DNA of 42,034 bases from the NCBI GenBank assembly GCA_007280875.1, contig QYQJ01000084.1:1-42034 (forward strand), read 5' to 3'. The first letter of the stretch is position 1. Each line of letters begins with the position of its first letter. Shown here piece after piece: positions 1-42,034 of this stretch. The notes beneath the pieces are model-generated. The model saw nothing but the letters and a program-made list of their open reading frames with translations, was not told the origin of the DNA and ran no database searches. Source of the stretch: Bacteroidota bacterium. Lineage in GTDB: Bacteria > Bacteroidota > Bacteroidia > Bacteroidales > FEN-979. Position numbers and translations under genes: made by a program.

Positions 1-252
1 ATCGGTGATCAGTTCCGGAGTGAATTCGAATGAGTTATTGATGATTTTATCATCCCAGTAACCATTCGCATGTACCTGGAAGTAGCCGGAATAGGCATGT
101 ACGATGTTGTAAACCATCAGGTCGTAACTGCCCAGCTGGAATGCACGCATGAGCAGGGCCAGAAAGATGGCAAAAAATACGGAGGCGGAGGTGATCAGGG
201 TTCTTCGCTTGTTCCGCCAGAGGTTTCTCCAGGCTATTTTGATCGTTTCCAT
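1..252 (-). CDS. ABC transporter permease (FtsX/MacB type), N-terminal part, cut by window edge
   Basis: Only the first 84 residues are present; the gene continues beyond base 1. It begins METIKIAWRNLWRNKRRT, the basic, amphipathic start typical of FtsX/MacB-like permeases. One membrane helix follows (about residues 20-40, SASVFFAIFLALLMRAFQ), then the start of a periplasmic region (YSGYFQVHANGYWDD). Such permeases pair with a cytoplasmic ATPase to move lipoproteins or lipids, or to do mechanical work, across the envelope. The start lies 9 nt after the stop of the LolA-like gene, so it is the fourth gene of a - strand operon with an outer-membrane barrel and a TetR regulator. This grouping suggests lipid or lipoprotein export rather than cell-division FtsX. 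The substrate cannot be told from what is visible. Confidence 0.85.
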   Translation of the reverse strand, partial: METIKIAWRNLWRNKRRTLITSASVFFAIFLALLMRAFQLGSYDLMVYNIVHAYSGYFQVHANGYWDDKIINNSFEFTPELITD

Positions 253-261
253 CCTGCAGTG

Positions 262-1020
262 CTAGTTAACGGTTTTCATATTCTGTTGGGAGAAGAAGCC
301 ATCGGATATGGGTATGTCGAACTTGACGACTTCGATATCCACCAGTGTTTTCTGGTTGGGCTTGTCGGCCGGAATGATTTCGAAGTGAGTGGGGATCTTC
401 CGGTCGTACATGAATCTGATGTCGGAAAGAATGTGTGTTTTCACCAGGTATCCGTCTTCATCGTAGTACTCGGTACGCAATTGATAATACTCCTCCTTGC
501 TGATCCACATAATGATCTTTCCCCATACTACAGCAGCCTCCTCCTTCGGGTCAAGCTGGATCTTAAAACAGGGATACCCTGACTGGATCTCTTCGCCAAT
601 GATTGCGTGCTGGTAGTCCAGCACAATGGAGGACTCCTTCAGAATGTCATCGTTGGTATAATCGGATCCCATCCATCCCTGCGACATCATGGAAGGCGGA
701 AGTTTGATCATCCGGTTAATGGTGGGATTCCAGCTCCACATATCGTTTTTCAGCTTCAGAAAGGATTGACCGCTCTCCTTGGAGGGTGCGATGATCAGGG
801 TGAGGGCATAATCGCGTCCTTTTGTCCAGTTCCTGAAACTAACTTTTCGTTCCCAGGTGGGTCGTACTATCGTCATGGTCATTTCGCTTTCGCTGGAAGC
901 TCCTTCCATCTTATCATTTGCCTTTTTAATGATCGCCGTTGCATCCTGCGCCTGCAGAAGGCCGAAAATCACAATCACGGCGGGTAGCAGAAAAACCCAG
1001 GATAAAAGAGTTTGTTTCAT
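262..1020 (-). CDS. LolA-like outer membrane lipoprotein-sorting protein
   Basis: The chosen start (ATG at 1020) gives a clean signal peptide, MKQTLLSWVFLLPAVIVIFGLLQAQ. An ATG at 1050 would put ten unlikely residues ahead of it and overlap the upstream tetR gene. The mature protein, about 230 residues, resembles the LolA-like family of COG2834: an early 'DATAIIKKANDKMEG' helix, then alternating beta strands with 'SEMTMTIVRPTWERKVSFRNWTKG', 'SFLKLKNDMWSWNP' and 'IKLPPSMMSQGWMGSDYTNDD'. Family members are periplasmic half-barrels that carry lipid-modified or hydrophobic cargo. There is no lipobox cysteine. It sits 17 nt after tetR and 9 nt before the ABC permease. I infer it is the periplasmic carrier between the permease and the outer-membrane barrel encoded in the same operon. 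Confidence 0.85.
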   Translation of the reverse strand: MKQTLLSWVFLLPAVIVIFGLLQAQDATAIIKKANDKMEGASSESEMTMTIVRPTWERKVSFRNWTKGRDYALTLIIAPSKESGQSFLKLKNDMWSWNPTINRMIKLPPSMMSQGWMGSDYTNDDILKESSIVLDYQHAIIGEEIQSGYPCFKIQLDPKEEAAVVWGKIIMWISKEEYYQLRTEYYDEDGYLVKTHILSDIRFMYDRKIPTHFEIIPADKPNQKTLVDIEVVKFDIPISDGFFSQQNMKTVN

Positions 1021-1037
1021 GTTATTTACTTGCGTTA

Positions 1038-1622
1038 TTAAGGTTTGCAATATCGTTGAATAATCAGTTCTTTCATGCGATCGATGGGAAATTTTTCCGG
1101 ATTGAACACATAATTCATATAGATTCCATCCAGCATGGCAAGGAAGAACCAGGTCTCGAGCTCCGGGTCCTTAAAGTTATGCGTCCGGAAATAGGTTGCG
1201 ATCATTCTCCACATGCCTGAAGACAGGATCTCTGACTGAAACCGCCGGATCAACTCCTGTGCGGAGGGCTGGACCAGGAGCATGAAAAGGAATTTCCAGA
1301 AATCGATATTCAGCATCAGCATCCGGACCTGCTGCTCAATGAAGTAGACCATCTCTTCGGTGGTCAGGATCCCGTCGTGATCCGGATCGAAAAAGGCATA
1401 CAGATGCTTGACGCTGGCTTTGATGATCTCTTCCAGCAACTCCTCCTTACTGGTGAAATAATTATATATGAGCCCTTTGGAAATTCCCGCCTTTTTTGCA
1501 ATCTGCTGAATCGTCGTATGCGAGATCCCCTGTTTTGCAAAGAGTTCAAGGGCCGTGCCCAGGATCAACTCCCGCCGGTCTTCCCTGATCTTTGCATATT
1601 GTTCTTTGGTTCTGGGGCTCAT
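1038..1622 (-). CDS. TetR/AcrR family transcriptional regulator containing an EF-hand-like loop
   Basis: This is a 194-residue protein. The N-terminal helix-turn-helix of TetR repressors lies at about residues 16-62, with 'ALELFAKQGISHTTIQQIAKKAGISKGLIYNYF' matching the family signature closely. The C-terminal half is helical and presumably binds ligand and dimerises. Residues 79-90 (DPDHDGILTTEE) fit the 12-residue EF-hand calcium loop: Asp at 1, 3 and 5, Gly at 6, a hydrophobic residue at 8 and Glu at 12. Helix-like sequence lies on both sides. The gene is second in the operon, 9 nt after the barrel gene and 17 nt before the LolA-like gene. The palindrome in the operon promoter (2831-2850) is its likely operator, giving autorepression. 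Its inducer is unknown; calcium is a possibility raised only by the loop. Confidence 0.93.
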   Translation of the reverse strand: MSPRTKEQYAKIREDRRELILGTALELFAKQGISHTTIQQIAKKAGISKGLIYNYFTSKEELLEEIIKASVKHLYAFFDPDHDGILTTEEMVYFIEQQVRMLMLNIDFWKFLFMLLVQPSAQELIRRFQSEILSSGMWRMIATYFRTHNFKDPELETWFFLAMLDGIYMNYVFNPEKFPIDRMKELIIQRYCKP

Positions 1623-1631
1623 ACCACTTTT

Positions 1632-2816
1632 TTAAAAATTCCATTTCAGTCGCAACGCAGCAATACAGGCCCTGAACTTGAGGCTCTGATCATGCTGCGG
1701 ACCGGTGTGGGTAAAACGTCCGTTGAAATACTGGGCGAATACACTAAGATCCAGATTCTGGCGGACCGAATAGTTGATAGTCGGACCGATGAAAAAGCCG
1801 TTCAGATCGGGGTAATACATGGCTGCCAAGTTCACATCGAAGAGAGGTGTGACAGGATAAGATCCTTGCAGGAAGATATTCCATTCGGCAAAGGAAAGGA
1901 TTTTAGGCGAAGGGGGAGCCTGGTACAATGATATGAAGTTTTCCGGTTGAAAATCGGGGGGCAACTGGTTGTAAAAGATCTGAAAAACCAGGTAGAGTGA
2001 ATTGGAGAATGAGTAATCGATCCCCATCGTGGCCAGCAACAGCCCGCTGGTATCCCGGGATGCATTCTTCGGATAAAAATAGCTGATCTCCCCTCTGAAA
2101 GCAGCCTGACTTATGTTTCCCGACCACCCTGCGCCGATCACATAATCCCGGTCGTCCACCAAACCGCCCAGGAACTGGATGTCATACTGTTTTAGGTTAA
2201 ACCGGCAGAGCCCTGCTACCGTGATCTTTCCCTGGTTGTTCCATTTGATCGCAGCTTCCAGCACGGAGGTATAACCCGGATAGAACTGCAACCGGATGGC
2301 ATCGCTGCCTGGCCGCTCCGGGTAATCAAAATCATAGAAAGAGTAAGTGTTGAAGATATCGTTGGGATTCCAGACGATAGCCTGCCCCCAGTTGATCCGT
2401 TGTCGCCCGACTGTAAGCTGAACTTTACCCGCTGTGAGGGAGAACCAGGCCCGGTCGAACTGGGAGACCAGTAGAAAGGATTCTCCCGAGAAGATACTCC
2501 ATGTCAGGTTGACCAGGCCCGGATCGGTCGTCAGAGATCCCTTGTATGCCGGATTCTGTGCAAAGCTCTGTCCGAACAGGAACCGGTTCCGCATGCCCAG
2601 TCCCAGCCTGAATACCTTTCCAGGATGCCAGAAGAAATCAAGCCGGTTCTGCAACTCATTGTCCAGGATCCAGGGATCATTGATCTTCTGAAACTGGACC
2701 ATTTGCAAATCGTTCAGATATCCCTTCAGTTCCCAGCTTCTGGTTTTACCGGGCGACTGAGTCCATCCGATCAGTGGAAGGGAGATAAGAATGAAAATGC
2801 ATGCAGTTCTTGACAT
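1632..2816 (-). CDS. Predicted outer-membrane beta-barrel protein (DUF1302-like porin)
   Basis: The 394-residue protein has a signal peptide (MSRTACIFILISLPLIGWTQ) and then long runs of alternating polar and hydrophobic residues rich in Tyr, Trp and Phe. It ends in '..ACIAALRLKWNF', the terminal aromatic strand expected of a substrate of the barrel-assembly machinery. The segment 'LTVGRQRINWGQAIVWNPNDIFN' resembles DUF1302-type barrels, where a 'GRQ.I.WG' strand is common. In other bacteria such barrels are often encoded beside LolA-like proteins and inner-membrane exporters. It is the first gene of the operon; the ATG lies 14 nt downstream of the operator. Function is inferred as the outer-membrane component of a lipid or lipoprotein export route. 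The substrate is unknown, and the family call should be confirmed by profile search. Confidence 0.75.
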   Translation of the reverse strand: MSRTACIFILISLPLIGWTQSPGKTRSWELKGYLNDLQMVQFQKINDPWILDNELQNRLDFFWHPGKVFRLGLGMRNRFLFGQSFAQNPAYKGSLTTDPGLVNLTWSIFSGESFLLVSQFDRAWFSLTAGKVQLTVGRQRINWGQAIVWNPNDIFNTYSFYDFDYPERPGSDAIRLQFYPGYTSVLEAAIKWNNQGKITVAGLCRFNLKQYDIQFLGGLVDDRDYVIGAGWSGNISQAAFRGEISYFYPKNASRDTSGLLLATMGIDYSFSNSLYLVFQIFYNQLPPDFQPENFISLYQAPPSPKILSFAEWNIFLQGSYPVTPLFDVNLAAMYYPDLNGFFIGPTINYSVRQNLDLSVFAQYFNGRFTHTGPQHDQSLKFRACIAALRLKWNF

Positions 2817-2830
2817 ACAAACAGTTTAGA

Positions 2831-2850
2831 TTGACTAAGCGGTCAGTCAA
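2831..2850 (-). promoter_or_regulatory. TetR-type operator palindrome
   Basis: An inverted repeat, TTGACT-N8-AGTCAA, matches at 8 of 10 positions per half-site if the inner bases are included (TTGACTAAGC against TTGACTGACC). Length and symmetry fit TetR-family operators. It overlaps the last bases of the -7 box and covers the expected transcription start, so binding would block initiation. The regulator encoded as the second gene of the operon is the natural candidate. Confidence 0.75.
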
Positions 2851-2879
2851 AAATAAATAATGGAAATGGAACAACCAAA
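2848..2879 (-). promoter_or_regulatory. Bacteroidetes-type promoter for the barrel-tetR-lolA-permease operon
   Basis: On the - strand there is a -33 TTTG (2879-2876), exactly 20 nt of spacer, then TATTTTTG (2855-2848). This matches the Bacteroidetes consensus TTTG-N19-21-TAnnTTTG at every fixed position. The barrel ATG is 31 nt further on. The -33 element lies inside the A/T tail of the preceding terminator. Confidence 0.8.
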
Positions 2880-2908
2880 AAAAAACCGGAAAAAATCCGG
2901 TTTTTTTA
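2877..2908 (-). terminator. Rho-independent terminator after the PorP/SprF gene
   Basis: The arms ACCGGA (2885-2890) and TCCGGT (2896-2901) flank a five-base A loop. A:T pairs extend the stem on both sides, and nine T residues follow on the - strand (2885-2877). The hairpin begins just after the PorP/SprF stop at 2914 and separates that unit from the next promoter. The structure could also terminate in the + direction, though no + strand gene reads into it. Confidence 0.85.
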
Positions 2909-2913
2909 TCCTG

Positions 2914-4038
2914 TTAATAGAAACTCGGGCATTCGAGTGGTCCGTATCCTTTGGACCGGCCCGTTGGGATGAATCCGCGGTTTCCGGCGCCTCCACCACC
3001 ACCTCCGGTCCCACCGAAGAGGGAGAGTCCGTCAAACTCCAGCACGAGGCTGATCTCATGCGCGCCACCGGTTCCCTGCATCATACCGGCAATCTGCAGG
3101 TCATAACTGTAGATGAACTTGATGCTCATATCCTGCATGAACATGTACCGGTATCCGGCCAGTAAGGCAACCGAGTTGTTGGTATTCCCGGTCATGGTGG
3201 TTTTGTACCACCCACCCAGGTAGATATTGAACTTCAGCAGGTTCAATCCGATTTCCAGCGTATTGAGGTTAGCCTGGTTCTGGAACATGAATCCCGGATT
3301 GATCATCAGCGGGTTCCCGTTGTGCCCGTACATACTGGAGGAAGCTCCGTAACCTGTCATAAAGATGGCATCTCCGTGCACAACCCATTTCCGCGGGTAG
3401 GGTGCACTTCCGTCGGCGAGCAGGGAAACATCCGGTTTAAACAGGTGATCCACGGCAAATCCAATGGATCCGGATATATTGCCGGGTTCGTTGGAAAACT
3501 GAAGGATGCCTCCGGCAGCAAAGTCGGGCACTACCCGTGAATTGATATCCGGTGGAATAAACGAGGTTTCATAAATGGCTCCGTATTTTGGATCGAGCTG
3601 ATCAGCAAACACCAGGTCGTCCCAATTAACTTTCCGCTGCAATATGGCTGCTTTCACCCCGATCTGGGCAGCCATGAAGCTGGCAATGGGAACCCTGACC
3701 CCGATAGTCAGGGCAGCCTGCAGGGTATTGATTAATCCCGCTCCCGGTGAATCTGAATTGATCATGATGCCGATCCCCCCTGCCCCGGGAAGGTTCCGGT
3801 CTCCGATATCCGCCGAAAAATAGTATGACTTGAAATCGATCGGCAGCGATGGCCATTGATCCCGGAAGAGGAACCTCGCCCGCAACCCTGTATTGATCCC
3901 GGTGAAGGCCGGGTTGTAGTAGAGGGGCGTGCTGAAGTATTGAGAATAGTAGACATCCGGAACCTGTGCCTGGATGCCCGGCGACCATCCCAACAGTCCC
4001 AGGATTACGAAGTATGAATATATAAAAACCTTTTTCAT
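2914..4038 (-). CDS. PorP/SprF family T9SS-associated outer-membrane protein
   Basis: The 374-residue protein has a signal peptide (ending about residue 24, 'GIQAQ') and the family hallmark 'PDVYYSQYFSTPLYYNPAFTG', followed by 'RARFLFRDQWP'. The rest is a beta-barrel with many short aromatic strands. PorP/SprF proteins are outer-membrane partners of T9SS; SprF of Flavobacterium is needed to bring the giant adhesin SprB to the cell surface, and the two genes are adjacent. The same arrangement appears here: the gene starts 18 nt after the stop of the 2403-residue PKD protein, in one transcription unit closed by the terminator at 2877-2908. After the final barrel strand ('EISLVLEFDGLSLF') there is an unusual tail of about 35 residues, with a seven-residue Gly-rich run and a single Cys near the end ('LECPSFY'). 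Confidence 0.92.
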   Translation of the reverse strand: MKKVFIYSYFVILGLLGWSPGIQAQVPDVYYSQYFSTPLYYNPAFTGINTGLRARFLFRDQWPSLPIDFKSYYFSADIGDRNLPGAGGIGIMINSDSPGAGLINTLQAALTIGVRVPIASFMAAQIGVKAAILQRKVNWDDLVFADQLDPKYGAIYETSFIPPDINSRVVPDFAAGGILQFSNEPGNISGSIGFAVDHLFKPDVSLLADGSAPYPRKWVVHGDAIFMTGYGASSSMYGHNGNPLMINPGFMFQNQANLNTLEIGLNLLKFNIYLGGWYKTTMTGNTNNSVALLAGYRYMFMQDMSIKFIYSYDLQIAGMMQGTGGAHEISLVLEFDGLSLFGGTGGGGGGAGNRGFIPTGRSKGYGPLECPSFY

Positions 4039-4056
4039 CTAGGTAGTTTTTGCTGA

Positions 4057-7000
4057 TTACCGAATTAATATGACAGTCCCCATATTCTTGAACTCCCCTT
4101 TCCCGATATCGGAGCCTTCCCATGGTGAATTGTCGATAAAGGTGGCGCTTACCTTCCACATATAGTTCCCCGACGGCATGATATTCCCGTTATAGTTACC
4201 GTCCCATCCTTCGACGGGCCGGCCCTGCGGATCAATCTCGGTAGATTCCCACATGAGGTGTCCGGCATTATCAAAGACCTGGATATGGTACTTCTTCAGG
4301 TTGATCCCCACCGGCTTGAATAACCTGACCGCCAGGTTTGTACTCCCTGGTGCGAAGGCATTGGGGATATAAAGGCCCTTGAATAGGAGCTCATATTCAA
4401 AGAAGGTGGTATCGGTACATCCATACTGATTCAATGAGATCAGTTCGATGATATAGGTGCCATCTTCGGTATAGGTGATGATTGGATTTTCTTCATCCGA
4501 GGTTTTTCCGTTACCGAAACTCCAGAGGTAACCGTCGGCCCCTGTCGAAAGGTTATTCATCTGCAGCTTCCCATTCATCCCATCAATATATTCAGTGATA
4601 TGGAAGGCGCTGAGCGGGGTCACGTATACCGTCAGTGTTGAATCGATGGTGTCGCGGCAGCCGTTCAGATCCTGTACGATCATACGCACCGTATAGGTTC
4701 CCAGGGAATCATAGATATAGACCGGATCCTGCAGATTGGAGGTATCCTTGACGGTACCGGGCACACCAAAGTTCCATCGCCACAATCCCAGAGAAGTATC
4801 CGACGGTACGGAAAGATCCGTGAACAGCGTCGGATCGCCTTCACAGGGCGGGGTGCTTTCAAATGCAGCAGCCGGGATATTAAACACCCTGGTTGTTTTG
4901 GTCAGTGAATCGGAACATCCAAACCTGTTGGCCACAATCATCCGGACATCGTAGCTGCCCGGATTCATGTATTTGTGCCATGGATTCTTGAAAGTAGAAG
5001 TATCCGAGGTGCCAGATCCGGGCTCTCCGAAGTTCCAGTACCAGGATGTATTGGGTTCACCAAAAGTGATGGAGGTATCCGTAAAGAGGTTGACCTGGTT
5101 GAAACAGACGGGGATGTTGGCGAAGTAAGGCTCCGGTGTAGGTCTGATCCGGATCAGCTTAAAGGTACTGTCGGTGAAGGGCACCCCACTCACCATTGCA
5201 TTGATTACCAACCGTACAATGTAAGTACCATTTACAGCGTACTCATGAGGGATGGTTTCGGAGTAGGTGGTATAGGTGGTATCCAAGCCATCACCGAAAG
5301 TCCAGTGCCACTGATTAATACTGCTCACCGGGAAGGAACTGTCGGCAAACACCACCGGGTTCCTTGCGCAAAACTGGGTATCGGAAACAATGATGGCGCT
5401 GATGCAGGCATACCGTTGCACTGTTTCGGAAATGGAATCGACGCATCCGTTATCATTGGTCACAATAAGAGTCACGTTATATGTCCCGATAATGGGATAG
5501 AGATGCGAAGTATTCCCTGGTCCGGGCGCATTGATGGTCACGGGTGCACTGCCATCGCCGAAATGCCATTCCCAGCTGGCAATCGAGTTTCCTCCCGGGG
5601 CACTCATATCGGTGAAGTCAACAATGCTGTCGCAGGGTTCGGAAATAAATGTGAACGCGGGTTGAGGCAGGTCGTAGACGGTCACCTCCCTGTAAACGCT
5701 GTCCACACAGTTATCGGTATTCCAGGCTTTCAGTTTGACGATGTACGTACCTGGTCCAGTAAAGGTATGCGAAGGCTTGTATTTGTAAGAGATGTTGTTC
5801 TGGCCGGAAGCCGGATTTCCGAAGTTCCATGCGACGGAGTAGAGAGAGTCTCCCTCGGCCAGATTCTGTGCCTGGAAGTGAGTCGGATACCCGTAACAGA
5901 CCGAATCGTTACTGAAAGTGAACGCAAAGCCGGGTTTCACATAAACACTGTCAACGACCGTGTCCATACACCCGTAGTTGTCTGTAACGATCAGGGTGAC
6001 CGCATACGTCGTGTCCGTTTGTGAAAAGACATGGATTGGATTGGGGCCCATGCCAGTATAACCCGGTTCAAAGATCCAGTACCGGTCCACGATGGTGGAG
6101 CCGGCCCCCAGCGATTCATCCTGAAAGTTCACCTGCCCGGCCGGACAGAAGAAATTGACGTAAGAGAACATGGCTGTCGGGTTATTCCGTACGATAACCT
6201 GCATGATGACCGAATCGATGCAGTTCTCCAGGTTGGTTACCAGCAGCATCACATCGTAAGTGCCTGCTGCTGTGTAAGTATAGACCGGGTTCTGAATGTC
6301 AGAGGTCCCTGTACCATCACCGAAATCCCAGTGCCATGAAACAATGGTACTACCCGGTGCGATGGAGAGGTCTGTGAATTGGGTTAGACTGCCCAGACAG
6401 GCTGCAGAATAGGTGAACATGGCATTAGGTACCGGATGGACCGCGATCTGCATCGAGGTATCATCCACACACCCAGCGGAGTTTGTAGCTGTCAGGGTGA
6501 CATTGTAGGTTCCGATATTGGTAAATACGTGTGTCGGATTCTGCAGCGTGGAACTATTGTTCGAACCGGAGGCCGGATCTCCGAAATTCCACAGCCATCC
6601 GATAATCGTCCCTGCGGGGGTGGTAGAGGCATCGGTGAAGCTAGTCGGTAATCCGAAACAGGCTGTATCGGCCGTAAACTCTGCTGCCGGTGCATCGCTG
6701 ATGGTAACCGTTTTGGATATTGAGTCGATGCAACCGTTAATATTGCTGACCGTCAGTGTGACGTCAAATGTTCCACCGGTGGAAAAGGCATGAGTAGGAT
6801 TCTTGATCTGCGAGGTGTTATTGGTTCCCGAACCGGGATCGTCGAAATCCCAGTTCCACGAGATGAGGGTTCCCCCTCCGTTCTGCTGAGTCAGATCGGT
6901 GAACTGCAGTTCAATGTTTTCGCAGCCATTCGCTGCAAACGAGAAATTTGCCGCCGGAGCATAGTTGATCAGTACCAGGTTTGTTTTTACCGCGGTACAT

Positions 7001-10000
7001 CCGTCACTGTTGGTTATGGTGAGTGTCACGGTATAGGATCCTCCGTTTGCATAACTGTGCGAGATATTGGGACTCGCCGGATAGGTAATGGTAACCGGGG
7101 GTGTTCCGTCTCCAAAATTCCAAACCCATTGCGTGATGAATCCATGCGGCGAGTTGGAGAGGTCTGTAAACAGGACAGAGTCTCCTGCACAGGCTGGGGA
7201 GTTGTAACTGAAAGCAGCAGAGAGTGCAGGGTAAACAATCACCTGTTTGGTGGTATCCTTTGTACAACCGAAGGAGGTTGTTACGGTCAGTTTCACCGAA
7301 TAGGATCCCGGATTGGTGTAGAGATGCGTAGGGTTAGCCCCTGTGCCGGTCTGGCCGTCACCAAACTCCCAGTACCGGCTGGTAATAGTTCCCGTAGATG
7401 TGGTAGAGAGGTCGGTAAAGTGCGTCAGGTTCCCCAGACACGCAGTATCGGCCGAGAAGTTGGCCACCGGACGGGCATTGACCGTTACAGAGATCACGAC
7501 GGTATCCATACACCCGTTGGTGTTGGTCACGATCAGTCGCACATCAAATACACCGGAAGTGGTGAAGGCGTGCGACGGATTCTGGGCGTTGGAATTATTG
7601 TTCAATCCCGACGCAGGATCGTCGAAGTTCCAGGCCCATTGTACGATGTTGCCGCCTCCGTTAGGCTGAGAAAGATCGGTAAACGGAACCAGGTTCTGGG
7701 CACAGGGGGATCCCGGAAAGGTGAAGTTGGCCAAGGGTGCCGGGATGCTGTTCACCACATGTTCAATGTATTTTATGCAACCATGGCTGGTGGTAACAGT
7801 GAGCCTTACGGTATGTGAAAGAGCAGTGCCGACAAAGGTGTGCGTCACATTGGGATTACCCGGATAATTAATGGTTTGCGTCGTTCCGTCTCCAAAATTC
7901 CAAACCCATGTGACAATGTTGTCGATAAATCCCGGGACGGTCGATGATTGGTTTGTAAATGTTACTACTGCACCAAAACAGTTGGGTGAGCTGTAACTGA
8001 ATTCAGGTACCGGTAACGGATAAACAAGAACACTTTTAGAAACGGAATGGACACACCCGTTCGAATTGATGATCGTCAGGGTAACCGTATAGGTGCCGTA
8101 ACTGGCATAGATATGCGTAGGGGCGGGTTGGGTGTTCAAGGGTGATCCGTCACCGAAGTTCCATGAATAGGATATGATGCTGGCTGCATTGGGGATCGAC
8201 AGATTGGTAAAGGTAGTGGCTGATCCAAGGCAAGCTGTATCGGCTGTAAAGTTGGCGACAGGAAGCGGATTCACCACAACGGTCTTCATCACCGTGTCGT
8301 CACAGTTGTTGACATTGAAGGCTGTCAGTGTAACAATGTAAGCCCCGGCTGTAGCATAGGTATGTGACGGGTTTTGCAGGGGGGAGAAGTTGTTCCCTCC
8401 GGAGGCAGGGTCACCGAAATTCCAGAGATAGGATGTGATCTGACCACCCCCGTTTGTCTGGGTCAGGTTGGTAAAGTTAATCGGTTGATTCTGGCAGTTG
8501 GTGGAAGAGTAAGAGAAATTGGCAATCGGTGCAGGGATCAGGTTGACAGTTTTCGTAACAGATTGTGTACAACTATCGTTCGACCAGACTGTAAGTGTAA
8601 CGTTATAACTGGTACTGACGCCTACAAAGGTATGGTAGACGTTAGGGGAATTCGGGACAACAATCGTTTGTGTAGTGCCATCACCAAAGTTCCAGCGCCA
8701 TTTCGCAATGTAGCCGGTATATCCGGGCGGGATATAGGATTGACTCGTAAACAGTATCGAATCTCCCTGGCAGGATGGAGAATTCCATGTGAAATTAGCC
8801 ACCGGGAGCGGGTTGACCCGGACGGTATGGGAGACTGAATTTTGGCATCCATGGTGGTCAATAACAAGTAAGGTAACCGTATAGACTCCCGGAGATGCAT
8901 AGAGGTGTTGTGTGGTGATCGGATCGGTTACCGGTGGTGTGCCGTCCCCGAAGTTCCACGACCAGATAACGATGGAATCGACATGGGTAACTGAGGTGTC
9001 GGCCCAGAATGTCGTCAGGGTACTCTGGCAGGCGGTATCATACAGGAAATTGACCGGCGGGGAAGGGAAGACATAGACCGGTTTGATAATGGTATCCCGG
9101 CAGTTGTTGAAATTGACCACGATCAACCGTACCAGGTAGGTCGAATCCCCATGTGCAAAGGTGTGGGTCGGGTTCTTCAGTGCGGAGGTGTTGTTGACTC
9201 CGGATCCCGGATCGGCAAACTTCCAGTTCCAGCTGATGATATTCCCGCCTCCGTTTGGCGTCGACATATCCGTGAAGCTCACTACCTGGCTCTGACAGGC
9301 AGTGGAATAGATAAAGTTTGCGATCGGGTTGGGTTTGATGATCACGTTCTGGGTCAGACTGTCGGTATATCCATTGTTATCGACCACATGAAGGGTTACC
9401 GCAAAGGTATCCACCGTTGCATAGAGATGACAAATGTTCGGGTCGTTTGGAAAATGGATCGTATCATTGGGGGAGCCGTCTCCGAATTCCCAGATCCAGG
9501 TGGTGATATAGCCGTACGGCGGTGACGGAACCGAACTTAGGTCGGTAAAGCAGACAGGCTGGCCAAAACAAACCGGTGAATTGGATGCAAAGAAGGCGTG
9601 GGGGACAGATGGCACTATAACAGGATAGGTTATCTCATTCGTACACCCGATTGTATCAATCACATATAACGTGACCATAAAGGTTCCAGCAGCCGGGTAG
9701 ACATGGACTGGATTCCATCCATAGCCCCAGCTACCATCGTCGAAATTCCACAAAACCATGTTTCCGATCAGATTCCGGTCGGTAACAACCGTATCGATGT
9801 GAAACTGGATCTCATTATTCTGGTTTCCGTAATTCCAGGTATAATCCACGTCAGGAGAGTCGAATACAATGACCTCTTTGATGATGGTATCGGGACATCC
9901 GGTGGAATTCACGGTGATCAGCATCACATCGTAGGTTCCGACAACCGAGAACAGATGGCTGGGATTCTCCAGGGTGGAGGTGTTGAATCCGGAGGCGGGG

Positions 10001-11268
10001 TCATCAAAATTCCAGAGGTAAGAGACAATTTCCGGACCGTTATTCTGCTGGGACAGGTTCGTGAAGGGGACCGTATCTCCCACGCAGGCTGCCTCGTAAC
10101 TGAAATCGGCTATGGGCGAAGGATCAAGATAAATGCTGGTAGTGGTTGAGTCACGGCAACCCTGGTTGGTGATCACCGTGAGCCGGGTTAGATAGGGACC
10201 CAGACTGGGATAATAGTGGGTCAGATTCGGAGAATTTGGCGCGTTAATGATTACGGGAGGAGTGGCATCGCCGAAATTCCAGATCCATGTAACGATATTC
10301 TTACCTACCGGAAAGGTCGACAGATCGGTAAAATCGACCGGATTATTCAAACAGGTCGGGGTGGTAAAGGTGTACTGTGCATCCGGAATGGATGGTTCGA
10401 TTGTAACAAGGATAGTGGTATCGTTTTTACAATATCGTTCATTCGTAATCTGAAGGTAAACTGAAAAGGTGCCGGGGGCCGAGAAGACGTGGGTGGGATT
10501 CTGCAGCGTGCTGATATTGGCGGCTCCGGAGCCGGGATCACCGAAATTCCAGTCCCAGTGAATGATGTTTCCTGTTTCCGGAGGAGTTGTAGAGGCCGTA
10601 CTGTTAAATGGTACAGGTGTGTAAAGGCAGTTCGGAATCGTGCTGGAAAAGACAGGATGAGGGATATATTGATCCGGGTTTACGTATACCGCATCAATGA
10701 TCGTATCTTTATTTCCTGCCTGGTTTGTCACAACCAGTGTCACGGTATAGGTCTGATTGAAAGGAGGCATATACTGATGCTGCGGATTCTGTAAAACAGA
10801 AGTTCCTCCATCCCCAAAGGTCCAGTAATAGTTTACAATAGGGAAGGCTGCATCGGCTATGGATGCATCCCAGAACGAAACAATATCCCCATAACAGGAG
10901 GTATTGGTATAATAAAAGTAAGAGATCAGGAGCGGCAGGATAGATACCGTTTTGTTGACGGTAGTGGAACAGGCTGCAGCCGGATTGGTTTCGGTCAGTG
11001 AAATAGTTCCCGTACCAATATTCCCCCAGTTGATGGTAATCTGACTGGTCCCGGCTCCTGAGCCGATTGTTCCTCCCGACACAGTCCAGGCATAGGTATG
11101 CCCGGGTATATTGGGGGTAGAGTATATGACTCCCAGCTGATTGTTGCTGACAACTCCCGGGCCAGTGATAACGGGCGAATTATCCGGACAGGGCTGAGCA
11201 AATGAACCAGATGGTACCAATGCCACCAGAAAAAGTGCCAGAACAATGGGTAAAAATCTACGGAACAT
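4057..11268 (-). CDS. Giant T9SS-secreted cell-surface protein with 25 PKD repeats (SprB-like adhesin candidate)
   Basis: The 2403-residue protein has a signal peptide at residues 1-24 and a first Ig/PKD-like domain ('TYAWTVSGGTIGSG'). It then has 25 PKD domains, counted by the core motif 'W.WNFGDG/FGDP'. Each repeat is about 85-90 residues and usually has a pair of cysteines (early 'C.G/C.N', late 'GC.D'), probably a disulfide. The last ~95 residues ('IPNAFAPGSTNLAVRLFKP...VEGWDGNYNG...SGNYMWKV') form the gliding-motility-associated C-terminal (CHU_C) domain that serves as a T9SS type B sorting signal, leading to surface display. Repeats 6-17 form four copies of a three-domain unit. The gene is followed by PorP/SprF. 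A role in adhesion or surface motility is inferred from this pairing; no catalytic domain is seen. The start ATG at 11268 directly precedes the signal peptide. Confidence 0.93.
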   Translation of the reverse strand: MFRRFLPIVLALFLVALVPSGSFAQPCPDNSPVITGPGVVSNNQLGVIYSTPNIPGHTYAWTVSGGTIGSGAGTSQITINWGNIGTGTISLTETNPAAACSTTVNKTVSILPLLISYFYYTNTSCYGDIVSFWDASIADAAFPIVNYYWTFGDGGTSVLQNPQHQYMPPFNQTYTVTLVVTNQAGNKDTIIDAVYVNPDQYIPHPVFSSTIPNCLYTPVPFNSTASTTPPETGNIIHWDWNFGDPGSGAANISTLQNPTHVFSAPGTFSVYLQITNERYCKNDTTILVTIEPSIPDAQYTFTTPTCLNNPVDFTDLSTFPVGKNIVTWIWNFGDATPPVIINAPNSPNLTHYYPSLGPYLTRLTVITNQGCRDSTTTSIYLDPSPIADFSYEAACVGDTVPFTNLSQQNNGPEIVSYLWNFDDPASGFNTSTLENPSHLFSVVGTYDVMLITVNSTGCPDTIIKEVIVFDSPDVDYTWNYGNQNNEIQFHIDTVVTDRNLIGNMVLWNFDDGSWGYGWNPVHVYPAAGTFMVTLYVIDTIGCTNEITYPVIVPSVPHAFFASNSPVCFGQPVCFTDLSSVPSPPYGYITTWIWEFGDGSPNDTIHFPNDPNICHLYATVDTFAVTLHVVDNNGYTDSLTQNVIIKPNPIANFIYSTACQSQVVSFTDMSTPNGGGNIISWNWKFADPGSGVNNTSALKNPTHTFAHGDSTYLVRLIVVNFNNCRDTIIKPVYVFPSPPVNFLYDTACQSTLTTFWADTSVTHVDSIVIWSWNFGDGTPPVTDPITTQHLYASPGVYTVTLLVIDHHGCQNSVSHTVRVNPLPVANFTWNSPSCQGDSILFTSQSYIPPGYTGYIAKWRWNFGDGTTQTIVVPNSPNVYHTFVGVSTSYNVTLTVWSNDSCTQSVTKTVNLIPAPIANFSYSSTNCQNQPINFTNLTQTNGGGQITSYLWNFGDPASGGNNFSPLQNPSHTYATAGAYIVTLTAFNVNNCDDTVMKTVVVNPLPVANFTADTACLGSATTFTNLSIPNAASIISYSWNFGDGSPLNTQPAPTHIYASYGTYTVTLTIINSNGCVHSVSKSVLVYPLPVPEFSYSSPNCFGAVVTFTNQSSTVPGFIDNIVTWVWNFGDGTTQTINYPGNPNVTHTFVGTALSHTVRLTVTTSHGCIKYIEHVVNSIPAPLANFTFPGSPCAQNLVPFTDLSQPNGGGNIVQWAWNFDDPASGLNNNSNAQNPSHAFTTSGVFDVRLIVTNTNGCMDTVVISVTVNARPVANFSADTACLGNLTHFTDLSTTSTGTITSRYWEFGDGQTGTGANPTHLYTNPGSYSVKLTVTTSFGCTKDTTKQVIVYPALSAAFSYNSPACAGDSVLFTDLSNSPHGFITQWVWNFGDGTPPVTITYPASPNISHSYANGGSYTVTLTITNSDGCTAVKTNLVLINYAPAANFSFAANGCENIELQFTDLTQQNGGGTLISWNWDFDDPGSGTNNTSQIKNPTHAFSTGGTFDVTLTVSNINGCIDSISKTVTISDAPAAEFTADTACFGLPTSFTDASTTPAGTIIGWLWNFGDPASGSNNSSTLQNPTHVFTNIGTYNVTLTATNSAGCVDDTSMQIAVHPVPNAMFTYSAACLGSLTQFTDLSIAPGSTIVSWHWDFGDGTGTSDIQNPVYTYTAAGTYDVMLLVTNLENCIDSVIMQVIVRNNPTAMFSYVNFFCPAGQVNFQDESLGAGSTIVDRYWIFEPGYTGMGPNPIHVFSQTDTTYAVTLIVTDNYGCMDTVVDSVYVKPGFAFTFSNDSVCYGYPTHFQAQNLAEGDSLYSVAWNFGNPASGQNNISYKYKPSHTFTGPGTYIVKLKAWNTDNCVDSVYREVTVYDLPQPAFTFISEPCDSIVDFTDMSAPGGNSIASWEWHFGDGSAPVTINAPGPGNTSHLYPIIGTYNVTLIVTNDNGCVDSISETVQRYACISAIIVSDTQFCARNPVVFADSSFPVSSINQWHWTFGDGLDTTYTTYSETIPHEYAVNGTYIVRLVINAMVSGVPFTDSTFKLIRIRPTPEPYFANIPVCFNQVNLFTDTSITFGEPNTSWYWNFGEPGSGTSDTSTFKNPWHKYMNPGSYDVRMIVANRFGCSDSLTKTTRVFNIPAAAFESTPPCEGDPTLFTDLSVPSDTSLGLWRWNFGVPGTVKDTSNLQDPVYIYDSLGTYTVRMIVQDLNGCRDTIDSTLTVYVTPLSAFHITEYIDGMNGKLQMNNLSTGADGYLWSFGNGKTSDEENPIITYTEDGTYIIELISLNQYGCTDTTFFEYELLFKGLYIPNAFAPGSTNLAVRLFKPVGINLKKYHIQVFDNAGHLMWESTEIDPQGRPVEGWDGNYNGNIMPSGNYMWKVSATFIDNSPWEGSDIGKGEFKNMGTVILIR
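6437..9616 (-). repeat. Higher-order repeat: four copies of a three-PKD unit inside the giant surface protein
   Basis: PKD domains 6 to 17 cycle through three recognisable types. Type A has a 'GDGT..(I/V)..P.(S/G)PN..H' insert. Type B has 'NGGG' followed by 'F(G/D/A)DP(A/G)SG.NN'. Type C usually opens with 'DTAC'. The order A-B-C occurs four times (units start near 9616, 8818, 8025 and 7236), each about 790-800 bp. Traces extend outward: domain 3 is A-like, domain 4 B-like, and domain 21 A-like, in register. This points to expansion by duplication of three-domain blocks. Confidence 0.75.
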
Positions 11269-11330
11269 ATCGTTGTGATTAGATAAATGGTGTTACTAAC
11301 AGGAATAAAATGTTATACTTCCAATATATA

Positions 11331-11440
11331 ACAAAGGTTTCATACAAAGGTTGCTTTTCTCCCCGAGTGAAATGCTTTACAAAATAACTGGAACAAAATT
11401 AACACAAAATTCATTGAAAGTTGTGCTGCCACGCAACTTT
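11331..11440. promoter_or_regulatory. Divergent intergenic region with a direct repeat and a palindrome
   Basis: The 261-bp gap between the giant surface-protein gene (-) and the small lipoprotein gene (+) contains a direct repeat of ACAAAGGTT (11331-11339 and 11344-11352, 13-bp period). It also contains an inverted repeat AAAGTTG-N10-CAACTTT (11417-11423 and 11434-11440). Neither is followed by a clear T-tract. They could be regulator sites for the divergent genes, or a hairpin in the 5' leader; nothing here decides. Confidence 0.35.
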
Positions 11441-11501
11441 ATCGTATTTTAATGTCATTACAAATAACCGGTCACCATTTCTTTTTGTCAAAGAAACCAC
11501 T

Positions 11502-11509
11502 TATTTTTG
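11502..11509 (+). promoter_or_regulatory. -7 promoter box upstream of the small lipoprotein
   Basis: TATTTTTG matches TAnnTTTG and lies 20 nt before the ATG at 11530. No TTTG occurs at the expected 19-21 nt spacing upstream (the nearest, 11484-11487, is 14 nt away), so the call rests on the -7 box alone. Confidence 0.5.
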
Positions 11510-11529
11510 CACGAGATAATACTGATCCC

Positions 11530-11844
11530 ATGAAAAAATCATTTCTAATCATTCCCGGACTGCTGGTTTTCGTTTTGCTTATTTTCTTCAGTTGTAAGAA
11601 AAAAAAGACGGTCGAACCCTGCGATAATACAGGCCGTATCTGCATCACCAACAAACTGGATTCTGTAGCTACCATCCAGATTGTCCAGAAGAATCACGTA
11701 TTCGATCTCGATAAGGATTATATGGAATGCCTGACTCTCACCGGGGATAATCCATATACATTCAAGATTACCTGCAACACCTTCTACCTTGATACCACGA
11801 TCATGGTCCTGTTGTGCGACGATAAACAGCTAATTCTGGAGTAG
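11530..11844 (+). CDS. Small lipoprotein of unknown function
   Basis: The 104-residue protein begins MKKSFLIIPGLLVFVLLIFFSC, a lipoprotein signal peptide whose lipobox (FFSC) puts the acylated cysteine at residue 22, followed by a Lys run. The start was set at 11530 because an in-frame ATG at 11452 would add 26 residues that spoil the signal peptide. The -7 box at 11502 also falls inside that extension. The mature part has five further cysteines (for example 'PCDNTGRICITN', 'MECLTL', 'ITCNTF', 'LLCDDK') and short beta-like strands, suggesting a small disulfide-rich domain at the periplasmic or outer surface. I do not recognise the family. It is divergent from the giant PKD gene and convergent with the dnaK-linked gene. 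A link to the surface protein is possible but unsupported. Confidence 0.75.
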   Translation: MKKSFLIIPGLLVFVLLIFFSCKKKKTVEPCDNTGRICITNKLDSVATIQIVQKNHVFDLDKDYMECLTLTGDNPYTFKITCNTFYLDTTIMVLLCDDKQLILE

Positions 11845-11875
11845 GAATGGTTCCTCCCGGGAGAGGATTGTCCGG

Positions 11876-13444
11876 TCAGCGGTCGAAACGGACTTTATTA
11901 CAGAAAAAGACCATCCGCTTATCATTTCCCCCTTTTGAGATATCCCTGATCTCCTGGTACCCGGAGCAGAGGAAATAATTATCGTACCAGTGGACCATTG
12001 CGCTTCGGGATTCAGCTAAAAGCTTGTCGTTTGGTGACATGAGTTCCAGGTCAGTGTAGGTAGTCTTTTCAATGGTTTCTGAATCCCGGATGATCCTGCA
12101 GGCAATCTTCCCTTCACTGAGATAAGTCAGAATGATCTCGTCGCCCGACGGGTAGATCGTCACTTTTGGCTCCAGCGAAAAGGAGAGTACATTGCTGATG
12201 CTCATCGCGTTATCCCAGATCTTCTTCCCTTCATTGGTAAAGGCTGCCAGAATGATCCCGGTAAATCGGTACCCGTCAAATACAGAATAGGAGTTTGCAA
12301 AGGGACGACCGTAAAAATCGTAATCGGTAAACGACTCGGTATGATATTGAACATAATAGGCTTCTACAGCCACGATAAACTGATTATTCCAGGCATGGAT
12401 ATCATGAAGCAACAACGAAAAGTCCAGGGAATATTCCTGGTCGGAGCGACTTTTCTTCATACTTTTTTTTCTCAGGCCCAAAATATCACGGTCACTTAAA
12501 AATTGTCGTATGCTTTTCATATCCATAAAGTTGAAAAAATCAACCGAACCCTGAAATGCGGAAATTACCGGCGCTGTAAATACCCCGGTTGATTCGGTTT
12601 CTTTCGATTTTTTCCCTGAAGAGGTGGTATAGGTGCCTGCGACCAGGTTTTTTGTATCCGAGGTCGGTATCTCGGTCACCTGGCTGAACGAACGGCCTGC
12701 TTCAAATCCACTGATGCGGGTATTCACCAGCTGTGTTCCACTGGATTTGTACCGGATAAAAAAGAGGTCTGTCATCCGCTTTGAAGCCTGTCTGGATACC
12801 AGTAAGCTGATTTCCATATTTCCTGGATCAACCGTGCAATATAAAATAGAAGAAGGCTCATCAGCAGCCAGTGGAATTACCGAAGACTCTCCGGTGGGCA
12901 GATCCACGATCAGAACAGAAGGTTTTTCCTCTTCCTCATTCAATCCGATGATGGCTTTTTGACTGACCACATCAAAAGAGGCCATGGTTCCTGATCCAGG
13001 TGTTTTCCCGTTGTTGAGAATAAATGCACCGGAATTGAGGGAAATCCGTAAAATCTGGAAATTGACATCCCGGTTCCTGTTTTTCTTATCCGCCTCAAAA
13101 TAGAAATAAAGGGTATCCCCTCCGGTCACCACTTCCTTATAATCCATGTAAGAGAGGACCGGTGCGCTTTTCACCCAAATCCGCTCCAGGTTCCGGTCAT
13201 AGTAAATAAAGTACCACCGTGTTGAATTATCGGTGGAACTCTCGATACTTTTATAGAACAGGATCATCCCGGCCGGGCCGCAGGGGATGATTTGATAGGT
13301 TTCTTTGTCGGATTGAACCGGGATCTCAATTCGCAGGGGCGTATCGGACCATGCAGGTTCCTCCTGATGCTGCCCTGAGGTCACAAAGGGAAAACAAAAC
13401 AGCAACGCAGTAAATAACACCGGTCGTCCGTTACTTTTTATCAT
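11876..13444 (-). CDS. Exported protein of unknown function, start overlapping the end of dnaK
   Basis: The start chosen is the ATG at 13444 ([24 protein letters not shown]), which gives a good signal peptide. The ATG at 13465 adds seven charged or polar residues. The start lies inside the last codons of dnaK: ATG sits 11 nt before the dnaK stop and the overlap is 14 nt, which suggests translational coupling. The 522-residue protein is rich in beta strands and aromatic residues ('[16 protein letters not shown]', '[21 protein letters not shown]', '[18 protein letters not shown]'), somewhat like a beta-propeller, but no repeat or catalytic motif was confirmed. I do not recognise the family. It may be a periplasmic or surface protein. 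Co-expression with a general chaperone is unexpected and may simply reflect read-through. Confidence 0.8.
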
Positions 13445-15353
13445 CCACCTCTTCGAAGTCGACATCAGTCACCTCATCGTCGGCTGTGCTTTTTGACTGA
13501 CCAGGGTCGTTTTGCGGACCTGACTCTGTCCCGGGCTGAGAACCTGCCTGGGATGTTTGCTGATACATCTCCTGGCTGGCGGCCTGCCATATGGTATTCA
13601 GGTTGTTCATGGCGCCATCAATGCCAGCCAGGTCCCGGTTTTTATGTGCCGATTTCAACTCTTCAAGGGCTTTTTCTATCTGGCCTTTCTTATCGGCCGG
13701 AACTTTATCTCCAAACTCCTTCAGCTGCTTCTCGGTCTGGAAGATCATCGTATCGGCTGCATTCAGCTTATCGGTTTCCTCTTTCATCTTCTTGTCCGAT
13801 TCAGCGTTGGCCTGAGCTTCCTCTTTCATCCGTTTGATCTCGTCGTCGGATAATCCGGAAGAGGCTTCAATGCGAATGTTCTGGGATTTGCCTGTAGCTT
13901 TGTCCTTGGCTGTTACATTGAGGATTCCGTTGGCATCGATGTCAAAGGTCACCTCGATTTGCGGGATGCCTCGCGGAGCCGGTGGGAGCCCGTCGAGATG
14001 GAACCGTCCGATGCTCTTATTCTGGTTGGCCATGGGACGTTCTCCCTGCAAAACATGGATTTCTACGGAAGTCTGGCTGTCGGCAGCGGTAGAAAAGACC
14101 TCCGATTTCCTTGTCGGAATGGTGGTGTTTGCTTCAATCAAGCGTGTCGTGACGCCACCCAGGGTCTCGATCCCCAACGATAACGGCGTCACGTCCAGCA
14201 ACAGGACATCTTTCACCTCGCCGGTAAGCACGCCGCCCTGGATTGCAGCGCCAATAGCTACCACCTCATCGGGGTTGACCCCTTTGGAGGGTTCCTTGCC
14301 AAAGAAATCCTTTACGATCTTCTGGATAGCCGGGATCCGGGTGGACCCACCCACCAGGATTACCTCGTTGATATCGGACGCTTTCATTCCGGCATCGGCC
14401 AGAGCCTTCCGGCAGGGTTCAACAGTAGCCTGCATCAACGGATCGATGAGCTGTTCAAGCTTGGCCCGGGTCAGTTTCTTCACCAGGTGCTTCGGCATCC
14501 CGTCGACCGGCATGATATAAGGCAGATTGATCTCTGTTTCGGTGGAACTCGAGAGTTCGATCTTGGCTTTTTCTGCCGCTTCCTTCAGGCGCTGCAAGGC
14601 CATCGGATCTTTCCGCAGGTCGATCCCTTCCTCCTTTTTAAACTCCTCTGCCAGCCAGTTGATGATCTCGTGATCAAAATCGTCCCCTCCCAGGTGGGTG
14701 TTTCCATTGGTCGATTTCACCTCAAACACGCCCTCTCCCAGTTCCAGGATGGAAATATCAAAGGTTCCGCCTCCAAGGTCGTATACAGCTACTTTAATAT
14801 CTTTGTGTTTCTTATCCAGCCCGTAAGCCAGGGCAGCAGCGGTAGGCTCGTTGATGATGCGCTTGACCACCAGCCCGGCGATTTCACCTGCTTCCTTGGT
14901 AGCCTGACGCTGGGAGTCGCTGAAGTAGGCAGGCACGGTTATCACTGCATCTTTGATCTCGGTTCCCAGGTAGTCCTCGGCCGTTTTCTTCATCTTCTGA
15001 AGGATTATGGCAGAGATCTCCTGCGGTGAGTACTGCTTATCGCCAATCTTTACACGCGGCGTATTATTCTCCCCGCGTACTACTTCATAAGGTACCCGTT
15101 CAATCTCTTTCTTAACCTGGTCGTATGTTTCTCCCATGAACCGCTTGATGGAAAAGACCGTGTTCCGGGGGTTTGTAATGGATTGGCGTTTAGCCGGATC
15201 TCCCACTTTGCGCTCTCCATTCTCCGTGAACGCAACGATAGAGGGGGTGGTTCTTCTGCCTTCACTGTTCGGAATCACGACAGGTTCGTTTCCTTCCATG
15301 ACGGCCACACAGGAGTTGGTTGTTCCTAAGTCTATCCCTATTATTTTTCCCAT
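13431..15353 (-). CDS. dnaK: Molecular chaperone DnaK (Hsp70)
   Basis: The 640-residue protein is the usual length for bacterial Hsp70. Visible signatures are '[16 protein letters not shown]' at the N-terminus, '[17 protein letters not shown]' (phosphate 2 region), '[16 protein letters not shown]' (adenosine region), the linker '[19 protein letters not shown]', the substrate-binding beta domain and an alpha-helical lid. The lid ends in a Gln/Ser-rich stretch and an acidic tail '[11 protein letters not shown]'. It is an ATP-dependent cytosolic chaperone that binds exposed hydrophobic segments and works with DnaJ and GrpE. Neither partner gene is in this window. The stop overlaps the start of the downstream unknown gene by 14 nt. 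No CIRCE palindrome was found in the region before the start, and no clear -7 box was seen, so heat-shock control cannot be read from the sequence. Confidence 0.99.
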
Positions 15354-15463
15354 GATGAATACGTTTATTTAAATACTTCTTGGATTCTGAATTTCACTGA
15401 CCGTCGTCAATGATTGTGCCAGAATACCATTACGCCTTCAAAGCTGACAAAAAGACAGGGGAA

Positions 15464-15505
15464 GGGACGAAGGACGAGGGACGAAGGACGAAGGACGAAA
15501 GACAA
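15464..15505 (+). repeat. Heptamer array A (GGGACGA/AGGACGA, 6 copies)
   Basis: Six consecutive 7-bp units occur: gggacga, aggacga, gggacga, aggacga, aggacga, aagacaa. They lie in the 216-bp gap between the start of dnaK and the end of the DUF4249-like gene. A short irregular stretch (catcaggcatccagcat) follows. Confidence 0.9.
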
Positions 15506-15536
15506 AGTCGCATGTATTAAACATCAGGCATCCAGC

Positions 15537-15563
15537 ATTGTCATTGCGAGCGCAGCGAAGCAA
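15537..15563 (+). repeat. Dispersed extragenic repeat of the CATTGCGAGCG...AGCGAAGCAA type
   Basis: The segment reads TTGTCATTGCGAGCGCAGCG followed by AAGCAAC. From memory, close variants (ATTGCGAGCGnAGCGAAGCAATC) occur as short intergenic repeats in many unrelated bacterial genomes. It ends 7 bases before the stop of the DUF4249-like gene and follows heptamer array A. Only one copy was seen in this window. Confidence 0.55.
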
Positions 15564-15569
15564 CAGCAT

Positions 15570-16559
15570 CTAGAATCCCAGATCCTTTGTCAGCGGATTG
15601 GTTTTCAACTCATCTTTGGTGCGGGGAGATAGCTCCAGTGAATCAATGATCTGGACGAACCGGGAGGAGAAGAGGCCAATCCCGTTCTCGATATTGGAAA
15701 ATGAGGGCTTCTCCTGAATGATCGAATTGGAGGGCTGAGATACTTCAATGTAGGTATTGAGGTCGTCGGCGGCCACATTGAATGTATACCGGAGGTAGCG
15801 TGCCGCACGAACGATATCGGGATTCGCTTCCAGTTTGGCATGCAAAAGACCGTAAAAGGCATCGTTGGCATAGGCGGCCGTAAGAATTTCACCCCCATTA
15901 TCATTTCGCGAAAGTTTACTTGGAATGATGACCCAGTCTATGTATTTCTCTTCCGACTGGGAAGGATCAGAAATGTTGGTCTCCAGGTAGTGAAACCGAA
16001 CGATCACCTGATACCGTTTCCCTCCTACCGCCGAGGTCCATTTTACTTCATTGCTTTTCCCTGGATCGTAGGAGATGGCCTGGTAGGGAAATGGTTTATC
16101 TACCGGAAAATTGTGAACCAGTTTGGCATGGGAACTGATCATCTGCTGAGTTTCAGGATTGATAATGACCAGCTTATAAGTATATATTGGATTCAGTACC
16201 GAATTGTTGACATAGAGAAGTTGATTGGGAAAATAGAAGACGCCCGAATCTTTATCGTCAATGGTGGTGGTATCGAACGGATAGGTAGTTACCAGATTGT
16301 CCCCATCCCAGGCCTCCAGGGTTACACCCATCTTATAGCGGTAGTTGCTCGAATCGGAAATCTGCGCGTATTGCAGGGCGTTTCCCGATCCCAGAAAGGC
16401 TTTGGTGATTTTAATATAGTGTGCCGAATCGAGTTGGTTCAGGATTCCGTAAACAATGGTCACATCTTTCCAGTCCGCATTCAGATCAAGCTCTTTTTTG
16501 CAGGAAAGGAACATAAAGCCGGGGATCAGAAAAAGGAGCAAAAGTTTGAGAAATCGCAT
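15570..16559 (-). CDS. DUF4249-like lipoprotein
   Basis: The 329-residue protein starts at the ATG at 16559 ([20 protein letters not shown]), a lipoprotein signal with lipobox FLSC and Cys at residue 20. An upstream in-frame ATG (16619) would add 20 residues lacking signal character and overlap the promoter region. The mature part begins '[37 protein letters not shown]'. Overall it resembles the DUF4249 group of Bacteroidetes surface or periplasmic lipoproteins, often linked to TonB-dependent uptake. No TonB receptor is nearby, so this assignment is tentative. It is transcribed away from panB; a TATTTTTG box (16588-16581) lies 22 nt before the start. Confidence 0.75.
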
Positions 16560-16580
16560 AGTTATCGAGTTAGTGGATTG

Positions 16581-16588
16581 CAAAAATA
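16581..16588 (-). promoter_or_regulatory. -7 promoter box of the DUF4249-like gene
   Basis: TATTTTTG on the - strand matches TAnnTTTG and lies 21 nt before the ATG at 16559. A TTTG lies 28 nt further upstream, too far for a normal -33, so only the -7 box is claimed. Confidence 0.5.
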
Positions 16589-16608
16589 CATTTTTTTCTA
16601 TAAAGTCG

Positions 16609-16616
16609 TAGCTTTG
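16609..16616 (+). promoter_or_regulatory. -7 promoter box of panB
   Basis: TAGCTTTG matches TAnnTTTG and lies 18 nt before the panB ATG (16635). No TTTG occurs at normal -33 spacing. With the box at 16581-16588 it makes a compact divergent promoter pair. Confidence 0.55.
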
Positions 16617-16634
16617 CAAATTAAACTGATCGAT

Positions 16635-17459
16635 ATGTCCAGTTCCTTTTCATTCCGAAATGTGCAGAAGGTAACCACCCATGTGCTTCAGGAGATGAAG
16701 CTGAAAGGGGAAAAGATTGCCATGCTGACCGCCTATGATTACTCGTTCGCCCGGATCCTGGAGAACACGGGTATCGATGTAATCCTGGTTGGGGATTCGG
16801 CTTCCAATGTCATGGCGGGATACACCTCCACCCTACCCATCACCCTCAACGAGATGATCTACCATGCCTCTTCTGTGGTCCGAGCCGTAAAACGAGCCCT
16901 TGTGGTGGTGGATCTTCCGTTCGGGACCTATCAGGGCAATTCCAAAGAGGCATTGGTTTCAGCCATCCGCATCATGAAAGAGTCGGGCGCCGATGCCGTG
17001 AAGATGGAAGGGGGCCGGGAGGTGGTAGAATCGGTCGACCGGATTCTTACAGCGGGCATACCGGTGATGGGTCACCTCGGGTTGACCCCGCAATCGATTC
17101 ATAAATTCGGCACGTATGTGGTTCGTGCCACGACTGATGAGGAGGCCGGAAAACTGCTTGAAGATGCCCATCTTCTGGCGAAGTCCGGATGTTTCGCGAT
17201 TGTGCTCGAGAAAATCCCGGCGAAGCTGGGCGAACAGGTTGCACGTGCGGTCAAGATTCCGATCATCGGGATCGGAGCCGGAAAGAATGTCGACGGACAG
17301 GTGCTTGTGCTTCATGATATGCTGGGCATTACCCAGGAGTTCTCCCCGCGGTTCCTGCGACGCTACCACAACCTTTCCGAAGAGGTTACCGGAGCCATCA
17401 ACACCTACATTCACGATGTCAAGAGCCTCGATTTCCCGAATGAGCGGGAGCAGTACTAG
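16635..17459 (+). CDS. panB: 3-methyl-2-oxobutanoate hydroxymethyltransferase
   Basis: The 274-residue protein has the standard PanB length and motifs: '[45 protein letters not shown]' (metal-binding Asp in 'VGDS'), '[10 protein letters not shown]', 'ADAVKMEGG', '[12 protein letters not shown]', a catalytic Glu in 'VLEKIP' and '[21 protein letters not shown]'. It transfers a hydroxymethyl group from 5,10-methylene-tetrahydrofolate to 2-oxoisovalerate, giving ketopantoate, the first step of pantothenate synthesis in the cytosol. The ATG at 16635 was chosen because the open frame upstream is antisense to the DUF4249-like gene, and a -7 box lies 18 nt before this start. panC and panD are about 22 kb away in a separate operon. 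The TAG stop overlaps the first unit of heptamer array B. Confidence 0.98.
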
Positions 17460-17499
17460 AACGAAGGATGAGGGATGAGGGACGAAGGATGAGGGATGA
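17458..17499 (+). repeat. Heptamer array B (GGGATGA/GGGACGA, 6 copies) spanning panB stop and rluA-type start
   Basis: The units are agaacga, aggatga, gggatga, gggacga, aggatga, gggatga. The array begins within the panB stop codon. It contains both candidate in-frame start codons of the next gene (17468 and 17489), and each array ATG is preceded by an AGG or GGG run resembling a Shine-Dalgarno core. Confidence 0.9.
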
Positions 17500-18175
17500 T
17501 CGCATCTTATTTGAGGACAATCATTTACTAATCTACAATAAAGAACCCGGAGATATTGTGCAGGGGGATAAGACCGGGGATGAGCCCCTAAGTGAACAGC
17601 TAAAAACCTACATCAAAGAAAAGTACAGCAAACCGGGAGCCGTATTCCTTGGCGTAGTCCACCGGCTCGATCGGCCGGTCAGCGGAGTCGTGATCTTCGC
17701 CCGTACCTCCAAGGCGCTCAGCCGGCTGAATCAGCTGCTGAAACTAGGTGAGATCCGGAAAACCTACTGGGTTGTGGTCATCCATCCTCCTCCCAAGGAA
17801 CGCGACCACCTGGTCCATCACCTGGTGAGGAACGAGAAGCAAAATAAAAGCTATGCGCATTCAACTTTTGTCCCCGGTTCCAAAAACGCGGAACTGATCT
17901 ATGAGATGAAATCTGCCACTGACCGGTATTACCTGCTTGAAATTAACCTGTTGACGGGCCGCCACCACCAGATCAGGGCTCAGCTTGCCGGGATCGGTTG
18001 TCCGATCAAAGGGGATCTGAAATATGGAGCGCCACGATCCAATCCGGATGGGTCCATTCACCTGCATGCCCGCTCTGTTGAACTGATCCACCCGGTCCGT
18101 CAGGAGGTTCTGCAGGTGGTCGCCGCTCCCCCTGACGAGGTGTTGTGGAACCAGTTTTTAACGATTGATGTGTAA
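17468..18175 (+). CDS. RluA-family pseudouridine synthase
   Basis: The protein (235 residues from 17468, or 228 from the ATG at 17489) carries the RluA catalytic motif 'GVVHRLDRPVSGVVIFARTSKA', where the Asp attacks the uridine. It also has 'IRKTYWVVV' and the C-terminal 'LLEINLLTGRHHQIRAQLAGIGCPIKGDLKYGA'. It isomerises uridine to pseudouridine in rRNA or tRNA; the target cannot be told from sequence alone. No S4 domain is present. Which ATG is used is uncertain: the first residues (MRDEGRRMRDD) are entirely encoded by heptamer array B, while recognisable family sequence begins at 'RILFEDNHLLIYNKEPG'. Twenty nt separate it from the DUF4271 gene, suggesting one transcript continuing to yidD. 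Confidence 0.95.
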   Translation: MRDEGRRMRDDRILFEDNHLLIYNKEPGDIVQGDKTGDEPLSEQLKTYIKEKYSKPGAVFLGVVHRLDRPVSGVVIFARTSKALSRLNQLLKLGEIRKTYWVVVIHPPPKERDHLVHHLVRNEKQNKSYAHSTFVPGSKNAELIYEMKSATDRYYLLEINLLTGRHHQIRAQLAGIGCPIKGDLKYGAPRSNPDGSIHLHARSVELIHPVRQEVLQVVAAPPDEVLWNQFLTIDV

Positions 18176-18195
18176 TGAAATCTGCCCGATAGCCC

Positions 18196-18876
18196 ATGAC
18201 GGACCTGTCCATACAACCCGCACCCCTGGTTCCCTTTCAGTCCGATTGGATCTTCTGGGTCTTTTTTGGCATTTTTCTGCTCATTGCCTGGATTCAGGTC
18301 TTTTATGCTTCCCGGTTGCGATTGATTTTCCGGGCATCCTTCTTCACCCGGGATCTCCATCAGCTCATCCGGGAGGGCAACATCTTCAACCAACGGATAT
18401 CCATAGCTGTCAGCCTGCTCTATGTACTGATCCTGGCGATGGTTATTTTAATGACTCTTCAGATGGTGTTCGACCGGACCTCTTTTTCGATTTCTCCAAT
18501 CCGGCTCTACTTTCTCCTGGCACTGGTCGTAACCGGGTTCTGGGCTTTGAAAGCATTCATCATGAATTTTTTAAGCGTCATTTTTAAAACCGAAACCATC
18601 AATTACGAATACCAGGTGAACCTCTTCGTTACCCTCGCTGTCCTGGCCATTCTATTGCTCCCCGTGATGGTTATTACCGTATACCTGAAAATGGCCTGGA
18701 TGATTTACTTCGCATTTGGGCTCATTGTGTTTTTCTCAGTTTTCAGGCTTTTTAAGGGTTTTTTAATCGGATTATCCCTCACCAGATTTTCCTATTTCTT
18801 ATTATTTGTCTATCTTTGCACGCTCGAAATACTACCCTTACTGGTTGCGGCAAAGTTGATCCTGACCTACTTTTGA
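18196..18876 (+). CDS. DUF4271 integral membrane protein
   Basis: The 226-residue protein has about six membrane helices (near residues 18-36, 73-92, 103-122, 140-160, 168-188 and 200-222) joined by short basic loops ('YASRLRLIFRASFFTRDLHQLIREGN', 'RLFKGFLIG'). Sequence and position fit the DUF4271 family, which in Bacteroidetes is commonly found directly before a uroporphyrinogen-III synthase gene, as here (21 nt). The function is unknown. The neighbourhood (hemD, rnpA, yidD) hints at a housekeeping membrane role but does not define one. The ATG at 18196 is the only start that retains the full first helix. Confidence 0.88.
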   Translation: MTDLSIQPAPLVPFQSDWIFWVFFGIFLLIAWIQVFYASRLRLIFRASFFTRDLHQLIREGNIFNQRISIAVSLLYVLILAMVILMTLQMVFDRTSFSISPIRLYFLLALVVTGFWALKAFIMNFLSVIFKTETINYEYQVNLFVTLAVLAILLLPVMVITVYLKMAWMIYFAFGLIVFFSVFRLFKGFLIGLSLTRFSYFLLFVYLCTLEILPLLVAAKLILTYF

Positions 18877-18897
18877 CATCCTAAAACACGTGTTGCC

Positions 18898-19638
18898 TTG
18901 AAGATCAAGAACATTCTGATTAGCCAACCGAAACCTTCTGAGCTTGAAAAATCTCCTTACGGGGAACTTGCCAAAAAATTCAATCTGAATATTGAATTCC
19001 GGAAATTTATCAAGGTTGAAGGTATTACAGCCAAAGAGTTCCGTAAAGACCGGATCAACATCCTGGACTATACAGTGGTCATTTTCACTTCCCGCAATGC
19101 GGTGGACCACTATTTCAGAATAGCCAAGGAGATGCGTACAGAGATCCCCGACTCCATGAAGTATTTCTGTATCTCGGAATCCACTGCCTATTACCTTCAA
19201 AAGTACATTCAATTCAGGAAACGAAAGATTTTCCACTGCAAAGAGCGGTTCGATATCCTGACAGAACTGGTCAAGAAACACAAAAACGAAAAATTTCTCC
19301 TCCCCTGTTCCGACATCCACAAGATGGAGATCCCCAATATTCTTGATACCCATAAAGCGATCTATAAAAAGGCCGTAATTTACAAAACAATTGCCAGTGA
19401 CTTTTCGGATGTGGATATCTGCAGCTTCGACCTGCTGATCTTTTTCAGCCCCTCCGGGATCAAATCCCTCTTCAAGAACTTTCCGGAATTCAAACAAAAC
19501 AACTGCGCCATAGGGGTTTTTGGATCTTCCACCGCAAAAGCTGCCCAGGATGCCGGACTGCGTCTGACCATTCAGGCACCTACCAGTACGGCGCCGTCTA
19601 TGACCATGGCCATTGAACAGTACCTTTCCCAAAAATGA
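18898..19638 (+). CDS. hemD: Uroporphyrinogen-III synthase
   Basis: The 246-residue protein starts with TTG at 18898 ('MKIKNILISQPKPSELEKSPYGELAKKF'). No in-frame ATG lies near, and the upstream stop prevents extension. HemD proteins are poorly conserved, but this one has the two-domain pattern and typical stretches: 'VVIFTSRNAVDHYFRIAKE', 'YFCISESTAYYLQKYI', 'DLLIFFSPSGIKSLFKNFP' and the near-terminal '[39 protein letters not shown]'. The enzyme cyclises hydroxymethylbilane with inversion of ring D, giving uroporphyrinogen III for heme, siroheme or cobalamin. It overlaps rnpA by 26 nt. No other heme gene lies in the window. The same gene order (DUF4271-hemD-rnpA-yidD-protease) is common in the phylum. 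Confidence 0.92.
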   Translation: MKIKNILISQPKPSELEKSPYGELAKKFNLNIEFRKFIKVEGITAKEFRKDRINILDYTVVIFTSRNAVDHYFRIAKEMRTEIPDSMKYFCISESTAYYLQKYIQFRKRKIFHCKERFDILTELVKKHKNEKFLLPCSDIHKMEIPNILDTHKAIYKKAVIYKTIASDFSDVDICSFDLLIFFSPSGIKSLFKNFPEFKQNNCAIGVFGSSTAKAAQDAGLRLTIQAPTSTAPSMTMAIEQYLSQK

Positions 19639-20005
19639 ACGACTGTGCCGGAATAAGCTGATCCGGCAGCTCTTTGAGACGGGTGCCTCAGCCGCCGCCC
19701 CTCCCCTCCGGGTACGGTATCTGTTCGTACCACTCCCGGGATCGTCCCCGGTTCAACTCCTGATTGCCGTTCCAAAATCTTTTTTTCCCAAAGCATCCGA
19801 CCGGAATCTCATCCGGAGGCGGATCCGTGAGAGCTACCGGAGAAATAAATACCCGCTTCATGAATCCCTGGCCTCTACCAACAAGCAGTTGGCAGTTGCC
19901 CTCTCTTATACGGGAAAGCAGATCCTTCCCTATGCCGCGATCGAGGAGAAAATAATCTTACTTTTACAGCGTTTAATGAAGGAGAATGAAAAAGCTTCTG
20001 GGTAG
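19613..20005 (+). CDS. rnpA: Ribonuclease P protein component
   Basis: The 130-residue protein starts with TTG at 19613, inside the end of hemD. The N-terminus '[23 protein letters not shown]' matches the 'TF.K.ERL....I..LF..G' opening of Bacteroidetes RnpA. The signature RNR motif appears as '[23 protein letters not shown]'. RnpA binds the RNase P RNA and helps cleave the 5' leader from pre-tRNA. The RNA subunit gene was not seen in this window. The gene overlaps yidD by 20 nt, the usual rnpA-yidD pairing, and translation of both is likely coupled. The Pro/Ala-rich segment '[24 protein letters not shown]' fits the variable loop of the family. Confidence 0.95.
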
Positions 20006-20234
20006 TTTTTTCATTTTGCTGATCCGCATCTACCAGGGAGCTATCTCCCCTTACCTGATGCCAGCCTGCCGGTTCACCCCTTCCTGTTCCATCTATGGGG
20101 TGGAAGCCATTCGTCTGCATGGTCCCTTCCGGGGCGGATGGCTCGCACTGAAACGGATCGCCCGGTGCCATCCATGGGGAGGGAGCGGGTATGATCCGGT
20201 GCCTGGGACGAGGGACGAGGGACGTGAGACGTGA
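19986..20234 (+). CDS. yidD: Membrane protein insertion efficiency factor YidD
   Basis: The 82-residue protein shows the complete YidD signature: '[62 protein letters not shown]'. The three conserved cysteines (in 'ACRFTPSCS' and 'ARCHPW') are present. YidD is a small amphipathic protein at the inner face of the membrane that assists YidC-dependent insertion. The start at 19986 overlaps rnpA by 20 nt. The final residues after 'YDPVP' (GTRDEGRET) are not family sequence: they are translated from heptamer array C, which begins 30 nt before the stop. An ancestral stop was therefore probably lost or displaced when the array formed. Confidence 0.97.
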
Positions 20235-20288
20235 GACGTAAGACGTGGGATTTTACACTTTAGACTTTTGACTTTACATTTTGAATTT
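20205..20288 (+). repeat. Heptamer array C (12 units, drifting sequence) across the yidD end and protease leader
   Basis: The units run gggacga, gggacga, gggacgt, gagacgt, gagacgt, aagacgt, gggattt, tacactt, tagactt, ttgactt, tacattt, tgaattt. The 7-bp register holds for 84 bp while the sequence drifts from GC-rich to AT-rich. The array supplies the last nine codons and the stop of yidD, and ends 2 bp before the protease ATG. Confidence 0.85.
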
Positions 20289-20290
20289 CC

Positions 20291-22039
20291 ATGATACGAA
20301 TAACTAAAACCACCATTTTCCTGCTCCTTCTGGCCGTTCAGGCTGGATTAGCCCAATCACCCCAGGATCAAACGTTTGAGATCCTGAAAAACCTGGACAT
20401 CTATACCGATGTCATCAAGGAGCTTAATGCCGAGTATGTGGATCAGATCCAGCCCGGAGAGCTTACCAAATCAAGTATTGACGCAATGTTGCTCTCGCTG
20501 GATCCCTATACCAATTTCATTCCGGAAGCGGAGGTGGAGGATTACAAATTCATCACCACAGGCCAGTATGGAGGAATCGGGGCGCTGATTCATCAGCGGG
20601 GAGACTATGTGATCATTTCGGAACCGTACGAAGGATCCCCTGCCCTGAAAGCTGGTCTGCTGGCCGGCGACAAAATCCTGGAAGTAAACGGGCAACCGGC
20701 CGTCGGGAAGAATTACGATGAGGTGAGCGCCATCCTGAAAGGACAGGCCGGCACAACGGTACAGCTCAAAGTACAACGGGAAGGGAGTGAGCAGCCAATC
20801 GAAAAGACCATTACGCGTGAAATTATCAAGATCGACAACATTCCCTATTACGGCATCGTAGGGAATGATATTGCTTACATCAAGGTGACCGGTTTCACCC
20901 AGAACGCGGCCAATGAGGTGAAACAGGCTTTCCTGAAACTCAAGGAAAAACAACCTGTTACCGGGGTTATTATCGACCTTCGGAGCAACGGGGGCGGATT
21001 GCTGAATGAAGCGGTTGACCTTTCGAATATTTTCACGGAACGGGGACAGGAGATTGTGACCACCAAGGGGAAAGTGAAAGATCGAAACCATGTTCACCGG
21101 ACCATGTATCCGCCGGTTGACCTGAAGATCCCCCTGGTCGTTCTGGCAGATAACCAGAGCGCCTCCGCCAGTGAGATCTTTGCCGGAGCGATGCAGGATC
21201 TTGACCGGGGGGTGATAATCGGCCAGCGGACATTTGGGAAAGGGCTGGTTCAGAACGTCGTTCCGCTCAGCTACAACGCCCAGATGAAGATTACGGTGGC
21301 CAAATACTACATACCCAGCGGCCGTTGTATTCAGGCCATCGACTACAGTCATAAGAATGACAACGGCTATTTCACCACCATTCCCGACTCCCTGATCCGG
21401 GAATTTGCCACCCGCAAAGGAAGGAAGGTCTTCGACGGAGGAGGCATCACGCCCGATATCGCCGTGAATCCCCGGAGATTCAGCCAGATCGCGATGACCC
21501 TGTTCGGTAATTATCTCATCTTTGACTATGCTACAAAATTCTACAGGGAACATCCGGAGATCTTACCGGTGAATGAATTCCGGATCAGCGACAGCACCTA
21601 TGCCGATTTTCTCCGGTTCATCGAAGATAAAAACTACACCTATACCACCCGGAGCGAACAGGCTCTGGATAAGCTGAAACGGGAAGCCGAACGGGAAAAC
21701 TACTTCGGCGCCATAGCGGAAGAATATACCCGCCTGAAAGAGCAGATGATCCGGGATAAAGAGGCGGATATTACGAAATATGAGGATCAGATCCGGGAGT
21801 TATTGCGGATGGAGATTGTTTCCAGGTATTACCATCAGAAGGGGAAGGTGGAATCGTCGCTCGATAACGACCCGGATCTGGCCAGGGCCATTGAGATCCT
21901 CCACGCCCCAAATACCTATGTGGCCATTCTCGACGGAACGTGGGTGGAGCCCGGAACCTCCGGAAAGGGGACATCACCTGATCTGGGAGAGATGGCCCCG
22001 GAAGAGGGGGATATAGAAATTGAGTCCGAAACTGAATAA
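20291..22039 (+). CDS. S41 family C-terminal processing protease (CtpA/Prc type)
   Basis: The 582-residue protein has a signal peptide (MIRITKTTIFLLLLAVQAGLAQ), an N-terminal helical region and a PDZ domain at about residues 90-170 ('GGIGALIHQRGDYVIISEPYEGSPALKAGLLAGDKILEVNGQ'). The S41 catalytic core spans about 190-375: 'GVIIDLRSNGGGLLNEAVDLSNIF', the nucleophile region 'NQSASASEIFAG' near residue 290 and the general-base Lys in 'GQRTFGKGLVQ' near 317. These proteases cut unstructured C-termini of periplasmic or secreted proteins using a Ser-Lys dyad. A further ~200 residues follow the core, partly helical and charged, ending in an acidic Gly/Glu-rich tail. It is followed 9 nt later by the ChaN-like gene. 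The leader lies within heptamer array C, so its promoter, if separate, would be made of array sequence. Confidence 0.95.
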   Translation: MIRITKTTIFLLLLAVQAGLAQSPQDQTFEILKNLDIYTDVIKELNAEYVDQIQPGELTKSSIDAMLLSLDPYTNFIPEAEVEDYKFITTGQYGGIGALIHQRGDYVIISEPYEGSPALKAGLLAGDKILEVNGQPAVGKNYDEVSAILKGQAGTTVQLKVQREGSEQPIEKTITREIIKIDNIPYYGIVGNDIAYIKVTGFTQNAANEVKQAFLKLKEKQPVTGVIIDLRSNGGGLLNEAVDLSNIFTERGQEIVTTKGKVKDRNHVHRTMYPPVDLKIPLVVLADNQSASASEIFAGAMQDLDRGVIIGQRTFGKGLVQNVVPLSYNAQMKITVAKYYIPSGRCIQAIDYSHKNDNGYFTTIPDSLIREFATRKGRKVFDGGGITPDIAVNPRRFSQIAMTLFGNYLIFDYATKFYREHPEILPVNEFRISDSTYADFLRFIEDKNYTYTTRSEQALDKLKREAERENYFGAIAEEYTRLKEQMIRDKEADITKYEDQIRELLRMEIVSRYYHQKGKVESSLDNDPDLARAIEILHAPNTYVAILDGTWVEPGTSGKGTSPDLGEMAPEEGDIEIESETE

Positions 22040-22048
22040 CGTATACCT

Positions 22049-22936
22049 ATGAAAATAAGATTTATCCTGGCGATCCTGGTCGGCCTGTTCATCAGTCTGG
22101 CCGGCCGGGCCGACAAACCCGCCTACCGGATCTTTGACGCGAAAGGGAAAAAGGCGTCCTACAAGGAACTACTGAAAGACGCGGGAGCATCCCAGGTGGT
22201 TTTTTTCGGAGAACTGCATGACAACCCCATCTCCCACTGGCTGGAGGTTGAGTTGACCAAGGACCTTTTTGAGATCAGGCAGGAGAAACTGGTGCTGGCA
22301 GCTGAGATGTTTGAGCGGGACAACCAGTTGCTGCTCGATGAGTATACCCGGAATTTCATCCGGAAGAAGGATTTCGAGAAAGAGGCCAAACTCTGGCCAA
22401 ATTATTCGACGGATTATGCACCACTGGTTGATTTTGCCCGGGAACACAACATCAAGTTTATAGCCTCCAACATCCCCCGCAGGTATGCGGCCATCGTCAA
22501 TTACCAGGGATTTGCCGGGCTCGACAGCATTAACGCCTACCAGCGTGGCATGATCGCCCCATTGCCGATCAAGTACGATTCCACCCTTTCGTGTTACAAA
22601 TCGATGAAGGAGATGTTCACCGGTGAAGGAGCCATGCACCAGACCATGAACCTGGCGGAAGCACAAGCCATCAAGGATGCCACCATGGGCTATTTCATCT
22701 GCAAGAATGTTCAGGAAGAGGGGACCCTTCTCCATTTCAACGGAGCCTATCACAGCGACAACTTTGAGGGTACAGTCTGGTATCTTAAGGACTACGCCAG
22801 AAAGTTCTCCTTCGACATCCGCGTTATGACCATCACCTGCGTGGAGCAGGACGATATCGAAAATCTTTCCGAAGAGAATCTGGGAAAAGCTGATTTCATC
22901 ATCTGTATCCCCGGCAGCATGACTAAAACGTACTGA
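22049..22936 (+). CDS. ChaN-like heme-binding exported protein
   Basis: The 295-residue protein has a signal peptide (MKIRFILAILVGLFISLAGRA) but no lipobox cysteine, unlike the classic ChaN lipoprotein. The family core is clear: 'QVVFFGELHDNPISHWLEVELTKDL', 'LVLAAEMFERDNQLLLDEY', 'LWPNYSTDYAPLVDFAREHNIKFIASNIPRR', 'HQTMNLAEAQAIKDATMGYFI' and 'HFNGAYHSDNFEGTVWYLK'. ChaN of Campylobacter binds stacked hemes on a dimer interface and is iron-regulated. Many homologues are of unknown role. Translation probably follows the protease, since only 9 nt separate them. No Fur-like box was identified. An alternative reading is a periplasmic metalloenzyme of the same fold (EreA/ChaN-like). Confidence 0.88.
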   Translation: MKIRFILAILVGLFISLAGRADKPAYRIFDAKGKKASYKELLKDAGASQVVFFGELHDNPISHWLEVELTKDLFEIRQEKLVLAAEMFERDNQLLLDEYTRNFIRKKDFEKEAKLWPNYSTDYAPLVDFAREHNIKFIASNIPRRYAAIVNYQGFAGLDSINAYQRGMIAPLPIKYDSTLSCYKSMKEMFTGEGAMHQTMNLAEAQAIKDATMGYFICKNVQEEGTLLHFNGAYHSDNFEGTVWYLKDYARKFSFDIRVMTITCVEQDDIENLSEENLGKADFIICIPGSMTKTY

Positions 22937-22959
22937 TCCCGGTCAGTCCATTTCCCAGG

Positions 22960-23355
22960 TCAGGCAAAGGTATAATAGGCGTTTATCAGGAAATTCCACA
23001 TGGTCACCACAATGGTGGCAACCAGTTTGGAGAGGTAAAAATTGACTTTCAGTTTGCCCGACATGGCCCAGACGATGGCACTGTTGATGCCGAGTCCGAT
23101 CAGGGCGATCACAAAAAAACGGGTAAATTCCAAGACAACGTTCGGATTGGTACTCTCAAAGGTCCAGATCCGGTTTAAAAAGTAATTGGTTGAAGCGGCA
23201 ATGGTGAATCCGATGGCATTGGCAACGTATTTCTGGATCTTCAAGTACTCCTTGCAGACAAAGGTGATCGAGAAATCGACGAGCACTCCGGAGAATCCCA
23301 CGATCCCAAACTTCACGAATTTCAGCAGGAAGGAAGTGGATAATAGCTCTTCCAT
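22960..23355 (-). CDS. GtrA family membrane protein
   Basis: The 131-residue protein has four membrane helices and the GtrA opening 'LLKFVKFGIVGFSGVLVDFSITFV', followed by 'YVANAIGFTIAASTNYFLNRIWTFES' and the terminal 'LSKLVATIVVTMWNFLINAYYTFA'. GtrA-like proteins are thought to help flip polyprenyl-linked sugars or to act with glycosyltransferases in cell-surface polysaccharide synthesis. No glycosyltransferase lies beside it. It begins 8 nt after the stop of the M28 peptidase gene, so the two are probably co-transcribed, though a functional link is not obvious. It is convergent with the ChaN-like gene, with 23 bp between the stops and no terminator seen. Confidence 0.92.
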   Translation of the reverse strand: MEELLSTSFLLKFVKFGIVGFSGVLVDFSITFVCKEYLKIQKYVANAIGFTIAASTNYFLNRIWTFESTNPNVVLEFTRFFVIALIGLGINSAIVWAMSGKLKVNFYLSKLVATIVVTMWNFLINAYYTFA

Positions 23356-23363
23356 AGGGCGTA

Positions 23364-25142
23364 TTATAACTGAATCAGAAGGACTTCCTGTTTATCGCCC
23401 CGGATCACTTCGACATTGATGGTCTGGCCGTGTTTCAGTTTGGATAATCTGGACATGTACTCGTAAATATTCTCCACCTTCAGTCCATTGATGGATACAA
23501 TGATATCGCCTTTGAGCATGCCTCCCAGGTCGGCCGGTTTTCCGACGGTTACCCCGTCGACCCGCAATCCCCGCTTCTCACTGCCGGCAAAATCGGGCAT
23601 GATGCCGAGGGTCACCTTTAACTTCCTTCCCGTACGGCCTGCAGCCGCCTTGCTGCCCGATTCCCGGAAAGCCAGGGGTTTTGGAGCTCCTGCAACCGCC
23701 TGAATCAGGTTGACTGCAAAGTCGCCAATCTCAGCTTCGCTGACATAGTCGAGTTTATCTGCATCGTCAAAGGGGGTATGATAATCCATATGAACGCCCG
23801 TGTTGAAATAGAACACCGGGATATTGACCGAATAGAACGATGCGTGGTCAGAAGGACCGTACCCGTCGGGTGCATGGACCACCTGGAAGGGGAGTGTTTC
23901 TTCATAGACCCGCAGAATTGAATCGGCTTCGGCAGAGGTGCCCGTTCCGCTGACTGAGATGGAGTTTTTCTCTTTATCAAACCGTCCGACCATGTCAAAA
24001 TTGAACATGGTCTTGATGGATCCGGCAGGAACGGGCGGGTTATTTACAAAATATCTTGATCCCAGCAACCCCATCTCCTCTGCACTGAAGGCAACGAATA
24101 TGATGCTTCGTGCCGGAGGAGGCTGAGCGGCCAGAACCCGGGCCAGTTCCATGACCATCGCCGTACCGGAAGCGTTGTCGTCAGCCCCGTTATGTATGGC
24201 ATTGGTATCGGGCATCCGGGACCCTGAATTGGGTCCGCCCATTCCCAGGTGGTCGTAATGGCCCCCTACTACAAGATACTCTTCGCTCAACACAGGATCA
24301 CTGCCCTTCAGGAGCCCGACGACATTCACCGTCTGGTCCTTTTCCTGGATCACCTCGGTGTGGGTAACCAGCTTCCCGGGTAATTCAAAGGAGAGCGGTT
24401 TTTTCTGCTTGATGATCAACGCATCCAGACTATCCACTGTATACCCGGTCTGCTGCAGGAGCTGATCGGCCAGGGCACGCGTGATATGGATGGCCGGGAT
24501 ACCGGCTGTGACCTCATTGTTTTCCACGACGAGGGGCATCAACTGGTCATCCTTCTCCATACTCCGCGGGGTCACCAGCAGCACACCTGCTGCCCCCTTA
24601 TCCTTGGCGGTCAAAATCTTACTCCGCAGATCGCTGAACGGGATAAAAGCGCTCTCCGAGTTATCCGGCTCCGGATCGGCCCGAAATACCATCACCCACC
24701 TGCCATTGGCATCAATTCCTTCGTAATCGTTCCATTTCAGACTATCCAGCTCCAGGTCAAAGCCAAATCCGGCAAACACAACCGGGGCTTCCACCTGTCC
24801 CGAAGAGGAGAAGGCCAGGGGTATAAAATCGGCCTTCAGTTTGTACCCGGTCCCGTCGAAGGTGAAAAGGTTGTCTCCGCCCAGATCCACTCCCGTGACC
24901 ACGTAAAAAGACTGGAATCCGTTATCCGCTAACGGTGTGAGGCCTGCTTTTATGAAATTCTCCAGGATGTACCGGGCAGCTACCCCGGCTTCCGGTGTTC
25001 CGGGCTTTCTCCCTTTCAGTGAATCGGAAGCCAGAAATTCCACATGCTTTTTCAGCACCTCGGGACTGACCCCGGTCTGAGCCTGAACTGCCTGACCAAG
25101 TGCAAAAAAGGTAACCAGTAATAAAGTGATAATTCTTTTCAT
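23364..25142 (-). CDS. Exported M28 family metallopeptidase with PA and PDZ domains
   Basis: The start at 25142 (MKRIITLLLVTFFALGQAVQAQ) gives the signal peptide; an ATG 42 nt upstream adds a poor N-terminus. The 592-residue protein contains a protease-associated insert at about residues 110-230. The zinc peptidase core carries all expected ligands: 'VVGGHYDHLG', 'NGADDNASGTAMVMELAR', 'FVAFSAEEMGLLGSRYF' (catalytic Glu and zinc Glu), 'FNFDMVGR' and 'GPSDHASFY'. A C-terminal PDZ domain follows ('KRGLRVDGVTVGKPADLGGMLKGDIIVSINGLKV'). M28 enzymes are aminopeptidases or related hydrolases using two zinc ions; this one probably acts in the periplasm or is exported. The PDZ may bind substrate tails. 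GtrA follows by 8 nt. Heptamer array D lies upstream, between it and mnmA. Confidence 0.95.
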   Translation of the reverse strand: MKRIITLLLVTFFALGQAVQAQTGVSPEVLKKHVEFLASDSLKGRKPGTPEAGVAARYILENFIKAGLTPLADNGFQSFYVVTGVDLGGDNLFTFDGTGYKLKADFIPLAFSSSGQVEAPVVFAGFGFDLELDSLKWNDYEGIDANGRWVMVFRADPEPDNSESAFIPFSDLRSKILTAKDKGAAGVLLVTPRSMEKDDQLMPLVVENNEVTAGIPAIHITRALADQLLQQTGYTVDSLDALIIKQKKPLSFELPGKLVTHTEVIQEKDQTVNVVGLLKGSDPVLSEEYLVVGGHYDHLGMGGPNSGSRMPDTNAIHNGADDNASGTAMVMELARVLAAQPPPARSIIFVAFSAEEMGLLGSRYFVNNPPVPAGSIKTMFNFDMVGRFDKEKNSISVSGTGTSAEADSILRVYEETLPFQVVHAPDGYGPSDHASFYSVNIPVFYFNTGVHMDYHTPFDDADKLDYVSEAEIGDFAVNLIQAVAGAPKPLAFRESGSKAAAGRTGRKLKVTLGIMPDFAGSEKRGLRVDGVTVGKPADLGGMLKGDIIVSINGLKVENIYEYMSRLSKLKHGQTINVEVIRGDKQEVLLIQL

Positions 25143-25182
25143 TAGTACAGGATTTAATAATGTCAAACCGCTAAAATTAACC

Positions 25183-25217
25183 ATAATTCGTAATTCGTAA
25201 CTCGTAATTCGTAATTA
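25183..25217 (+). repeat. Heptamer array D (TAATTCG, about 5 units) ending in the mnmA stop codon
   Basis: The units are taattcg, taattcg, taactcg, taattcg, taatta. The last unit contains the TAA stop of mnmA on the - strand (25217-25215). Read on the - strand the unit is CGAATTA. Confidence 0.88.
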
Positions 25218-26318
25218 AACAATGATCCCTCCCCCCACCACAACGTCCCCATCGTAAAATACCGCACTCTGTCCTGGGGTAATGGAATCGTTCGGATGTA
25301 AAAAAGTCACATGTACTCGCCCGGCACCGGCCGGTTCTATCCGGGCTTCACGTTCTTTCTGTGCCGACCGGATCTTGCAGGTGACCTCCATGGACCCGAT
25401 CAGTTCACCCAGGGAGATCCAGTTCAGATCTCCTGCCAGAAAGCTGGAATCGAAGGTTTCCTGCCTTGTCCCCACCACCACGCGATTGGTCCCCGGTTCG
25501 AGGCGGACCACATACAGGGGTTCTGAATAGGCGACACCCAGTCCTTTTCGCTGTCCGATGGTGAAGTTCCAGAATCCCGTATGCGTGCCGACCACTGTTC
25601 CGTCGGTCAGCACAATCTCTCCCGGGGTCTCCGGCATTCCCAGCAACTCTTTGAAATCGCCCCCGTAGAAATCCTGGCTTTCCTCCTTATCTACGGCCGG
25701 GATCCCGGCTTCGCGGGCCAGTTCCCGGACCTCGTTTTTGGTATATCCACCGAGGGGAAGCAGGACCTTGCTCAACTGCTTCTGGGATAACCGGTAAATG
25801 AAATAAGTCTGGTCCTTTTTCGGATCCACCCCCTTTTGCAGCAGATAGCGGTTCCGCTGCTCATCGAACCCGGTCCTCGCATAATGTCCGGTTGCAAAGT
25901 AGTCGTAGAAAAGCCCTCCTTTTTCAGCCAGGAGAGGAAGCATGCCGAATTTGATCAACTGGTTACATTTCACGCAGGGATTCGGGGTGCGGCCGGCCAG
26001 GTATTCGGTCCGGAAATAGTTCAGCACCAATTCTCTGTATTCCGTGGCACAATCGAACACATGGTAGGGAATCTCCAGCATCTCTGCGATCTCCCCGGCT
26101 TCCCGGATCTCCTCCTCTTCATCAGGGCCATAACAGGCATGCTTCCCCGAAGCGGAGTATTTTCCGTCCCAGATGGCCATGGTGACCCCCACCACGTCAT
26201 ACCCCTCTCGTTTCAGGAGGTATGCTGCTACGGAGGAGTCGACCCCTCCGCTCAACCCGACCAGTACCCGTTTCTTTGCTTTCACACGAAACCCAATTAC
26301 ATATCTTAAAACGTGCAT
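25215..26318 (-). CDS. mnmA: tRNA-specific 2-thiouridylase, variant lacking the usual second catalytic cysteine
   Basis: The 367-residue protein (ATG at 26318; a GTG at 26285 is also possible) has the PP-loop 'VLVGLSGGVDSSVAAYLL' that adenylates U34. It also has 'FRTEYLAGRTPNPCVKCNQLIKFG', 'DYFATGHYAR', 'KKDQTYFIYRLSQ', 'FTIGQRKGLGVAYSEPLYV' and a C-terminal beta domain. MnmA puts sulfur on the wobble uridine of tRNAs for Lys, Glu and Gln. C115 in 'NPCVKC' matches the known catalytic cysteine. The second one, normally in 'SQ(D/G)ICF', is replaced: here the segment reads 'ESQDFYGGDF', with Tyr218 at the cysteine position. C62 ('HACYGPDEEEEI'), C115 and C118 remain and could bind a metal or Fe-S cluster or relay sulfur. 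This may be one of several paralogues in the genome. Confidence 0.93.
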   Translation of the reverse strand: MHVLRYVIGFRVKAKKRVLVGLSGGVDSSVAAYLLKREGYDVVGVTMAIWDGKYSASGKHACYGPDEEEEIREAGEIAEMLEIPYHVFDCATEYRELVLNYFRTEYLAGRTPNPCVKCNQLIKFGMLPLLAEKGGLFYDYFATGHYARTGFDEQRNRYLLQKGVDPKKDQTYFIYRLSQKQLSKVLLPLGGYTKNEVRELAREAGIPAVDKEESQDFYGGDFKELLGMPETPGEIVLTDGTVVGTHTGFWNFTIGQRKGLGVAYSEPLYVVRLEPGTNRVVVGTRQETFDSSFLAGDLNWISLGELIGSMEVTCKIRSAQKEREARIEPAGAGRVHVTFLHPNDSITPGQSAVFYDGDVVVGGGIIV

Positions 26319-26341
26319 GCAAAGATAAGCATTACTTTGGA

Positions 26342-26376
26342 AGGTCAAGGGTCAAGGGTCGAGGGTCACAGGTCGA
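26342..26376 (+). repeat. Heptamer array E (GGGTCAA/GGGTCGA, 5 units) overlapping the stop of the beta-helix gene
   Basis: The units are aggtcaa, gggtcaa, gggtcga, gggtcac, aggtcga. The TGA stop of the beta-helix protein (26368-26366, - strand) and the codons just before it lie within the array. The mnmA start is about 24 bp away on the other side. Confidence 0.88.
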
Positions 26377-28609
26377 GGATGATCAATTTCTTTGTAAGAA
26401 CCGCCGAAGAGGTTTGGAGGTGATACAGATAGATCCCTGCCGGAAAACCCGGGGCAGAAAAGGAGACGGTGTGTTCTCCGGATCCCAAAGGCTGATCGAT
26501 CAGAATCCCTCTGAGGTTACCAAACAAATCTGTGACGGTGAGCCTGACATGGTCAGGACGGGCCAGCGTAAAAGGGATGGTCGTGGAACCGGTAAATGGA
26601 TTGGGGTAATTCTGAGCCAGGCTGGTCACAGGGATAACCGGCACTTCGATCGCCGTGACCGGTTCGCAATCCTGGAACTGTACTCCATCGAGCCAGAGGG
26701 TGAATCCAAAATCCCAGGTATCGGCCCAGAACTCCACGTAATTGATCTCATCCCAGCTCATGGTGCCCACGGTACTCCGCGGGAACGTGGCGTTACCGGA
26801 AAGAGGAAACTTGTATTTTTTCCAGACATTGTGCGCATTGTTCAGCAGGGCAACGGATGCTGAATACAGGAAGTAGTTCCCTTTCCGGTCGCCGATCCGG
26901 ATATTGAAGTAATACTGGAATCCGTATGGAATAAACTTTTTCGTTTTGACCCAGAAACGAAGTGTATCCTCTTCGCTGAGTGACCAAACCGCCAGCGAGT
27001 CATCCGCCGGACGGTAGTTCAGTGCGACATACCAGCCACGGGAGGTGACCAGTTTTACGGAGGCCTCCCCTACCATCTTGTTCTCAGTATCAAAGGTAAG
27101 GCTGTCGGCATACTTGACCGGAGCCGGGTAGCCCGCTTCCGGGTAGCTGTACCAGGTGGAAGGCGGTTCGGCCATATCGCACGGGGGGGTGTACTGATAC
27201 AGAACATCCGGAGAGGGCTCCCGGGGCCACCAGATTACCTCTCCTTTGGTCACATTATCATGCTTGTCAAAGATCTTCTCTTCAACCAGGGCCGAATCAC
27301 CCGGAAGCCAGGTGTTGTGCATAGCCATGATGTCGTATGCAGAATTGTTGGAGATGTGAAAAACGGTAGGTGCGTTGAAAGTGTTCCAGGAGATGGTGTC
27401 CATATCGGATTGCCCGTCCAGGGAAATACTGGCATTCCGGTTGAAGTCGAAACTGTTCCCGGTAACCACCATGTGTTCCGTTTTACTGGCCGAGACGGCG
27501 AGTGTATTCCCCTCGATGAGGTTGTTCTGGATCGTATAATCGTGTGAGAACTGGTTTGTGTAGCCGCTGATAGGTGACCCCTCCCACAATTCGATCCCGA
27601 TCGGATTATCACCAATTACATTATCGGTAATGGTGTTGCTGAATCCGCGGTCGATGGCGATGCCGGTCTGGTAATTCCCGACGATCTCGTTGCTGTCGAC
27701 CAGACTGTTGAACGAATACCCCAGCCAGAAGCCATAGTGGCTGTAATTGCATTTGTTGTGCTTGTATACGTTGCCATCCGCGAAGGTAGCTTCAATGGCA
27801 TTATGCGGAGAATACGAGCATTCGTTGTAAGCAAAGTAATTGTTATTCGGAATATTGGAATACTGGTATTGTCCCAGAAATACCCCGTCGCCCGAATAGG
27901 AGAGGTCGTTGTATTCCACCCTGTTTTTATTGGAGACCAGCATCAGCAGGGCGGCACAGTCGCTCGGATCGGTATAGGGCCGGTTGACGTGGGAGCAGTT
28001 ATTCTGGTAAATATGGCAGGAATCGGTCCAATACATCCGGATGCCGAAAGAGGTATTCCAGGAGAAGTCGTTTTCATGGACCCGGACACTGTCGCAATGG
28101 TACATCGCCACCCCGTCATTCTGCAGGGTCATGTTGTTCTCAAAGATATCCGCCGAACGGGACTGGTACATCAGTACCCCTCCCCCCAGCGCCTGCGTAT
28201 AATCGGTCCAGATGGAGATCCATCCGATCGAATCGACCTTGTTCCCGGAGAAGACATTCCCGTTGATGGTGATATGATCCGAGTTCATGATGTGTAGGGC
28301 GTACTTATAGTTGTAAACCGAGTCAAAATTTTTGATGGTTATATGATCCGAATTGGTGATCTTGATCAGGTAGCCCTGATCGTTCACCCCGTTTACATAA
28401 CAGGAGTCTCCATCCAGGGTCACATGGTTCACATTGTTGATCTGGATCACACCGTCGGCCGGCGCATCGGTGAAGGTATACTGCCCGGCGACAAATTTAA
28501 TGTTGGAGTAGCTCTGGATCTGCATGTTGTCGGTGATGGGGATATACAGTTGGGACCAGGCCTGCCCTGCACAAACAACACCTAATGCAAAGAGAATAAG
28601 CTGTTTCAT
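26366..28609 (-). CDS. T9SS-secreted right-handed beta-helix protein with jelly-roll-like domain
   Basis: The start at 28609 (MKQLILFALGVVCAGQAWSQ) gives a signal peptide; the frame is open upstream but the extra residues look like intergenic sequence. The 747-residue protein has three parts. Residues ~25-410 form a parallel beta-helix with repeated 'N.I..N' turns ('HITINGNVFSGN', 'ADIFENNMTLQN', 'VRVHENDFSWN', 'NTITDNVIGDN'), typical of polysaccharide lyases and surface beta-helices. Residues ~430-650 look like a carbohydrate-binding jelly roll ('TLRFWVKTKKF', 'FTLWLDGVQFQD'). Residues ~665-747 are a T9SS type A sorting domain ('LAQNYPNPFTGSTTIPFTL...GIYLYHLQT...LTKKLIIL'). It is probably exported to the surface or medium. 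No catalytic residues were recognised, so enzymatic activity is uncertain. It is divergent from the first LruC gene. Confidence 0.9.
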   Translation of the reverse strand: MKQLILFALGVVCAGQAWSQLYIPITDNMQIQSYSNIKFVAGQYTFTDAPADGVIQINNVNHVTLDGDSCYVNGVNDQGYLIKITNSDHITIKNFDSVYNYKYALHIMNSDHITINGNVFSGNKVDSIGWISIWTDYTQALGGGVLMYQSRSADIFENNMTLQNDGVAMYHCDSVRVHENDFSWNTSFGIRMYWTDSCHIYQNNCSHVNRPYTDPSDCAALLMLVSNKNRVEYNDLSYSGDGVFLGQYQYSNIPNNNYFAYNECSYSPHNAIEATFADGNVYKHNKCNYSHYGFWLGYSFNSLVDSNEIVGNYQTGIAIDRGFSNTITDNVIGDNPIGIELWEGSPISGYTNQFSHDYTIQNNLIEGNTLAVSASKTEHMVVTGNSFDFNRNASISLDGQSDMDTISWNTFNAPTVFHISNNSAYDIMAMHNTWLPGDSALVEEKIFDKHDNVTKGEVIWWPREPSPDVLYQYTPPCDMAEPPSTWYSYPEAGYPAPVKYADSLTFDTENKMVGEASVKLVTSRGWYVALNYRPADDSLAVWSLSEEDTLRFWVKTKKFIPYGFQYYFNIRIGDRKGNYFLYSASVALLNNAHNVWKKYKFPLSGNATFPRSTVGTMSWDEINYVEFWADTWDFGFTLWLDGVQFQDCEPVTAIEVPVIPVTSLAQNYPNPFTGSTTIPFTLARPDHVRLTVTDLFGNLRGILIDQPLGSGEHTVSFSAPGFPAGIYLYHLQTSSAVLTKKLIILDL

Positions 28610-28678
28610 GGCTCTCGGTTTTTTGATATAGCTAAGGTAACGCTTTATTGTACAGATACGAAATAAATAGAAATATAT

Positions 28679-28686
28679 TACCTTTG
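28679..28686 (+). promoter_or_regulatory. -7 promoter box of the first LruC lipoprotein gene
   Basis: TACCTTTG matches TAnnTTTG and ends 32 nt before the ATG at 28719. No TTTG is present at -33 spacing, so strength is uncertain. Confidence 0.5.
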
Positions 28687-28718
28687 TTGTTTCCGTATTC
28701 CCTGATACCCCGAACGTC

Positions 28719-31700
28719 ATGAAACGCCTGTCATTTTTAACAAGGGCTTCAATTCCCGTGGGAATTGCTATGCTCTTTACTGTTTTTATGCTCTCCCAGA
28801 ACAGTTGTAAAAAGCACCTTCCCGACAATCCCCAAACTCCGACAAAGTTTTCGGAACTCAAGGTGGATCCGCGTTTCGAGTTTCAGAATTTCAAAGAGGT
28901 CCAGGCGACTATCTCCATTCCCGGCCTGAAACAAAGCGGGACCAGCATCGTTCAGATCTACCAGGGAAACCCGGCCACCGGCGGGAAACTCATCTCATCC
29001 GGATCGCTGAACGATAGCCATCTGTTTCAGAGCTCTATCAGGCTCCCTTCCAGGCTTACCGAGGTATACGTTGGAAAGCTCTCTTCCGACGGGATGAATG
29101 AATATGTGGCAGCACCCATTGTCAACAACTCCATTACGGTCAGTTTCGGGCAGAAGTCCGGAATGAAGGAGGGGGAATCCGTCAACTCCAATGATTGCAC
29201 TAGCGGATGTACGAGTACGGTTTCCGGAACTCAAAATAACCTGACTATTAATTCCGGGCAGGTAGTCTGCGTTCTTGACGGGACTAATGCATGTTTCAAC
29301 AGCCTGAAGATCAATACAGGAGGTACATTAAAGATCTGTGGTACGGCAATGGTGAACAGCTATAGTTCGAACGGTGGTGACGGGACTATCATTGTGACTC
29401 CTTCCGGCACCGTTAACCTTCCGAAATACAATACCTATTTTACCATTGAAAACTACGGAAGCCTGAATTGGTCGGGTTCCAGCAGTCAGACCACCAACCT
29501 GAACGGCAGTCTGCATAACTGGGGTACGGTCAATTCTTCCATTAAGTTCACCAATGAAGGGACGATTATTAATGACGGCAGTTTTACCGTTACAAAATAC
29601 TTTATCAACAATACCGCCAGTGTGTTCACCAACAACTGTTCATTTTACGCCACAAGCACGGGAAACAATTCCTGGTCGAACAATGGCACGTTTACCAACA
29701 ACGGGTATGTCAGTGTTTCCGGCACCGCGAATGTGAGTGGAAATGCCACTCTGAACCTGGGCTTGCAAAGTTTGATCGAAACGAATAAATTCAGTCTGCA
29801 GGGAGATGTTATCGGACCCGTTTCGCAAGGATCCCAGATCCATGCAACAGCCTCTTCCAGCAGTTCGATCAGTGGCGGTTGTACTGTGACCGGGTATGTG
29901 GATTTCTGGGCTTCCAGTATCAATCCCAACAATGGCACATATGGATCCCACGTCACGTTTCATAATCCGGGATATACGATCCCTGTTCCAACTTGTACGA
30001 TGCCGGCCGCTCCCACCATCACGAGTTCGCTAGTGGCAGGAGGACTTGTCGGTCAGGTCATCACCCCCTATGTCATCACGGCAACCGGGACAGAACCCAT
30101 CACCTACACCGCCACAAACCTGCCTCCTGGACTCACCTTTAACTCCTCCACGCATACCATCAGCGGGACCCCCACTACAGCCGGTGAATACAATGTACCA
30201 TTGACCGCCGACAATTTCATGGGTACCGATACCAAAACACTGGTATTCACGATTACCCTGCCGACTGCCCCACCTGTGATTACCAGCTCCCTGACTGCGT
30301 CCACTCCGGTGAATCAGTCGTTCACTTATACCGTCACGGCTTCCGGAACCGGACCCATTACGTACAACGCCACAAATCTTCCGGTCGGTCTCTCATTTGA
30401 CACCGGCACGCACCAGATCACAGGGACGCCGACTACTGCCGGCACGTATAATATCGCGCTTACGGCGACCAATTCAGCGGGTTCTGATACCAAAACATTG
30501 GTTTTAACGGTAGGATCTCCACCCACCATCACCAGCCCGCTGACTGCCACAGGAATTGTCGGGACGCAATTTACCACTTATACCATTACGGCGACCGGTT
30601 CGGGTCCCATCACTTACGATGCGGTGAACTTACCTGGCGGACTGACCTACAATCCAAACAATCACACAATCAATGGGACCCCGATCAATACCGGCCTCAC
30701 AAACGTCACACTTACCGCGACAAACAGTTACGGATCTGACGTCAAGATTCTGGAGATCACCATCATTGCCGGCATTCAACCACCGCAAATCACCAGCGAC
30801 CTGACTGAAACAGGAGAGGTCAATCAGCCCTTCTCCTATGAGATTACGGCCAGCGGAACGGAACCTATCACCTTCGACGCTTCCGATCTGCCTTCCGGAT
30901 TGAGCCTGAACGGTGAAATTATCAGTGGTATCCCCACTGCTTCCGGGACCTATAACATTCCGCTTACAGCCACCAACAGCGCGGGAAGTGACAATAAAAC
31001 CCTGGTCCTTACCATACTGGCTGCCGGCAGTACGACCGATACCGATGGCGATGGTATCATGGATAACATCGATGAGTACCCCACAGACCCAACCCGTGCT
31101 TTCAACTCGTATTATCCGAACCAGGTCGATTACGGATCTTTCACCTTCGAAGATCTCTGGCCTGCTTATGGCGATTACGACTGCAACGACCTGGTGATGA
31201 ACTTCAATTATCAGATTGTGACCAATGCGCAGAATAACATAGTTGACCTGATCCTCAAGTTACAAATCATGGCTGCCGGAGCTTCCCTGGACAACGGCTT
31301 CGGAATCTCTCTGAACACGGCTCCATCCAATGTGGGAAGCATTACCGGATGCATCAAACTGGGGAATGCCATTATTGTTGATCCGAAAGGATTTGAAGTA
31401 GGACATCCCAGCAACACAGTCTTTTTCCCGGTTGATGCCGTGAATACGTTGCTCGGGAATGGAATCGTCAACACCATCCATGGCGGTTATATCGTACAGA
31501 CATCCATACAGACAGTTACCATCCATTTCTCCACACCTCAAAGCAGTATCGGGACTCCGCCATACAATCCCTTTATCTTTGTAGGTCAGGAAAGGGGACA
31601 TGAGATCCATCTGAAAGACCAGCCCCCAACCGCATTGGTCGACCCGGCGTATTTCGGGGTGTGGGACGATGGTTCCAATCCTTCAGAGGGATTGTATTAC

Positions 31701-31883
31701 CGGTCAATCACCGGATTGCCATGGGCGTTTGAGGTCCCGTCCAATTACAACTGGCCCATCGAGGAAAAGGATATCCTGACCGCTTACCTGCACTTTGCTG
31801 CATGGGCTGAATCATCCGGCGTGTCTTACACCGATTGGTACCTCGACCTGTCGGGGTACCGGGACGGTGCCAATATTTACTAA
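28719..31883 (+). CDS. LruC-domain lipoprotein with four Ig-like (He_PIG) repeats
   Basis: The 1054-residue protein has a lipoprotein signal with lipobox 'QNSC' (Cys near residue 30). Next come an N-terminal domain shared with the downstream paralogue ('KVDPRFEFQNFKEVQATISI', 'VQIYQGNPATGGKLISSG') and a Gly/Asn/Ser/Thr-rich beta region opening with 'NDCTSGCTSTVSG' and 'LKICGTAMV'. Four tandem 'putative Ig' repeats follow (about residues 431-767; 'GPITY.A.NLP.GL.....T..I.GTP...G'). Then comes a calcium-type acidic loop 'DTDGDGIMDNIDEYPTDP' and the LruC/DUF4842 domain ('YGSFTFEDLWPAYGDYDCNDLVMNFNYQIV'), which runs to the C-terminus. LruC was named from a Leptospira outer-membrane lipoprotein; the function of the domain is unknown. 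The protein is probably anchored to the outer membrane, perhaps facing out, and may bind glycans or matrix. Confidence 0.92.
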   Translation: MKRLSFLTRASIPVGIAMLFTVFMLSQNSCKKHLPDNPQTPTKFSELKVDPRFEFQNFKEVQATISIPGLKQSGTSIVQIYQGNPATGGKLISSGSLNDSHLFQSSIRLPSRLTEVYVGKLSSDGMNEYVAAPIVNNSITVSFGQKSGMKEGESVNSNDCTSGCTSTVSGTQNNLTINSGQVVCVLDGTNACFNSLKINTGGTLKICGTAMVNSYSSNGGDGTIIVTPSGTVNLPKYNTYFTIENYGSLNWSGSSSQTTNLNGSLHNWGTVNSSIKFTNEGTIINDGSFTVTKYFINNTASVFTNNCSFYATSTGNNSWSNNGTFTNNGYVSVSGTANVSGNATLNLGLQSLIETNKFSLQGDVIGPVSQGSQIHATASSSSSISGGCTVTGYVDFWASSINPNNGTYGSHVTFHNPGYTIPVPTCTMPAAPTITSSLVAGGLVGQVITPYVITATGTEPITYTATNLPPGLTFNSSTHTISGTPTTAGEYNVPLTADNFMGTDTKTLVFTITLPTAPPVITSSLTASTPVNQSFTYTVTASGTGPITYNATNLPVGLSFDTGTHQITGTPTTAGTYNIALTATNSAGSDTKTLVLTVGSPPTITSPLTATGIVGTQFTTYTITATGSGPITYDAVNLPGGLTYNPNNHTINGTPINTGLTNVTLTATNSYGSDVKILEITIIAGIQPPQITSDLTETGEVNQPFSYEITASGTEPITFDASDLPSGLSLNGEIISGIPTASGTYNIPLTATNSAGSDNKTLVLTILAAGSTTDTDGDGIMDNIDEYPTDPTRAFNSYYPNQVDYGSFTFEDLWPAYGDYDCNDLVMNFNYQIVTNAQNNIVDLILKLQIMAAGASLDNGFGISLNTAPSNVGSITGCIKLGNAIIVDPKGFEVGHPSNTVFFPVDAVNTLLGNGIVNTIHGGYIVQTSIQTVTIHFSTPQSSIGTPPYNPFIFVGQERGHEIHLKDQPPTALVDPAYFGVWDDGSNPSEGLYYRSITGLPWAFEVPSNYNWPIEEKDILTAYLHFAAWAESSGVSYTDWYLDLSGYRDGANIY

Positions 31884-31969
31884 CTGATGCTGGAATTGCA
31901 GGAATAGGCAATTGCCATTTCCTTAATTCTATTTTCACCAGCAAGATGTGAATATCTTCCTCTGATTCG

Positions 31970-32001
31970 TTTGATTTCCGACGCATCTTCCCGTATCTTT
32001 A
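31970..32001 (+). promoter_or_regulatory. Promoter of the second LruC lipoprotein gene
   Basis: A -33 TTTG (31970-31973), exactly 20 nt of spacer, then TATCTTTA (31994-32001) matches the Bacteroidetes consensus with one mismatch in the last base. It lies 28 nt before the TTG start at 32030, so the second LruC gene probably has its own promoter despite following the first. Confidence 0.65.
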
Positions 32002-32029
32002 TACGCTCAATCCATAATGCATAACGGAT

Positions 32030-34327
32030 TTGAAACATTTTACCGGGACATACGGGTGGTGGATAGGTTTTATCTTTTTTGCCCTGATCCTTTTCGGGAT
32101 GGCAGGGTGCACAAAAACCATCGAGATTCATGACCCGGGCATCGGCAGTATGATTGATCTGGATGTAGATTCCAATTTTAAGTGGCAAACAAGCAAGGAG
32201 GTCGATCTGAACATCTCTTCCAACCTGGCTGCACTGCCTCCGGGGAGTCTCTCCCGGATCGAGGTGTACCAGGGAGATCCGCAGCTGGACGGGAAACTCC
32301 TGATGAGTGGTGCGGCGGGATACGATTTTCCATTCTCCGCCAGATTGCGGATATCAAGGGCCATCACTTCTATTTTTCTGCGCCTCACCACACTTTATGG
32401 ATATGATCAAACCGTTGAGGTCCCTGTTCAGAATGAGATTAACTATACTTTCGTCGAAACGTCGGGCACCAAACAAACACCGGTAGTTGCCCCCTGGCCC
32501 GATTGCCTGTCGGGGTGCGACGGATGGCTCACAGGAAGTGGTTCCTTTGTGATCAGTGATGGTCAGACCTACTGCATTACCGATAGCTATAGCGGGCATA
32601 TCACTATCCAGCACGGAACCCTGAAAGTGTGCGGCACCTTTACCGGGACCATCAGCATGGGCCAGGAAGAAAATATCTGCAAACTCCTCGTGACAGGTAC
32701 CGGATCGGCTACCATCAGCTCGCTCAGCATGAGCCGCAACTGTTCGATGGTAATCTACGGGAACGGACAGGTCACCATCGGATCCATCTCCATGATTCAC
32801 AATGCAACCCTTGAAAACTTCGGAATCCTCCGGATCAATAATAATTTTACCCATCCGGGCTTGCTGCGTAACATGGGAAATCTGCTGATCAACGGCCAGT
32901 ATACCATCGGGGCCACGTCGAGTGAACTGGAGAACTATGGATCCCTGACTGTGAACAGCGACTGGGTGGTCAATGGCAATGTGAAAAACAACGGCACGAC
33001 CGAGGTGTTCGGAAACATCTTTTTCAACGGAAAAACGGTGCAGAACAATTGCCTCATTAAAAGTAATAACGAAGTGGTTTTCAATACGATGATCTACAAG
33101 GCCAATCACGGATATCTCCAGGGAGTTCTGGGAGTCACGATAACTGAAGGGGCCAGGTTGACATTGCAAAACCAATCGATGATCTCCACTTCTGTGTTTC
33201 TGATGAAAAATAACCTTACGGGAGTTGGCTCAACCAGTGTTATCAAATGTACCTCCTCCGGAGCCATCATCGGGGCCCAGAAATATGTCATCGGGGCAAT
33301 GGAGATGCTTACCCCTGACGGGACCCTTCTTTCCGGCAGTTATCCTGAAAATTTCCGGGATAGCGCCTCGTTAAAACCGCTTGCCGATGCATCCGCGTAT
33401 ATTCCTACCGGAGAGTGCAATCCGGAAGGAAGCGGATATATTTCCCCCGATGATTCGGATGGTGACGGGGTGGCTGATCAGCTGGACGATTTTCCTTCGG
33501 ACGGATCCCGGGCATTCGTTAGCTGGTATCCGGAAGCTTCCGGTTTCGGTACCCTGATCTTTGAAGACCTCTGGCCATACCAGGGCGATTACGACATGAA
33601 CGATGCCGTGATTGATTACCAGTACCGGATCATCACCAACGCACGAAACCAGGTGGTGGATATCCATCCGAAATTCTACCTTAGGGCCGCCGGAGCGACA
33701 TTAAAAAACGGATTCGGATTCCAGATAGACCAGGTTCAACCAGTTACCATCGCCTCTGTGAGTGGATATGTCTATAAATTCAATTATATCAAACTCAATG
33801 AGAACGGGACGGAGAGCTCCCAGGCGAATGCCGTGATCATCGTCTGGGATAACGCTGATAACATCATCCACCGGGTGGGTCAGCGAACTGAGTTCAATAC
33901 ATTACCCAATTATCCGGCAGGCCATTCCGACTCGGTCTTTATCCATATCCACTTTGCCATCCCCCAGGATCAGCAGGTGGTGGGACCTCCTCCTTACAAT
34001 CCCTTCCTGATCAAGAACCTCGACCGGAACCTCGAGATCCATATGCCCGATTACATCCCTACATCTCTGGCCAATCCGGCTTATTTCGGAACTGCCGATG
34101 ACGACTCCGACCCCGCCTTAGGGAGGTACTATAAAACATCCAAGAACCTCCTCTGGGCAACCAATATCACGGAGAAATATCACTATACCTACGAAACCAT
34201 TGAGATCCTGTGGGGATACTATCACTTTGCCGAATGGTGCGAGTCCTCCGGGAACTCCTATCCCGACTGGTACCGAGACCTCCCGGGATACCGGCACGAG
34301 AATTACATTTACGACATTACTTTTTAA
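32030..34327 (+). CDS. LruC-domain lipoprotein, paralogue without Ig repeats
   Basis: The 765-residue protein starts with TTG at 32030. No in-frame ATG precedes the signal peptide, and a nearby ATG at 32017 is out of frame. The lipobox is 'MAGC' (Cys at residue 27). It mirrors its upstream neighbour: shared N-terminal domain ('LDVDSNFKWQTSKEVDLNIS', 'IEVYQGDPQLDGKLLMSG'), the 'CLSGCDGWLTGSGSFVISDGQ' opening, a Gly/Asn-rich beta region ('LENFGILRINNNF', 'NYGSLTVNSDWVVNGNVKNNG'), an acidic calcium-type loop 'DSDGDGVADQLDDFPSD' near residue 475 and the LruC domain ('FGTLIFEDLWPYQGDYDMNDAVIDYQY') to the end. The four Ig repeats of the first copy are absent here. Tandem duplication is the simplest origin. 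The stop overlaps that of the convergent MFS gene by 11 nt. Confidence 0.92.
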   Translation: MKHFTGTYGWWIGFIFFALILFGMAGCTKTIEIHDPGIGSMIDLDVDSNFKWQTSKEVDLNISSNLAALPPGSLSRIEVYQGDPQLDGKLLMSGAAGYDFPFSARLRISRAITSIFLRLTTLYGYDQTVEVPVQNEINYTFVETSGTKQTPVVAPWPDCLSGCDGWLTGSGSFVISDGQTYCITDSYSGHITIQHGTLKVCGTFTGTISMGQEENICKLLVTGTGSATISSLSMSRNCSMVIYGNGQVTIGSISMIHNATLENFGILRINNNFTHPGLLRNMGNLLINGQYTIGATSSELENYGSLTVNSDWVVNGNVKNNGTTEVFGNIFFNGKTVQNNCLIKSNNEVVFNTMIYKANHGYLQGVLGVTITEGARLTLQNQSMISTSVFLMKNNLTGVGSTSVIKCTSSGAIIGAQKYVIGAMEMLTPDGTLLSGSYPENFRDSASLKPLADASAYIPTGECNPEGSGYISPDDSDGDGVADQLDDFPSDGSRAFVSWYPEASGFGTLIFEDLWPYQGDYDMNDAVIDYQYRIITNARNQVVDIHPKFYLRAAGATLKNGFGFQIDQVQPVTIASVSGYVYKFNYIKLNENGTESSQANAVIIVWDNADNIIHRVGQRTEFNTLPNYPAGHSDSVFIHIHFAIPQDQQVVGPPPYNPFLIKNLDRNLEIHMPDYIPTSLANPAYFGTADDDSDPALGRYYKTSKNLLWATNITEKYHYTYETIEILWGYYHFAEWCESSGNSYPDWYRDLPGYRHENYIYDITF

Positions 34328-35510
34328 CTGGTTTTCTCCTTGTCACAGCTACCAGGAAGTAGAGGACAGTGATAGCCACTCCTGTGGCCGAGATGATGAA
34401 CATCCATCGCGCTCCCAGGGTAAACCAGATCAGGCCGGCCAGGCTGCTGGCCAGCAGTGTCATCAGACTGGAGAAGCTGGTATAGAATCCGATCGCCGTT
34501 GCCGTATCTCCGCGGTTGGCCAGGTTGGTTATCAACGCCCTGGAGATGCCGTCGGTACAGGCTGCATAGAGGCCATACCCAAAGAAGAGGATGCCAAAGA
34601 CCAGTATGGATCCTGCCCAGCCGAATCCGAAATAGACGGCGCTGAATAGGGCCAATCCGATGATCAGCATGGTTTTGAGGCCGATGCGGTCGGCCAGCCA
34701 GCCAATGGGATAGGACATCAGGGCAAAGACCAGGTTATAAAAGATGTAGACACCGATCATCCGGATATCCGAGAGTCCCTGTTCTTTAACTGCGAGTAAC
34801 AGGAATACATCCGAGCTGTTGAACAGGGTGAATAAGAGAAGACCCGCCACCAGGAGGCGGTATCCCGGAATGGCTTTCCTCCAGTATGAAAAATAGGAGA
34901 GGAAATGGATGCCATTGCTCGGTCTTTCCGGTTCAGGTTTTTTTTTCTCCCGGATGAATAAGGTCAGCAGGATAGCCATCAGACCGGGAATAAAAGCCAG
35001 AAAGAAGAGCCACCGGTACCGTTCAGGAAAGAAGAAGAGGTAACCCAGCGCGAGGCCCGGGCCAATAGCGGCTCCCAGGGTATCCATCCCCCGGTGAAAT
35101 CCGAAAACTTTTCCTTTGTGTTCCCGGGTTGTTTCATCGCTGAGGATGGCATCCCTGGAGCCGGTACGGATCCCCTTGCCCAGGCGGTCCAGGGTGCGGG
35201 CAAAAAAGATCCAGAGCGGGTAGATAAATACCGCCATCAGCGGTTTCGACAGGGCGCTGAGGGCATATCCCACCCGGATGAAGGGTAACCGTTTCTGTTT
35301 CAAGTCGGAAAGGTTCCCGAAATAGCCTTTGCTCAACCCCGCCGTTGCCTCCGCAATTCCCTCCAGGATCCCAATCAACAGGACGGAGAAACCGATCGAT
35401 CGCAGGTAAACCGGCAGTACGGGATAGAGCATCTCACTGGCGATGTCGTTGAAGAAGCTAACAAATGAGATCAGTAAAACAGTACGGGTTATGATGCGGT
35501 GTTTAGTCAT
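34317..35510 (-). CDS. Major facilitator superfamily transporter
   Basis: The 397-residue protein has about 12 membrane helices in two halves joined by a charged loop ('REKKKPEPERPSNG'). The first-half signature resembles the MFS loop 2-3 motif ('GLSKGYFGNLSDLKQKR'), repeated in the second half as 'YPIGWLADRIGLK'. 'DRLGKGIRTGSRDAIL' matches a subgroup often annotated as multidrug or unknown-substrate exporters. It would use the proton gradient to move a small solute. The start (35510) overlaps the M1 peptidase stop by 8 nt, so the two are probably co-transcribed and translationally coupled. An oligopeptide or amino-acid product of the peptidase is a conceivable substrate, but nothing in the sequence shows this. 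Confidence 0.93.
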   Translation of the reverse strand: MTKHRIITRTVLLISFVSFFNDIASEMLYPVLPVYLRSIGFSVLLIGILEGIAEATAGLSKGYFGNLSDLKQKRLPFIRVGYALSALSKPLMAVFIYPLWIFFARTLDRLGKGIRTGSRDAILSDETTREHKGKVFGFHRGMDTLGAAIGPGLALGYLFFFPERYRWLFFLAFIPGLMAILLTLFIREKKKPEPERPSNGIHFLSYFSYWRKAIPGYRLLVAGLLLFTLFNSSDVFLLLAVKEQGLSDIRMIGVYIFYNLVFALMSYPIGWLADRIGLKTMLIIGLALFSAVYFGFGWAGSILVFGILFFGYGLYAACTDGISRALITNLANRGDTATAIGFYTSFSSLMTLLASSLAGLIWFTLGARWMFIISATGVAITVLYFLVAVTRRKPVKK

Positions 35511-37848
35511 CGGTCAGCTCCCTGTATTCGTCTATCTGTGCAAAAAAGCTGAGGAAATCACGGGCAGCATCGGCCAGTTTATTGTTCCAGTGCCGGGTTG
35601 CCTCTTTCGCATTCCTGGCGATGGTTTCGTCAATGTATCCCAACTGTTTCAGTGTGGAGAAGGCATTCATACGGGTTTCAAATTCCTGACCGGGAGCCGT
35701 GTAGGAGATCAGTTCCGGAAGATATTCCAGCTTCCAGTTTTCGATGGCGATCTGCAACCATTTCATCCGGATATTCTTTCCCCTCCATCCCCTCTCACCG
35801 GCCGTCTCCTCCAGGTAATTATTGGCTTCCCATGAGAACTGCCTGCACAACCGGCTCAGGGCCAGTTCTACATTCAGGTAGGAGGAATCGTGGAGAAGGG
35901 TTTCCGCATCCTCCTTCAGGGTGATTGGAATCGGGTCCAGTGCCAGCAATACCGTTTTGCGGACTTCAGCATCCGGGTCGTGCATTGCCTGCCGAAAAAG
36001 CTCCCGGGTTCCGGAAAGGGTATCGGCGGCCAGCTGTCGCAGGATCTCAGACCGGGTCAGGTGGAAGCTCTCCTGCCCGTAACATTGGATCAGCAGGTCC
36101 CGTTTCTCTGCCAGCGGAACCGTACGCAGGGCTGCCAGGGCATCATACCGGTCAATCATATGGGGTGCTTTCAGGACCTGGGAGGCAAGTTCTGCCGGTG
36201 TTTTATCAAAGGTCACCTGCTTCAGGATCCGGTTCCCTGGATCAAACAGCAGGTAGTCGATCCGCTTCTTCCAAGGATTGGGTATCCGTACCTCCTCCAC
36301 CCTTTTTTCAATCGATACCTGCAGGGAGTCAGCCGTTCCATCAGTATACCAGACCTGAATCCAGACCGGCATCCTGAAGAGGCCTGTCAGCTCGTTTACC
36401 GGTTGAACCTGTTCCACCCGGATAAATGTGCTGCGCTGCCCTGTCGTGTCGTCCAGTACCCTGTAGCCGACTTCATAGTGAGGTTCGCCCGGGCGCAGGA
36501 GCCACTGATCGAAGAACCAATCGTAACTGCGCCCGGTCACATCGTATACGGTCCGGAGAAAGTCCCCGGTTTCGGCCGATCCTCCGCCGAAATTCAACAG
36601 GTAAGCCTCGATCACATCCCGGAAGAGCTGATCGCCCACGACATCGCGCAGCATTCCCAGTACCGCCGATCCCTTATCATAGATCCGGGCCCGACCGCCC
36701 CGGCTGCTTACTACCGGGTAATCATTTTCCCTGGATGCCTGCAGTGCGGCCAGTTGCTCTTCCCGGACCATATTCTCATAATAATCCTCCCCGAAAACCG
36801 ACCGTTCAAAAATCTTGGCGTAATAGGTTCCGAAACTTTCGGTAAGCCAGACGTCCTGATGGGCCAGGTGGCCGATGTAATCGCCGAACCACTGATGGGC
36901 CAGTTCATGGGCATTGACGTTGATGTAATTCCGCTGCCAGTAAGCGCGCGGATCGATCAGCATGTAATCACCGAAGATGGTGGAGGTAGTGCACTCCATC
37001 CCACCATACATGTAATCGATTACAGGTATGTCACGGTAAACCTGATAAGGATAGGGAATCCCCATCTCCTTTTCGAAAAAAACGAACATCTCCCTTGTAA
37101 ACTGATAAGTAGGCCCCACCTTCTTGTCCATCCCCCTGTAGTAAAGCAACTCCAACGGAATACCTCTGTTGGTCCGGTCTTCTTTGTAATCGTAATCCCC
37201 GATGCCGAGTGCTGTCGAAAAATAGGGGTGATCCGGTTCAAGCCGGTAATGCCAGGTGGTGGTCCCGTCGCCATGCTCTTTTTTCGAAACCCGGACCCCG
37301 TTGGTGAATACGGAGAAGTTGCTGTCGAACGTGATCCGGAGATCCATGGTTACCCGTCCGTCTATATACGGAAGCCATCCAAAGGGGCGGTGAGCCCAGA
37401 TTTGCCTGCGTTTGCCATCTTCCTCCGGCCTCCAGCCCACAAAATAGATCCCCGTAGCTATGGGAGTCGATTCGTAGGTCATCGAGAGGGTGTACTCCTC
37501 TCCCTTTTTCATTTCCGGATCCGGAAAGACCACCGTCGTTTTCCCGTCACAGGTGAATGAAACATCCTGCCCGTCGAGCCGGATCCCTTCCATGCTAAAA
37601 CCGGGTGTCAGGAAGACGATGGAGTCAGTCCGGTAGCCAAGGGGTACGAAACGTATCTTCGCCTCCCCGATCACTTTTCCGGCTGCTGGTTCAAATTTCA
37701 GTGAGGCCTCCACATGCCGCAGGGAGACGACCTGGTCGGGGGGGTTGGCATGAGGATCTTGTACGTAGGTGACCGTCGGGGCCTGCCCCCTGACATGGAC
37801 TGACAGGAGCCAGCAGACCAGGAGCGAAAGGATGTTCAGGGATCTCAT
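35503..37848 (-). CDS. Exported M1 family zinc aminopeptidase
   Basis: The start at 37848 (MRSLNILSLLVCWLLSVHVRGQ) gives a signal peptide; the earlier ATG (37923) lies within the divergent kinase gene. The 781-residue protein has the M1 saddle domain, the exopeptidase-type 'YGGMECTTS' near residue 278 (GAMEN variant ending in Cys), and the zinc site 'NAHELAHQWFGDY' near residue 312 with its third ligand in 'WLTESFGTYYAK'. Residues from about 560 on form a helical repeat region, HEAT-like ('AALRTVPLAEKRDLLIQ', 'DAEVRKTVLLALDPI'). M1 enzymes release N-terminal residues from peptides; this one should act in the periplasm or outside. It overlaps the MFS gene by 8 nt and diverges from the kinase operon across 52 bp. 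Confidence 0.95.
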   Translation of the reverse strand: MRSLNILSLLVCWLLSVHVRGQAPTVTYVQDPHANPPDQVVSLRHVEASLKFEPAAGKVIGEAKIRFVPLGYRTDSIVFLTPGFSMEGIRLDGQDVSFTCDGKTTVVFPDPEMKKGEEYTLSMTYESTPIATGIYFVGWRPEEDGKRRQIWAHRPFGWLPYIDGRVTMDLRITFDSNFSVFTNGVRVSKKEHGDGTTTWHYRLEPDHPYFSTALGIGDYDYKEDRTNRGIPLELLYYRGMDKKVGPTYQFTREMFVFFEKEMGIPYPYQVYRDIPVIDYMYGGMECTTSTIFGDYMLIDPRAYWQRNYINVNAHELAHQWFGDYIGHLAHQDVWLTESFGTYYAKIFERSVFGEDYYENMVREEQLAALQASRENDYPVVSSRGGRARIYDKGSAVLGMLRDVVGDQLFRDVIEAYLLNFGGGSAETGDFLRTVYDVTGRSYDWFFDQWLLRPGEPHYEVGYRVLDDTTGQRSTFIRVEQVQPVNELTGLFRMPVWIQVWYTDGTADSLQVSIEKRVEEVRIPNPWKKRIDYLLFDPGNRILKQVTFDKTPAELASQVLKAPHMIDRYDALAALRTVPLAEKRDLLIQCYGQESFHLTRSEILRQLAADTLSGTRELFRQAMHDPDAEVRKTVLLALDPIPITLKEDAETLLHDSSYLNVELALSRLCRQFSWEANNYLEETAGERGWRGKNIRMKWLQIAIENWKLEYLPELISYTAPGQEFETRMNAFSTLKQLGYIDETIARNAKEATRHWNNKLADAARDFLSFFAQIDEYRELTDD

Positions 37849-37883
37849 TTGGTTTGTTTTTCTGTATAGAGCCGGAATTTTAG

Positions 37884-37891
37884 TAAGTTTG
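37884..37891 (+). promoter_or_regulatory. -7 promoter box of the kinase-panC-panD operon
   Basis: TAAGTTTG matches TAnnTTTG. It ends only 9 nt before the kinase ATG (37901), so the transcript would have a leader of a few bases. The TTTG at 37853-37856 is 27 nt upstream, outside normal spacing. Confidence 0.55.
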
Positions 37892-37900
37892 TCCCATCGA

Positions 37901-38602
37901 ATGACCGATTCCGGATTGACCAAAATTAATAAAAATAGCGTGGATCTGCAGGCTCCGGATCACGATCCGTTCCACAGTCTGAAATCATTCATCGAAGGGG
38001 AAGAGAAGGAGCGGCAGCGGCTTTCGAGGGAATTGCACGACGGAATCGGACAGTCCCTGGTTTCGGTTAAAATGAAACTCGAGAGCCTGCTCTACATGGA
38101 TGAAAAGGTGATGAAGGAGCAAATTTCCAGGATCCGGACCGATTTCGACCAGATCGTTGAAGAAATCCGCCGGATGAGTAATAACCTGATGCCCAGCGTT
38201 CTGGAAGCTTTCGGAATCATTTTTGCCATCCGGAACCTCTGTGTGGAGACCAGCGATCAAACCGGTTTGAAGATCTCCCTTGACTTCAAAGGGGACTTTG
38301 AATCACTGAACAAGACGATCAAAACCTATATCTTCCGGATTGCTCAGGAGGCGATCAACAACACGGTGAAGCATGCACGGGCTACCCGGGTCGAGCTGGT
38401 TCTGATCCGGCAGAAAGAAGAGGTCCTCTTCAAGATCCGTGATGATGGCAAGGGCTTCAATCCCCGGGAGGTACAAACCGGGTCGGGACATGGCATGAAC
38501 AATATGCGTGAACGTGTCAACCTCCTGAACGGATCCATCGATATTGAATCCCATGTGAATGAAGGCACCCGGATCACGATAAACATCCCGTTATTTCCTT
38601 AA
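37901..38602 (+). CDS. Soluble NarL-type sensor histidine kinase without a sensor domain
   Basis: The 233-residue protein starts at the ATG at 37901; the frame is open to 37769 but that part is antisense to the peptidase signal peptide. It consists only of a HisKA_3 dimerisation helix with the phosphorylated His46 ('RQRLSRELHDGIGQSLVSVKMKLE') and a HATPase domain: N-box 'AQEAINNTVKHARATRVE', 'IRDDGKGFNP', 'GHGMNNMRERVNLLNGSIDIES' and 'GTRITINIP'. There is no membrane helix, PAS or GAF domain; only about 30 residues precede the kinase core. The signal must come from a partner protein or directly through the catalytic region. It is followed 3 nt later by its response regulator and then by pantothenate genes. 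A TAAGTTTG box sits just upstream. Confidence 0.93.
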   Translation: MTDSGLTKINKNSVDLQAPDHDPFHSLKSFIEGEEKERQRLSRELHDGIGQSLVSVKMKLESLLYMDEKVMKEQISRIRTDFDQIVEEIRRMSNNLMPSVLEAFGIIFAIRNLCVETSDQTGLKISLDFKGDFESLNKTIKTYIFRIAQEAINNTVKHARATRVELVLIRQKEEVLFKIRDDGKGFNPREVQTGSGHGMNNMRERVNLLNGSIDIESHVNEGTRITINIPLFP

Positions 38603-38605
38603 TTC

Positions 38606-39265
38606 ATGGAGCAAACAGACATTTTCCTTGTAGACGATCATCAACTTGTAAGAGACGGCATAAAAGCCCTTCTGGCCGGCATTCCCGATATCCGTATTAT
38701 CGGCGAAGCAAATAACGGGAACGAGCTGCTCACGATTATCGATGCGAAACATCCCGATATAATCCTGATGGATATTTCGCTCCCCGACATCTCCGGAATT
38801 GAACTGACGCGCATGCTCAACCGGAGCCACCCGGAGATCCGGGTACTGATCCTGAGCATGTACACCCATGAAGATTTTGTTTTCAATGCCATGAAAGCAG
38901 GTGCCCGTGGCTATCTTCCAAAGAACACATCCCGGCAGGAACTGCTCGATGCCATTTATGCCATCCGCGAAGGACATGAGTTTTTCAGCGAATCGATCTC
39001 CAAGGTCATCCTGAAAAGTTTCCTGCGGCAGGCCACTCAATCCGAGGGGAGTACGGAAGGAAGTCCTCAACTTCTTACCATCCGCGAACAGGAGATCCTG
39101 AAGTTATTTGCTGAAGGATATAACAATAAGGAGATCGGTCACAGGCTGGCCATCAGTATCCGTACTGTCGAGTCACATAAAAATCACATTGTTAAAAAGT
39201 TAGGATTAAAATCGACCGTTGAGATGGTGAAGTTTGCCATCAAGAACAAGATCGTGGAATTATGA
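38606..39265 (+). CDS. NarL/FixJ-type response regulator
   Basis: The 219-residue protein has a receiver domain at residues 5-120 with acidic pocket 'LVDDH', phospho-acceptor Asp56 ('ILMDISLPDISG') and Lys in 'GYLPKN'. The LuxR-type helix-turn-helix is at about 150-215 ('LTIREQEILKLFAEGYNNKEIGHRLAISIRTVESHKNHIVKKL'). It is the cognate partner of the kinase 3 nt upstream; the phosphorylated form should bind DNA as a dimer. Its stop overlaps the panC start in ATGA (39262-39265), so panC translation probably depends on ribosomes finishing this gene. Whether it regulates the pan genes or merely shares their transcript cannot be read from sequence. No binding site was recognised. Confidence 0.96.
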   Translation: MEQTDIFLVDDHQLVRDGIKALLAGIPDIRIIGEANNGNELLTIIDAKHPDIILMDISLPDISGIELTRMLNRSHPEIRVLILSMYTHEDFVFNAMKAGARGYLPKNTSRQELLDAIYAIREGHEFFSESISKVILKSFLRQATQSEGSTEGSPQLLTIREQEILKLFAEGYNNKEIGHRLAISIRTVESHKNHIVKKLGLKSTVEMVKFAIKNKIVEL

Positions 39266-40113
39266 ATACCTATATTCTTATTAAGGACATACAGAAAGAG
39301 CTGCAGGGCTATCTGGATAAGAATCTGTCGATTGGATTTGTTCCCACGATGGGGGCTCTTCATGACGGGCATCTTTCATTGCTCAGGAGATCAAAACAGG
39401 AGAATGATGTCACCGTATGCAGCATCTTTGTCAATCCGATCCAGTTTACCAACCAGCAGGATCTGACCGGCTATCCCCGGATGATAGAGCAGGATTCAAA
39501 ATTACTGACAGAAGAGGAGATCGATATCCTTTTTGCCCCCGAAGTGGATGAGATGTATCCGCCCGGGGAGGAGTCCCGGATGGATCTCGACTTCGGCCGG
39601 CTCGACAAGGTGATGGAGGGAAAGTACAGACCCGGTCATTTCAACGGGGTAGCCGTTGTCGTCAGGAAATTTTTTGACATCATTCGTCCTGCCAGGGCAT
39701 ACTTCGGGAAAAAAGATTTTCAGCAACTGACCGTTATCCGGCATATGGTTGAGGCCCTGCAGCTCCCGGTGGAGATCGTCCCCTGTGAAACGGTACGGGA
39801 ATCTGACGGCCTCGCCATGAGCAGCCGCAATCTCATGCTGTCCATTTCCGAGCGTCAGCTGGCTTCCCGGATCTACGATGTGCTCATGTTCACCAAAGCT
39901 AATGCGGGCTCTGTACCTGTAAAGAAACTTCAGGTGATGGCGCAGAAACGACTGGCTGAAACTCCGGAATTTCGGATCGACTACTTTGAGATCGTCGACA
40001 AACAAACCCTTCTCCCGGTCGGCTCCTGGGACTGCCCGGAACAGATTCTGGCCTGCACCGCCCTCTACCTTGGAGAGATTCGCCTGATCGATAATATGGA
40101 ACTTTTTTCGTAA
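39262..40113 (+). CDS. panC: Pantothenate synthetase
   Basis: The 283-residue protein shows the family motifs: 'IGFVPTMGALHDGHLSLLRRSKQEND' (HIGH-like HDGH), 'TVCSIFVNPIQFTNQQDLTGYPR', 'MYPPG', 'KVMEGKYRPGHFNGVAVVVRKFFDIIRPARAYFGKKDFQQLTVIRHMV' and 'RESDGLAMSSRNLMLS' (KMSKS-like). It joins pantoate and beta-alanine with ATP, through a pantoyl-adenylate, to give pantothenate. It overlaps the response-regulator stop by 4 nt and is followed 9 nt later by panD, which supplies its beta-alanine. panB, which starts the pantoate branch, is near 16.6 kb. Length and active-site residues look normal. Confidence 0.98.
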   Translation: MNTYILIKDIQKELQGYLDKNLSIGFVPTMGALHDGHLSLLRRSKQENDVTVCSIFVNPIQFTNQQDLTGYPRMIEQDSKLLTEEEIDILFAPEVDEMYPPGEESRMDLDFGRLDKVMEGKYRPGHFNGVAVVVRKFFDIIRPARAYFGKKDFQQLTVIRHMVEALQLPVEIVPCETVRESDGLAMSSRNLMLSISERQLASRIYDVLMFTKANAGSVPVKKLQVMAQKRLAETPEFRIDYFEIVDKQTLLPVGSWDCPEQILACTALYLGEIRLIDNMELFS

Positions 40114-40122
40114 TTTTGCGGG

Positions 40123-40476
40123 ATGAAAATCGAGGTACTCAAGTCGAAGATACACCGGGCTACGGTTACGGAAGCAAACATCGACTACGTGGGAAGTATC
40201 ACCATTGATGAAGCATTAATGGAGGCTTCCAATATCATTGAATTCGAGAAGGTGCATGTGCTGAATATCAATAACGGGGAACGGATTGAAACCTATGTGA
40301 TCAAAGGGGCACACGGAAGCGGTTTAATCTGTCTGAACGGCGCTGCCGCCCGCAAGTTTATAAAAGGCGATCTGGTGATCGTCGCCTCCTATGCATTACT
40401 GGATTTTGAGGAGGCAAAAACCTTCAAACCAACGATCGTCATTCCCGATCCCCGGAACCAGCTCCCTCCAAACTAA
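40123..40476 (+). CDS. panD: Aspartate 1-decarboxylase
   Basis: The 117-residue pyruvoyl enzyme matches PanD throughout: '[29 protein letters not shown]', with the self-cleavage site Gly24-Ser25 at the same position as in E. coli. Lys9 and Tyr22 are present, as are '[36 protein letters not shown]' and the 'P.IV..D..N' end. After cleavage Ser25 becomes the pyruvoyl group that decarboxylates aspartate to beta-alanine, the second substrate of PanC. Maturation may need an accessory factor in some bacteria (PanZ in enterics), not seen here. It lies 9 nt after panC and 10 nt before the membrane-protein gene, within one operon. Confidence 0.98.
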
Positions 40477-40486
40477 TTTTTACCTG

Positions 40487-41539
40487 ATGCCATCCAACTC
40501 CGAAGAAGCCAAACCCTTTAAGGCAGGGGTCACGACCATCCTGAAGTTTGTGTTCTTTCTCGGACTGGGCATCCTGATCATCTGGCTATCCTTGAAGGAC
40601 CTTACGGAAATGGAAAAACAGGAGATCATCAAAGCCTTCCGCACAGCCAATTACAACTGGGTGATCCTGGCCCTGATCCTGGGGATTCTCAGCCATTTGT
40701 TGCGGGCTCTGCGCTGGATCATGTTCATGGTGCCTATGGGATACAAACCCCGCGTAAAGACCACCTTCTATGCAGTAATGATCGGGTACCTGGCCAACCT
40801 GGCATTCCCGAGGCTGGGGGAGGTGACCCGTTGCGGGATTCTGTCAAGGTACGAGAAGATCCCGTTTAACCGGTCACTCGGGACCGTGATCACCGAGCGA
40901 GCCATCGATATGCTGTTCTTTTTTCTGCTCTTTATCCTGATGATCGTGACTCAGCTCGGGACTATCCGGGATTACCTGGATGAGACCATCTATCCCAAAC
41001 TTGTTGAGAAGTTTGGTGCGATTCATTATTCCCGTCTCCTTTATTCCACGGTGGGAAGCTTTTTCGCCCTTCTGGTCATACTCTTTTTTATCTTTCGGAA
41101 AAGATTGCAGCAGTTCACCCTGTACCGGAAGATCAAGAACCTGGTAATCGGTTTCTGTGAAGGATTAAAGTCTCTGACGCAGATCCGGCGGCCATGGCTA
41201 TTCATCCTCTATTCCCTCCTTATCTGGACCCTTTACTTCCTGATGCTCTATGTCTGCTTTTTCTGTTTCCCGGAGACCTCTCATCTCCCGCTCGGAGCGG
41301 GCCTGTCGGCACTGGTTCTCGGAAGCATCGGTATCATGATCACGCCGGGTGGGATCGGGCTTTATCCGGCATTGATCCAGGAGACCCTCAGGCTATACGG
41401 CATTGCCCTGGTGACCGGGTTGGCGCTTGGCTGGATTGTATGGGTCACTCAAACCCTGATGATCCTGGTGGTAGGAGGGATATCACTGCTACTTCTTACC
41501 TTTAACAAACGGCATCATGGAACGAATCGAACGGATTAA
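40487..41539 (+). CDS. Flippase-like integral membrane protein (lysylphosphatidylglycerol synthase TM-region family)
   Basis: The 350-residue protein starts at the ATG at 40487, 10 nt after panD; the frame is open upstream but overlaps panD. It has about eight membrane helices. The family signatures are near the start ('[13 protein letters not shown]'), '[13 protein letters not shown]', the loop '[44 protein letters not shown]', and the late motif '[27 protein letters not shown]'. The family (COG0392-like, flippase-like domain) is related to the membrane part of MprF and to presumed lipid or glycolipid flippases. No synthase domain is present. It overlaps rfaE2 by 23 nt, which hints at a role in envelope lipid or LPS assembly, but the substrate is unknown. 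Confidence 0.9.
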
Positions 41540-42005
41540 AACCAGGCTGTTCACCCGCGATCAGATCCGCTACCAGTGCAACGTTTGGCGATTCCAGGAC
41601 AAAAAGATCGTCTTCACCAACGGCTGTTTCGATCTGCTTCACCTGGGACACATCGAATACCTGTCGAAGGCTGCCGACCTGGGGGATGTACTGGTGATCG
41701 GCCTGAACTCCGACAGTTCGGTCAGAAAACTCAAGGGAGCCGGACGGCCTGTCACCTGCGAAGAGGCACGGGCCCTGATCCTGGCTTCCCTCTCTTTCGT
41801 CACAGCCGTCGTGATTTTCGATGAAGAGACTCCCTATGATCTGATCACTGCCGTTCAACCGGATATACTGGTGAAGGGTGCCGACTACAAAACCGATGAA
41901 ATCGCCGGGCACGATATCGTCCTGGCACGGGGAGGCGAGGTGGTGACCATTCCGTTGACGGAAGGGTACTCGACCTCTGCTATCCTTTCTAAGCTTAAGG
42001 ATTAG
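41517..42005 (+). CDS. rfaE2: D-glycero-beta-D-manno-heptose 1-phosphate adenylyltransferase (RfaE2/HldE C-terminal type)
   Basis: The 162-residue nucleotidyltransferase has the HxGH motif in '[44 protein letters not shown]', then '[34 protein letters not shown]', '[11 protein letters not shown]' and the C-terminal '[19 protein letters not shown]'. This is the stand-alone form of the HldE C-terminal domain, without the kinase half. It transfers AMP to heptose 1-phosphate, making the ADP-heptose precursor of LPS inner core. The start lies within the end of the flippase-like gene (23-nt overlap). The related glycerol-3-phosphate cytidylyltransferase is a less likely alternative because the '[11 protein letters not shown]' stretch is typical of RfaE2. 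Heptamer array F follows the stop directly. Confidence 0.95.
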
Positions 42006-42034
42006 GTAAAGGGATGAGGGACGAGGGGCGAGGG
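42004..42034 (+). repeat. Heptamer array F (GGGATGA/GGGACGA), cut by window edge
   Basis: The units are aggtaaa, gggatga, gggacga, ggggcga, then ggg at the window end. The first unit overlaps the rfaE2 stop (TAG, 42003-42005). The array probably continues beyond the window. Confidence 0.8.

Follow-up and report, generated by a model that had tools for sequence, protein, structure and literature searches.

Gene content of the locus

The window analysed here, a contig of 42,034 nucleotides (QYQJ01000084.1, assembly GCA_007280875.1), belongs to a Bacteroidales-like genome of 3.03 Mb that is 88% complete. On the reverse strand it encodes a beta-barrel-like protein, a TetR-type regulator, a LolA-like protein and the start of a permease, all downstream of a predicted operator (Table 1). 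On the other side of the terminator-like hairpin, a PorP/SprF-family gene (2914-4038) adjoins a reverse-strand gene (4057-11268) for a protein of 2403 residues with many WxFGDG-type repeats, named by eye, and a C-terminus in the gliding/T9SS style.

Table 1. Predicted features of the regulator locus, with window coordinates
Feature	Coordinates	Strand	Basis
FtsX/MacB-type permease start, cut by the contig end	1..252	(-)	Translation; relatives in the genus have the full permease
LolA-like outer membrane lipoprotein-sorting protein	262..1020	(-)	Pfam (PF17131, E=2.7e-50)
TetR-type regulator, 194 aa	1038..1622	(-)	ORF; TetR_N E=8.7e-19; TetR fold
Helix alpha5, residues 88-104; outgoing helix	1311..1361	(-)	AlphaFold2/DSSP
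EF-hand loop DPDHDGILTTEE, residues 79-90	1353..1388	(-)	Sequence; pattern in 65/108 order-level members; Pfam EF-hand_1 in 72/73 positives at E<=1
Helix alpha4, residues 59-78; incoming helix of an EF-hand-type corner	1389..1448	(-)	AlphaFold2/DSSP
DNA-binding domain, residues 20-66	1425..1565	(-)	Pfam TetR_N
Outer-membrane beta-barrel-like protein	1632..2816	(-)	Pfam, weak hit to DUF1302 that falls short of the cut-off (E=0.0021); syntenic with the barrel cluster seen at other loci
Sigma-70-like pair TTGACT-16-TAAACT, overlapping the predicted operator	2823..2850	(-)	Agreement with the consensus alone, from which promoters in Bacteroidales often deviate
Predicted operator palindrome GATTGACTAAGCGGTCAGTCAAAA	2829..2852	.	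Family matrix score 27.0; sole exact pattern match in own genome
Strong terminator-like hairpin with T tail, between the predicted operator/operon and the upstream PorP/SprF gene	2879..2907	(-)	Sequence

Homologs of the regulator were searched for in 61 relatives, in 393 genomes of the order, 395 of the class and 395 of the phylum, and in the GTDB contig collection. These searches delineated a distinct TetR family, most members of which start with MxPRT..Q...IRE. A second match in one genome of the order search (G511), five phylum-search matches within the family range (G157, G343, G388, G180, G364) and six class-search matches were left out of the set analysed, which comprises 163 distinct members.

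Over the 163 loci, the common gene order is tetR, the LolA-like gene (at least 147 loci), two permeases (at least 135 and at least 108), an ATPase (at least 98) and the barrel gene (at least 87); these neighbor-cluster counts are lower bounds, many of the loci being short. In the genus of the window, the barrel gene comes first, followed by tetR, the LolA-like gene and the permease. Representatives of the operon proteins match PF17131, MacB_PCD together with FtsX, and ABC_tran in Pfam. The gene set of Lol/MacB-type export is thus present across the family; of this set, the window itself contains the LolA-like gene and the first part of a single permease gene. The original prediction had linked the regulator to an envelope-export operon, and the operon as such is supported: a LolA-like protein, two FtsX/MacB permeases, an ABC ATPase and a beta-barrel are encoded together, under a conserved predicted operator. 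At two loci (L203 and L246), the first permease cluster is duplicated in tandem within the operon.

A predicted operator common to the family

Inverted-repeat counting identified TTGAC-N10-GTCAA upstream of tetR in 47 of 161 regions, compared with at most three in shuffled sequences. A matrix built on these 47 exact sites, which come from the same upstream set that was then scored, yields the 24-bp family consensus TTTTGACTGAACGTTCAGTCAAAA; scores of 10 or more were obtained for 142 of the 163 loci (61 of the 73 with the EF-hand loop described below and 81 of the 90 without it), as against none of 3260 shuffles. Because the operator in the genus of the window precedes the barrel gene, loci of this type may score as misses upstream of tetR. 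In the window, the predicted operator lies 12 bp upstream of the start codon of the barrel gene, and the runner-up in the 42 kb scores -4.1. Searching the window with up to three mismatches gave one match to the operator pattern against 1.53 expected, which alone is uninformative; since the mismatch count proves nothing, the operator assignment rests on the matrix score and on the finding that the exact family pattern occurs once in the 88%-complete genome, at 2829-2852.

The predicted operator is common to family members with and without the EF-hand loop, so that DNA recognition appears, from the sequences, to be shared by the two groups, and it is the loop that differs. At one locus in a complete genome (L243, G639:C1:879676-879735), two operator-like sites lie 40 bp apart near tetR; a pair of such sites occurs in genome G707 too.

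The TetR-type regulator and its EF-hand loop

The regulator matches TetR_N with 67.5 bits (cut-off 24), shows a weak Pfam match to a BetI-type C-terminal ligand domain, and scores below the cut-off of each of the NCBIfam TetR models listed. An AlphaFold2 model computed from a 20-row alignment (mean pLDDT 90.1) is all-helical, and comparison with the PDB using Foldseek and VIA-align points to an ordinary TetR fold (Z up to 17.6, 178 residues, rmsd 3.2). Structurally, its neighbors are TetR proteins that bind ligands (FadR, AcrR and RutR, for example); the whole-model searches returned TetR relatives only and are uninformative on the loop. The corner between helices alpha4 and alpha5 is the hinge by which ligands of TetR proteins shift the DNA-binding heads, and it carries the allosteric motion.

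This corner is occupied by DPDHDGILTTEE, found at residues 79-90 of the 194-residue product, precisely where the original prediction had located a canonical EF-hand loop. The pattern scan assigns ligands to positions 1, 3, 5 and 12, together with Gly at position 6 and a hydrophobic residue at position 8, and the Met that follows completes the PROSITE EF-hand pattern PS00018. The structural setting agrees with the original prediction as well: the loop lies at the very start of the TetR ligand domain, between two predicted helices that border it. In the AlphaFold2 model, the 12-residue loop begins where alpha4 ends, and alpha5 starts with the three final residues of the loop, an EF-hand-like arrangement.

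Shuffling the window protein produced the EF-hand pattern, anywhere in the sequence, in 30 of 200,000 cases. Across the fetched loci, the pattern was matched 76 times in 4064 ORFs, a count that includes the positive family members, and in none of the 70 other TetR-like ORFs. Pfam EF-hand_1 scores the window protein at E=0.006 and 16.5 bits, under the curated cut-off of 25.4, and matches 72 of the 73 positive members of the family at E<=1 (best E 1.8e-7). Searching the PDB with a profile of nine 52-residue fragments gave 587 matches, the best 60 of which are all EF-hand-containing proteins; those listed include secretagogin, calbindin, neuronal calcium sensor 1, calmodulin and lanmodulin (the last at E=3.1e-8), with E-values that add up several EF-hands per chain, the best single stretch shown being at about 0.1. 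The model of the isolated 52-residue fragment is a helical hairpin that matched EF-hand structures at insignificant E-values only, a result that, if anything, would count against the EF-hand reading.

Distribution and conservation of the loop

The strict EF-hand pattern is found in 73 of the 163 distinct family members, once per protein and always at the alpha4/alpha5 junction. At the order level, 65 of 108 members examined match it and 43 do not, so that conservation of the loop, on which the original prediction was to be judged, holds for part of the homologs only. None of the 29 members examined in the phylum-level sample has the pattern. In the class-level sample it is present in 4 of 28 members examined, all from one other family of the class (L293-L296, family f225, in another order); these four lie beyond the order of the window.

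Among the 65 order-level positives, position 12 is invariably Glu, although the pattern permits Asp or Glu; position 9 is Thr in 54, and position 2 is Pro in 44. Non-liganding positions vary in residue among the positive members, and hydrophobic residues flank the loop. According to PMC12603986, Pro at position 2 is very uncommon in calmodulin-type loops and prevalent in lanmodulins, and its loss reduces selectivity for lanthanides over calcium.

Selection on the loop was assessed with tests chosen so as not to depend on picking members by the pattern. All six key positions are occupied in 61 of 142 members (below 70% identity), compared with a mean of 7.8 and a maximum of 17 under column shuffling; for members scoring at least 190 bits, the corresponding figures are 58 of 88 and 29.1 (maximum 38). 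When one protein of a pair is positive and the two are 50-60% identical outside the loop, the other keeps all six positions in 322 of 428 ordered pairs, which are not independent of each other. Pair identity is 0.86 at D1, D5, G6 and E12; for non-liganding positions of the loop it falls to 0.33, with 0.53 in the rest of the protein. The full ligand set is kept as a unit across members with a median identity of about 41%.

On an unrooted tree of 160 members, built with the loop columns excluded and with three of the 163 proteins omitted for length, the EF-hand label changes 20 times, compared with 52.7 times in shuffles, none of 500 of which were as low; well-supported branches force just three changes. 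Where a lineage fails the pattern, it is usually several liganding residues that are missing at once. Within the family to which the window belongs, genera in which the loop has decayed (L015, L017, L019, L021, L022, L024 and L026) cluster with one member that has retained it intact (L016). The simplest reading of this distribution would be an early gain followed by many losses, and it suggests a functional site that individual lineages have lost, not a chance motif. Loop-less relatives mostly align at this position without a gap, which makes it most likely that the loop evolved in situ within the TetR protein.

The presence of the loop is not explained by any partner gene: the LolA-like gene accompanies tetR in 67 of 73 positives and 80 of 90 negatives, and short loci confound the differences in gene content seen farther along the operon's downstream side. 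Homologs that lack the acidic residues in the same operon context, named with the original prediction as evidence against it, do in part exist, given that the LolA-like gene is found in 80 and the predicted operator in 81 of the 90 negatives. As the negatives so often share operon and operator, the EF-hand loop is, on comparative grounds, an added feature that was lost repeatedly. Overall, the original observation is borne out and is stronger than the sequence alone could show: the hinge of a TetR subfamily, for which an operon and an operator are predicted, carries a conserved EF-hand-type site.

Comparison with known systems

The regulator resembles TetR/AcrR repressors, such as FadR, AcrR, RutR, MtrR and BetI, in its fold, its TetR_N domain and a predicted palindromic operator adjoining the operon in which it is encoded; unlike it, none of these is described as having an EF-hand. 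With EF-hand Ca2+ proteins, including calmodulin, calbindin, secretagogin and EfhP of Pseudomonas aeruginosa, it shares the helix-loop-helix arrangement, all PROSITE loop positions and the hydrophobic flanks. However, it has a single loop, made from TetR alpha4/alpha5 within a DNA-binding repressor; each of the 73 positives contains one pattern match, so that the pairing of EF-hands is not seen, and there is no sign of common descent of this loop with EF-hand proteins. DREAM/KChIP3 is a eukaryotic DNA-binding repressor with several EF-hands. Like the proposed regulator, it is a repressor that reads Ca2+ directly, although it is eukaryotic and has an unrelated fold.

Convergent Dx[DN]xDG calcium loops (PMC3123361) provide a further parallel, the same linear motif occurring in unrelated folds. 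According to the available portion of that paper, only EF-hands and calcium blades among these loops are intracellular in large numbers, and TetR regulators are not mentioned in that portion; the present motif differs in lying in a cytosolic TetR fold with both flanking helices kept. With respect to gene content, the TetR/ABC/MMPL/LolA-like operons that respond to iron in Porphyromonas and Prevotella, as described in PMC10434189, likewise combine a TetR regulator with ABC components and a LolA-like "outer membrane lipoprotein-sorting protein". An MMPL transporter is part of those operons, as are two ATP-binding proteins; in the present family there is one ATPase, together with two FtsX/MacB permeases. 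In the literature searched, mostly by title and the opening of the abstract and with few subscription papers included, no EF-hand TetR regulator was found.

Proposed function and alternatives

The reading that we favor, to which we assign an even chance, is that the regulator is an autoregulating repressor in which an EF-hand metal site at the TetR hinge couples Ca2+ to an envelope-export operon. In this scheme, suggested by the operator and the synteny, a dimer would bind the 24-bp palindrome and repress its own operon along with itself; the genes under its control would be those for the beta-barrel, TetR itself, the LolA-like carrier and the FtsX/MacB-type ABC export parts. The putative Ca2+ ligands are D79, D81, D83, the carbonyl of I85, and E90. 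Given the position of the loop, Ca2+ uptake may alter the angle between alpha4 and alpha5 and hence the affinity for DNA. More speculatively, and judging from the nature of the operon, Ca2+ that enters the cytosol when the envelope is stressed and leaky would probably derepress it.

These steps differ in what they draw on. Binding of the regulator at 2829-2852 is predicted from the sequence. We infer that the loop takes up metal because the liganding residues are conserved as a set, and that the metal would be Ca2+ because of the 65 of 65 Glu at position 12 and general coordination chemistry. A regulatory instead of a structural role of the loop, and the direction of the response, are likewise inferred. 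Overall, a calcium function of the regulator is plausible. Against the favored reading stand the single, unpaired loop, the score below the Pfam EF-hand cut-off, and the operon and operator kept by the negatives; because EF-negative relatives retain both, the loop is not essential for basic function. Free Ca2+ in the bacterial cytosol is low, and a lone loop may therefore bind too weakly to sense it.

The main rival is a structural ion. Ca2+, or Mg2+, could be held permanently as a staple of the alpha4-alpha5 corner, with a lipid or another hydrophobic compound, bound in the pocket typical of TetR proteins, as the actual inducer; we consider this a real possibility, though clearly short of an even chance. 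The weak match to the BetI-type ligand domain and the ligand-binding fold neighbors FadR, AcrR and RutR agree with such a pocket, and the same operon and operator occur with and without the loop. However, the entire ligand set was lost repeatedly in some lineages while the rest of the protein was kept, which a dispensable, tunable input fits at least as well as does a staple required for folding.

It is rather improbable that the acidic loop merely caps and turns the two helices, free of metal, and resembles an EF-hand incidentally. The insignificant structural matches of the isolated fragment and the decayed loops of sister genera are compatible with such a role, but the ligand set is held as a unit despite the divergence of the proteins, Glu occupies position 12 in all order-level positives, and all 29 phylum-level relatives manage this corner without a loop of this kind. 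A minor rival, a site tuned to lanthanides instead of Ca2+ and hence a lanthanide-sensing TetR, is very unlikely: Pro at position 2 and the lanmodulin match would suit it, but position 9 is mostly Thr, no lanthanide gene was found in the operon, and PQQ alcohol dehydrogenase scored above the family cut-off in 0 of 12 genomes of the group, a weak test given 0 of 14 in the controls.

Returning to Ca2+ sensing by the repressor, a broader claim, more tentative and somewhat doubtful, is that the whole lineage reads cytosolic Ca2+ directly: an EF-hand born de novo at the hinge would link Ca2+ entry upon envelope damage to transcription of an export operon, with no kinase or calmodulin-like intermediary. 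If true, a complete helix-loop-helix EF-hand arrangement would have been born within an unrelated intracellular fold. Intracellular Ca2+ signaling in bacteria is still debated, largely since direct Ca2+-to-DNA sensors are scarce. A one-component EF-hand repressor with loop-less relatives and a 24-bp operator would make this debate directly testable with one purified protein and a single DNA fragment.
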